Shown one piece after another: positions 1 through 64,000 of a stretch of 64,000 nucleotides of DNA (position 1 is its first letter; every line of letters starts with the position of its first letter). The translations under genes were made by a program, and so were the position numbers. This DNA is from Methanomassiliicoccales archaeon (lineage in GTDB: Archaea > Thermoplasmatota > Thermoplasmata > Methanomassiliicoccales > UBA472): contig JAPKYK010000003.1 in the NCBI GenBank assembly GCA_026394395.1, positions 324,547 to 388,546 on the forward strand, given 5' to 3'. The notes under the pieces were generated by a model, which saw only the letters and a list, made by a program, of their open reading frames with translations, was not told where the DNA came from and searched no databases.

Positions 1-227
1 GAGTGAGATCGCTGCTAGTGTGCATCTTCGGAGGGATAACCAAATGCGACACCGTAGCCGAGGCGCTCATGGTGACGGTCGTGGACCGGAACGTCAAGGC
101 TCGGACCGTGGTTCGGCTGAGGGGTAATAACGAGGAGGAGGCCGCCAGCATGCTTCGCCTGGCCGGTTTCAACGTCCATCTCGATCTGGAGGAGGCCTGC
201 CTGCAGGCAGTGAAGGTGAGATCTTGA
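1..227 (+). CDS. sucC: succinyl-CoA synthetase (ligase) beta subunit, C-terminal end, 5' partial
   Basis: The reading frame enters from the left edge and ends at a stop at 225-227. About 74 residues are visible. They match the end of the beta subunit of succinyl-CoA ligase: the IFGGI-x-KCD segment, then VVRLRGNNEEEA and a closing AGF-x-VHLDLEEAC helix. In the family this C-terminal CoA-ligase domain forms the interface with the alpha subunit. The enzyme makes ATP or GTP from succinyl-CoA, or runs in reverse, in the cytoplasm. The alpha gene follows with a 4-base overlap, so the two are translated together. The GTG at position 3 is internal, not the start; the N-terminal ATP-grasp part lies outside the window. 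Confidence 0.9.
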   Translation, partial: VRSLLVCIFGGITKCDTVAEALMVTVVDRNVKARTVVRLRGNNEEEAASMLRLAGFNVHLDLEEACLQAVKVRS

Positions 228-1102
228 ACGGACCGGCGCTGCTCCGCAGCCACAAGGTGATGGTTCAGGGGATAACGGGGCAGCAGGGCAGGCGGCATAC
301 CGAGCTGATGCTGGAGTACGGGACGCGCATAGTCGCCGGGGTCACCCCGGGGAAGGGCGGATATTCCGTGCAAGGCGTCCCGGTCTTCGATACCGTGGAA
401 AAGGCGGTGGCGCAGACCGGGGCTACGGCAAGCGTCGTTTTTGTTCCCGCCCCTCGGGTCAAGGAGGCGGTGGTGGAAGGGATCGAGGCCGGCCTGGAGG
501 CCATGGTCGTAATCACCGAAAGGACTCCGGTCCATGATTCCATGGAATTCATGGCCAGGGCCAGGAAGGAGGGCGTGGCCATACTTGGGCCTAACTGCCC
601 GGGGCTCTGTCTGGTGGGCGAGAGCAAGATGGGGGTGATGCCCAATCGCATCTTCTTTGAAGGGGGCCTGGCCATAATCTCTCGCAGTGGGACCCTGACC
701 TATGAGGTGGTCCAGGCCCTCAGCTCGGCTGGATTGGGGCAGGACGTGGTCCTGGGCCTGGGCGGGGACCGCCTTCTGGGAACGAACATGAAGGAAGCGC
801 TGGAGATGGTGCTGGAACGGAACCTTTCCGGCATCGTCCTCATAGGCGAGATCGGAGGCCAGATGGAAGAGGAGGCCTCGCTGATGATAAAGGAGCTGGG
901 CGAGGTGGACGTCTTCGCCTACGTAGCTGGCGTCTCCGCTCCGCCATCGCGCCGCATGGGGCACGCCGGGGCCATCGTCTCCCGGGGGAGAGGCGGTGCC
1001 GGAGAGAAGATTCAGGCCTTGGAAGAGTCCGGGGTGGCCGTGGGAAGGTCCATCAGCGAACTTGTGAACTTGGTCTCTAAGAGGTCATCGATCCGCAAAT
1101 GA
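224..1102 (+). CDS. sucD: succinyl-CoA synthetase (ligase) alpha subunit
   Basis: A 292-residue protein of the usual length for the family (about 290). The N-terminal Rossmann CoA-binding domain shows VMVQGITGQQG, followed by the ILGPNCPG segment. The active-site histidine, phosphorylated during catalysis in this family, lies in GHAGAI near residue 247, followed by the glycine-rich loop SRGRGGAGEK. The start is a TTG at 224 that overlaps the sucC stop (TTGA), the only start that keeps the whole conserved N-terminus. It pairs with the partial beta subunit just upstream. The gene ends about 120 bp before the first 23S promoter element; no terminator stem is obvious. Confidence 0.93.
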   Translation: MNGPALLRSHKVMVQGITGQQGRRHTELMLEYGTRIVAGVTPGKGGYSVQGVPVFDTVEKAVAQTGATASVVFVPAPRVKEAVVEGIEAGLEAMVVITERTPVHDSMEFMARARKEGVAILGPNCPGLCLVGESKMGVMPNRIFFEGGLAIISRSGTLTYEVVQALSSAGLGQDVVLGLGGDRLLGTNMKEALEMVLERNLSGIVLIGEIGGQMEEEASLMIKELGEVDVFAYVAGVSAPPSRRMGHAGAIVSRGRGGAGEKIQALEESGVAVGRSISELVNLVSKRSSIRK

Positions 1103-1226
1103 TCTCCCTTCCCCCTAATATTCATATTATAACGATAGGGGCGGAGAAAACCTTATGAGCAAGGAGCACTTAGTTATTAGATACCGGCTAATGCGGCGGA
1201 TGCAACCTATTACTGGCTGCGATAAG

Positions 1227-1243
1227 AAACCGTTATATAATGG
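1227..1243 (+). promoter_or_regulatory. 23S rRNA promoter element, distal (P1)
   Basis: An AAAC-x-GTTATATA element with its TATA core at 1233-1240. It closely resembles the TATA region in front of the 16S gene (37674-37683), which also sits in an AAACGGTTATATA context. This resemblance between two unlinked rRNA genes suggests a shared strong rRNA promoter type. Start of transcription would be near 1262. The gap 1103-1435 holds this and a second TATA element and no gene that I can recognise. Confidence 0.55.
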
Positions 1244-1310
1244 AAGTGTGGTAGCCGGTTCCGCTCGCGAAGAAGGCGAGTGGGAGCATGCCTCTTTGAG
1301 GGGATAATGC

Positions 1311-1320
1311 TTAAATATAA
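1311..1320 (+). promoter_or_regulatory. 23S rRNA promoter element, proximal (P2)
   Basis: TTAAATATAA, a good archaeal TATA box, lies about 125 bp before the 5' arm of the processing stem. Transcription from here would start near 1345. Together with the distal element it suggests tandem promoters for the 23S gene. This rests on sequence match only. Confidence 0.5.
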
Positions 1321-1435
1321 CCCCAATTATTGGGGGATTCACGCGTTCCGGCCATGTGCTGGAACGATGTGAAATTGACATGCACCCGTAGAGTAGCCCT
1401 CTTCGGGGAAGCGGAGGAGAATCGTTGGGGAAATT

Positions 1436-1486
1436 GGAAGAGGTCCCGACGTATTCGTTGATACCAATCATTCGCAACCTGGACGT

Positions 1487-1496
<10 letters not shown>
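1436..1496 (+). repeat. 23S precursor processing stem, 5' arm
   Basis: Three blocks are complementary, in order, to blocks 3' of the gene: GGAAGAGG (1436-1443) with CCTCTTCC (4469-4476), CGCAACC (1473-1479) with GGTTGCG (4455-4461), and GTTAAGCC (1489-1496) with GGCTTAAC (4438-4445). The unpaired bases between them would form the bulges of a bulge-helix-bulge type structure, which in archaea is cut by the tRNA-splicing endonuclease to release pre-23S. The innermost block is the terminal helix of the mature rRNA. Confidence 0.75.
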
Positions 1497-4437
<2,941 letters not shown>

Positions 4438-4447
<10 letters not shown>

Positions 4448-4476
4448 TTAAACGGGTTGCGTATGTACCCTCTTCC
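4438..4476 (+). repeat. 23S precursor processing stem, 3' arm
   Basis: Complements the arm at 1436-1496 in three blocks of 8, 7 and 8 perfect pairs. See the 5' arm for block positions. The pairing brackets the complete 23S gene. Confidence 0.75.
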
Positions 4477-4483
4477 AGAATCA

Positions 4484-4500
4484 TTATTTTTATTTTCTAT
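4484..4500 (+). terminator. T-rich terminator after 23S rRNA
   Basis: A run of T tracts broken by single A or C follows the processing stem within 10 bases. Oligo-T tracts are the normal archaeal terminator. No 5S rRNA or tRNA follows; 4501-4567 shows nothing recognisable. Confidence 0.55.
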
Positions 4501-4567
4501 TGTTCAGGTGGAAGTTAGTTGCGTATGATCGTTATGTCATTGACAATAGCGATAGCTATGGAAAGGG

Positions 4568-4975
4568 TCAGTAAGAGAAGACCGCGTTGGTGGAGGTCGG
4601 CAGTTTGTCCCTGATCTCCTTGAAGTACGGATAGAAGACGCGCATCTCGTCATCTTTCTCCGGCTCGCGCCTAATGAGCTTTGAGAGCGCTTTGACCTCC
4701 ATCTTCCCCATGACCTTCCAATATCCGTCGCCGTAGGAGGTGTCGGTCATTATCAGGATCGGAAGCTTCAATCTTGGAATGTCCTCGTCATCCAGAAGGC
4801 CTGCAAGAAGCTGAAGCTCTTGGTGGTCAAGTTTGTAAACCGTTCCATCCTTGCCTTGGTAGGAAGGACATGGGTCGGCGAGCAGAGCTTCGAGAGAGCG
4901 CCTTTTGGTCGGCACGTGCTGGTTCATGTTGGAGAACAAACCCTGCATCGTCCTTTCGTTGAATATATCGTTCAT
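4568..4975 (-). CDS. UPF0216 (DUF61) family protein
   Basis: Recognised as the archaeal UPF0216 family from the block LN/MNQHVPTKRRSLEALL near the N-terminus, then KDG-x-VYKLDHQELQLLAGLL, and the ending GDGYWKVMGKMEVKALSKLI. Its function is unknown. The open frame extends to 5071, but the start is placed at the ATG at 4975 because a TATA box (about 5004-5012, read on the minus strand) lies 29-37 bp above it, as expected for a leaderless transcript, and because the longer version would run into the promoter of the divergent nifB gene. This gives 135 residues, close to family size. Confidence 0.75.
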   Translation of the reverse strand: MNDIFNERTMQGLFSNMNQHVPTKRRSLEALLADPCPSYQGKDGTVYKLDHQELQLLAGLLDDEDIPRLKLPILIMTDTSYGDGYWKVMGKMEVKALSKLIRREPEKDDEMRVFYPYFKEIRDKLPTSTNAVFSY

Positions 4976-5002
4976 CTCGAACGAACATTCACCCACTGGC
5001 CT

Positions 5003-5052
5003 GAATATATTTCTTTCCCATGGCCGCCGCGACACGGGACAATCTATAATAA
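5003..5052. promoter_or_regulatory. divergent promoters for UPF0216 gene (minus) and nifB (plus)
   Basis: AATATATTTC at 5004-5013 reads as a TATA box on the minus strand, 29-38 bp from the ATG at 4975. CTATAATAAC at 5044-5053 is a TATA box on the plus strand, about 45 bp before the nifB ATG at 5095. Sequence match only. Confidence 0.45.
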
Positions 5053-5094
5053 CGAAGTGCTGGATATTCAACGGTCGATGTTCGATTCAATTGA

Positions 5095-6387
5095 ATGGAG
5101 GGAGCTGGCCTGAACGAGATACCTCTCTATGTCCAGCAGATGCTCGAGACGCATCCGTGCTATAATGAGAAGGCACACAAGAGCTTTGCCCGCATGCACC
5201 TTCCGATCGCGCCCAGGTGCAACATCCAGTGCAACTATTGCAGCCGAAAGTATGATTGCATGAACGAATCTCGCCCTGGCGTTACCAGCGAGCTGCTCTC
5301 GCCCGAGGACGCGATAAACAAGATTCGCATAGTGAAGAAGAAGATACCCCAGCTGAGTGTGATCGGCATCGCTGGACCGGGGGACCCCCTGGCCAACGAG
5401 GAGACATTCACCACGCTGGAGATAGTGAAGCAGGAATTCCCGGAGCTGACGCTCTGCTTGAGCACCAATGGCTTGAACCTGCCGCGTTCCGTGGAGAGGC
5501 TGAAGGCATTGGGGGTCAAGTTCGTGACCGTTACCATAAACGCCGTGGACCCAGCGGTCGGCGAGAAGATGTATGATTTCGTCATCTGGGACGGTAAGGT
5601 CTTGCGAGGAAGGGAGGCCGCGGAAAGATTGCTCACCAATCAGCTGGAGGGCATTAAGATGTGCACCGACGCCGGCATCCTGGTGAAGGCGAACATCGTC
5701 ATGGTCCCGACGATTAATGCGGACCACATCCCTGAGATCGCGAAGAAGGTCAAAGAACTGGGAGCGTACATCGTAAACATCATTCCGCTGATACCGGTCC
5801 CTGGCACCAGGTTCGAGAAGATGCTGGCACCGACACCGGAACAAAGGAAGAACCTTCAGGACATGTGCGAAGGCGATATCCGCCAGATGCGCCACTGCCG
5901 CTTCTGCAGGGCCGATGCCATCGGGATGCTGGACATTGACCGTTCCGCCGAGTTCGCCCACATAACTTGTGGTGCTCGAGAGGCTCCGGAGGGCGGACCT
6001 ATCGGCATACAGATGGAAGGGCGGACAAAATACCGTGTGGCCGTGGCCTCATCTGACGGTAAGAACGTGGACCAGCACTTTGGCCAGGCCCGGGAGTTCC
6101 ATCTCTATGACGTTGAAGAGGGAAAGATGATCCTAGTGGGAAGGGTGCACACCAACCCATTCCTGGAGGAATCCATGTTCGGCGAGAAGCACCGCACCAA
6201 GATCGAGCGGATGGTCACCGCCCTGAAGGGCGCGGACATCGTTCTCACCTCCGGTTTCGGGGAAAGAGCGGAAGCGGAGATCAGGGCCAGAGGTATGCAG
6301 CCCTACCTGAAGGATGGTCCATTGGAGGATGCCGTACGCTGTGCCGTCTCCGACCTTTTCGAGCGGAGGGCACAGGTGTTCGAGTGA
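5095..6387 (+). CDS. nifB: NifB-type radical SAM protein with C-terminal NifX-like domain
   Basis: 430 residues. The N-terminal part has the radical SAM cluster motif in NifB form, APRCNIQCNYCSRKYDC (CxxxCxxC plus a further Cys, near residues 42-54), followed by GIAGPGDPLAN and LSTNGLNLP. HCRFCRADAIGMLD near residue 265 is the NifB-specific cysteine pair. The last ~100 residues (VAVASSDGKNVDQHFGQA onward) are the nitrogenase cofactor-carrier fold (NifX/NifY). NifB builds the NifB-co iron-sulfur-carbide precursor of FeMo-co. No nifHDK, nifE or nifN occur in the window. The gene is followed after 4 bp by an acetolactate-synthase-like gene, so they probably form one operon. NifB is common in archaea also without obvious nitrogenase neighbours, so nitrogen fixation cannot be concluded here. 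Confidence 0.9.
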   Translation: MEGAGLNEIPLYVQQMLETHPCYNEKAHKSFARMHLPIAPRCNIQCNYCSRKYDCMNESRPGVTSELLSPEDAINKIRIVKKKIPQLSVIGIAGPGDPLANEETFTTLEIVKQEFPELTLCLSTNGLNLPRSVERLKALGVKFVTVTINAVDPAVGEKMYDFVIWDGKVLRGREAAERLLTNQLEGIKMCTDAGILVKANIVMVPTINADHIPEIAKKVKELGAYIVNIIPLIPVPGTRFEKMLAPTPEQRKNLQDMCEGDIRQMRHCRFCRADAIGMLDIDRSAEFAHITCGAREAPEGGPIGIQMEGRTKYRVAVASSDGKNVDQHFGQAREFHLYDVEEGKMILVGRVHTNPFLEESMFGEKHRTKIERMVTALKGADIVLTSGFGERAEAEIRARGMQPYLKDGPLEDAVRCAVSDLFERRAQVFE

Positions 6388-6391
6388 TCAC

Positions 6392-7969
6392 ATGAAGGCG
6401 GCCAGGTTGCTCATCGATTGCCTTAGGAACGAGGGCGTCGACCGTATTTTCGGAATTCCCGGAGAGGAGAACCTGGACGTTATGGACGAGATCCATTCCT
6501 CCGGAATGGAGTTCGTGCTGACCCGTCATGAGCAGGCCGCGGCCTTTATGGCCGGGACGGTGGGACGCCTGACCGGACGCCCGGGGGTCTGCCTGAGCAC
6601 TTTAGGGCCCGGCGCCACAAACCTGGTGAGCGGCGTGGCTGACGCCTACCTGAGCAATATTCCTCTTATCGCTTTGGTCGCTCAGGCCGGAGAGACACGG
6701 CGCAATCCGCCGCAGAAGCAGGTGCTTGACCTGCTGTCCATCTACCGGCCTATGACCAAATTGTCGGTCAGCATCGACCGTCCCGACGACGTCCCTAAGG
6801 TCGTGGACCGGGCCTTTAAAACGGCGGTAAAGGAGAGGTCCGGACCGGTCATGGTGCAGCTACCGGAGGACGTCATGAAGATGTCGACGGACGCAACCCC
6901 TCGTAGATCAGGACCACTGAAACCGAGGAAGGCTGAGGAACGGGAACTAGAGGTCGTGGTAAATAACCTGCGTACCGCCAAAAAACCGCTCATGATCGTA
7001 GGGCACGGGGCACTTCGTAGTCAGGCTACGCATGAGATCAAGGAGCTATGCCATGCCTGGAACATTCCCGTCGCCTGCACCTGGATGGCAGCCGGGGCCG
7101 TTCCTTTCGACGACCTCCTATCGCTGGGAACCATCGGCATGCGCAACAGCGATCTGGTCAAGGAAAGTTATGATGAGGCAGACCTGGTGCTCTCTGTGGG
7201 ATATGACGTCACCGAGTTCCAGCCTCAATTCTGGAACAAGGGGACGAAGAAGAGGGTGCTGCACTTGGGGGATGGCAGTGCGGGACGGGCCAAGGATTTC
7301 TTCATGGACATCGAGGTCATCGGCGATCTGCGTTCCTCCCTCCAGGCTTTGACCGATGTGGCTTTTAGAAAAGAGGATTGGGCCTCGGCTCATCGCGATA
7401 AGCTGTTGATCGAACTGGAGAGGCCGGGAGAGGGGGCAAAGGGATTGGTACAAGCCTTGAGACGCCAACTGGGCCGGGGCGACGTCCTGGTCAGCGACGT
7501 GGGCGCCCACCTGATATGGCTGGCCAAGTATTACCCTGCCTACGCGGAGAATACCCTTCTACTGCAGAACGGGCTCATCTGCATGGGAGCGGCGCTCCCT
7601 TCGGCCATCGCTGCCAAGCTGGTCCACCCGGACCACAAGGTGGTGGCGGTGGTCGGGGACGGCGGCTTCCTCATGTCCTCGGCCGAACTGGAGACGGCCA
7701 GGAGACTGGGCTTGAAATTCGTCACCGTCATTTTCAACGATGGCGGACTGGGGCTCATCCGGGAGAAGATGCAGCGCAATCTGGGTCGCGTGTCCAACGT
7801 CGACCTCGGTTCGCCAGACATTCCCACCTATGCCCGCTCCTTCGGGGCGGAAGGATATACAGTGGCGGAGAAGGACTTCGAACCGGTCCTCCAGGATTGC
7901 CTGGAGCGGGACGTGCTTGCGGTCATCGATGTAAAGGTCGATTATTCGCACAATTGTCTCCTGTTCTGA
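6392..7969 (+). CDS. thiamine-diphosphate enzyme, acetolactate synthase large-subunit type (AlsS-like)
   Basis: 525 residues from the ATG at 6392, 4 bp after nifB. It has the three-domain layout of the family: N-terminal PYR domain with the catalytic glutamate region [14 protein letters not shown] and STLGPGATN, a central domain, and the PP domain with [19 protein letters not shown] ... FNDGG, which binds thiamine diphosphate and magnesium. The family condenses two pyruvates to 2-acetolactate. The HEQ-AAFMA and KLSVSI blocks look more like the catabolic AlsS form or pyruvate oxidase relatives than the biosynthetic IlvB. No small regulatory subunit (ilvN/H) follows. ilvD occurs 16 kb away, so a role in branched-chain amino acids is possible. 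Exact substrate is uncertain. Confidence 0.8.
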
Positions 7970-7978
7970 CGGATATGG

Positions 7979-7988
7979 ATTAAATATC
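7979..7988 (+). promoter_or_regulatory. TATA box before msrA
   Basis: ATTAAATATC lies 30-40 bp before the msrA ATG at 8019, so the transcript would have almost no leader. Sequence match only. Confidence 0.45.
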
Positions 7989-8018
7989 GGGCGCTGCCTG
8001 AATGGACCGAGGATACAG

Positions 8019-8495
8019 ATGCCGATCAAGAAGGCCACGTTCGCTGCCGGTTGCTTCTGGGGGGTGGAGGCGACCTTCCAGAAGGTTAAAGGAGTAGTGC
8101 AGACCGAGGTTGGGTACATGGGCGGGCACACTGAGGCCCCGACCTACCAGGACGTGTGCACGGACAGCACCGGGCACGCCGAGATGGTCCAAGTGACCTA
8201 CGATGACGAGCTGGTGAGCTACGCTCAGCTATTGGACATGTTCTGGGGCAGCCATGACCCCACACAAACGAATCACCAGGGACCGGACGTTGGTAAGCAA
8301 TACCGCACGGCCATATTCTATCACGATGAGGCCCAGCGGAAGGAGGCGGAGGCCTCGAAGGCCGCCCTGGACGGTTCCGGTCGCTTCAAGCGGCCGATCG
8401 CCACCAACCTGGAGAAGGCCGGGACGTTCTGGAGGGCCGAGGAGTACCATCAGAAATATTTGCAGAAGAAGGGGCTGGGCTCCTGCCACCTATGA
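8019..8495 (+). CDS. msrA: peptide-methionine (S)-S-oxide reductase MsrA
   Basis: 158 residues. The catalytic motif [10 protein letters not shown] is at residues 11-20, with the nucleophilic cysteine at 12. GYMGG and the [10 protein letters not shown] block, which in the family bind the substrate, follow, and the C-terminal part has [14 protein letters not shown]. The enzyme repairs oxidised methionine S-sulfoxide in proteins. The C-terminal Cys in LGSCHL is a candidate recycling cysteine. The gene has its own TATA box and is followed by alaS on the same strand with a separate promoter, so it is probably monocistronic. A peroxiredoxin at 21 kb also serves oxidative stress, but is not linked. 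Confidence 0.95.
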
Positions 8496-8543
8496 TCCAT
8501 GAGGTGTCCAGATACGCCTTCGTTCTCATAAATGACAATATTC

Positions 8544-8553
8544 TTATAACGAC
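8544..8553 (+). promoter_or_regulatory. TATA box before alaS
   Basis: TTCTTATAAC lies about 25 bp upstream of the alaS ATG at 8572, which implies a leaderless message. Confidence 0.5.
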
Positions 8554-8571
8554 CTCTGAATAACGCCAGTC

Positions 8572-11253
8572 ATGAGCGGCTCGGAGTTCGACCTAGCCTA
8601 CTTTAAGGAGAAGGGCTTCCATCGCAGACAGTGCCCCAAGTGCCAAAGGTACTTCTGGAGCTTGGGTGACTGGGAGACCTGCGGAGAGCCCCCGTGCGAG
8701 GAGTACACCTTCATCGGCCATTCCCCGATGAACCAGAAACTTAACCTGCACCAGATGCGCGAGGCCTACTTGGGCTTCTTCGAGGAGAACGGGCACGGCC
8801 GCGTGAAACGCTACCCTATCGTGGCCCGCTGGAGGGACGACGTCTTCTTCACTCAGGCATCCATATACGACTTCCAGCCCTGGGTGCTCAACGGCGTGAT
8901 AGAACCGCCCTTCAATCCCCTGACCATATCCCAGACCTGCGTGCGCTTCAACGACATCGACAACGTCGGGAAGACCGGCAGGCACTTCACCTTCTTTGAG
9001 ATGTGCGCTCACCACGCCTTCAACAAGAAGGACGGCAAGTTCATCTACTTCAAGGACCGCACAGTGGAGCTGTGCCACCGCTTCTTCAGCGAGCGCTTGG
9101 GAACGGACCCTAACAAGATGCGCTACATCGAGGAGTGGTGGGAGGGCGGCGGTAACGCCGGTCCCTGCGTGGAGGTCATCCTGGACGGGGTGGAGGTAGC
9201 TACGCTCGTCTTCATGATGTACCGCGAGACCCCGGAGGGACGCAAGCCCATGGAGATGACCGTGGTGGACACCGGCTACGGACTGGAGCGCATGACCTGG
9301 GTGTCCCAGGGTGTTTCCTCTGCATACGAAGCGGTGTTCGGGCCTGTGGTGGATTGGCTCAAGGAGCTGGCGGCGGTCACGCCGGACCAGACCGTGCTCA
9401 CCGAGTACAGCAAGGTGGCCGGGGCCACCAACATGAAGACCGCGGCCGATGTGCGGCGCATCCGGGAAACGACGGCGGAACGCATCGGCATCAGTTATGA
9501 CGAGCTGATGCGAACGGTCGCTCCCCTTGAAGATATCTACGTCATCTGCGACCATTCCCGGGCGCTGATGCTCATGCTCAACGACGGCGTCGTACCGTCC
9601 AACGTGCGCGAGGGCTACTTCGCCCGCATGCTGGTGCGGAGGGCGCTACGCTCCATACGCTCCTTGAACCTGGACATAAGGCTGTCCGAGGCGGTGAGCC
9701 GGCAGATCGACCACTTCCAGGACATCTTCCTGGAGCTCAAGGAGAATCGGGAGGACATTCTGAACTTAGTGCAGGTGGAGGAGGACCGCTACTTCGAGAC
9801 GCTAGGACGCGGAAAGCAGCTGGTGGGACGCCTGGTCAAGGACCTGAAGAAGGGCGATAAGCTGTCGGTGGAGAAGCTCATAGAGCTTTACGACTCCCAC
9901 GGACTTAACCCGGAGATAGCCAAGGAGTACGCCCCGGAGCAAATCGACGTTCCAGACAACTTCTATATGCAGGTGGCCGCGCGCCACGAGAAACCGGAGA
10001 CGGCGGCCGCGGCGGTGAAGGATCGGCCAGAGAGGATGCCGGAGACGCGCATGCTCTACTATGAGGACGCGGAGCTCACCGAGTTCGACGCCAAGGTCAT
10101 TGCGGAGATCGACGGCGGCATCGTCCTGGATCAGACGGCCTTTTATCCCGAGGGAGGAGGGCAGGAGTGGGACCTGGGCCTCTTGAACGGCAAGAGGGTC
10201 TGCAAGGTCATCAAGATCAAGACCACCATCGTGCACTTCGTGGAGGGCGGCAACCCCAAGATCGGGGCCACGGTCCACGGGAGCATCGACCTGGAAAGAA
10301 GACAGCAGCTTATGCGCCATCACACCGCGGCGCACCTGATCAACGGCGTCGCCAGGAACCTCTTCGGCAACCACGTGTGGCAGGCCGGGGCGCACAAGGC
10401 CGTGGACCAGGCCCGGCTGGATGTCACCCACTTCGAGAACCTCACCACCGAACAGCGGGACCTGCTGGAGAAGGAGGTCAACCGGGTGGTGCTGAAGGAC
10501 CTCCCCATCAACATCCAGTTCAAGCAGCGGGACGAGGCGGAGAAGCTGCACGGATACCGCCTGTACCAGGGCGGGGCCGTGCCTGGCAAGATCATCCGCG
10601 TGGTCGAAGTGCTCGGCCTGGACGCAGAGGCCTGCGGAGGGTTGCACTGCTCCCACACGGGAATGGTGGGTCTGGTACGCATCACGCGCACCAAGCGCAT
10701 ACAGGACGGAGTGGTGCGCATCGAGTACACCGCGGGAATGGCCGCCATCAATGGCATGCAGGCGGACAAGGGGCTGGTCGAGGAGCTGGGAGACCACCTG
10801 AACGTACCGGGAGAAAGGCTTCCCGGGGCGGTCCAGAAGCTGGAGGAGGAGCTCAAGGAGCAGCGCAAGAGGCTGGAACAGCTCTCGACCGTCATCAGCG
10901 AGCTGAGCGTGCGCGAGCTGGTGGCTTCCGCGCCAAAGGTCGGGGAGGTGCGCGTGGTGGTGCACGAGGCCCTGGCAGGCGAGGACCCCGAGGAGATGTC
11001 CAGGAAACTTGCTTCCATGCCCAAGACCGTGGCGGTCATCGGCGTGCGGGGCGAGAAGGCCAAGCTGCTGGTGGCCCGTTCCAACGATGTCGGGCTGGAT
11101 TGCCGCAAATCCCTGAAGACCATAATGACCATCATGGGGGGCGGCGGCGGTGGAAAGCCCGACTACGCCCAGGGAGGCGGCGGGGACCCGGAGCTTCTAC
11201 AGAAGGCCCTGGAGCAGGCCTTGGACCTCGTACGGCGGGACATGCAGGACTGA
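8572..11253 (+). CDS. alaS: alanyl-tRNA synthetase, archaeal type
   Basis: 893 residues, normal for archaeal AlaRS (about 900). The N-terminus carries the archaeal preamble with a CPKCQRYFW zinc-type cysteine pair, then the class II catalytic core: PIVARWRDDVFFTQASIYDFQPWV and TISQTCVRFNDI, and the motif-3 region DTGYGLERM. The editing domain shows RHHTAAHLINGVARNLFG with the HxxxH zinc ligands, and EACGGLHCSHTG with the Cys/His pair. The last ~200 residues are a coiled region followed by the glycine-rich C-Ala domain (GGGGGG). It charges tRNA-Ala; a tRNA-Ala gene with the G3:U70 identity pair lies at 23959-24032. Confidence 0.97.
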   Translation: MSGSEFDLAYFKEKGFHRRQCPKCQRYFWSLGDWETCGEPPCEEYTFIGHSPMNQKLNLHQMREAYLGFFEENGHGRVKRYPIVARWRDDVFFTQASIYDFQPWVLNGVIEPPFNPLTISQTCVRFNDIDNVGKTGRHFTFFEMCAHHAFNKKDGKFIYFKDRTVELCHRFFSERLGTDPNKMRYIEEWWEGGGNAGPCVEVILDGVEVATLVFMMYRETPEGRKPMEMTVVDTGYGLERMTWVSQGVSSAYEAVFGPVVDWLKELAAVTPDQTVLTEYSKVAGATNMKTAADVRRIRETTAERIGISYDELMRTVAPLEDIYVICDHSRALMLMLNDGVVPSNVREGYFARMLVRRALRSIRSLNLDIRLSEAVSRQIDHFQDIFLELKENREDILNLVQVEEDRYFETLGRGKQLVGRLVKDLKKGDKLSVEKLIELYDSHGLNPEIAKEYAPEQIDVPDNFYMQVAARHEKPETAAAAVKDRPERMPETRMLYYEDAELTEFDAKVIAEIDGGIVLDQTAFYPEGGGQEWDLGLLNGKRVCKVIKIKTTIVHFVEGGNPKIGATVHGSIDLERRQQLMRHHTAAHLINGVARNLFGNHVWQAGAHKAVDQARLDVTHFENLTTEQRDLLEKEVNRVVLKDLPINIQFKQRDEAEKLHGYRLYQGGAVPGKIIRVVEVLGLDAEACGGLHCSHTGMVGLVRITRTKRIQDGVVRIEYTAGMAAINGMQADKGLVEELGDHLNVPGERLPGAVQKLEEELKEQRKRLEQLSTVISELSVRELVASAPKVGEVRVVVHEALAGEDPEEMSRKLASMPKTVAVIGVRGEKAKLLVARSNDVGLDCRKSLKTIMTIMGGGGGGKPDYAQGGGGDPELLQKALEQALDLVRRDMQD

Positions 11254-11286
11254 AACCCCTTCCAACATCCCTTTTTCCGAGATAAT

Positions 11287-11469
11287 ACTTATATACAGGC
11301 TTAGGATTGGCTTGCTTGACAGAATCGATACTGTTGAAGGGATCCCTCTTAAGAGGGACCTGTTCCCGGACCGGTAGCCCTATCCGGAGATGGGAACTGC
11401 AAGACACGCGGTTTGGCGTGTGGCGCACTTCGCGAGGGCGAGACTCGATTCGCGATCATCAGCGAGGGA
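11287..11469 (+). promoter_or_regulatory. promoter and structured 5' leader of the rps13 operon
   Basis: A TATA box (TTATATAC, 11289-11296) is followed by some 150 bases that fold into four successive local hairpins before the rps13 ribosome-binding site GAGGGA (11464-11469): CCCTCTTAAGAGGG (11344-11357, fully palindromic); GTTCCC (11362-11367) with GGGAAC (11392-11397), enclosing CCGG (11371-11374) with CCGG (11384-11387); ACACGC (11404-11409) with GCGTGT (11416-11421); and TCGCGA (11430-11435) with TCGCGA (11450-11455). Most genes here have almost no leader, so a long hairpin-rich one is unusual. It could be an autogenous control site for a ribosomal protein or a short ncRNA. It does not fit tRNA, SRP RNA or RNase P RNA by eye. 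Confidence 0.55.
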
Positions 11470-11475
11470 TTGACT

Positions 11476-11985
11476 TTGGCTGAAGCGAAGAAGACTACCA
11501 GTACAGAAGAGAAGGACGACTTCCGGTACATTGTCCGTATAGTAAACACGGACATTGACGGCAAAAAGCCCACCGTGGTCGGCCTGCAGAGCATAAAAGG
11601 CGTGGGAAAGAGAGTGGCCGAGGTCGTGGTCCGGAAGGCCGGGGTAGACCGTTCAGTTAAGATCGGTTCCTTGGACGAGGCCGCCACTGACGAGCTGGCC
11701 AACCTTATCGCAACCTATTCCGATTACGCCCCCACCTGGGCCATCAACCGCCAGAACGACTACGAGACCGGAGAGGACCAGCACATCGTCGGTACCGATC
11801 TGGACATGGTTCTCAAAGACGACATCAACCGTCTGAAGATGATCAGGTGCTACCGCGGTGTGCGCCACGAGTCCGGACACAAGGTCCGCGGCCAGCGCAC
11901 CCGGTCCAACGGCAGGAAGGGATTGACCCTGGGCGTTTCCAAGGTCAGGCAAGCCCCCGCCGCCCCTGAAAAGAAGGAGGACTGA
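11476..11985 (+). CDS. rps13: 30S ribosomal protein S13 (uS13)
   Basis: 169 residues from a TTG at 11476, chosen because GAGGGA at 11464-11469 sits 6 bases upstream; a TTG at 11470 is the alternative, and an in-frame ATG at 11413 would fall inside the structured leader. The conserved uS13 features are YIVRIVNTDIDG, the helix-hairpin-helix GLQSIKGVGKRVAEVV, and the C-terminal basic tract CYRGVRHESGHKVRGQRTRSNGR (read in two parts), which lies at the subunit interface near tRNA. First gene of rps13-rps4-rps11-rpoD, a standard archaeal order. Confidence 0.93.
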   Translation: MAEAKKTTSTEEKDDFRYIVRIVNTDIDGKKPTVVGLQSIKGVGKRVAEVVVRKAGVDRSVKIGSLDEAATDELANLIATYSDYAPTWAINRQNDYETGEDQHIVGTDLDMVLKDDINRLKMIRCYRGVRHESGHKVRGQRTRSNGRKGLTLGVSKVRQAPAAPEKKED

Positions 11986-11987
11986 AG

Positions 11988-12674
11988 ATGGGAGATCCTA
12001 AGTTCCCGAGAAGGAGCTTCGACACTCCTTCCCACCCCTGGCAGGGCGAGCGCATAAAGGAGGAGGCCATATTGGTCAAGCAGTACGGCCTCAAGAACAA
12101 GAAGGAGCTGTGGAAGGCCAAGACCATCCTGCGGAACCTGCGCAAGCAGTCCCGTGACCTCCAGGCCCGCCTGAGGACCGGGGAGGAACAGGCCACGATG
12201 GAGGCCGAGAACCTGCTGCACAAGTGCGCTAGGATCGGACTGCTCCCGGCAGATGGGACCAAGCTGGACGATGTCCTGGGCCTTTCCGACCTGGCCTTGC
12301 TGGAACGCCGGCTGCAGACCATGGTCTTCGCCAAGGGACTGGCCTCCACCGTGGGCCAGGCCCGCCAGTTCATCGTTCACGGACACGTTTGCATCGATGA
12401 GCAGAAGATCACCATTCCCGGTTACATCGTCACCCGCGAGGACGAGGACAAGATCATGCTGAACCCGAGGTCCCCCATAGCCGACGAGATGCACCCGCTT
12501 AAGCAAGCCCAGAAGGAGGCCGCCAAGGAGAGGGAGAACAAGAAGGAGGCTGCCGAGTTCAAGAAGGACATGGCTCAGACGAAGTTCGTTAAGCACGTGC
12601 CCAAGGACGTCAAGGAAGCCGTCCAGGACGTTGAGGACGTCCCGGCCGAGCTGCCGACCGAGGAGGTGAACTGA
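11988..12674 (+). CDS. rps4: 30S ribosomal protein S4 (uS4)
   Basis: 228 residues. [18 protein letters not shown] is the typical archaeal N-terminus. The S4 RNA-binding domain is [29 protein letters not shown]. The C-terminus is a charged, alanine-glutamate-lysine rich tail that is longer than in many homologues (last ~60 residues). uS4 is a primary 16S-binding protein. It starts 2 bp after rps13 and its stop overlaps the rps11 start, so translation is coupled. Confidence 0.95.
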
Positions 12675-13057
12675 TGGGTAAGTGGGGTATCGCCAACGTA
12701 TTCGCCAGCTACAACAACATCATCATCACTTTGACCGATGTCACCGGTGCCGAGACCATAACCAAGTGCACTGGTGGAATGGTGGTCAAGGCGGCCAAGG
12801 ATGAGTCGTCCCCCTACGCAGCCATGAGGGCTGCGGAGAAGGTGGCCGAGATCGCCAAGGAAAAGGGTATCGAGGGCATCCACGTCAAGGTGCGCGCACC
12901 GGGCGGTAATCGCGCCACCTCCCCTGGACCGGGCGCTCAGGCCGCCATAAGGGCCTTGGCCCGTGCCGGCCTCAGGATCGGTCGCATTGAAGATGTTACC
13001 CCTATCCCCCACGACGGAACCAAGAAGAAGGGTGGACGCCGGGGCAGAAGGGTGTAA
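12674..13057 (+). CDS. rps11: 30S ribosomal protein S11 (uS11)
   Basis: 127 residues. [26 protein letters not shown] and [27 protein letters not shown] (both family signatures; shown in part) are present, and the tail [11 protein letters not shown] is the normal basic C-terminus. uS11 forms part of the small-subunit platform. Its ATG overlaps the rps4 stop by one base. Confidence 0.96.
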
Positions 13058-13069
13058 AGGGGCGCCTTT

Positions 13070-13912
13070 ATGCACATAAAGCTGATGAAGGACCAGGAGA
13101 CCGAGACCAGCATCAAGTTCGTGGTGAGCGATGCCAGTCCGGAGAAGGTCAACGCCCTGCGCCGGGCTCTCATCATGGACATCCCCAAGATGGCCATCGA
13201 TGACGTCGAGTTCCTGCTCGGCTCGATAAGGGATGAGGAAGGAAACGAGTACGAGAGCATCAGCCCGGTGTTCGACGAGATCGTGGCCCACCGCCTCGGC
13301 CTCGTTCCCATACCCACCGACCTTGAGCTTTTCGGTTTCCGTAAGAAGTGCTCCTGCGGCGGCGAGGGCTGCCCTAGCTGCACCATCTTGTACAAGCTGG
13401 AGAAACGCGGACCCTGTGAGGTCTATTCCGGGGACCTGGATTCCCTGGGCGGAGACGCTTATCGGCCCAAGGACGAGCTCATCCCCATCGTGCGCCTGGG
13501 CGATCGGCAGGGCATACTGGCCTACGCCACCGCCGAGCTGGGCACGGGAAGGATTCACGCCAAATGGCAGGCCACCCACGGAGTGGGCTACAAGTACATG
13601 CCCACGGTCACCATCGACCCGAAGAAGTGCGATAACGGCGGAAGCTGCATCGCGATCTGCCCCAAGCACGTCATGGCCTTCAAGGACAAGAAGGTGCAGG
13701 TAGTGGACAACAATGCCTGCATCCTCTGCAAGGATTGCGTGAAGGTCTGCCGCATCGGTGCCATATCCATCAAGGGCTCCGAGAACACCTTCATCTTCGA
13801 GTTCGAGACCGACGGCTCCCTGAGCGCCAGGGTCGCCCTGGTCAAGGCCCTCGAATCTTTGGAGCAGACCTTCGACGAGTTCCGCGAGAAGATCGCCTCC
13901 CTCGAAGGTTGA
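13070..13912 (+). CDS. rpo3: DNA-directed RNA polymerase subunit D (Rpo3) with ferredoxin domain
   Basis: 280 residues. The N-terminal dimerisation domain has VNALRRALIMDIPKMAID, as in bacterial alpha and eukaryotic Rpb3. A cysteine-rich loop CSCGGEGCPSC lies near residue 93. An inserted ferredoxin-like domain follows at about 180-235. Its second motif is complete (CILCKDCVKVC), but the first is CDNGGSCIAICP, where the second of the four usual cysteines is glycine. In ferredoxins this pattern gives a [3Fe-4S] rather than [4Fe-4S] cluster; here that is inference. Subunit D seeds assembly of RNA polymerase with subunit L. Last gene of the operon; rpl18e-rpl13-rps9, which often follow in archaea, are not here. 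Confidence 0.95.
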   Translation: MHIKLMKDQETETSIKFVVSDASPEKVNALRRALIMDIPKMAIDDVEFLLGSIRDEEGNEYESISPVFDEIVAHRLGLVPIPTDLELFGFRKKCSCGGEGCPSCTILYKLEKRGPCEVYSGDLDSLGGDAYRPKDELIPIVRLGDRQGILAYATAELGTGRIHAKWQATHGVGYKYMPTVTIDPKKCDNGGSCIAICPKHVMAFKDKKVQVVDNNACILCKDCVKVCRIGAISIKGSENTFIFEFETDGSLSARVALVKALESLEQTFDEFREKIASLEG

Positions 13913-13980
13913 AACGTTAGCAAGGCGGCAGTGCCCGCCATCCTTTCCATTTTTTCATTTGTCAATAGCGGACGGCATGC

Positions 13981-16900
13981 TCAGAAATCGTCCAGGCAGA
14001 TGGTCTTCTTGACCGGGGCGGCCGTTTCCTCCGTTAGCTCCTGGTCCTCCTCCGGGGCGTCGGGGTCCGATCTCGGCCAGATCTCCTCTGGACCCTCCTC
14101 CCCGCCTTCATCGAAGGAGTCCAATGTGGCCGCGCTCTCCTCCTTGCCGAATATGGAGATGATGGATTCCTCAATGAGACGGATGCGCTGCTGGGTGTAG
14201 TCGGAGACGGCGAAGTCCCGGCCTATCCTGCTGGTTACCTCGAGGTACTTCTTGACGCTGGCCTCGTAAACCGTCAGGTTCAGCTTGTGCCCGCAGTAGC
14301 AGTGGCCGCTGAGGGGCACCCGGCGATAGCTCTCACCGCACTTGGTGCAGCGGAACTTCTGCCCGGAGAAGCTGTTGAGGTTGCCGATAAGGTCAGGAAG
14401 GAAGTGCTTGGTGATGACCCTGGAAACGACATCCCCCTCGTCCACCGCCCTTATGCGCTTGGCCAGCTCCACCTGGGCTGTCATCTTGTCCATCATGGTC
14501 TCGAGGGTCTTGTAGGCCGATTCCGGCGGCCCTTCGGCGATGTCGTTGGTATCGTGGGTGATGCCGAAGCCCTCGTATTGCAGCAGGGACTTGATGCGCT
14601 CGGAGACCAGGTCCATGCGCCCTTGCACTTCCTTGGGATGTTTCATCTCCACGCTGGCCCGGTAGAACTCGAGGGGGTATTCCCAGAGCACGTCGATGTT
14701 CTGGGCCTCCTTGTCCACCTCGTTGGGGTCCAAGCGAATGCCCAGCACCAGAGGGGCGTCCATGAGCCCGCCCCGGCTGTCCGGAAGGTAGGAACGGGAG
14801 AAGTTGAGCAGACCGTCCAACAAAAGCACTACGCTGTCCTCGTCCCCGTCGGCGTTCCGCCTCTTGGCCGCGTGGAAGAAAGGGTGCCCGAAGCACACAC
14901 TGGCCCGAGTGAACCCGATCATGCGGCAAAGTATGCCGCCAGAGGTGTGGGGCGCCAGACCCATGGTCAGTTGTCCGATAAGGTCCTCCTTACTCTTGGC
15001 GTTGTAATATCTGGGCAGACCGTAGAACTTGTCCAGCAGGTCATCCACGAAATTGGAAACCCGCACCATGAAGTCCCCGCAGGAGATCGACGGAACGATG
15101 TCCTGGACCTTCAGCTCGCACAGCTGTTCGGGGTCGGTCAGGGGCTGGTCGTGCACGTCGAACTCGTATCCCAGCTCACGCGCTCTCTCCACGCTTAGTC
15201 CGATCTCCCGGGGCCGGAAATGGGTGAGCGGGACGTCGGTCAGGTCGAAGCGGATGGTGCCGTCCTTGTTGACGTAGATCTCGTGCTTGCGACGTAGGAT
15301 GCCCTTTTCCAGGGGCTCGGGGTTGAGGTCCTTGGACTTCAGCTCCTTCTCCCCTTTGAGCTTTGTTAATAGGCTCTTCTCACCCAAAGAGATGCGGGCC
15401 TGCTCCAGCATGTCCTTGACATCGAGGGATATCTCCTGGGCCTCGCCGATCGGTATCGTGTGCCCTCCACACGAGCAATTGTAATAGAGGTAAGGTTTGT
15501 TACCGCACTGTTCGCACTTCCTCACTCCCATCTTGACACTGATGGTCCCTTTCTCTGCGGCCTTCTCCATCAACCTCTGAGGACCGCCGGCCATGCCGAT
15601 GGGGAATATGGTGTGGGAGGGAGCCTTCATGCTACGGTCCTTGGCCTTCTCCGGACGGGCCATGCGCGAGCCTATCCTGGTCACCGAGCGAGGATTGACC
15701 CTGACCCCGGTGCACTTCGATACGACATCCATCACTGGAAGGTCTTCCATCTGGACCGAATCGATGATCTGGCCGTCGTGCAAAAGTCCTAGCCCGGCCA
15801 ACAATGGCAGGGAATATCTCTCCAGCACCACCTCTCCCTCGGTGACGGTGTGCAAGGCTCCCAGCAGTTCAAGGGTGCGCTTGGTCGCCACGTCGGCTGG
15901 TATGATGAGGTGTCCTCCTTCGAGCCGTCCGTTGGCCAGGACGAAGGCCCTCAGAGCCCTGAGCTCTGTGAGCGGAAGGTCGTACCAGAACAGGTTGTAC
16001 TTGGGATGGAGGGGGACGTTGTGCTTTTGGGACATGAGCCAGGCCGCCTGGAAGTCCCCAGGGTCCTCCCAGCCATCCGGAAGCTCGTCACCGCAGACCG
16101 CCCGCAGTTCCGCCCGGTGCCATTCCAGATCGTAATCCCCGGGCACCAGGATGTGATTGTTCTCCACGAACTCGCCGAATGGCAGCAGTATCTGCCCCAC
16201 GTCCACGATCTCCCTGACCTTTCCCTTGCAGGGGAGGAACTCCTCGACAGTGTTGGTCTGCACCAGATTGCCGTTCTCCAGCAGCAGTATCGGTCCCTCT
16301 AGACGGTCGCAGGGGGTCACCGCTCCAGCCTTGCCAGGCCTCTCCAGCTTGATCTGGGTGCCGATGGCCAGGAAGTTGTCCAGGGCATACATGGTGGCCG
16401 GGTTCAGGGCGATAGCTGCCAGGCCGGTGGTCCTCCCCCGTCCGTAGCGGAGGCGGAGGCCGCCGGGGCGGGAGGGGTGGCCGATGACCGGCCGTCCGGC
16501 CACGATGTCCTTGAGGTACTTGTAGTCCGGGACCACCTTGGGACCCTTGTCGTCCTTGCTGTCGCCCTTCTTCAGGCGCAAGTACTCGGTTATGAACTCC
16601 CAACCCTCCAGGCCGAGCTTCTTGACGTGCTTCTCAATCTTGGGGGCCTTGAGACATAGTCCTTCGGCGATGACCAGGCACACGCCCCCGCGCACGGAGT
16701 TGGTCTTGATCCGGGGCAGGTCGCGGAACCCGGATATCTCCTTGTCCTCGGTCTTCTCCCCGTCCACGCAGACCGGGCAATGGCTGTAGATGAGGTCGAT
16801 CTCCTCGTTGCTGGGGGTGTATTGAAGATGCTGGCATTGCTTGTACAGAGGTATCTCTTCTTTGAGACGCTCCACCTCTCCGCGGGTGGGCTGATAGGCC

Positions 16901-17430
16901 CCGATCCCGAACTCCCGGCGCACCACGTCAGCGATGAGCACGCTCATGGCCTGCGCAGTTCCCCCTGCGGACCGGATGGGGCCGTTGAAGAAAAGTGAGA
17001 GATACTCGGTGCCGTCCGTGTTCTGGTTGATCTTAACTCCGGCGATTCCCACGATCGGTGCGACCAGTATCCCTTCGGTGAGGACCGATAGACCCACGCG
17101 CACCGCCCTCTCGATAGCCAGTTCCCGGCCTTCCTGGTCGCCGATCGCCTCCAAGACCAGCTCCTTGGCGATGAGCAGGGAGACCTCCTCGCGGCTCTCG
17201 ATCCGCCGGGATATCTCCCTGATGCGCTCGGCCACGCCATCGACATGCCAGTCGGAGAGCTGCTTCTCCACCCGGTCCGCCAGGTCCTCGGCCGGTGGTA
17301 TCTCCACCTTCAGGCTGGGGTCCAACCCCCGGGAGCGCGCCTCAGTGGCCACGGCGTAGCAGCGCTCGTTCTCTCTGAACAGCTCAGAGAAATATCGGCG
17401 CATGGAATCGCTACAGGCCAGTTCTTGCAA
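13981..17430 (-). CDS. polC: DNA polymerase II (PolD) large subunit DP2
   Basis: 1149 residues, uninterrupted by an intein. The N-terminal domain RRYFSEL ... VEIPPAEDLADRVE is typical. The double-psi beta-barrel core holds LFFNGPIRSAGGTAQAMSV, and the zinc modules are visible as CEQCGNKPYLYYNCSC near residue 650 and CTKCGESYRRVPLSGHCYC near 1055. DP2 is the catalytic subunit of the archaeal replicative polymerase D; DP1 (exonuclease) is not in the window. The extreme C-terminus, after an acidic linker, is KKTICLDDF, which resembles a short PCNA-interacting box. The start used is a TTG at 17430, 31-38 bp below an AT-rich TATA-like element near 17461-17468; the ATG at 17403 is a real alternative. 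Confidence 0.96.
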   Translation of the reverse strand: MQELACSDSMRRYFSELFRENERCYAVATEARSRGLDPSLKVEIPPAEDLADRVEKQLSDWHVDGVAERIREISRRIESREEVSLLIAKELVLEAIGDQEGRELAIERAVRVGLSVLTEGILVAPIVGIAGVKINQNTDGTEYLSLFFNGPIRSAGGTAQAMSVLIADVVRREFGIGAYQPTRGEVERLKEEIPLYKQCQHLQYTPSNEEIDLIYSHCPVCVDGEKTEDKEISGFRDLPRIKTNSVRGGVCLVIAEGLCLKAPKIEKHVKKLGLEGWEFITEYLRLKKGDSKDDKGPKVVPDYKYLKDIVAGRPVIGHPSRPGGLRLRYGRGRTTGLAAIALNPATMYALDNFLAIGTQIKLERPGKAGAVTPCDRLEGPILLLENGNLVQTNTVEEFLPCKGKVREIVDVGQILLPFGEFVENNHILVPGDYDLEWHRAELRAVCGDELPDGWEDPGDFQAAWLMSQKHNVPLHPKYNLFWYDLPLTELRALRAFVLANGRLEGGHLIIPADVATKRTLELLGALHTVTEGEVVLERYSLPLLAGLGLLHDGQIIDSVQMEDLPVMDVVSKCTGVRVNPRSVTRIGSRMARPEKAKDRSMKAPSHTIFPIGMAGGPQRLMEKAAEKGTISVKMGVRKCEQCGNKPYLYYNCSCGGHTIPIGEAQEISLDVKDMLEQARISLGEKSLLTKLKGEKELKSKDLNPEPLEKGILRRKHEIYVNKDGTIRFDLTDVPLTHFRPREIGLSVERARELGYEFDVHDQPLTDPEQLCELKVQDIVPSISCGDFMVRVSNFVDDLLDKFYGLPRYYNAKSKEDLIGQLTMGLAPHTSGGILCRMIGFTRASVCFGHPFFHAAKRRNADGDEDSVVLLLDGLLNFSRSYLPDSRGGLMDAPLVLGIRLDPNEVDKEAQNIDVLWEYPLEFYRASVEMKHPKEVQGRMDLVSERIKSLLQYEGFGITHDTNDIAEGPPESAYKTLETMMDKMTAQVELAKRIRAVDEGDVVSRVITKHFLPDLIGNLNSFSGQKFRCTKCGESYRRVPLSGHCYCGHKLNLTVYEASVKKYLEVTSRIGRDFAVSDYTQQRIRLIEESIISIFGKEESAATLDSFDEGGEEGPEEIWPRSDPDAPEEDQELTEETAAPVKKTICLDDF

Positions 17431-17478
17431 AGAGCACCCCTTCTGGACTAAGGGAGGGGTGAATAAAAAACGTTTGCC

Positions 17479-18465
17479 TCAGAACAGCGCATCCGATTTC
17501 TCCAGAGGTTTGACCAATTGCAGCAAGGCGGTCATTACTTCGGGAACGCCCTCCCCGCTGGCCGCGCACATCTTGAGACGTTCGGAACCGGTGTTGATCA
17601 GGTCGACCTTGTTCTCCACTACCAGTATGGGCACGGCGGGGAACAGCTCACGGACGGCGTCCAGCAACCGGAGCTGCCCGTCCATGCCGTAACCGCAGGT
17701 CTCCGAGGGGTCCAAAATGAACAGAACGGCGTTGGCCAGGTGCTTGAGGGCGGTGACCGCCTGCATCTCGATGCGGTTGCGGTCGCTCAGCTCGCGGTCC
17801 AGCAGGCCGGGGGTGTCGATCACTTGGTAGCGGCGATAGCCCGCTTGGTGTATGCCCACCTCGATGCCCTTGGTGGTGAACGGATAGGCGGCCACGATCG
17901 GTTCGGCCGATGACACCTTCCTTAGGAACTGGCTCTTGCCGACGTTGGGAAAGCCGGCGATGACCATGGTGATCATGTTGTCGTCGAAATCGGGCACTTT
18001 CCGGAACTCGTCGCGGGCGTAGGCCAAGAACTTGAGGTCCGGAGCGACCTTTTTGACCACGGACGAGGCGCGACCGTAGAAGGCCTTGCGGGCGGTGTCG
18101 GCCGACTGCACCGACGAGGAGGTCATGACCTTGCTGGTGTACTGCTTCTGTAGCTCCTTGACCTTGTGGCCAGCCCAGTCCAGGTTGGAAAGCGCCTTCT
18201 TTAGCGGGTCGACGCCCACGGTGACCTCGATCATCTCGGCCAGGAAATCGTCGCGCTCGTTGATGCTGGGAAAAGCCTTGACGTACTTCTGTAAGGTGGA
18301 GGATATGACATCAGTGGCCGAAGCGATGCGAGCCATGGACTTGCGCTTGACCATGTCGGACTTCACCTGCCCCTCCTTATCTATCTTGTTTACCTTGCGG
18401 AAGGCCTTGTCAAGTATCTCCTCCGAGGTGAGAATGGTGGGAATGCGTTTCCTGAGATTGTGCAC
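17479..18465 (-). CDS. NOG1-family GTP-binding protein
   Basis: 328 residues. An N-terminal helical domain of about 160 residues (typical of NOG1) precedes the GTPase domain: G1 GFPNVGKS, G2 area YPFTTKGIEVG, G3 DTPGLLD, and G4 ENKVD (a variant of NKxD). The family works in assembly of the large ribosomal subunit in eukaryotes; the archaeal role is probably the same but this is inference. The minus-strand TATA box TTTATAAAG (18489-18497) lies about 25-30 bp above the ATG at 18465, indicating a leaderless message. It is followed by the DP2 gene on the same strand. Confidence 0.88.
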   Translation of the reverse strand: MHNLRKRIPTILTSEEILDKAFRKVNKIDKEGQVKSDMVKRKSMARIASATDVISSTLQKYVKAFPSINERDDFLAEMIEVTVGVDPLKKALSNLDWAGHKVKELQKQYTSKVMTSSSVQSADTARKAFYGRASSVVKKVAPDLKFLAYARDEFRKVPDFDDNMITMVIAGFPNVGKSQFLRKVSSAEPIVAAYPFTTKGIEVGIHQAGYRRYQVIDTPGLLDRELSDRNRIEMQAVTALKHLANAVLFILDPSETCGYGMDGQLRLLDAVRELFPAVPILVVENKVDLINTGSERLKMCAASGEGVPEVMTALLQLVKPLEKSDALF

Positions 18466-18498
18466 GGACCGTCACAAAGTAGAGGTACTTTATAAAAC

Positions 18499-19203
18499 AT
18501 GGCCAAGTCCATGGGATACGGCCTTCGGGCGGAAGCGGTGCTGACCCGCGGTGGGTTTGATGTCGCCGATCAGACCGCCTATCGTACCTTGCGTTCCGTC
18601 GGTTTACATGGGATCGAAGGGGCGGCCGAGGAACTATGCGTTTCCCCTTCCACCGTCCGCCGCCGCTTGCGGGACCTGGGAAGGCGCCTTAACGGTCAGG
18701 TCTTTCGTAACGGGGAACTAACCTCGCTGGGCCAGGAGATTTTGGAGCAGATGGAACGGCATAGCCGTCTTCTGCAGGAGCAGATGGAGCACCTCTGGAA
18801 GAAGCCCACCCTGACCTGCGACGGTCTCGTTAGGCGGGGGAAGGAGGTCCTGCTGGTCAGAAGGGGGAGGGACCCGTTCAAGGGCCGCTACGCCTTGCCA
18901 GGAGGGATCGTCGAATACGGCGAGAGCACCGAAGAATGCGTGGTGCGGGAGGTCATGGAGGAGACCGGGTTGAGGACCAGGGTGATACGGCTGTTGGGCG
19001 TGCTATCCTCCCCGGACCGTGACCCGCGAGGGCATTTCGTGACCCTGATCTATGAGCTCGAAGTACTGGGTGGCGAGGTCGTAGATAGTGATGATGCGGA
19101 ATCGGCGGGGTTCTTCCCTCTTGACGACCTACCGCCCCTGGCCTTTGACCATTCGCTGCTCATAAAGAAGGCTGTTGACCTCTCTCCGGAAGATGATTTA
19201 TAG
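18499..19203 (+). CDS. HTH domain - Nudix hydrolase fusion
   Basis: 234 residues in two parts. Residues ~25-95 form a LysR/ModE-like winged helix with [21 protein letters not shown] and the wing-turn GQEILEQME. Residues ~105-230 are a Nudix domain; the box is complete, G-x5-E-x7-REVMEETGL, within ALPGGIVEYGESTEE. Nudix enzymes hydrolyse nucleoside diphosphate-linked compounds. A DNA-binding domain fused to a Nudix domain suggests a ligand-sensing regulator, as known for NrtR-type proteins, although there the Nudix domain comes first. Start at ATG 18499 is uncertain: the only TATA box lies just 8 bp upstream, so a GTG at 18538 is possible. An Lrp-type regulator follows. Confidence 0.8.
   Translation: MAKSMGYGLRAEAVLTRGGFDVADQTAYRTLRSVGLHGIEGAAEELCVSPSTVRRRLRDLGRRLNGQVFRNGELTSLGQEILEQMERHSRLLQEQMEHLWKKPTLTCDGLVRRGKEVLLVRRGRDPFKGRYALPGGIVEYGESTEECVVREVMEETGLRTRVIRLLGVLSSPDRDPRGHFVTLIYELEVLGGEVVDSDDAESAGFFPLDDLPPLAFDHSLLIKKAVDLSPEDDL
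19197..19202 (+). promoter_or_regulatory. TATA box before the Lrp-type regulator
   Basis: TTTATA overlapping the stop of the Nudix gene lies about 28 bp before the ATG at 19228, fitting a leaderless transcript of its own. Confidence 0.4.
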
Positions 19204-19227
19204 TCCGGGGGAAGGATACCGGTGGCG

Positions 19228-19671
19228 ATGGGGCAGGACGACCTGGACCAGAACATCCTTCGCATCCTTCAGGGGAACGGCAAGATCAGCATCGAGGAGA
19301 TAGCCGCCATGCTGGACCGCTCCCCGTCCACCATCAGGGACCGTGTACGACGCATGGAGGAGGAGAGGCTGATCCTGGGCTATTCGACCATCGTGGACCA
19401 GGAGCGGCTTGACGTGGACGCCGAGGCCGTGGTTCTCGCGGAGATAGACGCTGAGCACGAGGGGAAGGCCATCAGCGCCCTCATGGCCTTGGAGAGCGTC
19501 AGCGAGGTCATGAAGGTCACCGGGGAACCGCGTTTGATGTTCCGGGTGCAGGCCGCGGACCACAAGGAGCTCCTCAGGTACCTGGACAAGAACGTCCGTC
19601 CTCTGGGGTTCCGGCGCTTGGACGTCCGGCTGGTGCTCGACCGCACCGTCAGGTACCCCGGTTTCGTTTGA
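19228..19671 (+). CDS. Lrp/AsnC-family transcriptional regulator
   Basis: 147 residues. The N-terminal winged helix is DLDQNILRILQGNGKISIEE followed by IAAMLDRSPSTIRDRVRRM, with the recognition helix at STIRDRVRRMEEE. The C-terminal RAM effector domain has the usual VLAEIDAEHEG ... SVSEVMKVTGEPRLMFRVQA pattern. Members bind DNA as oligomers and sense amino acids or other small molecules. An upstream in-frame GTG at 19222 is possible; ATG 19228 is preferred from TATA spacing. It sits between a Nudix regulator and an anion permease, which it may control (inference from position only). Confidence 0.88.
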   Translation: MGQDDLDQNILRILQGNGKISIEEIAAMLDRSPSTIRDRVRRMEEERLILGYSTIVDQERLDVDAEAVVLAEIDAEHEGKAISALMALESVSEVMKVTGEPRLMFRVQAADHKELLRYLDKNVRPLGFRRLDVRLVLDRTVRYPGFV

Positions 19672-19681
19672 TGGCGCTGCC

Positions 19682-19691
19682 TTAATTATAC
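19682..19691 (+). promoter_or_regulatory. TATA box before the permease gene
   Basis: TTAATTATAC lies 22-31 bp before the ATG at 19713; no Shine-Dalgarno sequence is seen, so the message is probably leaderless. Confidence 0.45.
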
Positions 19692-19712
19692 CATATTTTC
19701 TTTACTATCAGA

Positions 19713-20987
19713 ATGCAGACCGCCACTTTGTTGGCATTGTTGGTGTTCCTTCTAACCTACGCCCTGATCTCGGTTCGCAGGGTGCGTAGCGTGAGCATCG
19801 ACCGCCCGGCGGCGGCCCTGTTTGGTGCGGTCCTGATGATTGTCCTCGGACTGCTACCGGTAGACCAGGTCTTCTCCGCCATCAATCTGGACATCATCGG
19901 CCTGCTGTTGGGCATGATGATCATCGTTTCCTGCCTGGAGATAACCGGACTGTTCGACCGGGTCTCCTACCTGCTGGTGGAGAAATGCGGGGACCTCTTC
20001 ACCTTCCTCTGGGTCAGCATGGGGGTGACGGCGCTTCTATCAGCGCTCATCCTCAACGACACCGTGGTGCTGATGTTCACCCCCATCATCATCAAGGTCT
20101 GTCGCTCCATGGACGCCAACCCCGTTCCTTTCCTGGTGGGGGAGGCCCTGGCGGCCAACATCGGCAGCGTAGCCACCGGCGTAGGAAATCCCCAGAACGC
20201 TTACATCGTCATCCAGTCCGGAATATCCTTCCCCGACTTTGCCCTAGTGCTAACACCTCTGGCCTTGGCATCCCTGTTGGTGGCGGTGGTCATCGTGGCC
20301 CTGGTGTTCAAGAAGGACCTTTTCGACGGGAACCTGGGCAATCCCAAGGTCATCGACCGGAAGCTAGTCATGAACGGCATGCACCGTACCAAGATGGAGG
20401 CGCCCTTCTTCCTGGTCATCGCCGTGCTGCTGACGGTGTTCATCGGCTTCATCGCCTCCCCCTGGCTGGACGCGCCCATCTCCCTCATCGCCTTCCTTGG
20501 CGGCTGCTTTCTGCTTTTAGTTCTTCCCCTTATCAAGAGGGACACCGGGACCCAGCCCATACTACGGGGGGTCGATTGGACCTTGCTGCTGTTCTTCGTC
20601 GGGCTGTTCATCGTGCTGAAGGGGGTGGAGACCTCCGGGCTCATGGAGCTGATGCTGAATTCGTTCGAAGGCCTGGGGGCGGGGGTCGCTGGGGTCGCTG
20701 GCCTTTCGACCATCTCCGCCGTGCTCTCGAACTTGATCAGCAACGTCCCGGCCGTCATGCTGTTAGCCCCGGCGATACCCGCCGGCAGCAACACGCTCTG
20801 GCTGGCCTTGGCCTCCAGCTCCACCCTGGCTGGGAACGCCACCATACTGGGGGCGGCGGCCAACATAATCGTGGTGGAGAAGGGACTGGGCATGGGGGTG
20901 GAGGTACGCCTGCGCGATTTCGTGAAGGCCGGACTGCCGGTGACCCTGGTTACCCTACTAATGTCCGTCCTGTATCTGGGAATATAA
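19713..20987 (+). CDS. ArsB/CitM-type anion permease (ion transporter superfamily)
   Basis: 424 residues and very hydrophobic, with about 10-12 predicted membrane segments, for example LLALLVFLLTYALISV, AALFGAVLMIVLGLLPV and IIGLLLGMMIIVSCLEI. Family marks are LNDTVVLMFTPIII, GSVATGVGNPQNAYI and, in the second half, VLSNLISNVPAVMLL and AGNATILGAAANIIV, which form the repeated substrate-binding hairpins of the ArsB/NhaD/SLC13 group. Substrate cannot be told from the sequence: arsenite, dicarboxylate, sulfate and sodium are all known in the group. There is no arsR or arsC nearby. The gene converges on the peroxiredoxin gene. Confidence 0.85.
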   Translation: MQTATLLALLVFLLTYALISVRRVRSVSIDRPAAALFGAVLMIVLGLLPVDQVFSAINLDIIGLLLGMMIIVSCLEITGLFDRVSYLLVEKCGDLFTFLWVSMGVTALLSALILNDTVVLMFTPIIIKVCRSMDANPVPFLVGEALAANIGSVATGVGNPQNAYIVIQSGISFPDFALVLTPLALASLLVAVVIVALVFKKDLFDGNLGNPKVIDRKLVMNGMHRTKMEAPFFLVIAVLLTVFIGFIASPWLDAPISLIAFLGGCFLLLVLPLIKRDTGTQPILRGVDWTLLLFFVGLFIVLKGVETSGLMELMLNSFEGLGAGVAGVAGLSTISAVLSNLISNVPAVMLLAPAIPAGSNTLWLALASSSTLAGNATILGAAANIIVVEKGLGMGVEVRLRDFVKAGLPVTLVTLLMSVLYLGI

Positions 20988-21024
20988 AAAAAATGAAAAA
21001 GTAAAGGGTTTGGAGGTTAGGTTT

Positions 21025-21693
21025 TTAGGCCTTCTTGGTGCAGAACCACCAGTCGTAGCAATGCTCTTCCTTGCCGACCAGCTTCTTCCTCTCCGCAGCC
21101 GTCTTAAGGTCCCTTGGCGGGTGCAGGATGACCCGGTCCTTCAAGAAGGCGTTGTTCGGCCAGTTCTCGGGAGTGGCCGCGTCGTTCTTGTCGCTGTACT
21201 GCAGCGCCTTGAGAGCGCGCATGATCTCATCGACGCTGCGACCAATCTCTTGCGGGTAGTAGATTATCAACCGGATCGTGGCCTCGGGGTCCACGATGAA
21301 CACGGCCCTGACGGTGTTGTTGCCTTTGTTCGGGTGTATCATTCCCAGTTGCATGGCCACTGCACCGTTGTCGGCGATAATGGGGAATGGGACCTTGACC
21401 TTCAGGTTGTCCTCTATCCACTCTACCCACTTCATGTGGGAGAAGACCTGATCGACGGACAGCCCGATCAGCTTGGTGTTCATCTTTTCGAACTCCGCGG
21501 CCCTCTTCGAAAATCCGATGAACTCAGTGGTGCAGGTCGGAGTGAAGTCCGCTGGATGGCTGAACAGGACCATCCACTTGCCCGCCACGTCCTTCGGGAG
21601 CTCCATCTTACCGTGAGTGGTATTTACCACCATTTCCGGGAATCTGTCCCCTATCAGGGGCAACCCCATGCTATCATCCATGTCGTCGCACAT
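21025..21693 (-). CDS. peroxiredoxin, Prx6/1-Cys-like archaeal type
   Basis: 222 residues. The peroxidatic cysteine sits in [15 protein letters not shown]. The later arginine block [15 protein letters not shown] and the long C-terminal arm ([16 protein letters not shown]) are those of archaeal thioredoxin peroxidases that assemble into decamers. Two more cysteines close to the C-terminus ([10 protein letters not shown]) can act as resolving residues. The enzyme reduces peroxides. ATG at 21693 is preferred; a GTG at 21702 is in frame. The TATA-like TAAATAATGC (21722-21732, minus strand) fits transcription starting near 21700. Confidence 0.93.
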
Positions 21694-21702
21694 TGATATC
21701 AC

Positions 21703-21855
21703 TAAGTGAAGAACATACCCTGCATTATTTAATGTTTTTTTTAATTAGGGCGAACCGTCGTACTACTGGCCTGCAAGTTCGCAGGGGGGTACTTTTCGGC
21801 AACTTGGGACCCTAACTAACCTATTTGTGTCACTATAATCCCTTAAGGAAAATAA
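21703..21855. promoter_or_regulatory. divergent intergenic region, peroxiredoxin / NfeD-stomatin
   Basis: 153 bp without a gene. It has a minus-strand TATA element (21722-21732), a plus-strand one (CACTATAATC, about 21831-21840) and between them the imperfect repeat GCAAGTTCGCA. The plus gene is preceded by AAGGA seven bases before its ATG. Confidence 0.4.
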
Positions 21856-22335
21856 ATGCTAAATATGCAAACGAACATTGTAGCAATCATGACATTAGCC
21901 ACTGACCTTTCGTTGGCGTTCATCGTCTTCGGAGTGATGATGCTCTTGTTTGAGCTTCACGCCCCGGGGTCGTTCCTATTGGTACCGGCCACGGTGCTCT
22001 TGGCCTTGGGCGGTATCGGATTGATCTTCCCAGATCTGCTGTTGAGCATATGGTCCCCAATAATTGCGGTGATCATCCTGGTCCCGACCACCTTGCTCAC
22101 TATCAAGATGTACCAGAAACTGGCCCCACCGGGTCCACCCGAGACCACTGTGGCCACGTCGCTGATAGGCAAGGAGGGCGTGGTCGAGGTCGAGGTGGTC
22201 GCGGGCACCATGAGGGGGAAGGTCAGGATATCCAATGTTATCTGGAGCGCCACATCGGAGCAGACAATTCCAGTGGGGAAGAAGGTCAAGGTTATGCATA
22301 GCGAAGGCGTCCACGTGATCGTGAAGGAGATCTGA
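21856..22335 (+). CDS. short NfeD-like membrane protein
   Basis: 159 residues. Two to three membrane segments (LSLAFIVFGVMMLLFELH, LLVPATVLLALGGIGLIF, SPIIAVIILVPTTLLTI) are followed by a C-terminal OB-fold domain, starting at SLIGKEGVVEVEV and ending HSEGVHVIVKEI. This is the short, protease-free NfeD form (NfeD1b type). The next gene, 25 bp downstream, is a stomatin; the pair is a very widespread operon thought to work in membrane microdomains and protein quality control. Start at ATG 21856 has AAGGA upstream. Confidence 0.85.
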   Translation: MLNMQTNIVAIMTLATDLSLAFIVFGVMMLLFELHAPGSFLLVPATVLLALGGIGLIFPDLLLSIWSPIIAVIILVPTTLLTIKMYQKLAPPGPPETTVATSLIGKEGVVEVEVVAGTMRGKVRISNVIWSATSEQTIPVGKKVKVMHSEGVHVIVKEI

Positions 22336-22360
22336 GGCTCGATTCAAGGAGAAGGTAATC

Positions 22361-23467
22361 ATGGCAATAGGAGTCGAAGTGTTGGGCTTGTTGATGCTGG
22401 CCATCATCGCGGCTGTCGTCATATTGGTCAATGGAGTGAAGATCATCAGACCATACGAGCAGGCGGTCTACATCCGTCTGGGTATGTTCATCAGGATCCT
22501 TAATCCGGGTTTCAACTACGTCGCCCCGCTGATCAACGAGACCGTTAAGATAGATCTAAGAACACAGGTATTGGACATTCCCCGACAGGAGGTCATCACC
22601 AAGGACAACTCCCCGGTAAATGTTGACGCCATCATCTACATCAAGGTGATCGACCCCAAGAAGGCCTTCTTCGAAGTGACCGACTTCCGAGCGGCGACTA
22701 TATATCTGGCCCAGACGACGCTCAGGTCTATCATCGGTGACATGGAGCTGGACGAGATCCTTTCCAACCGTGAGAAGATCAACCTCAAACTGCGGGACAT
22801 ACTCGATGAGGCCACCGACCAGTGGGGCGTCAAGGTGGAAGCGGTCGAAATCAGGGAGATAGACCCGGCCCCCAAGGTCAAACAGGCCATGGAAGAGCAG
22901 ACCTCGGCCGAGAGGTTGAGGCGCGCGGCCATCCTGAAGGCCGACGGCGCCAAGACCGCGGCCATCCTGAACGCCGAGGGTGAGAAGAGGTCCCGTATCC
23001 TTCAGGCCGAAGGATTGAGGCAAGCCAAGATCCTGGAGGCCGAGGGTGAACGGCTGGCCATCATCCTAGAGAGTCAAGGTGAGTCCCAGAAGTTGAGGAT
23101 CCTGAGCGTGGGCGCCAGCACCCTGGACGCCAAGGCCTTGACCGTCCTTTCCTTGAATGCGGTCAAGCAGCTGGGAGCGGGAGCGGCGACCAAGATCGTG
23201 CTGCCGTTCGAGATCACCAGGTTGATGGAGGGCATCACTGAATACGTCGGTGGCACCCGTTCGATCCCGGAAAGGGAGATCTCCAAACCCGAGGACATCG
23301 AGAGAATCGTCGGCACGGCCGATATCATTCTCGGTCCAATCCCCACACAGGAAGAGCTCCGTCGGGACATGAAGGAACTGGAAGCGACCATGGCCGCGGA
23401 GAGAAAGGAGGCCGAGGCCGTCAAGGCCCACACCAAGGTCTCCTTGGATGCTTCGGAACGCAACTGA
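22361..23467 (+). CDS. SPFH/stomatin-family membrane protein
   Basis: 368 residues. One N-terminal membrane helix (VLGLLMLAIIAAVVILVNGV), then the SPFH domain: IIRPYEQAVYIRLGMFIRIL, NPGFNYVAPLI and VDAIIYIKVIDPKKA. An alanine-, lysine- and glutamate-rich coiled coil follows at about 180-250 with repeats of ILKADGAK, ILNAEGEK, ILQAEGLR, ILEAEGER. The ~130-residue C-terminal tail is longer than in short archaeal stomatins. A clear RBS, GGAGAAGGT, precedes the ATG. Pairs with the NfeD-like gene just upstream. Confidence 0.93.
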   Translation: MAIGVEVLGLLMLAIIAAVVILVNGVKIIRPYEQAVYIRLGMFIRILNPGFNYVAPLINETVKIDLRTQVLDIPRQEVITKDNSPVNVDAIIYIKVIDPKKAFFEVTDFRAATIYLAQTTLRSIIGDMELDEILSNREKINLKLRDILDEATDQWGVKVEAVEIREIDPAPKVKQAMEEQTSAERLRRAAILKADGAKTAAILNAEGEKRSRILQAEGLRQAKILEAEGERLAIILESQGESQKLRILSVGASTLDAKALTVLSLNAVKQLGAGAATKIVLPFEITRLMEGITEYVGGTRSIPEREISKPEDIERIVGTADIILGPIPTQEELRRDMKELEATMAAERKEAEAVKAHTKVSLDASERN

Positions 23468-23580
23468 AACCTGTTCCATCAAACCTTTTCCCATTCTTTT
23501 CTATAAACGACCACCTTGGAATCGGGTATCGTTTTGTATGGACGCCAGCTGCGGTCAAATAACATCTTCATTACCTTGAT

Positions 23581-23847
23581 GTGAATTCATGTACGGGCGG
23601 TAATGTGGATTTGACAAATGAGAGCTATCTGATCGCGATCAGTACCAAGAACTTCACCGAATATTATTTTCGAGATGAGAACGGCTGGTTGAAGGTGAGC
23701 GCACACGGCCGAAGGTTCCGGGCCACCGCCGAGCAGGTCCTGAATCACGTCCTGCCTGCACTGGCTGGCATCAAACCAAATTTATCCATCAAGGTGGAGC
23801 ATTGCCAGGAACCATGGACACGCATCCCATCAGACCGCTCTGAGTGA
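23581..23847 (+). CDS. hypothetical protein, 88 residues
   Basis: I do not recognise this protein. From GTG 23581 it is 88 residues; a GTG eight codons further (VDLTNESYL) may be the true start. It is soluble, with an alternating pattern (SYLIAISTKNFTEYYF) that suggests beta strands, followed by a likely helix (TAEQVLNHVLPALAG). The body reads like a real protein rather than a shadow, and no other frame is open here. It lies alone between stomatin and tRNA-Ala; 23468-23580 and 23848-23958 hold no further gene. Confidence 0.5.
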   Translation: MNSCTGGNVDLTNESYLIAISTKNFTEYYFRDENGWLKVSAHGRRFRATAEQVLNHVLPALAGIKPNLSIKVEHCQEPWTRIPSDRSE

Positions 23848-23958
23848 GATCGTTTGCGTTTATATTCTATGAACGAAGCGGTGAAGCCCTGTATGCCCAT
23901 GAGGATATTGACTGATTAAAACGAAAGCTGGACCTATTGACGATAATCGAAAGAAGGA

Positions 23959-24032
23959 TGGACGGGCCGGGATTTGAACCCGGGGCTTCCTGCTTGCAAA
24001 GCAGGCAATCTTCCGAGCTGATTTACCCGCCC
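23959..24032 (-). tRNA. tRNA-Ala (TGC)
   Basis: Read on the minus strand it gives a 74-base cloverleaf: acceptor GGGCGGG with CCCGTCC, so the third pair is G3:U70, the identity element of tRNA-Ala; anticodon stem CCTGC/GCAGG around loop TTTGCAA, anticodon TGC; T arm CCGGGTTCAAATCCCGG. The discriminator is A and CCA is not encoded. No intron. Lies 43 bp downstream of ilvD on the same strand. Confidence 0.96.
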
Positions 24033-24075
24033 AGTGTGGCCGCATAAAAGAAGTTTGAATAAAAAGGTTTCGCGC

Positions 24076-25722
24076 TCAACGGCAGATGGCGCCGGTTGAC
24101 GCCTCCCCCACTTGGTGGCGGTACTTCGCCAGGACCCCGGTTGGTTTTCTGTCGACCGGCTTGACCTTGGCCAAGCGCTTTTTTATCTCCGCTTCCGGCA
24201 CCAGCAGTTCCAACTTCCGACCAGGGATATCGATGGATATCCGGTCGCCGTTGACTATGGCGGCGATAGGACCTTTGTCGAACGCTTCCGGGGAGACATG
24301 ACCGATGCAAGGCCCCCTGGTGGCTCCGGAGAATCTTCCGTCGGTGATCAGTGCCACGCTGTTGGAGAGGCCCATGCCAGCTATGAGGCTGGTGGGAGAG
24401 AGCATCTCCGGCATGCCGGGACCGCCCTTGGGCCCTTCGTACCGGATGACCACCACGTCGCCGGCCACGATCTTCCTGGCGGATATGGCCTCGAAGGCCT
24501 CCTGCTCGGAGTCGAACACCTTGGCCGTTCCCACGAACTTCATCATCTCCGGCGATACCGCCGCCTGCTTGACCACCGACCCCTTGGGGGCCAGGTTGCC
24601 ATACAGCACGGCTATCCCGCCCTCCTGGTGGAACGGCCGTGATCTGGGCCGGATTATCTCCTCGTTCTTCACCTTGGCCTTCTTGGCCACGGCCTTGATG
24701 CTTATTCCGTTCACGGTCATCTCGTCGAACAGGTCGTCCTGCAACCTATTCAACATACCTGGAACTCCGCCAGCTGCGTCGAAGTCCTTCATGTAATAGG
24801 GTCCGCTAGGCTTGATGCTGGTGAGGTGTGGCACCTTCTTGGATATCTCATCGAAGGTCCCCAGGTCCACCTCGATGCCGAAGTCAGCGGCGATGGCCGG
24901 TATGTGCAGGGCGGTGTTGCTGGAGCCGCCGATGGCCATGTCCAGGGTGATGGCGTTCAATATCGAACCCTTCTTCACGATCTTGCGGGCGGTCATCCCC
25001 TCTTTGACCAGTTCCACGACGCGGCGTCCGGTGGCCCGGGCCAGCTCCTTCTTCTTGGGATCGGTGGCCAGCATGGACCCGCAGCCGGTGAGGCTCAGCC
25101 CCAACGCCTCGGTGAGGCAGGCCATGGTGTTGGCGGTGAACAGACCGGAGCAGGCTCCTTGACCGGGGCAGGCGCATTTCTCGATCTCCAGCACCTCATC
25201 CTCGGTCATCTTACCGGCCTTGTTGGCCCCCAGCGCCTCGAACACGCTCTGCAGGTCCAGGCCATCGTTGCCTCTCTTTCCCGGCTCCATCGGACCGCCG
25301 GTCAAAATTATCGTCGGGATGTCCAGCCTTCCGGCGGCCATGAGCATCCCGGGGGTGATCTTGTCGCAATTGGTGACCCCGACCCAACCGTCCATGCAGT
25401 GGGCCTGGACCATGATCTCCACGCAATCGGAGATGACGTCCCGGGAGACCAGCGAGTAGCGCATGCCCGCATGCCCCATGGCCACGCCGTCGCACACACC
25501 TGGCACACCGAACATCAGCGGTACTCCACCCGCCTCGATTATGCCCTTCCGCACCTCCTCGGCCAAAATGTTCAGATGGATGTGCCCTGGGACCACGTCG
25601 TTCCAGGAATTGGCTATGCCTATCAGCGGCTTCTCCATGTCCGCATCGGTCAGGCCGGTGGCGCGCAGCAGGCTGCGCTGGGGGGCCCGGTCCACCCCTT
25701 TCTTCACTGCGTCGCTTCGCAT
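24076..25722 (-). CDS. ilvD: dihydroxy-acid dehydratase
   Basis: 548 residues, normal for the family. Iron-sulfur cysteines are visible in VTNCDKITPGM and in CACPGQGACSGLFTANTMAC. The C-terminal part shows ALITDGRFSGATRGPCIGHVSPEA, with the catalytic region. It dehydrates 2,3-dihydroxy-isovalerate and its homologue in valine and isoleucine synthesis. It stands alone here; the acetolactate-synthase-like gene is at 6.4 kb and ilvC and ilvE are not in the window. A minus-strand TATA-like element (about 25745-25753) lies 25-30 bp above the ATG at 25722, so the message is probably leaderless. Confidence 0.96.
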   Translation of the reverse strand: MRSDAVKKGVDRAPQRSLLRATGLTDADMEKPLIGIANSWNDVVPGHIHLNILAEEVRKGIIEAGGVPLMFGVPGVCDGVAMGHAGMRYSLVSRDVISDCVEIMVQAHCMDGWVGVTNCDKITPGMLMAAGRLDIPTIILTGGPMEPGKRGNDGLDLQSVFEALGANKAGKMTEDEVLEIEKCACPGQGACSGLFTANTMACLTEALGLSLTGCGSMLATDPKKKELARATGRRVVELVKEGMTARKIVKKGSILNAITLDMAIGGSSNTALHIPAIAADFGIEVDLGTFDEISKKVPHLTSIKPSGPYYMKDFDAAGGVPGMLNRLQDDLFDEMTVNGISIKAVAKKAKVKNEEIIRPRSRPFHQEGGIAVLYGNLAPKGSVVKQAAVSPEMMKFVGTAKVFDSEQEAFEAISARKIVAGDVVVIRYEGPKGGPGMPEMLSPTSLIAGMGLSNSVALITDGRFSGATRGPCIGHVSPEAFDKGPIAAIVNGDRISIDIPGRKLELLVPEAEIKKRLAKVKPVDRKPTGVLAKYRHQVGEASTGAICR

Positions 25723-25797
25723 CAGGACCGGTTATGCTCAATCCCTTAAAATAAGTTCTTTGCCCGACAGGTGACAGATAGAACGCGAACGTTCACA

Positions 25798-25989
25798 TCA
25801 GTTCGGTTTGAATCCCAAGGCCTCAAATCTGTCCAGCATCTCGTTCAGGACCTCAGAGACTGTGTGGTCCCGGTACTGCAATTCGCATATCCAGATCTTC
25901 GCGTTCAAGGTGGTTCGGTGGGTAGTGATCTCGTTGACCAGCATCTTTGGTTTAAACTGGCCCGTGTCCAATTTGATATAAAAAAGCAT
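25798..25989 (-). CDS. hypothetical protein, 63 residues
   Basis: Not recognised. MLFYIKLDTGQFKPKML at the start and an acidic helix EVLNEMLDRFEALGF at the end; one CE pair in IWICELQY. The composition looks protein-like and lies in the only sizeable gap between ilvD and rps10, but the opposite strand also has an 81-codon frame. Of the two, this frame has the more natural amino-acid pattern. It might be read through from the str operon upstream on the same strand, 52 bp after the rps10 stop. Confidence 0.4.
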   Translation of the reverse strand: MLFYIKLDTGQFKPKMLVNEITTHRTTLNAKIWICELQYRDHTVSEVLNEMLDRFEALGFKPN

Positions 25990-26041
25990 TACAAAAATCC
26001 TGAAATCAAAAAATGAAAGATGCTGGGTAAGAGATTTCCGT

Positions 26042-26353
26042 TCAGGACCTGAGAACGATCTCGATGTTGACCCCGTCAGGGACCTGGATCCTCATCAATT
26101 GTCTCAAAGCCCTCTCGTCCGCGTCCAGGTCGATGAGGCGCTTGTGTATGCGCATCTCCCACCTGTCCCAGGTCTCGGAGCCTTCTCCGTCCGGGCTTTT
26201 ACGGCAGGGTACATGCAACCTCTTGGTGGGCAGCGGGATCGGTCCGCGGATGGCCACACCAGTTCGGGTGGATATCTGCTTTATCTGGGTGCAGACGCTG
26301 TCCACCTTCTCCGGGTCGGTCCCGCTCAATGATATCCTTGCTCTCTGTGCCAT
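26042..26353 (-). CDS. rps10: 30S ribosomal protein S10 (uS10)
   Basis: 103 residues. [20 protein letters not shown], the loop [23 protein letters not shown] and the C-terminal [13 protein letters not shown] are uS10 signatures. Last gene of the minus-strand order rps12-rps7-fusA-tef1-rps10, the archaeal str operon. It begins 34 bp after the EF-1alpha stop. Confidence 0.96.
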
Positions 26354-26387
26354 GTGTCAGTCCCCAAAAAATGGAAAGGGAAGGGGT

Positions 26388-27665
26388 TTACATCTCCTTC
26401 TTTTCGACGTCGATGCACATGCCGGCCGCCACGGTCTGACCCATATCGCGGATGGCGAACCTTCCCAACTGCGGGAAGTCCTTGGCCCTTTCTACGACGA
26501 AGGGCTTGGTGGGCATGATCTTGACGATAGCGACGTCACCGGTCTTCAGGAAGGTTGGATTCTCTTCCTTCGTCTGTCCGGTCTTGGGGTCAATCTTCTT
26601 CTGCAGCTCGATGAAGGTGCAGGCGACCTGAGCGGTGTGGCAGTGGAAGACCGGGGTGTAACCGACGGGTATGGCGGTGGGGTGGTTCAGCACGACGATC
26701 TGGGCGATGAAGGTCTTGGCCACGGTGGGCGGGTTGTCGACGGGTCCGGCGACATCTCCCCGGTGAATATCGTTCTTGGCGATGCCCCTGACGTTGAAGC
26801 CGACGTTGTCGCCGGGCTTGGCCATGGGCAGGTTCTCGTGGTGCATCTCGATGCTCTTCACCTCTCCGATCTTGTTGGAGGGCATGAATATGATCTTCAT
26901 GTCCGGCCTCAGGATACCGGTCTCGACACGGCCGACCGGGACGGTCCCGATGCCGGTGATGGTATAGACGTCCTGGATGGGCAGGCGCAGGGCCAGTCCC
27001 TCGGTGGAGGCGGGCACTTTCAGCTTGTTCAGGGCCTCGAGCAGGTTGTCTCCCTTGTACCAGGGCATGTTGGTGGACTTCTTACCGCAGTTGTCGCCCT
27101 TGTAGGCGCTGATGGGTATGAAGGGTACATCCTCGAGCTTGAAGCCGACGGCCTTCAACAGGGCACTGACCTCGGTCACGGTCTTCTTGTAGGCGGCCTC
27201 GTCGTAGGCCGGCTTGACGGCGTCCATCTTGTTGACGGCGATGATGATCTGCTTGACACCCAAGGTCTTGGCCAGGAAGATGTGCTCCTTGGTCTGGGCC
27301 TGGGGGCCCTCGATACCAGAGACGACGACGACAGCGGCGTCGGCCTGGCTGGTACCGGTGATCATGTTCTTGACGAAGTCCCTGTGGCCAGGGGCGTCAA
27401 TGACGGTGAAGTAGTACTTGTCGGTGTCGAACCGCTTGTGGGAAACGTCGATGGTCACACCGCGCTCCCTCTCTTCTTTCAGGTTATCCATTACCCAGGC
27501 GAACTCGAAGGTAGCCTTCCCCTTCTCCTCGGCCTGCTTCTTGAACTTTTCAATCACATAGGCGTCGATGGCGCCAGTGTCGAGCAGCATTCTGCCGACG
27601 GTAGTGGACTTGCCGTGATCGACGTGACCTATGAACACTAGATTCATGTGAGGTTTGTCAGCCAT
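26388..27665 (-). CDS. tuf: translation elongation factor 1-alpha (aEF1A)
   Basis: 425 residues. G1 [12 protein letters not shown]3 DAPGHRDF, G4 NKMD and G5-like SAYKGDN are all present, with the archaeal/eukaryal insert between. It delivers aminoacyl-tRNA to the ribosome in a GTP-dependent way. A strong RBS (GGAGGG, 7 bases before the ATG) marks the start. It is separated from fusA by 79 bp, which includes an AT-rich stretch that could hold an internal promoter. Confidence 0.97.
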
Positions 27666-27744
27666 TTTTTTCCCTCCAATTTTTCCTTAAATATGAGTTG
27701 ATTGCCTCTCGATATTATTTGTTCTATATAACGGTTTTTCATGT

Positions 27745-29949
27745 TCAGCCGGAGTAGTATCCTGCGTCGTAAGGCTGGGGGTTCAGTCCCTTCCTCTTCC
27801 TTATGTCACCTACTACTTTCTCCTGAATTTCCCTCGGCAGTATAACAAAGCCGGAGTTCTCAGTGGACCACAGTGCGCGGCCCTGAGTAGCTCCGCGGAT
27901 CGCGCTTGCGAAGCCGAACATCTCGGCCACCGGGGCCTTCGCCGATATGACCGTGGCGTCGTGGTCCTGGTGGATTTCCTCGATGGTGGACCGGCGTCCC
28001 TGCAGCTCGCGGGTGACGTCGCCCATCATGTCCTGGGGGCAGTTGATGTAGACCTTCGTCAAGGGCTCCAGCAGCACCCTTCCGGCCTGGCACATGGCGC
28101 CGTATATGCCGGAGCGGGTGGCCGGGATTACCTGGCCGGGCCCGCGGTGTATGGAGTCCTCGTGAAGCTTGGCATCGACGAGCATGACCTTGACACCGGC
28201 CACGCGCTCGCCGGCCAGAGGACCGATGTCCATGGCCTCGTCGAAGGCCTGCTTGCACAGGTCCATGGTCTCGTGCAGGTTCTGGATACCTTTGGTGGTG
28301 TCGATTAGGATGTTGTTGTACTTGAAGGACACCACGCCCTTGGCCTGGTCCTTGTCCATGCCCAGGTCGCTCAGCTGCTTGGCCAAGGCCTTGGGGTCCT
28401 TGATCTTCCCTTCGGTCTTGATCTCGTTATTCTTGATAGCATCAACTATCGCCTGTTCCAGGGGCTCGACGATAAAGTAGAACTTGTTGTGCTTGTTGGG
28501 GGACTTGCCCTCGAACGGACCGCCCCTGTCCTTTATGCACTCGCGGTATACGACGATAGGGGCGGAAGACTTTATCTCCACCTTGTGGTCGTTCACGATG
28601 CGGTAGATGGTGATCTCCAGGTGGAGCTCGCCCATGCCGGAAAGCAGGTTCTCCCCGGTCTCCTGGTTGATCTGTACCACGATGGATGGGTCGGCCTTCC
28701 CGATGGACCTCAGCACCTCGACCAGCTTGGGCAGGTCCTTCATGTGCTTGGCCTCGATGGCCACGGTGACCACCGGTTCAGTGTAGTGGGATATCTTCTC
28801 AAAGGGCTCCATGTCCTTTTCGGAGGAGCAGGTGGCCCCGGAGATGGCGTCCTTCAGTCCGGTCAGAGCGACGATGTTGCCCGCCTCGACCTCTTCCACG
28901 GCGATGCGGTCAGCGCCGACGCTCATGGCCACGGTCTGCACGCGGTTGGGGTTGGGCATGCCCAGGATGAACATTTCTTGGCCACGAATGACCTTACCGG
29001 AGAACAGCCTGCCCACGGCAACCTCGCCCGCGTGGGGGTCCATGATGATCTTCGTGCACATGAAAGTGGTCGGGCCCTGCCGGTCGCAGGTCATCATGGC
29101 CTTGCCGACCTCGGATTGCAGGTCTCCCTTCCAGATGACCGGGATACGGATCTTCTGTGCTTCCAATGGGTTGGGGACATGGTTGATGACCATGTCCAGA
29201 AGGACCTCGTGCACCGGGGACATCTTGGCCAGGGTCTTCTGGTCTCCGTTCTTGCAATAATTGTAGACGTCCTTGAAGGAGATACCGCTCTTCTTCATGT
29301 AGGGAGCGGAGATAGCCCAGTTATTGAAGGCGGAGCCGAAGGCGACCGAGCCGTCCTCGACCCTGACCTGCCATTTCTTCCTAAGGTCCTCGGGCAGATT
29401 GGCCGCGATCCTCTTGTTGACCTCGGTGATGATCTGGATGAAGCGCTGCTGCATCTCCTGCTCAGTGACCTTCAGCTCGTTGACCAGGCGGTCCACCTTG
29501 TTGACGAAAAGCACTGGCCTGACCCTTTCCTTCAGGGCCTGGCGGATGACGGTCTCGGTCTGGGGCATGATGCCCTCGACCGCGCAGACCAGGATGATGC
29601 AGCCGTCCAGGGCTCTCATGGCCCTGGTGACGTCCCCGCCGAAATCGACGTGGCCGGGAGTGTCGATGAGGTTGATCAGGTAGTCCTTACCGTCTCCATG
29701 CCAGGTGTGCACCATCGAGGCGTTGGCCGCGTTGATGGTGATGCCGCGGGCTTGCTCCTGCTCGTCGTAGTCCAGCATCAGCTGCTTGCCGGCCAGGTTC
29801 TCCGACATCATTCCCGCCCCGGCGATGAGATTGTCGCTCAGGGTGGTCTTCCCGTGGTCGATATGTGCGGCGGTCCCGATGTTCCTGATGAACTCGGGCG
29901 TCATCATTATAGACTGAGCCCTCTTGATGTTGTCCTCTTTTCTGCCCAT
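27745..29949 (-). CDS. fusA: translation elongation factor 2 (aEF2)
   Basis: 734 residues. G1 AAHIDHGKTT, G2 ARGITINAA, G3 DTPGHVDFGGD, G4 NKVD. The C-terminal domain IV carries PRSGIYGAM-like archaeal sequence and the histidine of the diphthamide loop lies in ALHxxxxHRGPGQ form (SIHRGPGQVIPATRSG). It drives translocation. The start is ATG 29949: AAGGTG sits six bases upstream; the GTG at 29958 would leave no RBS. Starts 16 bp after rps7 stops. Confidence 0.97.
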   Translation of the reverse strand: MGRKEDNIKRAQSIMMTPEFIRNIGTAAHIDHGKTTLSDNLIAGAGMMSENLAGKQLMLDYDEQEQARGITINAANASMVHTWHGDGKDYLINLIDTPGHVDFGGDVTRAMRALDGCIILVCAVEGIMPQTETVIRQALKERVRPVLFVNKVDRLVNELKVTEQEMQQRFIQIITEVNKRIAANLPEDLRKKWQVRVEDGSVAFGSAFNNWAISAPYMKKSGISFKDVYNYCKNGDQKTLAKMSPVHEVLLDMVINHVPNPLEAQKIRIPVIWKGDLQSEVGKAMMTCDRQGPTTFMCTKIIMDPHAGEVAVGRLFSGKVIRGQEMFILGMPNPNRVQTVAMSVGADRIAVEEVEAGNIVALTGLKDAISGATCSSEKDMEPFEKISHYTEPVVTVAIEAKHMKDLPKLVEVLRSIGKADPSIVVQINQETGENLLSGMGELHLEITIYRIVNDHKVEIKSSAPIVVYRECIKDRGGPFEGKSPNKHNKFYFIVEPLEQAIVDAIKNNEIKTEGKIKDPKALAKQLSDLGMDKDQAKGVVSFKYNNILIDTTKGIQNLHETMDLCKQAFDEAMDIGPLAGERVAGVKVMLVDAKLHEDSIHRGPGQVIPATRSGIYGAMCQAGRVLLEPLTKVYINCPQDMMGDVTRELQGRRSTIEEIHQDHDATVISAKAPVAEMFGFASAIRGATQGRALWSTENSGFVILPREIQEKVVGDIRKRKGLNPQPYDAGYYSG

Positions 29950-29965
29950 GGTCCCCACCTTTTAT

Positions 29966-30553
29966 CTAACGAGCGGAGGAAGCAACCCTCTCGATCTCTT
30001 CCTTCTTGGCCACGGAGAAGCTGTTCATGTCCCCCTTGGAGGCCAGAATGAGCTCCTCGGCCAGACATTGCTCTATGGGCTTGGTGTTCTTGAAGGAGGC
30101 GTTGATCGTTCCCTTGGATATGTTGCGCAGGGCGATGTCCAGCCGGCGCGAGGGGGCAACGTCCACGGCCTTGGGTACGGATATACCTCCGAACTGCAGG
30201 CGGGTGATCTCCTCCCGAGGAGCGGCGTTCTCGAGAGCCTCCACCAGAACCTGTATGGGGTTCTTCTTTGTGCGCTGCTCGATTATGTCGAAAGCCTTCT
30301 TGGTGACGTTGTAGGCCTTGAGCTTCTTGCCGGTGAAGACCTCGGTCCTCATCATGTTGTTGATCAAGCGCTCGACGATGTTGACCTTAGACTTTCCGAA
30401 CCATTTGTTAGCGTGGCGGGCGTTGGTGTGCGGCACGGCGGTGGGGGTCAAGTTGATGTACTTGGCCAATCCCCCGTCCTTCACTATTACTTCGCCGCTC
30501 GCATACTTGCCGAAAAGCAGGATATTGTCAAATTTGAAACTGCCTTCTTCCAT
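29966..30553 (-). CDS. rps7: 30S ribosomal protein S7 (uS7)
   Basis: 195 residues from ATG 30553, chosen because AGGTGAT lies six bases upstream; a GTG at 30562 would overlap the rps12 stop. KVNIVERLINNMMRTEVFTGKK and the block NPIQVLVEALENAAPREE are uS7 signatures, as is the C-terminal SFSVAKKEEIERVASSAR. The archaeal N-terminal extension (SFKFDNILLFGKYASGE) is present. Primary binder of the 16S head domain. Confidence 0.96.
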   Translation of the reverse strand: MEEGSFKFDNILLFGKYASGEVIVKDGGLAKYINLTPTAVPHTNARHANKWFGKSKVNIVERLINNMMRTEVFTGKKLKAYNVTKKAFDIIEQRTKKNPIQVLVEALENAAPREEITRLQFGGISVPKAVDVAPSRRLDIALRNISKGTINASFKNTKPIEQCLAEELILASKGDMNSFSVAKKEEIERVASSAR

Positions 30554-30558
30554 TGGAA

Positions 30559-30987
30559 TCACCTGACCGGCTTCTCTTTTCTGCCCCTGACCAGTTCGTT
30601 CAGGGAGACGCTGTTCACTTGGATGACCTTGTACCTGACACCGGGAATGTCACCGTATGAACGACCCATCCTACCGCCAATTCCTTCCACCAGTACCTCG
30701 TCGTGCTCGTCAATGAAGTTGATAGCACCGTCGCCCACCGCGAAGGCGGTGATCTGGCGGCCGTTCTTTATCAATTGGACCTTGACGCACTTTCTGATGG
30801 CGGAGTTGGGCTGTTTAGCCTCAATACCTACCTTCTCCAGGACGATGCCCTTTGCTTGGGGGGCGCCCTCGAGCGGGTCGGACCTTTCTTTGAGCTTCAA
30901 CAGCCTTTTCTTGTAAGACCTGTCGCTCCACCGAGACTTCTGCCGATCGTTCCTCAGCTTTCTGGCAGTGTATAATCCTCTAGCCAA
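30559..30987 (-). CDS. rps12: 30S ribosomal protein S12 (uS12)
   Basis: 142 residues. [40 protein letters not shown] and [22 protein letters not shown] are the archaeal uS12 blocks, including the decoding-site loop PNSAIRK. The start codon is TTG (30987), set beyond doubt by a near-perfect Shine-Dalgarno sequence GAGGTGA six bases upstream. First gene of the str operon. Confidence 0.96.
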
Positions 30988-30993
30988 ATTAAT

Positions 30994-31043
30994 TCACCTC
31001 AAATTCTGGAGCAGGCCCTCTATTACCGATTTTGTATATAAGA
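30994..31043 (-). promoter_or_regulatory. promoter and RBS of the str operon
   Basis: On the minus strand CTTATATAC (31034-31043) is a TATA box; the RBS GAGGTGA is at 30994-31000. Transcription would start near 31010, which gives a short leader with Shine-Dalgarno sequence, in contrast to the many leaderless genes nearby. Confidence 0.6.
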
Positions 31044-31118
31044 ATATGGGATTGTGAGGCAGAGTCAAATAGTATACTGGACATGGCACGGCCGCAGGCT
31101 CGATTGCCTTGTTCGAGG

Positions 31119-31523
31119 TCAGATGACATATGGCACGTCCCGTTCCGGCGGTGATGGCCTCAGGACCCGTACCAATCGGCCTTGGGAATCGTATCCATAG
31201 ACCATATAGTAGAATAGCCACCAGTTGTTGAGCTCTAGCATCATCATCCGGACCTTCATGGCGTCGGCCCGGGGGGCCATGACCACCAGGCGGATCTTCT
31301 TTCTTAGCACTTCCCGGTAGGTAAAAAGGCGGTCTTTCTCTCTCCATGAGCTCGGCGTCTCTATGATCTCCTGCCCGATGAGCTCTCCCCGATAGAAGAC
31401 GTCAATCAGCCCCCTCCCTTCCTTATCTATCGAGAAGTGCGTGGCGATGTCGGGGTGCGGCAGCTCCTCAGCGATCTCCCGCATCCTCCGCTTCGCCACT
31501 TTAAAGACGAGGTCCTTGACCAT
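31119..31523 (-). CDS. hypothetical protein, 134 residues
   Basis: Not recognised. The open frame runs to 31664, but the ATG at 31523 is preferred: a minus-strand TATA box GTTATAATC (about 31548-31556) lies 25-33 bp upstream. The protein is basic at both ends (KVAKRRMREIAEEL; GRLVRVLRPSPPERD) with an aromatic patch NNWWLFYYMVYGYDSQGR near residues 98-115 and a hydrophobic strand IRLVVMAP. There is no signal peptide. It sits between the str operon and the DUF99 gene and may be cotranscribed with neither. Confidence 0.6.
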   Translation of the reverse strand: MVKDLVFKVAKRRMREIAEELPHPDIATHFSIDKEGRGLIDVFYRGELIGQEIIETPSSWREKDRLFTYREVLRKKIRLVVMAPRADAMKVRMMMLELNNWWLFYYMVYGYDSQGRLVRVLRPSPPERDVPYVI

Positions 31524-31570
31524 GCGAGAAGGAAGAGCAGGAACGGGATTATAACGTTTCCCAGGCCACC

Positions 31571-32143
31571 TCAGGCCTTGCCCTTGGACTCCCCGCGCAC
31601 CAGGGCAGTGGCCGTTAGATGCGCCAGACGTACTGGCTCCGGCAGGCATCCGCGCACCGTGCACCTCCTGACCAGGGCATCGGCGTCCCTCTCCTCGAGG
31701 CCGGCGGAGGCGATGAACACCCGGCCTTCAGGTAGCTCGACCGCCCTCACTTTGTTCTCCTCTATAATCTTGAACCGCCTCTCCCAATCGGGAAAGTGAG
31801 CTTTGAGGGCGGAGGCGATGGATGTCATGTCTGGATCGTCCCGCGAGACGGTCATGACCGGCATGCCCAGGGTTTTGCTCAAAGCTTTAATGTCCACTAC
31901 GTTGAAACCGCCCAGGGCCGCCCCGTCGATCATGATGGCCCGGACCTGTTCGCGAAACCTTGACCCGTTGACCATGCCGATGATGGCACGGTCGGCATCA
32001 TCCCCATCCACGTTGCATTCGGATAATATCACGCCCTCCACGTAGTTCGGGGGGCAGACCAGCACGCCCACCAACGGAACGGTGCTCTGCCCTTTGACGA
32101 ACGGACCATCGTCGATGCCGAGCACGCGGGCCTGGTCCTTCAC
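31571..32143 (-). CDS. DUF99 (UPF0215) family protein, endonuclease-V-like fold
   Basis: 190 residues. VLGIDDGPFVKG near the N-terminus, GVLVCPPNYVEGV, and MIDGAALGGFNVVDI are DUF99 marks. The family is related to endonuclease V, with the paired aspartates in GIDDG as likely metal ligands; a DNA- or RNA-cutting role is known family lore and not shown by this sequence. Start is the GTG at 32143, directly abutting the pth2 stop (TGAGTG), so the genes are coupled. It fits a small RNA/nucleic-acid processing operon: zinc ribbon, pth2, DUF99. Confidence 0.8.
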   Translation of the reverse strand: MKDQARVLGIDDGPFVKGQSTVPLVGVLVCPPNYVEGVILSECNVDGDDADRAIIGMVNGSRFREQVRAIMIDGAALGGFNVVDIKALSKTLGMPVMTVSRDDPDMTSIASALKAHFPDWERRFKIIEENKVRAVELPEGRVFIASAGLEERDADALVRRCTVRGCLPEPVRLAHLTATALVRGESKGKA

Positions 32144-32503
32144 TCACATCAGCCCCAGGTGTCCGGTTACCCGGTCCACCTCGGCGTTGGGGGCCGGGCC
32201 GATGCCCAGGCAGGTGGTGGTGTTCGGCGGCAGCTCGGTCATCCCGGCGTCGGTTATCAGCGAGGTGACCAGACCGGCGTCCTCGGCCGCCTGCTTGATG
32301 ACATAGAGCTCGTTCAGGTCCTGCACCTTGACCACCACCTTCTTCTGTCCTTCGTTGTACCAGCGGTCGAACTGCACCGGTTTGCGCTTCTTGCTCGCCA
32401 ACGCACAGTTCACCGCGGCGTGGGCCACCTGGGCGGCCAATTTCCCCGGGGAGAGCTTCAGGTCCTTGCGCACCACGATGACCATCTTGTTGTCGAATTC
32501 CAT
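32144..32503 (-). CDS. pth2: peptidyl-tRNA hydrolase, archaeal/eukaryal Pth2
   Basis: 119 residues from ATG 32503, with GAGG eight bases upstream. VIVVRKDLKLSPGKLAAQVAHAA holds the catalytic Lys/Asp region of Pth2; the C-terminal GLVTSLITDAGMTELPPNTTT, TCLGIGPAPN and VDRVTGHLGL complete the family. It frees tRNA from drop-off peptides. It is sandwiched between a zinc-ribbon gene and DUF99 on the same strand. Confidence 0.95.
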   Translation of the reverse strand: MEFDNKMVIVVRKDLKLSPGKLAAQVAHAAVNCALASKKRKPVQFDRWYNEGQKKVVVKVQDLNELYVIKQAAEDAGLVTSLITDAGMTELPPNTTTCLGIGPAPNAEVDRVTGHLGLM

Positions 32504-32513
32504 GATAAGGGCC

Positions 32514-32732
32514 TCACACATCCCCGAACGCCATGGGGAACTGCCGGCGGAACGCCCGCTCTTGGTTCTTCTTGGCTATGTCGATCAACCTCTCCAATTC
32601 CTCAGGGGTGAACTTGAAGCAGATCTCTTTTCCGCATATGGGGCAGGGGAACTCCCTTCCCTCGGCGCATTCCTGCACCTTGACCGTTATGAGTATTTCG
32701 CAGAGCGGGCAACACATGATAAGTGATTCCAT
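32514..32732 (-). CDS. small zinc-ribbon protein
   Basis: 72 residues with two cysteine pairs, MCCPLCE near residue 7 and FPCPICGKEIC near 30, enough for one structural zinc ribbon; the rest is a charged helix (TPEELERLIDIAKKNQERAF). Role unknown. A minus-strand TATA-like element GATATATTG (about 32762-32770) lies some 30 bp above the ATG at 32732. pth2 follows 10 bp downstream, and tgtA is divergent. Confidence 0.7.
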   Translation of the reverse strand: MESLIMCCPLCEILITVKVQECAEGREFPCPICGKEICFKFTPEELERLIDIAKKNQERAFRRQFPMAFGDV

Positions 32733-32827
32733 GGGAACAGCGTTCCACCATTTCCTGTCGGCAATATATCCCTTTCCCGTCGCCTGCGCATATCACCTTT
32801 AATATAGCGAGAGGAAATGAGGCGATT

Positions 32828-34774
32828 ATGTTGGAACTCGTACGCCGGGACGGCCTGGCACGAATCTGCCGTCTGCATACCCGTCGAGGAGAGCTGGAGA
32901 CCCCCTGCCTCCTGCCAGTGATCAACCCCCGCCTGGTGACCATCAGGCCGCGGGAGCTCTATGACGTGTTCGGGTTCCGCGCTCTCATCACCAATTCATA
33001 CATCATCCGCAACGACCCGAAGATAAAGGAGATGGCCTTGAGCAAGGGGTTGCACGAGCTTTTGGATTTCCCCGGGGTCATCATGACCGACTCCGGGACC
33101 TTCCAGTCGCACATGTACGGCGAGGTGGACCTGGTCAACCGGGAGATAGTGGAGTTCCAGCGGGACATCGGTTCCGATATTGGCACCGTGCTGGACATAT
33201 TCGCCGAGCCGGACTGGAGCAAGGAGCGCACCGCGGAGTCCATCGAAGTTACTTTAAGCCGGACGGAGGAGGCTGCCTCGCTCAAGGGCGAGATGCTGCT
33301 GGCCGGTGTGGTGCAAGGGTCCATCTACCCCGATCTCCGGGAGAACTGCGCCCGCCGCCTATCCGAGATGGGCGTGGACGTGAGCCCCGTCGGAGGCGTG
33401 GTGCCGCTGATGGAGACGTATCGTTTCGCTGAGCTGGTGGACGTGATCGTGGCGGTCAAGAAAGGGCTGAGACCGGACCGGCCAGTGCACCTGTTCGGCG
33501 CCGGCCATCCCATGCTCTTCGCCCTGGCGGTGCTGTTGGGGTGCGACATGTTCGATTCCGCCTCCTATGCCAAGTTCGCCCGGGACGACCGCTTCATGTT
33601 CCTGGAAGGGACGTTTCGCCTGCAGGACATGAAGGCCTTGGAATGCAACTGCCCCGCCTGCCTGGGGCATGATCTGGAGGAGATACGCAAGATGCCGGAC
33701 GGCCAGAGGACCGAGCTCATCGCCCGGCACAACCTCTGGATATCCAAGATGGAGCTGGAGCGAGTCAAGCGGGCCATACTGGAGGGCGACCTCTGGGAGC
33801 TAGTGGAGAGGCGCTGCCGTTCCCACCCCGCCCTGCTGGACGCCCTGCGAACCTTGGGCAAGCACCAGGAGTTCCTGGAGAGGTACGAGCCGTTGTCCAG
33901 GGAGCACGCCCTGTTCTACACAAGCGCGGAGTCCTTGAACCGTCCGGCCTTCCTGAGGTACCAGAGGCGCCTGGAGGAGCGTTACGTCCACCCGAGTACG
34001 GAGGTCGGCATCATCTTCGACGAGCCGGAAAAGCCCTATTCCCGTACGATGCACCCGGCCATGGACGCGGTGCTGGCAGTGAGCGACGCCCACTTCCAAG
34101 TGGTTTCCCCCTTCGGCCCGGTGCCCATCGAGTTGGACGAGATCTATCCCATATCCCAATCCCTGTTCCCCAAGGAACGCGACCAGCAGACCAAGGAGAG
34201 GACCACCCGATTGATGGAGGACCTGGCCCATCGCCACACCTACAAAATGGGGGCCATGTGGGACGGTGACGAGACCATCGAGTTCCTCAAGATGTTCTCC
34301 CAGGGCAAGGGCACGTTCGACATCGACCAGGCCAGGATTAGGGCGGTCGCCGACTACCAGTTCGGCAAGGGTGCCGCCGAGGCTTTGTTCAGCGGGAGCG
34401 TCTCCCTGGTCAAGTCCAAGAACGTGGACCGCATCCGCAACGTCCTGGTGGACGGCGAGCACGTCATTTCCGTGAGGGCTGAGGACGGTTTCTTCACCTT
34501 GAGGCCGGCCGGGGCGCGGAGATTGCTGAAGGGACTGCCGGCGCCGCGCATGAGGGTGACCGTCAGCGACGATGCAGTGGAGTTCAACAAGCAGGGCAAG
34601 AACGTCTTCTGCACCTTTGTCACCGACGCCGACCCGGACATCCGCCTGCATGACGAGGTGATGGTGGTGGACAAGAACGATGCTCTGGTAGCGATCGGCC
34701 GCGCCCAGCTGGTCCGTGAGGAGATGCTGGTCTTCAAGAAGGGCATTGCGGTGAAGGTCCGGGAAGGCGCCTAG
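32828..34774 (+). CDS. tgtA: tRNA-guanine(15) transglycosylase (archaeosine), TgtA
   Basis: 648 residues from ATG 32828. The TIM-barrel catalytic domain shows LETPCLLPVINP, IMTDSGTFQ with the catalytic aspartate, and ANPP-like VGGVVPLMETYRF. The zinc site is CNCPACL near residue 278. The C-terminal ~170 residues form the archaeal C1-C2 and PUA domains (VDGEHVISVRAEDGFFTLRP ... VVDKNDALVAIGRAQL). It replaces guanine 15 in tRNA with preQ0, first step to archaeosine. The TATA box TTTAATATAG (about 32799-32808) is 20-29 bp upstream, so the message is nearly leaderless; an upstream in-frame ATG at 32723 lies in the divergent gene's territory and is rejected. Confidence 0.95.
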   Translation: MLELVRRDGLARICRLHTRRGELETPCLLPVINPRLVTIRPRELYDVFGFRALITNSYIIRNDPKIKEMALSKGLHELLDFPGVIMTDSGTFQSHMYGEVDLVNREIVEFQRDIGSDIGTVLDIFAEPDWSKERTAESIEVTLSRTEEAASLKGEMLLAGVVQGSIYPDLRENCARRLSEMGVDVSPVGGVVPLMETYRFAELVDVIVAVKKGLRPDRPVHLFGAGHPMLFALAVLLGCDMFDSASYAKFARDDRFMFLEGTFRLQDMKALECNCPACLGHDLEEIRKMPDGQRTELIARHNLWISKMELERVKRAILEGDLWELVERRCRSHPALLDALRTLGKHQEFLERYEPLSREHALFYTSAESLNRPAFLRYQRRLEERYVHPSTEVGIIFDEPEKPYSRTMHPAMDAVLAVSDAHFQVVSPFGPVPIELDEIYPISQSLFPKERDQQTKERTTRLMEDLAHRHTYKMGAMWDGDETIEFLKMFSQGKGTFDIDQARIRAVADYQFGKGAAEALFSGSVSLVKSKNVDRIRNVLVDGEHVISVRAEDGFFTLRPAGARRLLKGLPAPRMRVTVSDDAVEFNKQGKNVFCTFVTDADPDIRLHDEVMVVDKNDALVAIGRAQLVREEMLVFKKGIAVKVREGA

Positions 34775-35001
34775 TCCGATTCCAGATCGGTGATGTCGTT
34801 GGCCACCTTCAGGCAGGCCATGAGGTCCTCGATGGTGTGCAATAATGACATCAGGCTCTTGGCCTCGCACTCGACCTTTATGATGGAACCTTCCACCCAG
34901 GATTTGGCATGGTCGCCGTGGTCCAGCTCGAGGGAGCGGTTGACGTTCTTGGCCCTATCCGCCGTACCCATGTCCAGCTCAAGAAAGCAGCTAGCTTGCA
35001 C
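34771..35001 (-). CDS. pcc1: KEOPS complex subunit Pcc1 homologue
   Basis: 76 residues. The pattern of a short beta sheet with RSLELDHGDHAKS, then SIIKVECEAKSLMSLLHTIEDLMACLKVAN, fits the Pcc1/CTAG family. Pcc1 dimers bridge two Kae1-Bud32 modules of the complex that makes threonylcarbamoyl-adenosine (t6A) in tRNA. It converges on tgtA with a 4-base overlap of stop regions. The neighbour beyond tRNA-Gln is a methylthiotransferase that in this family modifies t6A further, which supports the call. Confidence 0.72.
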   Translation of the reverse strand: MQASCFLELDMGTADRAKNVNRSLELDHGDHAKSWVEGSIIKVECEAKSLMSLLHTIEDLMACLKVANDITDLESD

Positions 35002-35071
35002 GAGCGGCCTATGACCGCGGGTGGATAAAACCTCTTTGCTCGTGTTTAATGGATAAAAATGAAAAGAGGGA

Positions 35072-35147
35072 TGGTAGCCCCGTCCAGATTCGAACTGGAG
35101 TCACCGGCTCCAAAGGCCAGCATGATTGACCACTACACTACGGGGCT
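35072..35147 (-). tRNA. tRNA-Gln (TTG), CCA encoded
   Basis: The minus strand reads AGCCCCG as 5' acceptor and CGGGGCT as its partner (first pair A:U), anticodon stem CTGGC/GCCGG (one U:G pair) around loop CTTTGGA, anticodon TTG for glutamine. T arm CTCCAGTTCGAATCTGGA. Discriminator A is followed by CCA in the DNA (35072-35074), unlike the tRNA-Ala of this window. No intron. Confidence 0.95.
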
Positions 35148-35176
35148 ATCGGAAACCTCGATGCGGTATCCCCTAT

Positions 35177-36430
35177 TTAATTTTCCATGTCCTGAGCGAT
35201 GACTCCGTAGAGATGGGTGCGGGCGGCGGCCGTGATCTTCACGTCCACCCTCTGCCAAAGGGCGTGGTCCCCAATAATTACCACTGGCAGATAATCATCG
35301 GTGCGAGCCATGACGCTGTTCCCCTTCCCTTTCTCGTCGATAAGGACCGAGTACTGTCGGCCTATCTTCGACGAGTTGATGTCCGAGGATATCTGGAAGC
35401 GCAGGGAAGTGAGCTCGCGGGACCGTTCCTTGGACATCCAGCCCGGAATCTGCTTCTTCATCTTTTCTGCTACCGTCCCCGGGCGGGGAGAGAACCTGGT
35501 GACGTTGATTATGTTCGGCCGTAGCTCCTTCATGAGCGCCACGGTGGACATGTGATCATCTATGGTCTCTCCAGGGAAACCGGTGATGACATCCGTGGAG
35601 AGCGTTAGCTCTGGAACCGCTTCCCGCATCCTTCCGACCATACGGAGGTAATCCTTGATCGAGTAAGCCCGGCCCATATCACGAATTACGCGGTCGCTGC
35701 CGCTCTGCACCGGAAGATGGAGGAAACGGTAGACCTTGGAATGCTGGTACGCTTCTGCCATCCCATCCATTATCTCCTTAAGATTGTCAGGGTTCATCAT
35801 GCCGACGCGTATGCGGAAATCACCGGGAATATCGCAGATCGCCTTTAGCAGATCGGGAAGGCGGTCCTTGCCATCCATGCCGTAGGCGGCGGTGTCCTGG
35901 GAGGTGACCAGTATCTCCTTTACACCTTGCTCAAGGGCCTTCTTGGACCTTTCTATCAGCTCATTGATAGGATAACTGATTAGGTCGCCCCGGGCAAGCT
36001 TGGTTATGCAATAGGTGCAGGAACCGTTGCACCCTTGGGCGATCGGCAGGACGAAAGGTACATCCCGTGAGAATGGTACGATTGGAACGGCCTTACCTGG
36101 AAATGCCCCATTGAGTATTAGATGGAAGCGTGGATAGTCGGCCGTCCCGCAGACCATGGCCCCGGGAAACTCCTTGATGAGCCGCTCGCGGTCCACCGAG
36201 GCCATGCATCCGACGATGATGAGCTTCTTGCCGGAATCGCGAAGGGAGACGAGACGGCGCCAGATCTTCCTTTCTGTAGGGGCGATCACCACGCAAGTGT
36301 TTATGAGGGCCACGGTGGCGTCCTTCTCGTCCTCGACCTGTTGATGTCCCATGCGCCTCAGGTACGAGCTCAGCTCAGCTGACTCGCCCTGGTTCATGGT
36401 GCAGCCATAGGTCTCGACGAAGAACTTCAC
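35177..36430 (-). CDS. tRNA t6A37 methylthiotransferase, MtaB/CDKAL1 type
   Basis: 417 residues with the three domains of the methylthiotransferases. The N-terminal UPF0004 domain has ETYGCTMNQGES, NTCVVIAPTE and GCMASVD, whose cysteines bind the second [4Fe-4S] cluster. The radical SAM domain has GCNGSCTYCITKLARG (CxxxCxxC). The C-terminal TRAM domain spans about 350-412. The GCTMNQ and LARGDL patterns point to the archaeal/eukaryal e-MtaB group that turns t6A37 into ms2t6A37, not to MiaB. GTG start at 36430 with a minus-strand TATA element (about 36450-36458). Context: Pcc1 (t6A formation) is 176 bp away. Confidence 0.9.
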   Translation of the reverse strand: MKFFVETYGCTMNQGESAELSSYLRRMGHQQVEDEKDATVALINTCVVIAPTERKIWRRLVSLRDSGKKLIIVGCMASVDRERLIKEFPGAMVCGTADYPRFHLILNGAFPGKAVPIVPFSRDVPFVLPIAQGCNGSCTYCITKLARGDLISYPINELIERSKKALEQGVKEILVTSQDTAAYGMDGKDRLPDLLKAICDIPGDFRIRVGMMNPDNLKEIMDGMAEAYQHSKVYRFLHLPVQSGSDRVIRDMGRAYSIKDYLRMVGRMREAVPELTLSTDVITGFPGETIDDHMSTVALMKELRPNIINVTRFSPRPGTVAEKMKKQIPGWMSKERSRELTSLRFQISSDINSSKIGRQYSVLIDEKGKGNSVMARTDDYLPVVIIGDHALWQRVDVKITAAARTHLYGVIAQDMEN

Positions 36431-36593
36431 GCCGCGTGATAGGTCATCTATTTATTATAGATAGTCAGGAAGGTTTGGGGCCCTGACCCGTTGATGATGG
36501 ATATGTCGCTAGTGCTTGATGGATCGGCCTATCTCGTATCATGAACAAGCGGGCTCCATGGAGCAAGTATGACCGATCGCTGCTTAGACGGTA

Positions 36594-36875
36594 TCAGGAG
36601 CTTTTCTTTGCTTCCTGTTCGGCCAGGGCGTCGATCATCGCCCCGAAGAAGCAGCAGGGCTTGTACTCCTGTTCGGCTGCCTCATTGCTCTTTTCATTGC
36701 CGCCCATCAACGTAACGTTCGGGTGACCTTCCATGAGCACCATGAGCAACCAGTCCTTGTCCTGGTTGTTCTCATAATGGATCTCCCCGATCTCCTTCTC
36801 GCCGTTCATGTCCACCTTCTTCAGGTGGATGTGCCCGTCTTCGGCTTCGTTCTTGACCGTCAGGGTGATCAGCAT
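36594..36875 (-). CDS. hypothetical protein, tandem small paralogue B (93 residues)
   Basis: From ATG 36875 the protein has 93 residues. Not recognised. It begins with a beta-rich half (MLITLTVKNEAEDGHIHLKKV), then EIGEIHYENNQDKDWLLMVL followed by MEGHPNVTLM, and ends with an alanine-glutamate tail holding a CCFF motif. The central block matches the upstream gene (36880-37137): Y-x-N-x4-D-x-LL-x2-LM-x-GHP-x-V-x2-M. The genes are 4 bp apart, so a local duplication in one operon is likely. Function unknown. Confidence 0.7.
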   Translation of the reverse strand: MLITLTVKNEAEDGHIHLKKVDMNGEKEIGEIHYENNQDKDWLLMVLMEGHPNVTLMGGNEKSNEAAEQEYKPCCFFGAMIDALAEQEAKKSS

Positions 36876-36879
36876 TTCA

Positions 36880-37137
36880 TCATTCCACCGTCGATTTCCT
36901 TTGAGGCCATTTGTAATAGTTATCAACGAAGCATCCGGTGGGGTAGTCCTTCTCCATGAAGCTGACCTCCGGATGACCTTTCATCAGCATGTCCAATAGG
37001 ACGTCGCGCTCTTCCTTGTTGTCATACTCGAGCGTTCCCATGATATGCGTGCAAGTGATGGATCCTCTTTTCCAGAGTTCGAGCTTGCCACTGCCACCCT
37101 CGTTCTCAAAGACCTTCATGTTGATGTAAAGCGCCAT
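36880..37137 (-). CDS. hypothetical protein, tandem small paralogue A (85 residues)
   Basis: From ATG 37137 the protein has 85 residues; an in-frame start at 37191 is possible but leaves the conserved part unchanged. MALYINMKVFENEGGSGKL is followed by IMGTLEYDNKEERDVLLDML and MKGHPEVSFM, the same fold pattern as the next gene. Not recognised. It ends 4 bp before paralogue B. The AT-rich stretch above (to 37380) probably holds the promoter. Confidence 0.7.
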   Translation of the reverse strand: MALYINMKVFENEGGSGKLELWKRGSITCTHIMGTLEYDNKEERDVLLDMLMKGHPEVSFMEKDYPTGCFVDNYYKWPQRKSTVE

Positions 37138-37380
37138 TGTCTCATCTTTGTTGATAGTTTGTAAATCCGTTCGGTCCGCTTGAACGTACATTATGAATTG
37201 AGATTCGAAAGTAGAGGGGATTATAAGTTACTTTTTAAGGATATTTTGAGTTATAAAATGGAAATGATCAATGTTCTGACGAATAAAAATTCTAGTAGAT
37301 CAAAGTGGCTATCGAGCTTGAAATCATCAAATAACATAGGTTCCAGCAAATAGTTCAATATTGAATAAATAAGAGAATGG
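37138..37380. other. AT-rich intergenic region
   Basis: About 240 bp without a recognisable gene, clearly more AT-rich than its surroundings. Several TATA-like stretches on both strands (for instance near 37219 and 37250) could drive the small paralogues. No repeat or RNA gene seen. Confidence 0.4.
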
Positions 37381-37464
37381 CGCGAAGGGGGGGATTTGAA
37401 CCCCCGGGTCCTTGCGGACAATGGATTAGCAATCCATCGCCTTGCCGGGCTGGGCCACCTCCGC
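37381..37464 (-). tRNA. tRNA-Ser (GCT)
   Basis: A class II tRNA on the minus strand, 84 bases. Acceptor GCGGAGG pairs with CCTTCGC (one G:U); anticodon stem ATGGA/TCCAT with loop TTGCTAA, anticodon GCT; long variable arm GTCCGCAAGGAC; T arm GGGGGTTCAAATCCCCC. Discriminator G as usual for serine. CCA is not encoded and no intron is present. 37465-37670 holds no other gene. Confidence 0.96.
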
Positions 37465-37673
37465 TTTTCCGTTGCTTAATGGACAATCTCTATTAAATGT
37501 TTCGTAATATGGACGTCAACGCCTATACCAGCATTGGAAAAATGCGATCGGCCCTTGACATTATCTGCTTCGGTGGACGGTAACATGATATGATGTGTCA
37601 CAGCAAAGGTCATATAGGGGGGTGCCAAATAGAGAGGTAGTCATGTTTTCGGGCAAAGAACCCCCCGAAACGG

Positions 37674-37683
37674 TTATATATAA
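37674..37683 (+). promoter_or_regulatory. 16S rRNA promoter TATA box
   Basis: TTATATATAA in the context AAACGGTTATATA. The same context precedes the distal 23S element at 1227-1243. Transcription would start near 37705, giving a pre-16S leader of about 230 bases with small hairpins (CGCTG/CAGCG near 37710, AACGCC/GGCGTT near 37727-37760, GGAGA/TCTCC near 37765). Confidence 0.65.
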
Positions 37684-37864
37684 GACCGAAGTTAAGGGGA
37701 TTCTGCGCTGAAACACAGCGACAAAAACGCCAAACTGGATGCTTGCATTCGGCGGCGTTTAGAATGGAGAACCGAGATCTCCGTCGAAAGGCGTCGACGT
37801 GCTCTCTTGGTTCTGACGCTCGATGGCAGTTACTGTTTCTAACGAAATGGTACTGCTGGTGAAA

Positions 37865-37883
37865 CTTGGTAACTCTGCCAATT
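37865..37883 (+). repeat. 16S precursor processing stem, 5' arm
   Basis: CTTGGTAACTCTGCCAATT is the inverted partner of 39456-39476 with only one mismatch and a two-base bulge. It brackets the 16S gene, so it is the processing stem of pre-16S. Confidence 0.8.
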
Positions 37884-37935
37884 TCTTAAATACACATCCT
37901 AGGCGATCAATTAATAATGAGTCGTCGAAGGATCA

Positions 37936-39403
<1,468 letters not shown>

Positions 39404-39455
39404 ACGCAAGGGGAAACACTGTGAAGCTTATGGCATTACGTGTGTTTCCTCCACC

Positions 39456-39476
39456 AATTCCGGCAGGGTTACCAAG
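39456..39476 (+). repeat. 16S precursor processing stem, 3' arm
   Basis: Pairs with 37865-37883. Between the mature 3' end and this arm there is a further local hairpin: GGAAACAC (39412-39419) with GTGTTTCC (39441-39449). Confidence 0.8.
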
Positions 39477-39510
39477 CACTAAAAACAACATCGAGCGCCC
39501 CCATTCTAGC

Positions 39511-39523
39511 TTATATTTTTTTC
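39511..39523 (+). terminator. T-rich terminator after 16S rRNA
   Basis: TTATATTTTTTTC, about 35 bases after the processing stem. Oligo-T typical of archaeal termination. Confidence 0.55.
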
Positions 39524-39615
39524 AATGAACTCTACAAAAGGCGAAAGCTTTCTCTAGCGGACATAATCATAAATCATAAATATCATCCCAGGATATGGAG
39601 AGTTCCCGTGAAGGC

Positions 39616-41226
39616 ATGAAATATATTTTTGTCACGGGCGGAGTCATTTCTGGGTTGGGCAAGGGAATAACCGCGTCCTCCATCGGTCGTCTTCTCAAGT
39701 CGCGGGGGATCAAGGTCACGGCCATTAAAATCGACCCCTACCTGAACGTCGACGCCGGGACCATGAACCCCTTCGAACATGGGGAAGTTTACGTTCTCGA
39801 AGACGGAGGGGAGGTGGACTTGGACCTTGGCAACTACGAGAGGTTCCTGGACATCAGCCTTACCAGCGCCCACAACATCACCACCGGCAAGGTCTACAAG
39901 TCGGTCATCGAGAAGGAGCGCACCGGGGAGTACCTCGGTAAGACCGTTCAGATCATCCCCCACATCACCAACGAGATCAAGGCCCACATCGTCAACGTGG
40001 CCGAGGCCACCGGGGCCGACGTTTGCATCGTCGAGCTGGGGGGGACCGTCGGTGACATCGAGTCCATGCCCTTCCTCGAAGCGGTTCGTCAGATGAACAT
40101 GGAGCTGGGAAAAGGGCGTAATTGCCTTTTCGTGCACACTACTCTGGTCCCGGTCATGGGCACGGTGGGGGAGCAGAAGACTAAGCCCACCCAGCACTCG
40201 GTCAAGGAGCTCAGGGCCATAGGCATTCAGCCCGATATCATTGTAGCCAGGTCCAAGGACCCGCTTGAGGAGTCGATAAAACGAAAGATCTCCCTGTTCT
40301 GCGACGTTCCCATAGAAGCGGTGGTCACGGCCGCGGACGCCCGTTCCATCTACGACGTGCCGATGGCCTTGGAGGCGCAGGGGCTCACCGAATACGTCAT
40401 GCAGCGTTTGGGATTCACGGAGAAGGCTCACGACCTTGAGGGCTGGAAGGCCTTCGCCAGCCGCATAAACGATCAGGAGCGGACCGTGCGCATCGCCTGC
40501 GTGGGCAAGTACACCAACCTGGCCGATTCCTACATCTCCCATTTCGAAGCCTTCCATCATGCCGGGGCCGAGGCCGGCACCAAGGTCCAGTTGGTCTTCG
40601 TCGATTCGGAGGTGGTGCAGCAGTATGGCATCACCGAGGAGCTGCTGAACGCCGACGGCATACTCATTCCGGGAGGGTTCGGGGTGCGTGGTATCGAAGG
40701 CAAGATAGCCACGGCCAAGTTCGCCCGGGAGAACCACATACCGTTCCTGGGCGTATGCCTGGGATTCCAAATCGCCACCATCGAGTTCGCCAGGAACGTC
40801 CTGGGGATGGACAAGGCCAACAGCACTGAGTTCGACCCAGAGACGCCCTTCCCCGTCGTCGATCTGCTGCCGGAACAGAAGACGGTCAAGAAGATGGGCG
40901 CCACTATGAGACTGGGAGCACAGCCGGTCATGGTGGAGGAAGGCTCCAAGGCCTTCGAGCTATACGGCAAGGCCCTGATCATGGAAAGGCACCGGCACCG
41001 CTACGAGGTCAATCCCAAGCACATCGAAGCGCTGGAGGAGGGCGGCTGGAAGTTTACTGGACGCTCCGCGGACGGCGTGAAGATGGAGATCGGGGAACTG
41101 AAAGGATACGAATACTATGTGGCCTCCCAGTTCCATCCGGAGTTCAAGTCCCGGCCCACCAAGCCATCCCCACTGCACCTGGGTCTGGTTAGGGCGGCGG
41201 TCAAGCGCAAGTACGGGAGCCAATAA
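39616..41226 (+). CDS. pyrG: CTP synthase
   Basis: 536 residues from ATG 39616. The synthetase domain starts [17 protein letters not shown] and contains [21 protein letters not shown]. The glutamine amidotransferase domain has GGFGVRG, the nucleophile in FLGVCLGFQ, and the His-Glu pair in [10 protein letters not shown]. It aminates UTP to CTP. ATG 39595 is in frame (7 codons longer), but the TATA box ATAAATAT (39576-39583) puts the transcript start near 39607, between the two ATGs, so the downstream one is chosen. Confidence 0.97.
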
Positions 41227-41264
41227 GGTTTATAAGGCATGGTGGACTTGGAGGGCCGATAGAC

Positions 41265-41888
41265 ATGTCCAATGACGATTACCTTTCACTCCTGGACCGG
41301 GCCAAGATGCAGTTGCCGGAGACCATCGAGAAGCACGAACGTTTCGTGGTCCCCGATCCGGATGTGTTCCAGGAAGGGAAGACCACCGTGTTCCGTAACT
41401 TCGGGGACATCGTCGACACCCTGAGGCGAGAACCCGAGCACATCCTGCAGTACATGCTCAGAGAGCTGGGTACACCCGGCACCATGGAGGGCAGGCGCGT
41501 GGTGTTCAAGACCAGGCTGACCCCCACCCAGGTCTCTGACAAGCTGCAGAACTACATCGACACCTTCGTCCTGTGCTCGGAGTGCGGCCGCCCTGACACC
41601 CACATAAACAAAGAGGGCCGCGTGATGATTCTAGAGTGTGAGGCCTGCGGTGCGCACCGCCCCGTCAATGTTCGCAAGATGCAGAAGCCCTCCGAGGAAG
41701 GGTTGCGTGAGGGAAACGTCTATGAGATGATGATTGAGGACGTGGGTAAGAAAGGTGACGGAGTGGCCCGCATGTTTGACTACATCATCTACATCCCGGG
41801 GACCGCCAAGGGCTCCCGGGTGAAGGTGAAGGTGGCCAAGATAACCGGTAAGGTGGCCTACGGGAACGTATTCATCGAATCACCTTAA
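41265..41888 (+). CDS. translation initiation factor aIF2 beta subunit with C-terminal TRAM domain
   Basis: 207 residues. Residues ~1-135 are aIF2beta: VPDPDVFQEGKTTVFRNFGDI, LQYMLRELGTPG and the zinc ribbon CSECGRPDTHI ... ILECEACGAHRPV. Residues ~145-207 are a TRAM domain: VYEMMIEDVGKKGDGVAR ... VKVKVAKITGKVAYGNV, a small RNA-binding module. This fusion is known from some other archaea. The protein takes part in loading initiator tRNA. TATA GGTTTATAAGG is at 41227-41237, leaving a leader of about 8 bases. Confidence 0.93.
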   Translation: MSNDDYLSLLDRAKMQLPETIEKHERFVVPDPDVFQEGKTTVFRNFGDIVDTLRREPEHILQYMLRELGTPGTMEGRRVVFKTRLTPTQVSDKLQNYIDTFVLCSECGRPDTHINKEGRVMILECEACGAHRPVNVRKMQKPSEEGLREGNVYEMMIEDVGKKGDGVARMFDYIIYIPGTAKGSRVKVKVAKITGKVAYGNVFIESP

Positions 41889-41998
41889 TTAGCTCACTTT
41901 CCGGGTCCGCTCAGCCCGGCATTTTTTCATTTTTCTTTTGATATCGCTTCCGATGTTCGAATCGGCAACGATTTATGCCCTGGTGCCCATCGACCGGC

Positions 41999-42910
41999 AT
42001 GCGCACCGCCCGGCAGTACCTGGTCCTCACGGTCATGTTCCTGGCCGTTCCCCTGGCCGCTCTGACCTTGGTGCCAACGGTCCCCTCTGGTTACCGGGCC
42101 TTCTCGGACCAGAACGACCCGACGAACCCTTTGCTGTACGTCGTCCTGGTCCTGGTCACCACCGCCGTGCTGCTGGTGCTCATCAAGCGCTCCCGCCTGG
42201 GCCTGCTGAAGGCAGTGATATTCGGGGCCATGGGTTTGGGGCTCTTCTCCGTGGTCTCATTGTTCCTCATGCTCGCCAGCACCGAAGAGCTGGTGTCGAT
42301 GGTGCTGGGAGCGATTATTTCCGGATCACTTCTCTACCTGCTCGTTAAATATCCTAGATGGTACGTGGTGAACGGCGCGGGGCTGGTGATCGGGGTCGGC
42401 GCCGCCCTGATACTGGGCCTGTCCCTAGGCATACTGCCCTCCCTCATACTGCTGACCGCCCTGGCGGTTTATGACGCCCTCTCGGTCTACGTCACCAAGC
42501 ACATGCTCACCCTGGCCGAAGGGGTCAGCGACCTGGGCCTACCCATAGTGCTGGTGGTCCCCGGAAACAAGGGGGCGGAGAGGAAGAAGCTGGACCTGAA
42601 GGACCGCAGCAAGGACCAGGACCGCGAGGTCATGCTGATGGGCCTGGGCGACACCATAATCCCCTCGGTGCTGGTCATCTCCGCCGCCGCCAACCTGCCG
42701 GCGCTGAGCTCCACTGGCTGGCCGCAGCCGGCTATGCTGGTGGCGGTGATGACCCTGCTCGCCATACTGATCGGTTTCCTCTCTCTCATGTTCCTCATAG
42801 CCAAGGGGCGCCCCCAGGCTGGGCTGCCCTTCCTGAACGGTTCGGCCATAATCGGATTCGCTATGTCCTACTTTCTAGTGTATCAGGACCTGGGGTTCGG
42901 TTTCGGTTGA
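41999..42910 (+). CDS. presenilin/signal-peptide-peptidase-like intramembrane aspartyl protease
   Basis: 303 residues from ATG 41999, nearly all membrane segments (about nine). The family's active-site pieces are present in order: YD at 158-159 within ALAVYDALSVY, GLGD at 215-218 within MLMGLGDTIIP, and a PAL-like turn GLPFLNG at 275-281 (P-F-L in place of P-A-L). The two aspartates 159 and 218 would be the catalytic pair. Between them lies a charged cytoplasmic loop (ERKKLDLKDRSKDQDRE). A TATA-like element (CGATTTATGC) lies about 25 bp before the ATG. Substrates unknown; archaeal members cut membrane-embedded peptides. Confidence 0.88.
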   Translation: MRTARQYLVLTVMFLAVPLAALTLVPTVPSGYRAFSDQNDPTNPLLYVVLVLVTTAVLLVLIKRSRLGLLKAVIFGAMGLGLFSVVSLFLMLASTEELVSMVLGAIISGSLLYLLVKYPRWYVVNGAGLVIGVGAALILGLSLGILPSLILLTALAVYDALSVYVTKHMLTLAEGVSDLGLPIVLVVPGNKGAERKKLDLKDRSKDQDREVMLMGLGDTIIPSVLVISAAANLPALSSTGWPQPAMLVAVMTLLAILIGFLSLMFLIAKGRPQAGLPFLNGSAIIGFAMSYFLVYQDLGFGFG

Positions 42911-42950
42911 GGGCAAAATAATAGTATCCCTCCCTTCATAATCGCCGGAC

Positions 42951-43589
42951 GTGGGCGCAAAGTACCTTGTGCTATCGGACGTGCATCGCCGCGCATGGGT
43001 GGCCGAGCGGGCCAGAGACCTTGTAAAAGAGCATGCCATGGACGGGGTCGTTCTGCTCGGTGACATCACCCACTTTGGCCCCCCGCAGTTCGCCGAGAAG
43101 TTCATTGGGGACCTGGGGGTCAAGTGCTACGTCGTTCCTGGCAACTGCGATCCGCCGGGCACTCTGGCCTTCATCGAAAAGAGCGCTGTTTCCCTGCACG
43201 GCCGAAAGGTGCAGGTGGACGGTATGACCTGGGCCGGACTGGGCGGTTCGAACCCCACCATCTTCCAGACGCCCTTCGAGATGCCGGAGAAGGATATCGA
43301 AAAGATCCTGGCCCCGCTGATGGAACCGGGGATGGTTCTGGTCCTGCACTGCCCACCGCACGGGACCTGGGACGCCACGTACACTGGGCAGCATGTCGGC
43401 AGCACCGCCGTGCGGAACCTGATCTTGAGGACGAGACCGCTGGTGGTTCTCTCCGGTCACATCCACGAGGACCGCGGTATATCCCATGTGGACGGGGTCT
43501 GGTACATGAATCCGGGGGCGGCCAAGGACCACTACGCCGGGCTCATGGAGCTGGGGGACGGCGTCTCGCTCAGCCTACTGGACCTCTAG
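42951..43589 (+). CDS. calcineurin-like metallophosphoesterase
   Basis: 212 residues from GTG 42951. Metal-binding motifs in order: LSDVHRR (D-x-H), VLLGDIT (GD), VPGNCD (GNxD variant with Cys in place of His), VLHCPPHGTWD (H), and LSGHIHEDRG (GHxH). It resembles the archaeal Icc/YfcE-like phosphodiesterase group. The substrate is unknown. It is followed 54 bp later by rps8e with its own TATA box. Two more metallophosphoesterases follow at 46.1-47.6 kb. Confidence 0.88.
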   Translation: MGAKYLVLSDVHRRAWVAERARDLVKEHAMDGVVLLGDITHFGPPQFAEKFIGDLGVKCYVVPGNCDPPGTLAFIEKSAVSLHGRKVQVDGMTWAGLGGSNPTIFQTPFEMPEKDIEKILAPLMEPGMVLVLHCPPHGTWDATYTGQHVGSTAVRNLILRTRPLVVLSGHIHEDRGISHVDGVWYMNPGAAKDHYAGLMELGDGVSLSLLDL

Positions 43590-43604
43590 GTCTGAAGCTA
43601 AGGT

Positions 43605-43613
43605 TTTTATACA
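43605..43613 (+). promoter_or_regulatory. TATA box before rps8e-srp19
   Basis: TTTTTATAC lies 30-38 bp before the rps8e ATG at 43643, giving a leader of only a few bases. Confidence 0.45.
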
Positions 43614-43642
43614 CATGGCCAATTAGGTGCCAAAGGATAGCT

Positions 43643-44026
43643 ATGGCATTATGGCAAGGAAGGTCTAAGAGAAAGCCCACTGGCGGAAGGTTGACGCTGT
43701 CTAGGAAGAAGCGCAGGTTCGAGATCGGGAAGGAGCCGGTCTACACCTTCGTCGGCAGCGAGAAGCGCCAGGTATCCAGGGTGCGCGGCGCAAACGTCAA
43801 GGTGCGCCTGCTTAAGGCCCAGTTCGCCAACGTGGTCGACCCTGCCACCAACAAGGCCCAGAAGGCCAAGATCATCACTGTCAAAGAGAGCCCCTCCAAC
43901 CCCAACTACGTTCAGCGCAACATCATAACCAAGGGAGCGGTCATCCAGACCGAGCTGGGGCTGGCCAAGGTCACCTCCAGGCCCGGACAGGACGGCGCCA
44001 TCAACGCCATCCTTATGAAAGAGTAG
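43643..44026 (+). CDS. rps8e: 30S ribosomal protein S8e (eS8)
   Basis: 127 residues. WQGRSKRKPTGGRLTLSRKKRRFEIG (start of the family), VRLLKAQFANVVDPATNKAQKA and the ending VTSRPGQDGAINAILMKE are diagnostic. The open frame extends far upstream over the phosphoesterase in another frame, but ATG 43643 is the family start. srp19 follows after 16 bp. Confidence 0.96.
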   Translation: MALWQGRSKRKPTGGRLTLSRKKRRFEIGKEPVYTFVGSEKRQVSRVRGANVKVRLLKAQFANVVDPATNKAQKAKIITVKESPSNPNYVQRNIITKGAVIQTELGLAKVTSRPGQDGAINAILMKE

Positions 44027-44042
44027 GCCGGAAGGGCTTGCC

Positions 44043-44336
44043 ATGGCCTTGGATGAGGACACCGCTTGGGTTCTCTGGCCGGAGTATTTTGACCGGGCTA
44101 GGCCCCGGTCCCAAGGCCGCAAGGTGAAAAAGGCGCAAACCATAATAGGTCCCGACGTGGACCTCATCTCCAGCATCCTTAAACAGATGGGGCTGGAGCA
44201 CAAGGTGGAGCGGGACAAGAGCTATCCCGCGAACTGGTCCTCCAAGGGCGGTCGGGTGCTGGTCGCCAAGACCATGCCCAAGACCAAATTGATGCAGACG
44301 GTCGGGGACGCCCTGAGCAAGAATCAGCGGTCTTGA
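44043..44336 (+). CDS. srp19: signal recognition particle 19 kDa protein
   Basis: 97 residues. [35 protein letters not shown] and the closing [12 protein letters not shown] are SRP19 signatures. It binds helices 6 and 8 of SRP RNA and lets SRP54 join. Its last 13 bases overlap the convergent DUF211 gene on the other strand. Confidence 0.92.
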
Positions 44337-44614
44337 GGGGTCTCCACTTCTTCAACCAGCTTCTTGCCGGCGGAGACGCTGTCGACGGAATGGATGACGG
44401 CGCCGGATTCGATTATCACTTCTTCGACATCCTCATAGTTGATGGCGACGCCTTCGATGGTTATCTTGATGCTCTCCGTCTCCTGGTCCACCTCGTTTAG
44501 GGTGCAGTTGACGCCGGAGACGCCTTCGACCACGCTCAATCGACCTGCCAGGTCGATGATGGAAGGGTGATGGGGCTTGAGCACGTCCAGGACGAGCCTC
44601 TTGATCTCGGACAT
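44324..44614 (-). CDS. DUF211 family protein
   Basis: 96 residues from ATG 44614. [39 protein letters not shown] and [20 protein letters not shown] are typical of DUF211, small archaeal proteins with a ferredoxin-like fold and an unproven role. A TATA element on the minus strand (TTTATACC, about 44645-44653) lies some 30 bp upstream and supports this start over the long frame to 44839. Divergent from Nnr. Confidence 0.87.
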
Positions 44615-44695
44615 TATAGGTTCCACCGTTAAAATGGACTCCTGGTATAAATTGCTTGTTGGTGCCTGGAAACCATTATTCACATCCAGGGGCAT

Positions 44696-46138
44696 ATGGT
44701 TTTCATGATGAAATGGGAAGAGGTCCGGGTGCTCGACGTGAACGCGAAATACCTGGGGGTTCCGACCGAGACGCTCATGGAAAATGCCGGCTGGGCGTTG
44801 GCCCAGGAGATTACTTCCCGCTATGGAGAGGGGTTGCATGTGGCCATGCTCTGCGGCTCGGGCAACAATGGTGGTGACGGTTTCGTGGCCGCCAGGGTCT
44901 TGACCAAGAGCAATCGGGTGAGGATATTATTGGCATCGCCCCCAGCAGACATCAGGACGCCGGAGGCCAGGGTTAATTTCGAAAAGGTGGAGGAGCTGCA
45001 CCGGGTCTACGCCGAGGACGATCTGAAGACCTATGACCTCCTGGTGGACGCCCTGATCGGCATCGGTTCCCAGGGGGAGCCGAAAGGGCGCTTGGCCGAC
45101 ATGATCGCGGCTATCAACGAGAGCGGCCGTCCCGTGGTATCTGTGGACGTCCCCTCGGGATTGGGTAGCAAGACCGCGGTGCGCCCGATGGTCACCGTCA
45201 CCTTCCACGCCCTGAAGGCCGGGATGAGCGCGGACAGCTGCGGGGAGATCGTGGTGAAGGACATCGGCATACCGGCGGACGCCGAGAACTATCTGGGCCC
45301 CGGTGATCTGTTGCACTATCCCATTCCCGCCCCGGACACCCACAAGGGACAGAACGGCCGGGTGCTGGTGGTCGGCGGAGGCCCTTATACCGGGGCGCCG
45401 GCCCTGGCCGGGCTAGCCTCCTATCGCATCGGGGCGGACCTGGTCTTCGTGGCCTGCCCGGAAAGCGTCCGCAGCACCATCGCCTCATACTCCCCCAATC
45501 TGATCACCATACCCTACCCGGGCGACCGCCTCACCGAGGCTTCGGTGGAGAGGGTCTTGCCGCTAATGGAGAAGGTGGACACCGTGCTCATCGGACCAGG
45601 CCTAGGCGATGACCCTGGAACGCTCCGAGCGGTCCGGGTGTTGATAGAGAGATGCTCCAGACCCATGGTGCTGGACGCCGACGGACTGAAGGCCGTGGCC
45701 GGCCGCCTGGACCTGCTGCGGGGAAAGAAGGGAGTGCTGACACCGCATCATCGTGAGATGGAGGTCATCGTGGGCTCGGCGGTCCCTGAGGAGACCAAGG
45801 GGCTCAGCGAGGCAGCGGCGAACATGGCCGCGGCCAGCGGCTGGACCGTGGTGGTCAAGGGACGGGTGGACCTGGTGACGGACGGTAACAATATCAAGCT
45901 CAACCGCACCGGCAACGCCGGGATGACCGTGGGCGGGACCGGCGATGTCCTGGCCGGCATCACCGCCGGGCTGTTGGCCAAGGGCGCCTCGCCTTACAAC
46001 GCCGCCAGGATGGCCACCTTCGTGAACGGGGCGGCCGGGGACCTGGCATTCGAGAAGTTCAGCTACGGGCTGATGGCCACCGACCTTCTGGATAGGATAC
46101 CGCAGGTGTTGAGGAAGAGCCTTTCGCGCACCCGCTGA
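44696..46138 (+). CDS. nnr: bifunctional NAD(P)H-hydrate repair enzyme (epimerase and ADP-dependent dehydratase)
   Basis: 480 residues in two domains. The N-terminal YjeF_N epimerase (to ~215) has [14 protein letters not shown] and [15 protein letters not shown]. The C-terminal ribokinase-like dehydratase has [41 protein letters not shown], and the nucleotide-binding [20 protein letters not shown]. The enzyme restores NADH and NADPH damaged by hydration. Start ATG 44696; another ATG lies three codons later. Confidence 0.95.
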
Positions 46139-46148
46139 GGAGAGAAAG

Positions 46149-46823
46149 ATGCTGATCGCGTTCATATCCGATGTGCACTCGAACCTTCCGGCGCTGGAAG
46201 CGGTCATGGACGACATGTCCGACCGCGGGGTCCGGACCGTTTTCTGCGCCGGGGACATATTGGGCTACTACACCTTCCCCAACGAGACCGTGGACATGCT
46301 CAGGGCGAAGAACGTCAACTGCATCGCCGGGAACCACGACCGGGCGGTGCTGGTAGGGGTAAAGAACATGAACAGCATCGCCGCCGCGGCCATCAGCTGG
46401 ACGCGGGACGTCCTCTCGCCCTCGGCCTACGAGTACATCAGGGAGCTGCCCAACTCCCTGCACCGGCCGGTGGAAGGGGTGATGACCGCGGTGCATCACG
46501 GCTCCCCCCGCTTCGTATCGGAATACGTCTTCGAGGAGCACGTGAGCAGCGAACTGCTGGACATCGCCGGGGCCAAGCTTCTGGTACTGGGTCATACGCA
46601 CATGCCCTACCTGGTGCAGTTCCCCAGCGGGACGGTCGTCAACCCCGGTTCCGTCGGTCAGCCGAGGGACGGCGACACCAGGGCCTCCTATGCCCTCTTG
46701 GACACGTCAGAGCAGAACTTCCATATCGTCCGGGTGAAGTACGATGTCGAGACGGTGATGAAAGGTATCACCAAGAACGGATTGCCGGAGATGCTGGCGC
46801 AGCGTCTGCTCCGGGGGTCATGA
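46149..46823 (+). CDS. YfcE-like metallophosphoesterase
   Basis: 224 residues. FISDVHSNLPALEAVM (D-x-H), FCAGDILGYY (GD), CIAGNHDRA (GNHD), AVHHGSP (H) and LGHTHMPYLVQF (GHTH) give the complete binuclear metal site. RBS GGAGAG lies 5 bases before the ATG. The next gene, also a phosphoesterase, starts directly at its stop codon (TGAATG), so both are translated together. Confidence 0.9.
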   Translation: MLIAFISDVHSNLPALEAVMDDMSDRGVRTVFCAGDILGYYTFPNETVDMLRAKNVNCIAGNHDRAVLVGVKNMNSIAAAAISWTRDVLSPSAYEYIRELPNSLHRPVEGVMTAVHHGSPRFVSEYVFEEHVSSELLDIAGAKLLVLGHTHMPYLVQFPSGTVVNPGSVGQPRDGDTRASYALLDTSEQNFHIVRVKYDVETVMKGITKNGLPEMLAQRLLRGS

Positions 46824-47600
46824 ATGTCCTTTCAGGCCAACCCCATACCAGACCGCCCGGTGCTGCGCCTGGAGGGGGAGGAGACGGTGCTGTGCGTCGG
46901 CGACCTGCACATAGGGATCGAGGCGGACCTGCGCTACCGGGGCATCGTCGTACCCTCGCAGACCCATCGCATGGAGAGCGAGCTCCTGGACCTGGCCAAG
47001 GGCGTGGACCGCCTGGTCATCGTGGGGGACGTCAAGCATCAGGCCCCTGGCTCCACCAGGCAGGAACACCTGGAGGTCCCTCGCTTCTTCAACAGCCTGC
47101 TGAACTTCTATCCCCGTATAGACCTGGTCAAGGGCAACCACGACACGGACATCGAAAGGATGCTGCCCTCCCGGGTGACCGTCCACGAACAGGGGGGAAT
47201 GACCCTCGGGGACGTGGGATTCGCCCACGGCCATGCCTGGCCGTCCGCGGAGGTCATGGAAGCCCGGTTGCTGGTCATGGGGCACAATCATCCGGCCGTC
47301 ATATTCGAGGACGGTCTGCACCAGAACCAGGTGGAAAGATGCTGGCTGCGCTGCCGCTTCAAGGGGTCGAGCGCCCGTTATACCAAAATGCCGGAGGAGG
47401 CCATCATGCTCCCGGCTTTTAATCGTACGCTGGGCGGAGGCCCGGTGAACCTCGAAGGGCCGCGCATGCTGGGCCCGTTGCTCTCCAACGATCTGCTGGA
47501 CCTGGAGAACGGACAGGTGTACCTCATGGACGGGCTTTTCCTTGGTACGGTATCTTCTTTACGGGTCAAGAGAAGGGGCTACTTCCGCCTGGAAGACTGA
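46824..47600 (+). CDS. archaeal metallophosphoesterase (YkuE/SbcD-related family)
   Basis: 258 residues. LCVGDLHIGIEADLRYRG (D-x-H), VIVGDVKHQ (GD), VKGNHDTD (GNHD), GFAHGHAWPS (H-x-H), MGHNHPAV. GDLHIG...RGI is typical of an archaeal family annotated as putative phosphoesterase. The C-terminal ~70 residues form an extra beta-rich region. It abuts the preceding phosphoesterase. It converges on the hydrogenase operon, 93 bp away. Confidence 0.87.
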   Translation: MSFQANPIPDRPVLRLEGEETVLCVGDLHIGIEADLRYRGIVVPSQTHRMESELLDLAKGVDRLVIVGDVKHQAPGSTRQEHLEVPRFFNSLLNFYPRIDLVKGNHDTDIERMLPSRVTVHEQGGMTLGDVGFAHGHAWPSAEVMEARLLVMGHNHPAVIFEDGLHQNQVERCWLRCRFKGSSARYTKMPEEAIMLPAFNRTLGGGPVNLEGPRMLGPLLSNDLLDLENGQVYLMDGLFLGTVSSLRVKRRGYFRLED

Positions 47601-47644
47601 TCGTCGCTCGGAAGCCCTCAACTTCGGCAGGGCAGCCCTTCGGC

Positions 47645-47678
47645 TTGTTTATAAAAATAGAAAATAAAAGGAAAAAGG
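47645..47678 (-). terminator. T-rich terminator of the mvh/hdr operon
   Basis: On the minus strand, directly after the mvhA stop, several T tracts follow each other (TTTTTCC, TTTTATTTTC, TTTTTATAAAC). No hairpin needed in archaea. It ends the 15-kb operon. Confidence 0.5.
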
Positions 47679-47693
47679 TTGGACCGAGGGGGT

Positions 47694-49223
47694 TTAGTAG
47701 TTCCGGGACAGGGTCTTGTAGACCGAGCCATCCGGGTTCCTGATGACCGCGTCCATAGGCATCTGGCCAGGCAGGGTGTGCGTGGCGCAGCTGTTGCACG
47801 GGTCGTAGGCGCGGTAGGCCATCTCCACGGCGTTGAGCAGACCGTCGGACACCATCCAGTTCTTGATGAGAGCGGTGGCGGCCTTGCGGACGCTGAGGTT
47901 CATGGGGGCGTTGTTGTTGGTGGTACCCACGACCAGGTTCACGTCGGTGGTGATGCCGTTCTTGTCCGATCTGTAGTGGTGCACCAGGGTTCCACGAGGA
48001 GCCTCCAGTATTCCCACGCCCTCGTCAGGGGTCTGCAGCTTCGGGTTGCGTATGTCCTTGCCGGTTATCTCCGGGTCCTGGGACAGTTCCAGCAGCTTCT
48101 CCGAAGCGTACAGCATCTCGATCACCCTGGCCCAGTGAGTGGCCATGGTGAAGTGCACCGGTCCTTTGACACCCAGACTGCGGAATGTGCCGTGGTACTT
48201 CTCGAACTCGGCCTGCGCCAGCGGGGTGGTGAAGCCCTTGGAGACGTTCAGCCTGGAAAGCGGGGTGGCGCGGTATATGCCGCTGTCCTTCCCGTCCACC
48301 AGTCCCTTCCAGCCGACCGGCTTGAAGTAGCAGAACTTCTCGTAGGACCAGGGCAGGGTGTGCTCGGAGATGTACTTCAGGTAGTCCTTCCCGGTGTACC
48401 TGGCGACCTCTTTCCCGGTGGGCGAGATCATCTTCTGGGTTCCGTCGTAGAAGTTTATCTTGTCGTTCTTGTCGACGGTACCGAGGTAGTAGGTCTCGTT
48501 GTAGTAGATGTTCTTGTCCACGATCAGGTTCAGGTAGTCCTGGTTCTTCAGCACTACATCGGCGAACAGTTGGTTGGTGAACTTGCTGAACTCCACACAG
48601 GACTTGGCCATGGCCTCGATCTTGGCCCTCTCCTCCTCGTTGATGCTCTTGGCGAAACCGCCGGGAATGCCGCACACTGGGTGCGTGGCCTTTCCGCCCA
48701 GCATCTCTTGGATCTTCTGGGCGTAGGAGCGGTGCTTTATGACTTCTCCGCCGATCTCCACACCGACTGCGGCGACGACGCCGAGGATGTTCCTCTCGGC
48801 CTTCGGGGCACCGGGGCCGAGGACGAAGTCCGCGGCGGCCAGGGCGTAGAAGTGGGCGATGTGGCTGTGTATGTAGTGCGCCATGTAGAAGAGCTCACGG
48901 AGCTTCTTGGCGGTCTCTGGCGGTTCGACCCCGAACACACCGTCCAATGCCTTGGTCGAGCAGAGGTGGTGCGCCCCGGGGCAAACGCCGCAGAGCCTGG
49001 AGGTCAGCTTGTTGAGCTCGTCGACGGACCTGCCGATGCAGAACTTCTCGAACCCTCTAAGCTCGGGCACCTGCCAATAGGCGTTGGCCACGTTGCCGTT
49101 GTCGTCCAGGAAGATTTCGATCTTGCCATGGCCTTCCAAACGGGTGATGGGGTCGATGGGTATGCGCTTCTCGGTGGTCTTTACCAGTTTATCGGCACCT
49201 TGACCCATTAATATTGGACACAT
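47694..49223 (-). CDS. mvhA: F420-non-reducing [NiFe] hydrogenase large subunit MvhA
   Basis: 509 residues. The NiFe site is formed by RLCGVCPGAHH (Cys 78 and 81) and DPCNSCATH (Cys 476 and 479). After the final histidine (482) come 27 residues starting TLPGQ, which by family knowledge are cut off by a maturation protease once nickel is in place; no such protease gene is in the window. RIPIDPITRLEGHGKIEI is the normal start. Group 3c enzymes take electrons from H2 and pass them through MvhG and MvhD to HdrA. Last gene of the operon, 5 bp after mvhG. ATG 49223 has AGGAGG 11 bases upstream; ATG 49208 is the alternative. Confidence 0.95.
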   Translation of the reverse strand: MCPILMGQGADKLVKTTEKRIPIDPITRLEGHGKIEIFLDDNGNVANAYWQVPELRGFEKFCIGRSVDELNKLTSRLCGVCPGAHHLCSTKALDGVFGVEPPETAKKLRELFYMAHYIHSHIAHFYALAAADFVLGPGAPKAERNILGVVAAVGVEIGGEVIKHRSYAQKIQEMLGGKATHPVCGIPGGFAKSINEEERAKIEAMAKSCVEFSKFTNQLFADVVLKNQDYLNLIVDKNIYYNETYYLGTVDKNDKINFYDGTQKMISPTGKEVARYTGKDYLKYISEHTLPWSYEKFCYFKPVGWKGLVDGKDSGIYRATPLSRLNVSKGFTTPLAQAEFEKYHGTFRSLGVKGPVHFTMATHWARVIEMLYASEKLLELSQDPEITGKDIRNPKLQTPDEGVGILEAPRGTLVHHYRSDKNGITTDVNLVVGTTNNNAPMNLSVRKAATALIKNWMVSDGLLNAVEMAYRAYDPCNSCATHTLPGQMPMDAVIRNPDGSVYKTLSRNY

Positions 49224-49228
49224 TTTGT

Positions 49229-50248
49229 TCAGGCCTCCTTGGAAGCAGTGGTAGCTTTCTTCTCTTTAACCTTCCGCTTGATGATCGAGGAAGGCATGGT
49301 GAACGCATAGAAGGTTCCAAGGGGGTCCTTGACCTGCGCCATCAGCTCCAATATGTTATCTTCGGACAGTTGGCTTTCACCAGTGCCAATGGAGAATATC
49401 GAAGCCAGCGCGCTCAGCATGCTGCCGCCTTGGTCCAGCACCTCGGCGGTCGGTCCCATGCATCCGCGGCAAGGCTGGTTACCTTCCAAGCACTTGGCGC
49501 CGCAGCCCGCCCTGGTGGACGGTCCGAGGCATATGACTCCCTGTTCCAGCATGCACTTCTTGGGGTCGATGTCGATCTCGTAAGGCATGTATATCCTGTC
49601 CACCTTCTTGACGGCCCTGGTCCTGGGGCACTCGTCGCAGAGGGCCTTGTTGGAGGCGATCACGGAGCCCTTGGGGGGCAGCGGGGCGCCTTCCTTGACA
49701 TGCTTCTCGACTATGCCGAGGAACTCGTTGATCAGGTTGGTGGTGGGCGGGCATCCGGGCATGTAGTAGTCGACGTCGACGACCTGGTCCAAGGTGAACA
49801 CCTGGTCATATAGCACTGGCAGATCTATGAGCCCTTCGGGTGCCTGGTAGTGCGGGGTGGGGAAGACCCTCTCCACGTTGTCCGAGGTGGGGGTCTTGAT
49901 GTAGACATATTCCAATATGTCCTTCCTGTTGGTCATGTTGGCCAGTCCGGGAATTCCCCCGAAGCAGGCGCAAGAACCGAAAGAGACCAGAATCTGGGAC
50001 TTCTGCCTCAGCAGCTTGGCCACGTGTTCGTTCTCGCTGTTCCTCACGGCACCGTTGAACAGGGTGGCGGTGATATATCCGTCGGGCATGGCCTCGACGT
50101 CCTTGAGCTTGACGTCCACGGCGATGGGCCAGAAGACGATGTCGGCCATTTCGGCCACCCCGAGGATCTTCTCGTCGATGTCCAATAGGGCAACGTCACA
50201 GCCTCCGCATCCGGCACCCCAATATTGTGCGATTTTTATCTTTGACAT
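49229..50248 (-). CDS. mvhG: F420-non-reducing [NiFe] hydrogenase small subunit MvhG
   Basis: 339 residues from ATG 50248, chosen because GGAGGT stands 6-7 bases upstream; the longer frame to 50305 overlaps mvhD. GAGCGGCDVALLD (Cys 14 and 17) binds the proximal cluster, FGSCACFGGIPG and PGCPPTT add further ligands. The C-terminal third is cysteine-rich (KCMLEQGVICLGPSTRAGCG, CRGCMGP), for two more clusters. It relays electrons from MvhA to MvhD. It follows mvhD by 28 bp. Confidence 0.94.
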   Translation of the reverse strand: MSKIKIAQYWGAGCGGCDVALLDIDEKILGVAEMADIVFWPIAVDVKLKDVEAMPDGYITATLFNGAVRNSENEHVAKLLRQKSQILVSFGSCACFGGIPGLANMTNRKDILEYVYIKTPTSDNVERVFPTPHYQAPEGLIDLPVLYDQVFTLDQVVDVDYYMPGCPPTTNLINEFLGIVEKHVKEGAPLPPKGSVIASNKALCDECPRTRAVKKVDRIYMPYEIDIDPKKCMLEQGVICLGPSTRAGCGAKCLEGNQPCRGCMGPTAEVLDQGGSMLSALASIFSIGTGESQLSEDNILELMAQVKDPLGTFYAFTMPSSIIKRKVKEKKATTASKEA

Positions 50249-50276
50249 TTCTTTACCTCCAATGGGGACGGGGATT

Positions 50277-50732
50277 TTACTCCTCCTTGATCGGGTTCGG
50301 TCCAAGCTCCCTTACGGTGCGGTCGAATCCCTTTATCGTTTCCTGGAATTTCATACCCTCAGATGCGGAAACCCATTCCAATCGAAGGCGGTCCGGGTTA
50401 AAGCCGTATTGCTCCAACAGCACGCGGAGCAGGGCGATTCTTCTCCTGGTGCGGTAGTTGCCACCGATATAATGGCAGTCAGCGGGGTGGCAGCCCAGGA
50501 CGAGCACTCCATCGGCCCCCTTGGCGAAGGCCCTCAGGACGAACTCGGGGTCCACCCTGGCGGAGCACATGGTCCTGATGACCCGGAAATTGGTAGGCAT
50601 CTGCAAGCGGGACACTCCGGCCAGGTCAGCCCCGGCATAGGAGCACCAGTTGCAGCAGAACACCAGCAGGCTGGGTTCCCAGACCCCTGCCTCTGTGGCA
50701 GGAGCGCTCTCGGCATGCGCTTGGTTGGACAT
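50277..50732 (-). CDS. mvhD: MvhD, hydrogenase/Hdr-linking iron-sulfur protein (copy 1)
   Basis: 151 residues from ATG 50732, one base overlap with the hdrA stop (TGATG), and GGAGGT eight bases upstream. LLVFCCNWCSYAGADLAG, RTMCSARVDPEFVLRAF and LGCHPADCHYIGGNYR hold the five conserved cysteines that bind a [2Fe-2S] cluster in MvhD. A family tail, LEWVSASEG, closes it. In MvhADG-HdrABC the protein bridges hydrogenase and HdrA. Its position next to mvhG and mvhA suggests this copy serves the hydrogenase. Two further MvhD genes lie upstream in the same operon. Confidence 0.93.
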   Translation of the reverse strand: MSNQAHAESAPATEAGVWEPSLLVFCCNWCSYAGADLAGVSRLQMPTNFRVIRTMCSARVDPEFVLRAFAKGADGVLVLGCHPADCHYIGGNYRTRRRIALLRVLLEQYGFNPDRLRLEWVSASEGMKFQETIKGFDRTVRELGPNPIKEE

Positions 50733-53700
50733 CACTTACCACCTCCGACCAGAAGAGCGGCATCGATCTGCGCCAGGATCTGGTTGTTCTTGAAGCCTTT
50801 CTGTTCTAGCGCGCCGGACGGGCAAGCGGCCACACAGGTTCCGCAACCCATGCACAGGCCCTCGTTGATGACGGCCTTGCGCTTCTCGGCGTTGGCTGGG
50901 TCACCGACGATGGTGATGGCCTTGTACTCACAGACCGGCTCGCATATGCCGCAGCCGTTGCACACCATCTCGTTCACCGCGGCGATGATGCCCTGGGTCT
51001 CGAGGTACTGCTTCGATATTATGGTCATGGCCCGGGCCGCAGCACCGGAGGCCTGCCCGATGGTCTCGTCGATGAACTTTGGCCAGTGAGCCAGTCCGGC
51101 CAGGTATATTCCGCTGGTGGCGAAGTCCACCGGCCGCAGCTTCATGTGCGCCTCCAGGAAGTACTTGTCCTTGCTCAGGGGCACCTTGCACATCTTGGCC
51201 AATTCTTCGTTGTCCTCGTTGGGGCGTATGCCCACGCTGAGCACCAGCAGGTCCGGCGATAGTTGCACCGGGGCGTTCAGCACCGTGTCGTCCACCAGGA
51301 CCTTCATGGCGCTGCCGTCCATGGTCATCTCGGGCATCTTGTTCTCCGGGAAGCGGATGAACTTGACGCCCAGCTCGCCGGCCTCTTTATACAAGGTCTC
51401 CCGGAAGCCGTAGGTCCTGATATCCTTGTGCAGGATGTAGACCTGGGTTTTGGGGTCCTTCTTCTTGATCTCGATGGCGTTCTTGACCGCCTTGGCGCAG
51501 CACACCCTGCTGCAGTAGGGCGCCTCGTCGTTCCTTGACCCGACGCACTGTATCATGACCACGGTCTTGGCGTGGACGTGTCCCTCGACCAAGGCCTTCT
51601 CCAGCTCGTTCTGGGTGACGACGCCCTTGGCCTTGCCGTACATGTACTCCTTGGGCTCGTAGGGCTTGGCCCCGGTGGCCACCACGATGACGCCGGTCTC
51701 TATCTCCTTGCCGCCGGTCACCTTCACCTTGAAGTTGCCGACGAAGCCGGAAACGTCCTCCACCTTGGTGTTCATGTGCACGGTGATCTTGTCGTTGGCG
51801 CGCACCTTGGCCTCTAGGTCTTTGATGAACTGCCTTGGGGACTTACCTCCCTCGTCGGTGTACAGGTTGTTCATCTGTCCGCCCATGGCCCCGGTTACCT
51901 CTAACAGGTCTACCTTGAACCCTTGCAAGGCTATGTCCAGGGCGGCGGTCATCCCGGCCAGCCCGCCACCTATGACAGTGGCAGTATGATTGACGTTGAG
52001 CTGTGCCTTGGTCAGTGGCTCCAGGAACCTGGACTTGGCGACGGCCATGCGGGTCAGGTCCTTGGCCTTCACGGTAGCCTTCTCCGGCTCGTGCATGTGG
52101 ATCCAAGAGCACTGGTCCCGGATGTTGGCCAGCTCGAAGAGGAAGGGGTTCAGCCCGGCTTCCCTGATGGTGTTCTGGAACAGAGGCTCATGGGTCCTGG
52201 GAGTGCAGGAAGCTACGACCACGCGGTTCAGGTTGTGCTCCTTGATCATCTTCTTGATCCGTTCCTGGGTATCGGCGGAGCAGGTGTACTTGTTATCCTC
52301 GGAATACACCACGTTGGGCAAGGTCTTGACGTACTCCACCACGGATGGTACGTCGACTATACCTCCTATATTGATGCCGCAGTGGCAGACGAAGACTCCG
52401 ATGCGCGGCTCCTGTCCTAAAACCTCCAGCTCCTTGGGATAATCTTCCTTAGTGACCAGGGTGTTCCTCGCGGTAGCTATAATCGTTCCGGCCTTCGAGG
52501 CTACTCCGGAGGCCTCCGCCACCGACGTGGGAATGTCCTTGGGGGCAGCAAAGGCGCCGCTCACGAATATGCCAGGACGGGAGGTGCTCAGCGGGTCGTA
52601 GATCGAGGTGTCGCAGAATCCGTGCTTGTTCAGTTTGATGCCCAGCCGTTCAGCCAATTTACCCGCATCCTGTGGCGGCTTCAGTCCTACGGCCAGGACG
52701 ACCATGTCGAACTCCTCGGCCTTGACGTTGCCGCCTTCGCTGTAGCGTAGCAGCAGGTTGTTGCCCTCGACCTCATCCACGGAGGCTATGCGGGTCCCGC
52801 GGTGCATCTTGATACCGTACTCACCCTCGGCCCTCTTGACATAGTCCTCGAACTCCTTTCCCACGGCCCTGACGTCCATGAAGAATATGGTGGGCTTAAG
52901 CCCAGCAGTGTGCTCCCCGGCGATTATGGCCTCCTTGATGGAATACATGCAGCAAACGGAGGAACAATAGGTGTTGCCCACCTTCTCGTCCCTAGAGCCT
53001 ACGCACTGGATGAAGGCCACCTTCTGGGGCACCTCACCGTCGGAGGGGCGTAGCACCGTGCCGAAGTAGGGGCCAGTGGAGCTCAGTATCCTCTCGAACT
53101 CGATGCTCGTCACCACGTTCTTGAACTCTCCGTAGCCGTACTCCCTCTTCAGCTTGGCATTGAACTCATCGAACCCGGGGCAGAGCACTACGGCTCCTAC
53201 CTGGATGTCCATGGACTCATCTTTCTTGTCGTATACTACTGCCTTGGCCTTGCATTCCTCGTAACAGATGCCGCAGCCGATGCAGATGTTCTTGTCGATG
53301 GAGTACACCAATGGAACGGCCTGCGGATACATGACGAATATGGCCTTGCGCTTTGCCAATCCTTCGTTATATTCGTCCTTGGTCTCTACGGGGCATTTGA
53401 TGGCGCACTCACCACAGCCAGTACACTTCTTGTCATCCACCCTAAGAGTGTTCTTCTTAAGTTTGACCATGAAGTTGCCCGGTTTGCCATCGATCGATTC
53501 GACCTCGGCGTTGGTTATGAGCTTGATGTTCCGATGCCTTCCCGCTTCGACCAGTTTTGGTGCCATGATGCACATAGAACAGTCGTTGGTCGGGAAGGTC
53601 TTGTCCAACTGAGCCATGGCCCCGCCGATGCTGGGCTTCTTCTCTACCAAATACACCTTGAAGCCGGAATCAGCAAGATCCAATGAGGTCTGGACGCCGG

Positions 53701-53746
53701 AAATTCCAGCTCCCACGACCATTACAGCTCCGATAACATCTGCCAT
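50732..53746 (-). CDS. hdrA: fused double HdrA protein (copy 2)
   Basis: 1004 residues. Half 1 (to ~450): FAD-binding VMVVGAGISGVQTSLDLA, FPTNDCSMCIMAPK, an inserted two-cluster ferredoxin (Cys 108, 111, 114, 118 and 155, 158, 161, 165) and the rest of the flavin domain. Half 2 (~450-1004) is a canonical HdrA: N-terminal domain with RIGVFVCHCG, SCTPRTHEP and RDQCSW, a second FAD domain with VIGGGLAGMTAALDIA, and C-terminal ferredoxin motifs CNGCGICEPVC and CMGCGTCVAAC. HdrA is the flavin-based electron-bifurcating subunit of heterodisulfide reductase. Exactly as long as the copy at 59321-62335. RBS GGAGGT lies within the end of the preceding gene. Confidence 0.93.
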   Translation of the reverse strand: MADVIGAVMVVGAGISGVQTSLDLADSGFKVYLVEKKPSIGGAMAQLDKTFPTNDCSMCIMAPKLVEAGRHRNIKLITNAEVESIDGKPGNFMVKLKKNTLRVDDKKCTGCGECAIKCPVETKDEYNEGLAKRKAIFVMYPQAVPLVYSIDKNICIGCGICYEECKAKAVVYDKKDESMDIQVGAVVLCPGFDEFNAKLKREYGYGEFKNVVTSIEFERILSSTGPYFGTVLRPSDGEVPQKVAFIQCVGSRDEKVGNTYCSSVCCMYSIKEAIIAGEHTAGLKPTIFFMDVRAVGKEFEDYVKRAEGEYGIKMHRGTRIASVDEVEGNNLLLRYSEGGNVKAEEFDMVVLAVGLKPPQDAGKLAERLGIKLNKHGFCDTSIYDPLSTSRPGIFVSGAFAAPKDIPTSVAEASGVASKAGTIIATARNTLVTKEDYPKELEVLGQEPRIGVFVCHCGINIGGIVDVPSVVEYVKTLPNVVYSEDNKYTCSADTQERIKKMIKEHNLNRVVVASCTPRTHEPLFQNTIREAGLNPFLFELANIRDQCSWIHMHEPEKATVKAKDLTRMAVAKSRFLEPLTKAQLNVNHTATVIGGGLAGMTAALDIALQGFKVDLLEVTGAMGGQMNNLYTDEGGKSPRQFIKDLEAKVRANDKITVHMNTKVEDVSGFVGNFKVKVTGGKEIETGVIVVATGAKPYEPKEYMYGKAKGVVTQNELEKALVEGHVHAKTVVMIQCVGSRNDEAPYCSRVCCAKAVKNAIEIKKKDPKTQVYILHKDIRTYGFRETLYKEAGELGVKFIRFPENKMPEMTMDGSAMKVLVDDTVLNAPVQLSPDLLVLSVGIRPNEDNEELAKMCKVPLSKDKYFLEAHMKLRPVDFATSGIYLAGLAHWPKFIDETIGQASGAAARAMTIISKQYLETQGIIAAVNEMVCNGCGICEPVCEYKAITIVGDPANAEKRKAVINEGLCMGCGTCVAACPSGALEQKGFKNNQILAQIDAALLVGGGK

Positions 53747-54520
53747 TTAAGCACCTCCGATCACGATTGCTTTATATTTTGGACTCTTGCCCTCGATATG
53801 GTCCAGGGCCAGTAGGTTCTTGGACCTGAGGTTCACCACTTGCTCCAGCGTCTTGTCGGTGGGGAGACCGGTCATTTGGGCCAATTCCTTCACCGATCGC
53901 GCGTTGCCAGTGGTCAACTGTAGGAGAAGGCATTTCTGGTACTCGTCCTCAACCGCCGTCTCCAACATCTTTTCGTATGCGGCTTCATCCGGGACATCCC
54001 CGTACACATTGCCCTTGCCCAGGATCTTGACCTCCTTGCTCGTCAGGACCTTCAATCTGAAGAGCTTGGCCGCCTCCACAGCGGCTACAAGTCGGGTGAC
54101 GAGGTCGGGGTTGGACTTGACCGGGGTCGGGCCCAGATTCTTCACCTTGTTGACAAAATCGGTTATGACGTGGGAGTACTTCTCTCCCTCCGAGGCCGAG
54201 ACCCATTGAAGTTCCAACCGCTCGGGTTCTATGCCCGCTAGCTCGACCAGCTTCTTGGCCATATTGAACCTCTTCTGGGTATAGTAATTGCCGTTGATGT
54301 AGTGGCAGTCACCGATATGGCATCCGGAGACTATCACTCCGTCGATCCCTTCCTTGAACATCTCCAGCACGATGTGCGGGGACACCCTGGTGCTGCACAT
54401 TACCCGTATGGCCCTGGTGTTGGTCGGATATTGATATCTGCTAACGCCGGCCAGATCGGCGCCGGCATAGGAACACCAGTTACATAGGAAGACTAGTATC
54501 TTCGGCTCGAATTCGCTCAT
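53747..54520 (-). CDS. MvhD-like protein with C-terminal extension (copy 2)
   Basis: 257 residues. The first ~140 are MvhD: FLCNWCSYAGADLAG, RVMCSTRVSPHIVLEMF, GCHIGDCHYINGNYY, LQWVSASEGEKYS. The remaining ~115 are not in ordinary MvhD: they hold a helical stretch (DLVTRLVAAVEAAKLFRLKVL) and, near the end, a winged-helix-like part (NARSVKELAQMTGLPTDKTLEQVVNLRSKNLLAL in form). Its role is unknown; a docking or DNA-binding part are both possible. Its ATG overlaps the stop of the HdrA C-half gene (ATGA), and its own stop abuts the next hdrA ATG. Confidence 0.88.
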   Translation of the reverse strand: MSEFEPKILVFLCNWCSYAGADLAGVSRYQYPTNTRAIRVMCSTRVSPHIVLEMFKEGIDGVIVSGCHIGDCHYINGNYYTQKRFNMAKKLVELAGIEPERLELQWVSASEGEKYSHVITDFVNKVKNLGPTPVKSNPDLVTRLVAAVEAAKLFRLKVLTSKEVKILGKGNVYGDVPDEAAYEKMLETAVEDEYQKCLLLQLTTGNARSVKELAQMTGLPTDKTLEQVVNLRSKNLLALDHIEGKSPKYKAIVIGGA

Positions 54521-56358
54521 CCTTTTACCTCCTGCATGATGGCGGCCTTACCTTCAGCCAGCAGTTGCTCGTCTGAGTAGTGGTTCATGAAAATGGCGTT
54601 CTCCGGACAGCTAGCTCCGCAATTGCCGCAGCCTTTGCAGGCGGCCAACGTCACTTCGGCCTTACCTGACTCGTTCTTCCTTATGGCACTGTAGGGACAG
54701 ATCTCTATGCATGTCCCGCAGCCGCTGCACTTGTCGGGATTGACATAAGAGACCAAGGCCTCAGGCTGGACGAATCCACGCATCAATGGGATGGATGCCC
54801 TTGATGCCGCTGCCATGCCTTGGCAAACCGCTTCAGGTATGTCCGCTGGTCCTTTGCAGGTTCCGGCCACATAGATACCATCGGTGGCGAAATCCACCGG
54901 CCTTAGTTTGACATGCGCTTCCAGGAAGAAGCCTTCCTGCCCCAGAGGTACTTTGAGCATCTTGGAGATTTTAGAGGCGTCGGACTGGGCGACCAGTGGT
55001 GTGGAGAGCACTATCAGGTCCACCGGCATCTTTCTTCGCAGCTGTAAGGTCTCGTGCCAGTAATCTATTGTTAGCTTCCCGTCCTCCATGCCCACCTGGG
55101 GCATGTTCTGAGGCGTGTATCTGACGAAACGGACCTTCTTTTCCCTGGTCTTGTTGAACATCAGTTCGTGTTCCACACCATAGGACATGATGTCACGGTT
55201 GAAGATCACGATATCCATCTTCGGTCCGGCGGAAGCGGACTCTCCCTCTTCCTCCTCAGCACCGCGCCTTCCCCTCCTACCACGTCTTTTCTCCCCAGCC
55301 TCGGCGGGGACGACCTTCTCGGCATGATCCTCCTCAACCTTGCCAGTCTCAGGTAGGCCCAGAATGTTCCCGTGGTTCTCAGCAAGGTTCAAGGCAGTCT
55401 TGATGGCCACATTGCAGCAGATCCTGGAGCAGTAGGATTTGACCTGTCCCCTGGACCCCACGCATTGAATGAAGGCAACGCTGCTCATCTTGGGCAATTT
55501 CTTGCTCTTTGCCAACTTCTCGAACTCGGTGAGGGTTATCACATTGTCGTACTTTTTGTAGCCGTAAAGGCCTTCCGGGATGTATTCCTGTGCACCCGAT
55601 GCCAATACGATGGTTCCCACGGCCTCCTTTTTCAACTTGCCCTTGGTGTCGATGGTGATCTCGTAGTTCCCTACGAACCCTTCCACATTGACGACCTCCG
55701 AATTCGTGAGCACCTGTACGTTCGGGTTGCCCTTCACCCGGTCGATCATGGGCTTCAGCATCGCATCTGCTTCCTGCCTGCCCTGATAGACGCAGCTCAA
55801 GTTCTTGACGAATCCTCCCAGTTCGTTCTGCTTCTCCACTAATGTTACTGGGAAGCCCTGGTCAGCTATGGCGGCGGCTGCCGATAGGCCTGCAACTCCG
55901 CCCCCTATAACTACTGCGGATTGTGTGACTGGGACCTTAATCTCATTCTGACTCTGCAGAAGGCCCGCCCTGGCCACGCCCATTCTAATGAGGTCCTTGG
56001 CCTTCTCCGTAGCCTTATCCTTCTCCTTCATGTGAACCCAGGAGCACTGGTCCCGGATGTTCACGAAGGTGAATAGATACTTGTTGAGGCCTGCCTCTTC
56101 ACAGACGCCTTGGAACAAGGGGGCATGCGTCCTGGGGGTGCAGGCCGCAACTATTACGCGATTCAGGTTATGCTCCTTGATCGAATCCCTGATGCAACTC
56201 AGACCGTCCTCTGCGCAAGTAAACAGATTGCGGGTGGCGAAGACCACATCCGGCAGGGTTTTGGCATACTCCACTATAGCTGGAACATCTACGAATCCGG
56301 CGATGTTCGAGCCACAGTGGCAGACGAATACTCCGATTCGCTTCTCTTCGTCGTTCAT
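54517..56358 (-). CDS. hdrA: HdrA-like protein, C-terminal module of a split double HdrA
   Basis: 613 residues, equal in domains to half 2 of the fused proteins: N-terminal domain RIGVFVCHCGSN, AACTPRTHAPLF, RDQCSW; FAD domain AVVIGGGVAGLSAAAAIA; C-terminal ferredoxin motifs CSGCGTCIEIC and CKGCGNCGASC. Between ~330 and 381 it has an insertion absent from its relatives, with the low-complexity charged run EKRRGRRGRRG then AEEEEGE. The start ATG overlaps the stop of the N-module gene (ATGA), so both halves are coupled in translation and probably bind each other. It gives the third double HdrA of the operon. Confidence 0.92.
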   Translation of the reverse strand: MNDEEKRIGVFVCHCGSNIAGFVDVPAIVEYAKTLPDVVFATRNLFTCAEDGLSCIRDSIKEHNLNRVIVAACTPRTHAPLFQGVCEEAGLNKYLFTFVNIRDQCSWVHMKEKDKATEKAKDLIRMGVARAGLLQSQNEIKVPVTQSAVVIGGGVAGLSAAAAIADQGFPVTLVEKQNELGGFVKNLSCVYQGRQEADAMLKPMIDRVKGNPNVQVLTNSEVVNVEGFVGNYEITIDTKGKLKKEAVGTIVLASGAQEYIPEGLYGYKKYDNVITLTEFEKLAKSKKLPKMSSVAFIQCVGSRGQVKSYCSRICCNVAIKTALNLAENHGNILGLPETGKVEEDHAEKVVPAEAGEKRRGRRGRRGAEEEEGESASAGPKMDIVIFNRDIMSYGVEHELMFNKTREKKVRFVRYTPQNMPQVGMEDGKLTIDYWHETLQLRRKMPVDLIVLSTPLVAQSDASKISKMLKVPLGQEGFFLEAHVKLRPVDFATDGIYVAGTCKGPADIPEAVCQGMAAASRASIPLMRGFVQPEALVSYVNPDKCSGCGTCIEICPYSAIRKNESGKAEVTLAACKGCGNCGASCPENAIFMNHYSDEQLLAEGKAAIMQEVKG

Positions 56359-57671
56359 GCGGTTACCTTCCTTTGTATTAGATCTTCGGTTGCTTTAGCC
56401 GCCGCGGCCGAGCCTGTGGTCACTGATTCTGGTATGTCCATCGGACCCGCGCAATACCCGGCCAAATATACTCCCGGTCGGGATGAGTTGACAGGGTTGA
56501 AGGTGTGGTCCTGCACCTTGAAGAACCCGAACTCGTCTAGTTCCACTCCTAAAGTTTTAGCCAACGGTACGTTCTTATCGGAAGGCACCAGGGAAGTGGC
56601 AAGCACCACCATGTCGACCTCCCTCTGTTGCGATTTGCCTCCGATATCGAAAGAGACTATTGGGTTCCCGCCCTCGGTCTGGCTTTGAACAGTGGCATCG
56701 GAGTTGACGTATTCGACGCCGTAGTCCTTCTTCGCCCTTTCCACATACTCGTTGAATCCTTTGGCGCAGGCCCTCATGTCCTTGTAGAAAATCGTGCACT
56801 TTATCCCTTCGATGTGCTCCCTGGCCAACATGGACTCCTTGGTGGAATGCATGCAGCATACGGAACAGCAGTAGGGATGCCCGGTCTGCAGGTTTCTGGA
56901 ACCCACACATTGGATATAGGCGATGGTCTTGGGTTCCTTACTGTCCGATCTCCTCTGGATGTGCCCGTGGGTCGGGCCCGCTGCATTGATGATCCTCTCG
57001 TACTGCATGGCGGTGAACACGTTCGGGAACTTCCCGTAGCCGTATTCTGTCGATGGCGTGGGGTCCCATACGTCGAACCCGGTGGCCACCACGACCGCGC
57101 CCACGTCGAGCTCCATCGTGATGTCCTTCATCTCATAATCGATGGCCTCGCGCTTGCAGATCTTCTTGCAGACCCCGCATTTGCCCTCCGTGAGGAATTT
57201 GCAGTTATTAGGATCAATGACGGCCACCCTTGGAACGGCTTGCATGAAGGGCATGTATATCGCTCTCCGGGTGGTCAATCCCTGCTCCCAAGTGTTGGTG
57301 AGCCCTTTAGTGGGGCACTTCTCTAGACAATCCCCACATCCGGTGCATTTGTCCTCAATGACGTATCTCGCCTTCTTGCGGACCTTGGCTTTGAAATCCC
57401 CTCTGGAACCCTCCAGCTCCACCAACTCTGACATTGTCAAGACGTTGATATTGGGATGACCGAAGCAATCGGCCATCTTTGGGGCCAGGATGCAAATCGA
57501 ACAATCATTGGTAGGAAAGGTCTTGTCCAGCTGGGCCATGCGGCCGCCGATGCTGGGCTCCTTCTCGACCAAGTAGACAGTTATACCCTTGTCCGCCAGG
57601 TCCAAAGAGGCTTGTATGCCTGCCACTCCTCCTCCAATCACTAGTACAGAACTCATCATCTTTTCGCCCAT
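56355..57671 (-). CDS. HdrA-like protein, N-terminal module of a split double HdrA
   Basis: 438 residues from ATG 57671 (GGGAGG eight bases upstream; longer frame to 57716 rejected). It equals half 1 of the fused proteins: VLVIGGGVAGIQASLDLA, FPTNDCSICILAPK, inserted ferredoxin with CTGCGDCLEKCP and CKFLTEGKCGVCKKIC (spacing C-x7-C-x2-C-x3-C, as in many HdrA), then FIQCVGSR-like YIQCVGSRN and the C-terminal flavin segment PGVYLAGYCAGPMDIPESV. It ends where the fused proteins continue with a linker. It is a stand-alone FAD and iron-sulfur module. Confidence 0.92.
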   Translation of the reverse strand: MGEKMMSSVLVIGGGVAGIQASLDLADKGITVYLVEKEPSIGGRMAQLDKTFPTNDCSICILAPKMADCFGHPNINVLTMSELVELEGSRGDFKAKVRKKARYVIEDKCTGCGDCLEKCPTKGLTNTWEQGLTTRRAIYMPFMQAVPRVAVIDPNNCKFLTEGKCGVCKKICKREAIDYEMKDITMELDVGAVVVATGFDVWDPTPSTEYGYGKFPNVFTAMQYERIINAAGPTHGHIQRRSDSKEPKTIAYIQCVGSRNLQTGHPYCCSVCCMHSTKESMLAREHIEGIKCTIFYKDMRACAKGFNEYVERAKKDYGVEYVNSDATVQSQTEGGNPIVSFDIGGKSQQREVDMVVLATSLVPSDKNVPLAKTLGVELDEFGFFKVQDHTFNPVNSSRPGVYLAGYCAGPMDIPESVTTGSAAAAKATEDLIQRKVTA

Positions 57672-57672
57672 T

Positions 57673-58905
57673 TTATTCGCCTCCCTTAATATTCTCCGTT
57701 TTGCTGAGATTCCCAACTACTTGACTTATATTTTGTCCTACGGACATTTTCTCCGTAGCCCCTTTCAGTTGCTCGGCTATAAAATTATTGAAATCTCTAA
57801 CGACTAACTCGACGTTCTCGAGTTCCGCAGGCTTCTTTTCCATCGATAGCATGCAATTGTAGTGAATGAGGCATTTCGGGCAGAAGGTGAGCATTACACC
57901 AGTATTCGTACCCTTGGCCTCTATCAGCCTTTCCAGTTGCATTTTTCTGGAGACTTCACTGCAACTCGCGAAGGCACTGACTCCGCAACAGATTGCCTTT
58001 TCTCTGATGCTGGGCATTTCCACAAGTTCAACGTTCATTGCCTTGAGAAGTTCCCGAGGCTCATCATAGTAGCCCATGTGCCTTCCCATCCTGCATGAAT
58101 CGTGATATGTGACCTTCACATTGGACTCCTTGAAATCCAGCTTACCTTGTTCAATCAAATCGAGCAGGTATTCAGAAATATGTTTGACCTCGAAGCCCAA
58201 GTCCCCTAAAAAGTCCTTATAATCTATGCTGAAAGTTCGGAAGCCCTCAGCACAGGAGAACACCACGGTCTTTGCTCCCGTCGCCCTTATCGTCTCAACA
58301 TTCTTTTTCATTAGTTCTTTGAAGACGGCCTCATTACCAGACCATATAAGGTCGTGACCGCAGCAGACCTCGTCATTGCTGACCACCGGCTCGATTCCTG
58401 CGGCATTGAGGATCTTGACCACGCTCGCCGGGACCTTCTTCAGCTCCGCGGCCTTGTCTTTGAACTGGATACCCAGCTGGTACGTGCACCCTGTGAAGTA
58501 ATAGACTTCTCCCTTGTCCTTCACCTTCAGATCATCCGTCAGCCAGACCAGCCTGTTCTGCTTCTGCCCTTTCCCGGTCAGGCGTTGCATCGTATGAATC
58601 GCCCCAGCCTCACTGCAGAGCGGAATATTGTCCATTTCGATAGCTTCTGCCCTCATCCTCTGGATGAAGCCTGAGAAGTCCACCTTATACGGGCACATGT
58701 CATTGCAGATTTCACAGGTGATGCAGGACCAGATGTCCTTATCGGACTTGACCTCTGCTTCCATGCCCGCCTGAGCCTTGACCACGATTAGTCTTGGCGC
58801 GAAGTTGGGGTTCAGCTTCGCCACGGGGCAGAGGCTGGTGCATTTTCCACACTCTACACAATCAAATGCACCTGCGTCCTCGATGATCGTTTCAATCTTG
58901 GTCAT
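57673..58905 (-). CDS. HdrC-HdrB (HdrD-like) fusion with one degenerate CCG domain
   Basis: 410 residues. The HdrC-like N-terminus has two cluster motifs, Cys 16/19/22/26 and Cys 61/64/67/71. Two CCG domains follow. The second is complete: Cys 271, Cys 306-307, and Cys 342-x2-Cys 345. The first has Cys 140 and Cys 181-182, but the last pair reads CAEG (218-221), so one ligand is lost. In HdrB and HdrD both CCG sites bind noncubane [4Fe-4S] clusters where CoM-S-S-CoB is split; with one site only, this protein may reduce something else, as in DsrK- or GlpC-like relatives. Start ATG 58905 overlaps the mvhD stop (ATGA). Confidence 0.9.
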   Translation of the reverse strand: MTKIETIIEDAGAFDCVECGKCTSLCPVAKLNPNFAPRLIVVKAQAGMEAEVKSDKDIWSCITCEICNDMCPYKVDFSGFIQRMRAEAIEMDNIPLCSEAGAIHTMQRLTGKGQKQNRLVWLTDDLKVKDKGEVYYFTGCTYQLGIQFKDKAAELKKVPASVVKILNAAGIEPVVSNDEVCCGHDLIWSGNEAVFKELMKKNVETIRATGAKTVVFSCAEGFRTFSIDYKDFLGDLGFEVKHISEYLLDLIEQGKLDFKESNVKVTYHDSCRMGRHMGYYDEPRELLKAMNVELVEMPSIREKAICCGVSAFASCSEVSRKMQLERLIEAKGTNTGVMLTFCPKCLIHYNCMLSMEKKPAELENVELVVRDFNNFIAEQLKGATEKMSVGQNISQVVGNLSKTENIKGGE

Positions 58906-59324
58906 TTGGCTCCCCCCATCAGAGGACTTGGGCCTATCGCCTTGAGTTCCTTTACGAACTCATGCATGGTCTCGGCGAACTTTCGTCCCTCGGAAGCAGA
59001 GATCCATTCCAATCTCAATCTCTTTTTCTCAATCCCCAGGACGTCCAGGAGTTCGCTCGTCATGGCGACCTTTTCTTGTGCCCTCTCGTTTCCCGAAATG
59101 TAGTGACAGCATCCAATGTGACATCCAGCTATGAGCACTCCATCGGCGCCAAGCTCGAACGCTCTCAATACGAACTCAGGCTCCAGCCTGCCGGTGCACA
59201 TGACCCTTATGATCCTTGCGTTTGGAGGATATTGCAACCTGCTCACTCCAGCCAAGTCGGCCCCGGCATAGGAGCACCAATTACAACAGAACGCGACTAT
59301 CTTCGGTTCCACTTCGGTTATCAC
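58902..59324 (-). CDS. mvhD: MvhD-like iron-sulfur protein (copy 3)
   Basis: 140 residues from a GTG at 59324 whose GTGA overlaps the hdrA stop; the longer frame to 59390 would run into hdrA. IVAFCCNWCSYAGADLAG, RVMCTGRLEPEFVLRAF and AGCHIGCCHYISGNER (an added Cys) are MvhD motifs, and LEWISASEG closes it. It lies between a fused HdrA and the HdrC-HdrB fusion, so it probably links those two. Confidence 0.92.
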   Translation of the reverse strand: MITEVEPKIVAFCCNWCSYAGADLAGVSRLQYPPNARIIRVMCTGRLEPEFVLRAFELGADGVLIAGCHIGCCHYISGNERAQEKVAMTSELLDVLGIEKKRLRLEWISASEGRKFAETMHEFVKELKAIGPSPLMGGAK

Positions 59325-62300
59325 TTTACCGCCTCCACGAGACAGGTCTCGACCATTGCAAGAATCTGCTTGTCGGTGAAATTCTGACAACTGATTGCTC
59401 CGTTACAGCAAGCCACGGCGCAGGCGCCACAGCCCTTGCACAGCGCTGGATTGATTCTTGATTTGAAAACCCCAGGGGCGACCTCCTGCACTGTTGCCGC
59501 CGAGAACTTACACACTGCCTCGCATCTGCCACATCCCCTGCACTTGGACTCGTCCACCGTGCTTACGTGTGCTATGCTTTCCATGACATCCTTGGATATC
59601 ACCGTCATTGCTCTCGCAGCTGCTCCGGACGCCTGGGCAATACTCTCTTCCATGAACTTGGGCCAGTGTGCCAGACCAGCCAGGAAGACTCCTTGTTTGG
59701 CGAAGTCCACGGGCCTGAGCTTCATATGAGCTTCCAAGAAGAACTTATCCTTGCTGAGGGGGATTTTGAGTATCCTGGCCAGTTCTATGTTGCCATCTGG
59801 CTGTCCGATACCTGTGCTCAGTACCACCACATCGGGATGCAACTGGACTTTTTCTCCTAGGATAACGTCCTTGACCTGCACACAGAGTGTATTATCGTGT
59901 TTCTCCACATGCGGGTATCCTTCCTCAGGGAAACGAATGAATTTCACTCCCATCTTGCCAGCCATAGTGTAGTAATCTTCTTTGAATCCGTAAGTTCGGA
60001 TATCCTTGTGGAGAATGTAGACTGCCGTTCCAGGACTTTTCTTCTTGATGTTTATCGCGTTCTTGATCGCCGTCGTGCAACAAACCCTGCTGCAGTAAGG
60101 AACTTGCTCGTTCCTCGAACCGACGCACTGGATCATGACCACGGTCTTGGCATCCAGGGGTTTCTCCGCCATACGCTTTGCCAACTCCAGCTGGGTCATG
60201 ACTCGCTCGTCCTGACCGTACAAGTACTCAGTTGGCTTGTACTCCTCTCCCCCAGTGGCAACTACAATGGCGCCCGTGTCGATCTCTCCGCTTGGCATCT
60301 TGATCTTAAAGTTACCCACGAAACCTGTAATGTCATCAATCTTGGCGCCAAGATGGACCGTGATCTTATCGTTCGAAGTCACTTTTGATATTAACTCCTC
60401 TGCGATCATTCTGCCTGTCTTTCCGTCTTCCTCCAGGTACAGTCTTTTGGCGTTCCCACCAAGGGCATCGGATCTCTCCAGAAGATCCACTTTGAAACCT
60501 TGGGCAGCGATGTCCAAAGCCGCTGTGAGTCCAGCGATTCCCCCTCCGATGATCGTTGCGGTATGTCCGACATTGAACTTAGAACGACTCAGAGGGCCGA
60601 TGAGCCGGGATTTTGCCACGGCCATTCTTACCAGGTCCATAGATTTCTGAGTGGCCTTCTCCGGTTCGTTTCGGTGCACCCAAGAACAATGGTCCCGGAT
60701 GTTCGCCATCTCGAACAAATACGGGTTCAGACCCGCTTCCTCGATAGTGCTCTGGAACAACGGCTCGTGCGTTCTGGGGGTGCAGGAAGCGACTACCACT
60801 CTGTTCAAGTTTAGCTCCTTGATCCTCTGCTTAATCCTCTCCTGGAAGTCGGCGGAACAGGTGTACCTACCTTCCTCCGCATGAACGACATTGGGCAGGG
60901 TCTTGGCATATTCCACCACCCTTGGTACGTCGACTGTGGCGAGGATGTTAATACCACAATCGCAAACAAAGACGCCGATCCTTGGTTCCTTTCCCTCAAC
61001 CGATATTTGAGCGATCTCGGTCTTTTTATGGTGGACACGATTCGTGCAAACGTGTGCTCCTGCCTTGGAAGCGGCGCCCGAAGCTTCAGCGACTGACTGA
61101 GGGATGTCCTTCGGGGCACCGAATGTCCCGGTCACATAGACACCCTTCCGGGAAGTGGCCAAGGGGTTGGAGACGCTGGTCTCCGCGAAGCCGTATTTGT
61201 TCAGTTTGATGCCCATGACCTTGGACAGCTCTTGCGCTGAAGCTGGCGGTTTGAAGCCGACGGACAGCACTACCAAATCGAACTCCTCTGATATCTTCTC
61301 CGTGCCGTGAGAGTAGTGGACGATGAGGTTCTTAGTCTCGGGAACCTCCTCGACCGAGGCGACCCTGGAGCTGCGCAGCATCCTTATGCCATAATCGTTC
61401 TCCGCACTGTTCCGGTAGTCCTCGAACTCCTTGCCGTAGGCGCGAATGTCCATGAAGAATATGGTGGGCTTAAGGCCTGCGGTGTGCTCGCCGGCGATGA
61501 TGCTCTGCTTGATGGCGGACATGCAGCAAATACTTGAGCAGTAGTTGTTCCCCACTTTCGCGTCCCTCGACCCGACGCATTGCAGGAACGCCACCTTGGC
61601 GGGGGTCTTGTTGTCCGACGGTCTGATAATATGTCCCTGGTAGGGACCGGTGGCCGAGAGAATCCTTTCAAACTCGAGGGAGGTGACGACGTTCTTGTAC
61701 TCACCGTAGCCGTACTCCTTCTTCAGCTTAGCGTTGAAGACCTCACCGCCCGGAGCAAGGACGATCGCCCCGACTTGGATCTTCTCTATTGTTTCTTTCT
61801 GCTCGAAATCGACCGCGTCCGCCGGGCATACCTTCTTGCAGTTGCCGCATTTTTTATTTATAAGGTAAAAGCACTTCTTGGCGTCGATGGAATATTTCAT
61901 CGGCACGGCTTGCGCGTAAGGGACATAAATCGCCTTTCTCTGGACCATGCCTACATCGTACTCGTTGTCTACTTTCGACGGGCATTTCTCGACACACAGC
62001 CCACAACCCACGCATCGGTCCTCACGAACATAACGAGGGTTCCTTCTTAATGTGACGACGAAGTTGGGCGCCTCCCCCTCGACGGCGATCACATCCGTCA
62101 GCGTCATCATCTTAATCATTGGGTTCCTTCCGGCCTCGACAAGCTTAGGAGAAAGGATGCACAAGGAACAGTCATTCGTCGGGAACGTCTTGTCCAGCTG
62201 AGACATGATTCCCCCTATGCTCGCTTTGCTTTCTATTAAATATACCTTAAATCCAGATTCGGCTAAATCCAAGGCAGACTGGACGCCGGAGATGCCTCCG

Positions 62301-62335
62301 CCGACCACCATCACTGCACCTTCTTGATTGGTCAT
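59321..62335 (-). CDS. hdrA: fused double HdrA protein (copy 1)
   Basis: 1004 residues from ATG 62335; the frame extends to 62416 but the conserved MVVGGGISGVQSALDLA starts right here. Half 1 has FPTNDCSLCILSPK and an inserted ferredoxin with Cys 108/111/114/118 and 155/163/166/170. Half 2 starts near 450: N-domain cysteines 458, 460, 493, 518 and 550, second FAD motif IIGGGIAGL near 596-604, and C-terminal ferredoxin Cys 932/935/938/942 and 966/969/972/976, the last motif with Cys instead of the usual Pro after it. Probably the upstream duplicate of the gene at 50732-53746 (same length and layout). First large gene of the operon. Confidence 0.93.
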   Translation of the reverse strand: MTNQEGAVMVVGGGISGVQSALDLAESGFKVYLIESKASIGGIMSQLDKTFPTNDCSLCILSPKLVEAGRNPMIKMMTLTDVIAVEGEAPNFVVTLRRNPRYVREDRCVGCGLCVEKCPSKVDNEYDVGMVQRKAIYVPYAQAVPMKYSIDAKKCFYLINKKCGNCKKVCPADAVDFEQKETIEKIQVGAIVLAPGGEVFNAKLKKEYGYGEYKNVVTSLEFERILSATGPYQGHIIRPSDNKTPAKVAFLQCVGSRDAKVGNNYCSSICCMSAIKQSIIAGEHTAGLKPTIFFMDIRAYGKEFEDYRNSAENDYGIRMLRSSRVASVEEVPETKNLIVHYSHGTEKISEEFDLVVLSVGFKPPASAQELSKVMGIKLNKYGFAETSVSNPLATSRKGVYVTGTFGAPKDIPQSVAEASGAASKAGAHVCTNRVHHKKTEIAQISVEGKEPRIGVFVCDCGINILATVDVPRVVEYAKTLPNVVHAEEGRYTCSADFQERIKQRIKELNLNRVVVASCTPRTHEPLFQSTIEEAGLNPYLFEMANIRDHCSWVHRNEPEKATQKSMDLVRMAVAKSRLIGPLSRSKFNVGHTATIIGGGIAGLTAALDIAAQGFKVDLLERSDALGGNAKRLYLEEDGKTGRMIAEELISKVTSNDKITVHLGAKIDDITGFVGNFKIKMPSGEIDTGAIVVATGGEEYKPTEYLYGQDERVMTQLELAKRMAEKPLDAKTVVMIQCVGSRNEQVPYCSRVCCTTAIKNAINIKKKSPGTAVYILHKDIRTYGFKEDYYTMAGKMGVKFIRFPEEGYPHVEKHDNTLCVQVKDVILGEKVQLHPDVVVLSTGIGQPDGNIELARILKIPLSKDKFFLEAHMKLRPVDFAKQGVFLAGLAHWPKFMEESIAQASGAAARAMTVISKDVMESIAHVSTVDESKCRGCGRCEAVCKFSAATVQEVAPGVFKSRINPALCKGCGACAVACCNGAISCQNFTDKQILAMVETCLVEAVK

Positions 62336-62583
62336 TCCACTTCCCTCCCTCTCTGGTCTTGATCCATAGAAAGCAATTCTATCTGTGGTATCCTTAAAAG
62401 GAACGATGGGGCACAACCTTTCTCTGCGACCCTTTGGTTCATTAAATCATTTCCTTCATGGATCAGCTTTTTCTCCCCCCACAATTCATCCAGTCGCAAA
62501 TAATGTGAGCTTGCCCAACGCCATACCCCATTTCCTTCGCATACAAAGGGCACTTTGGTCTTAAACATCATCTGCTTCACCAT
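62332..62583 (-). CDS. small ORF leading the hdr/mvh operon (83 codons)
   Basis: Not recognised. It starts 12-15 bases below the probable transcript start and its stop overlaps the hdrA ATG (ATGA), the same coupling used by most genes of this operon. The protein has aromatic and cysteine residues (VPFVCEGNGVWRWASSHYLR) and a charged second half. It may be a real subunit or regulatory leader peptide, or a chance frame in a long 5' leader. No other frame fills this stretch. Confidence 0.45.
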   Translation of the reverse strand: MVKQMMFKTKVPFVCEGNGVWRWASSHYLRLDELWGEKKLIHEGNDLMNQRVAEKGCAPSFLLRIPQIELLSMDQDQRGREVE

Positions 62584-62618
62584 GAAATACCGGCTTACCC
62601 GGGGTAGGAAACCTTACC

Positions 62619-62628
62619 ATATATATGA
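62619..62628 (-). promoter_or_regulatory. promoter of the hdr/mvh operon
   Basis: CATATATATG, a perfect inverted TATA box that would start the minus-strand transcript near 62596. It is the only good TATA element above the operon; the genes below overlap or lie within 34 bp of each other, so it likely serves all of them. Confidence 0.55.
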
Positions 62629-63108
62629 TTAACGATTTTGTTCTCGATAAGAATGTTTATATTTTGACATTTTATAATTCTTTTCGATGATTTTAATATA
62701 AACATCGGATTACTCGTTTCTCATTATCGCATATAATTACTTCGATTTTTCACTGCTGACTCGTGACTTCAATGACTGTGGCAACCAATCCAGTCATCTT
62801 CCTTGAACAGCTGGAGAATAGATTAGACCAAATTTAAATATTTTATTAATAATATTTATAACAATATAATTTAATAATTATTAAAATCACTTAGGCCGAC
62901 AAAGTGTAAGGTTGAATTTTATACAAGGCTGATTATATATTATCGGCGCCTCTCGGAGGGAGTAAGACTAAAATATAAGTGAAATTTGTATGTATGACTG
63001 TTAGTGATAATGAGCGTAAGGCTAGGGATGAAATAGTTCCCTGATGACTCAAATCACTATCGAAGAAATGCGATGTTTTAATTTTCCTTGACAAAAAGGT
63101 TGGATTGC
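62629..63108. promoter_or_regulatory. AT-rich divergent regulatory region between two hdrA loci
   Basis: About 480 bp without a convincing gene and by far the most AT-rich stretch in the window; 62817-62890 is almost pure A and T, made of short mixed tracts such as ATTTTATTAATAATATTTATAA. Several TATA-like elements face right (for example ATTATATATTATC, 62932-62944, and AATATAAG, 62971-62978). The last, before the HdrA-like gene, is TTTTAATTTT (about 63075-63084). Confidence 0.5.
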
Positions 63109-64000
63109 ATGAATCCGGAGAAAAGTAAGAGAATCGGTGTCTTCTTGTGCTGTGGGCGTGGCGAGATCAGTAGAAGAATCGATCTCGAGTCCTTAGCGAA
63201 GTTCATTAGCCAATATGAGGATGTTGTAGATGTTGGCATATATCAAGAGCTTTCATCAAAGGAAGGTCTGGAATATCTCATCGGGAGATATCTTGAAAAG
63301 AAGTTTGATCGCATTCTCATCGGTGGAGGGGTTCCAGCGATTCAGGGTGTGTATATCCAACATGGTCTTACTCTTGCAGGTATGAATAAGTACCTATTCG
63401 AAATGGTCAATCTTAAAGAGCAGTGCGCTTGGGTTACTCCTGATAAGAAGGAAGCGACTATAAAGGCCAAATCTATTATGCTGGCCGGTCTAGAGAGAGT
63501 CAGAAGGCTTGAACCGCTCGAGGATATCAAAGTTCCAGTGAAAGACAGCGTGCTTGTGATTGGAGGCGGGGTGGCGGGAATGGCGGCAGCCCTTCATGTA
63601 GCAAGCGCTGGTTTTAAAGTATACCTTGTAGAAAGAACGCAGCAACTTGGTGGCAGAGCATATCAACTTGAGACCACCTTCCCGACTCACAACTGTGGAA
63701 TTTGTTGTATGGCGTACTGCAAGGGGTGCATTTTTACTCCGAAAATCGATGAAATTATAGAAAATCCTAACATTGAGCTACTACTCAATTCGGAGATCGA
63801 TCAAATCACAGGTTGTTTTGGTAATCGACAAATCAGAGTGAGCCAAAATGGTAATATTAAGGAGTTCGATGTCGGCATTATTATCGTTGCCACCGGATCA
63901 AAAACCTTTGATCCTAACAAGATTCCAGAGTATAATTATGATACAAACAAAGACGTCGTGACAACGATGGAGTTTGTCAAATTGATGAAGGATGCATATA
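63109..64000 (+). CDS. divergent HdrA-like flavoprotein, 3' partial
   Basis: About 297 residues visible from ATG 63109; the gene runs off the right edge. It follows the canonical HdrA plan: N-domain RIGVFLCCGRGEISRRIDL, then KEQCAW, and FAD motif VLVIGGGVAGMAAALHVA near residue 147. But two conserved parts are altered. The N-domain lacks the TCSAD and SCTPRTH cysteines (the latter reads GGGVPAIQG). The FPTNDCSxCIxAPK block is FPTHNCGICCMAYCKGC, with five cysteines. Codon use is AT-rich (about 40% GC in sampled stretches) against well above 50% in the operon. Transfer from another lineage, or a specialised electron-transfer role, are possible. Confidence 0.85.
   Translation, partial: MNPEKSKRIGVFLCCGRGEISRRIDLESLAKFISQYEDVVDVGIYQELSSKEGLEYLIGRYLEKKFDRILIGGGVPAIQGVYIQHGLTLAGMNKYLFEMVNLKEQCAWVTPDKKEATIKAKSIMLAGLERVRRLEPLEDIKVPVKDSVLVIGGGVAGMAAALHVASAGFKVYLVERTQQLGGRAYQLETTFPTHNCGICCMAYCKGCIFTPKIDEIIENPNIELLLNSEIDQITGCFGNRQIRVSQNGNIKEFDVGIIIVATGSKTFDPNKIPEYNYDTNKDVVTTMEFVKLMKDAY

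Follow-up and report, generated by a model that had tools for sequence, protein, structure and literature searches.

Control of ribosomal-protein genes by leaders within their own mRNAs is common in bacteria and little documented in archaea. In Escherichia coli, the alpha operon is described as being repressed by one of its own products, uS4, through a pseudoknot at the ribosome-binding site (RBS) of the first cistron (PMC10931766). Among archaeal proteins, uL1 and L7Ae are described as repressing their own mRNAs by binding to them, their targets being an rRNA-like site or a kink-turn. The passages of Eckert and Weinberg (2020) cited here report four archaeal leaders (one for L4, one for eL15 and two for S15), and none of these belongs to the S13-S4-S11 operon (PMC7247131). 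A search of the open-licence literature returned no paper on an archaeal leader of the S13-S4-S11-rpoD operon.

The window analysed here is a stretch of 64,000 nt from a Methanomassiliicoccales archaeon (GCA_026394395.1, contig JAPKYK010000003.1, positions 324,547-388,546 of the forward strand); coordinates below are those of the window, and every feature given with coordinates lies on the plus strand. It contains an operon of four genes, each matched by an NCBIfam model above its cut-off: rps13 (uS13; 11476-11985; uS13_arch), which starts with TTG, rps4 (uS4; 11988-12674; uS4_arch), rps11 (uS11; 12674-13057; arch_S11P) and rpoD, which encodes RNA polymerase subunit D with a ferredoxin-like stretch (13070-13912; PRK00783). 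The alaS gene precedes rps13, and the gene for the DNA polymerase II large subunit follows rpoD on the opposite strand. The leader upstream of rps13 is a new and well-supported candidate for control of an operon that is orthologous to the bacterial alpha operon.

The comparison with the E. coli leader (Alpha_RBS) holds in several respects. Both operons open with the uS13 gene and go on to encode uS4, uS11 and a subunit of RNA polymerase, both leaders involve the RBS, and a pseudoknot is possible in the archaeal leader too. The two differ in that the archaeal leader has its four-way junction well ahead of the start codon, whereas the Alpha_RBS pseudoknot lies around the RBS; moreover, the archaeal gene order is S13-S4-S11-rpoD, uS4 is a putative ligand, and the archaeal leader has no counterpart in Rfam. 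A search of window positions 6000-18000 against Rfam gave no leader match at E<=5, and at E<=1 the corresponding loci of 20 relatives gave two tRNA matches and nothing else. Like the archaeal leaders of Eckert and Weinberg, as these appear in the passages cited, the leader is a predicted cis RNA before ribosomal-protein genes that was recognised from covariation and gene linkage, but the operons and lineages are different. Neither of the target types described for uL1 and L7Ae was recognised here, as judged by eye for the kink-turn and against 16S only for rRNA.

Parts and distribution of the leader

Positions ~11318-11475 most likely form the 5' UTR, or leader, of the rps13-rps4-rps11-rpoD mRNA, which comprises hairpin P0, the four-way junction, hairpin P5 and then the Shine-Dalgarno sequence (SD). 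A TATA-like promoter box (CTTATATA, 11288-11295) is present in the sequence and stands at equal spacing in 15 aligned sequences. About 18 bases past the box, at 11306-11313, the motif TTGGCTT/TTGCCTT is conserved, with unchanged spacing, across leaders of the same type; it could serve as a promoter or initiator element. P0 (ACAG..CTGT, 11318-11335) lies near the inferred transcription start. A longer covarying hairpin replaces P0 in three other genera, and for that reason the idea that P0 is a DNA operator was set aside.

The junction is closed by P1, whose 5' strand (11336-11339) reads GAAG here and GGAG in other genera, and whose 3' strand (CTTC, 11428-11431) has the SD as an alternative partner. 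Inside P1 lie P2 (11340-11361), with nine pairs between arms 11340-11348 and 11353-11361; P3 (11362-11397), with outer arms GTTCCC/GGGAAC (11362-11367/11392-11397), an internal loop GA/AGA and a CCCUAU apical loop; and P4 (11398-11427), in which an internal loop separates a 3-pair base from a 5-pair stem (arms 11405-11409/11416-11420). P5 (11432-11453, arms 11432-11436/11449-11453) follows the junction. Its position is taken by a different stable hairpin in other genera (5/5 members), and the P5 segment folded alone adopts another fold in three of ten members of the genus (G004, G006 and G008). The SD of rps13 (GAGGG, 11464-11468) is evident in the sequence and conserved in the genus. The four inverted repeats that a sequence-only reading had noted before the RBS are all present and correspond to P2, P3, P4 and P5; that reading was right about the hairpins but missed P0 and the closing stem P1, which unites three of the hairpins in one junction, so that the structure is larger than the reading had it.

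When 61 genomes were searched at the DNA level, all nine other genomes of the genus proved to carry the leader, at 82-90% identity, and shorter matches (E<=1e-5) turned up in four genomes from two other genera of the family. A pattern derived from the leader matched 11 stretches in a collection of 84,980 species. An S13 search gave a match in 132/147 genomes of the order, and the upstream sequence was read at 70 loci (L010-L079; L027 stops 36 bases short of its match). The carriers of the junction leader number 15 in four genera: all ten genomes of the genus of the window (g1), one of g2, one of g3 and three of g7. Over 400 genomes of the class, a covariance model of the leader (R1) gave 15 matches, one per genome. 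Comparison of coordinates with the S13 search places 14 of them directly before rps13, and the 15th (G331) is marginal (E=0.09). Linkage to rps13 is therefore exclusive among the 14, as looked for in a ribosomal-protein leader, which should occur in the 5' UTR of ribosomal-protein genes and nowhere else. One further genome, G002, carries the leader according to the DNA and S13 searches and is absent from the list of R1 matches, so that the family-wide count is 15/22 genomes (14 by R1, plus G002). By eye, the remaining seven carry a different, short leader there, and four of these belong to the R1 non-matches. The junction always lies ~30-45 bases upstream of the rps13 SD. Since R1 gives no second copy in any genome, a cis element is favoured, and the tie to a ribosomal-protein operon that had been suggested from the window alone is borne out by conservation before rps13 in 15 genomes.

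Covariation and sequence constraint

RNAalifold applied to the 15 sequences yields the four-way junction, with P1 closing it and P2, P3 and P4 inside. The junction (11336-11431) folds at -42.9 kcal/mol (z -3.05 versus shuffles), and the interval 11287-11469 has a z of -2.7 versus shuffles; this thermodynamic support is weaker than that from conservation in relatives and compensatory change. In the core alignment (A4), standard pairs occupy 98.3% of 480 cells and 17/32 pairs are changed on both sides, a level of pairing and change reached by none of 500 shuffles, and sliding one strand brings pairing down to 34-52%. Because kinship of the sequences inflates plain counts of both-side changes, a tree-aware null was used in which the inferred substitutions are redistributed along the tree. 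Against this null, 17 compensatory branch events were observed where the null averaged 0.9-1.3 and never exceeded 6 (0/2000), and canonical pairs stood at 98.3% compared with a null maximum of 92.7% (0/2000). Lack of compensatory changes in relatives had been named beforehand as what would refute the leader, and such changes are present. Our own per-pair test, run on 15 fairly similar sequences, finds 2/32 pairs at E<0.05 when limited to the structure, and no pair when all column pairs are considered. Since that test is thin, the pooled tree-aware test was relied on; a conserved RNA structure with compensatory changes, as looked for in a ribosomal-protein leader, is thus found when pairs are pooled and is weak pair by pair.

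The changes are spread unevenly over the stems of A4. P2 has both-side changes at 9/9 pairs, with 95.6% of its cells paired, and P4 has them at 5/8 pairs. In P1, all 60 of 60 cells are paired and one pair shows a compensatory change, the sequence being GAAG/CUUC in most of g1 and GGAG/CUCC in others. Compensatory change across genera touches two of the 11 pairs of P3. Covariation thus resides mostly in P2 and P4, and P3 is nearly invariant. Pairwise identity among the ten g1 genomes gives a similar picture. It is 100% in P3 and 97.9% in P0; the stretch running from P5 to the SD reaches 92.2%, P4 78.8% and P1-P2 72.1%. For comparison, the four-fold sites of rps13 have 62.7% and the sequence immediately ahead of the TATA box has 47.6%. 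The low identity of P2 and P4 with pairing kept is the behaviour of RNA stems. An invariant P3 points to a recognition site, and this hairpin, with its conserved internal and apical loops, is likely the recognition element. Kink-turn and bulged-G motifs were considered for the P3 internal loop and ruled out by eye.

A putative translational control and its alternatives

What is the mechanism by which the leader might act on the operon? The 3' strand of P1 together with the next two bases can form an alternative helix with the SD, CUUCGC/GCGAGG (11428-11433 with 11462-11467). Pairing of this kind, 4-6 bp long, is possible in 15/15 carriers, and both strands are altered between genus groups, with CUUCGC/GCGAGG in most of g1 and CUCC/GGAG or CACUCC/GGAGUG elsewhere; it is better than single-sequence shuffles (p<0.05) in only 8/15. 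When full leaders are folded with RNAfold, P1 is not always formed, its 3' strand binds the rps13 start in the window and several members of the genus, and mean SD pairing is 0.44-0.85. A candidate pseudoknot would join CCCU of the P3 loop (11378-11381) to AGGG (11435-11438). Both segments occur in 15/15, a fifth pair being G-C in ten, C-G in one and absent in four, and because the segments are nearly invariant they permit almost no test by covariation.

That the P1 3' strand can pair with either the junction or the SD in 15/15 suggests translational autoregulation, with control inferred to act at the SD. We read the conserved folded leader, with P0, the junction and P5, as a putative cis-acting ribosomal-protein leader through which a protein of the operon would lower translation, and we put the probability of this reading at roughly 0.7. 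An operon protein in excess over 16S rRNA would bind the invariant P3 and the junction region, and translation of rps13 and the genes coupled to it would fall. The likely expression platform is the P1 3' strand (CUUCGC; (CA)CUCC in other genera), which would either close the junction with GAAG/GGAG or hide the SD. The rps13 start may also be involved. Besides its start TTG at 11476, rps13 has a second in-frame TTG at 11470, and outside another family of the order (f2, probably Methanomethylophilaceae) the start is TTG in 41/43 loci (10/10 in the genus and 31/33 in others; loci L010-L064). It is ATG in f2 loci, one of which (L078) was scored TTG by script and ATG by eye. It is possible that the conserved weak TTG start is part of the translational control.

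The candidate ligand of first choice, by precedent only (PMC7247131, PMC10931766), is uS4, and otherwise uS13 or uS11 might serve. In the passages cited, Eckert and Weinberg regard prior ligands as the best predictor of a ligand, with caveats (PMC7247131). Mimicry of 16S rRNA was sought and discarded, as neither the junction, P3, P4 nor the leader aligned locally to the 4468-base 16S locus any better than shuffles did, and the best R1 score inside the 16S gene was 5.0 bits (E 2.8), which is no significant likeness. The motif CCGGAGA, seen by eye in both the leader and the 16S gene, was set aside. Likeness to 16S rRNA is described for some uS4 leaders and not for all, so it is not a strict requirement.

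The failure to find 16S mimicry would also fit a structured leader that binds no operon protein and has a general role, for instance in mRNA stability, ribosome loading or the response to growth rate or temperature, and Eckert and Weinberg, in the passages cited, allow that some cis RNAs of ribosomal genes may bind no ribosomal protein (PMC7247131). We consider such a role unlikely, as P3 is invariant far beyond what stem stability needs and R1 did not place the leader before any other gene. Near-invariant loops within a multi-helix junction, such as the internal and the apical loop of P3, are aptamer-like as well, and could belong to a riboswitch for a metabolite or ion whose targets happen to be ribosomal genes. 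Riboswitch classes usually precede several genes of one pathway, but this leader is present once per genome and, in 14 genomes, exclusively ahead of rps13, and Rfam offers no match even at E<=5, all of which makes a riboswitch quite improbable. A separate trans-acting ncRNA gene, in which case rps13 would depend on processed or read-through transcripts for its expression, had been raised in the sequence-only reading and would account for the TATA box of its own and the compact stable fold, but it is very improbable given that the RNA can pair with the SD, keeps its short distance from it, is found once per genome and nowhere but directly before rps13, and in sister lineages gives way to unrelated leaders rather than to relocated copies.

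Other leaders before rps13 in the order

A different four-way-junction leader is found ~10-110 bases upstream of rps13 in most of f2 (e.g., L020, L024, L036 and L076). In an alignment of 20 sequences, its closing stem CGUAAA/UUUACG, the 3' strand of which runs into the SD GGAGG, encloses two predicted hairpins and a third seen by eye. This alignment (A5) holds 20/27 f2 loci; six (L065, L066, L067, L073, L074 and L077) had no match to the regular expression, and L038 was omitted as a near copy of L036. The pooled tree-aware test gave 15 compensatory events versus a null maximum of 9 (0/2000), and the per-pair test 3/21 pairs at E<0.05 within the structure. A covariance model of this leader (R2) matched 51/400 genomes of the class, all of them f2 with one copy each, and coordinate comparison places 51/51 before rps13. 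At the thresholds used, R1 had no match in f2 and R2 none in the family of the window.

Unrelated structures at one gene are described as typical of ribosomal leaders (PMC7247131), and bacterial S15, L31 and S4 leaders suggest that one ribosomal protein may recognise unrelated folds. The two unrelated leaders of these sister families thus present a natural experiment on whether one ribosomal protein is served by two RNA folds in one order, and both are short and open to testing in vitro. Our broader proposal, which we advance tentatively and hold to be somewhat doubtful, is that this archaeal leader acts as a translational switch, in which one strand closes the junction or hides the SD under the control of an operon protein, and that unrelated leaders arose at least twice in the order.

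By eye, genera g4-g6, families f3 and f5 and most of f6 have a short stretch past the TATA box, often with GUAGGGGA...CUCC. The loci with this conserved stretch (L023, L042, L050-L053 and L055-L064) have it where the mRNA presumably begins, and the CUCC could, again by eye, pair with the SD. The short-hairpin pattern of other families was rejected as a general element, as it occurs in 27/147 genomes and mostly away from rps13. Upstream of rps13, loci L066, L073 and L074 have in common an approximate element CTGCAGCCG...TCTCAAA...TTTTGGTGCAG, for which Rfam gave no match in L066 and L073. The L066 element lies upstream of the TATA box, and thus it may be a separate RNA.
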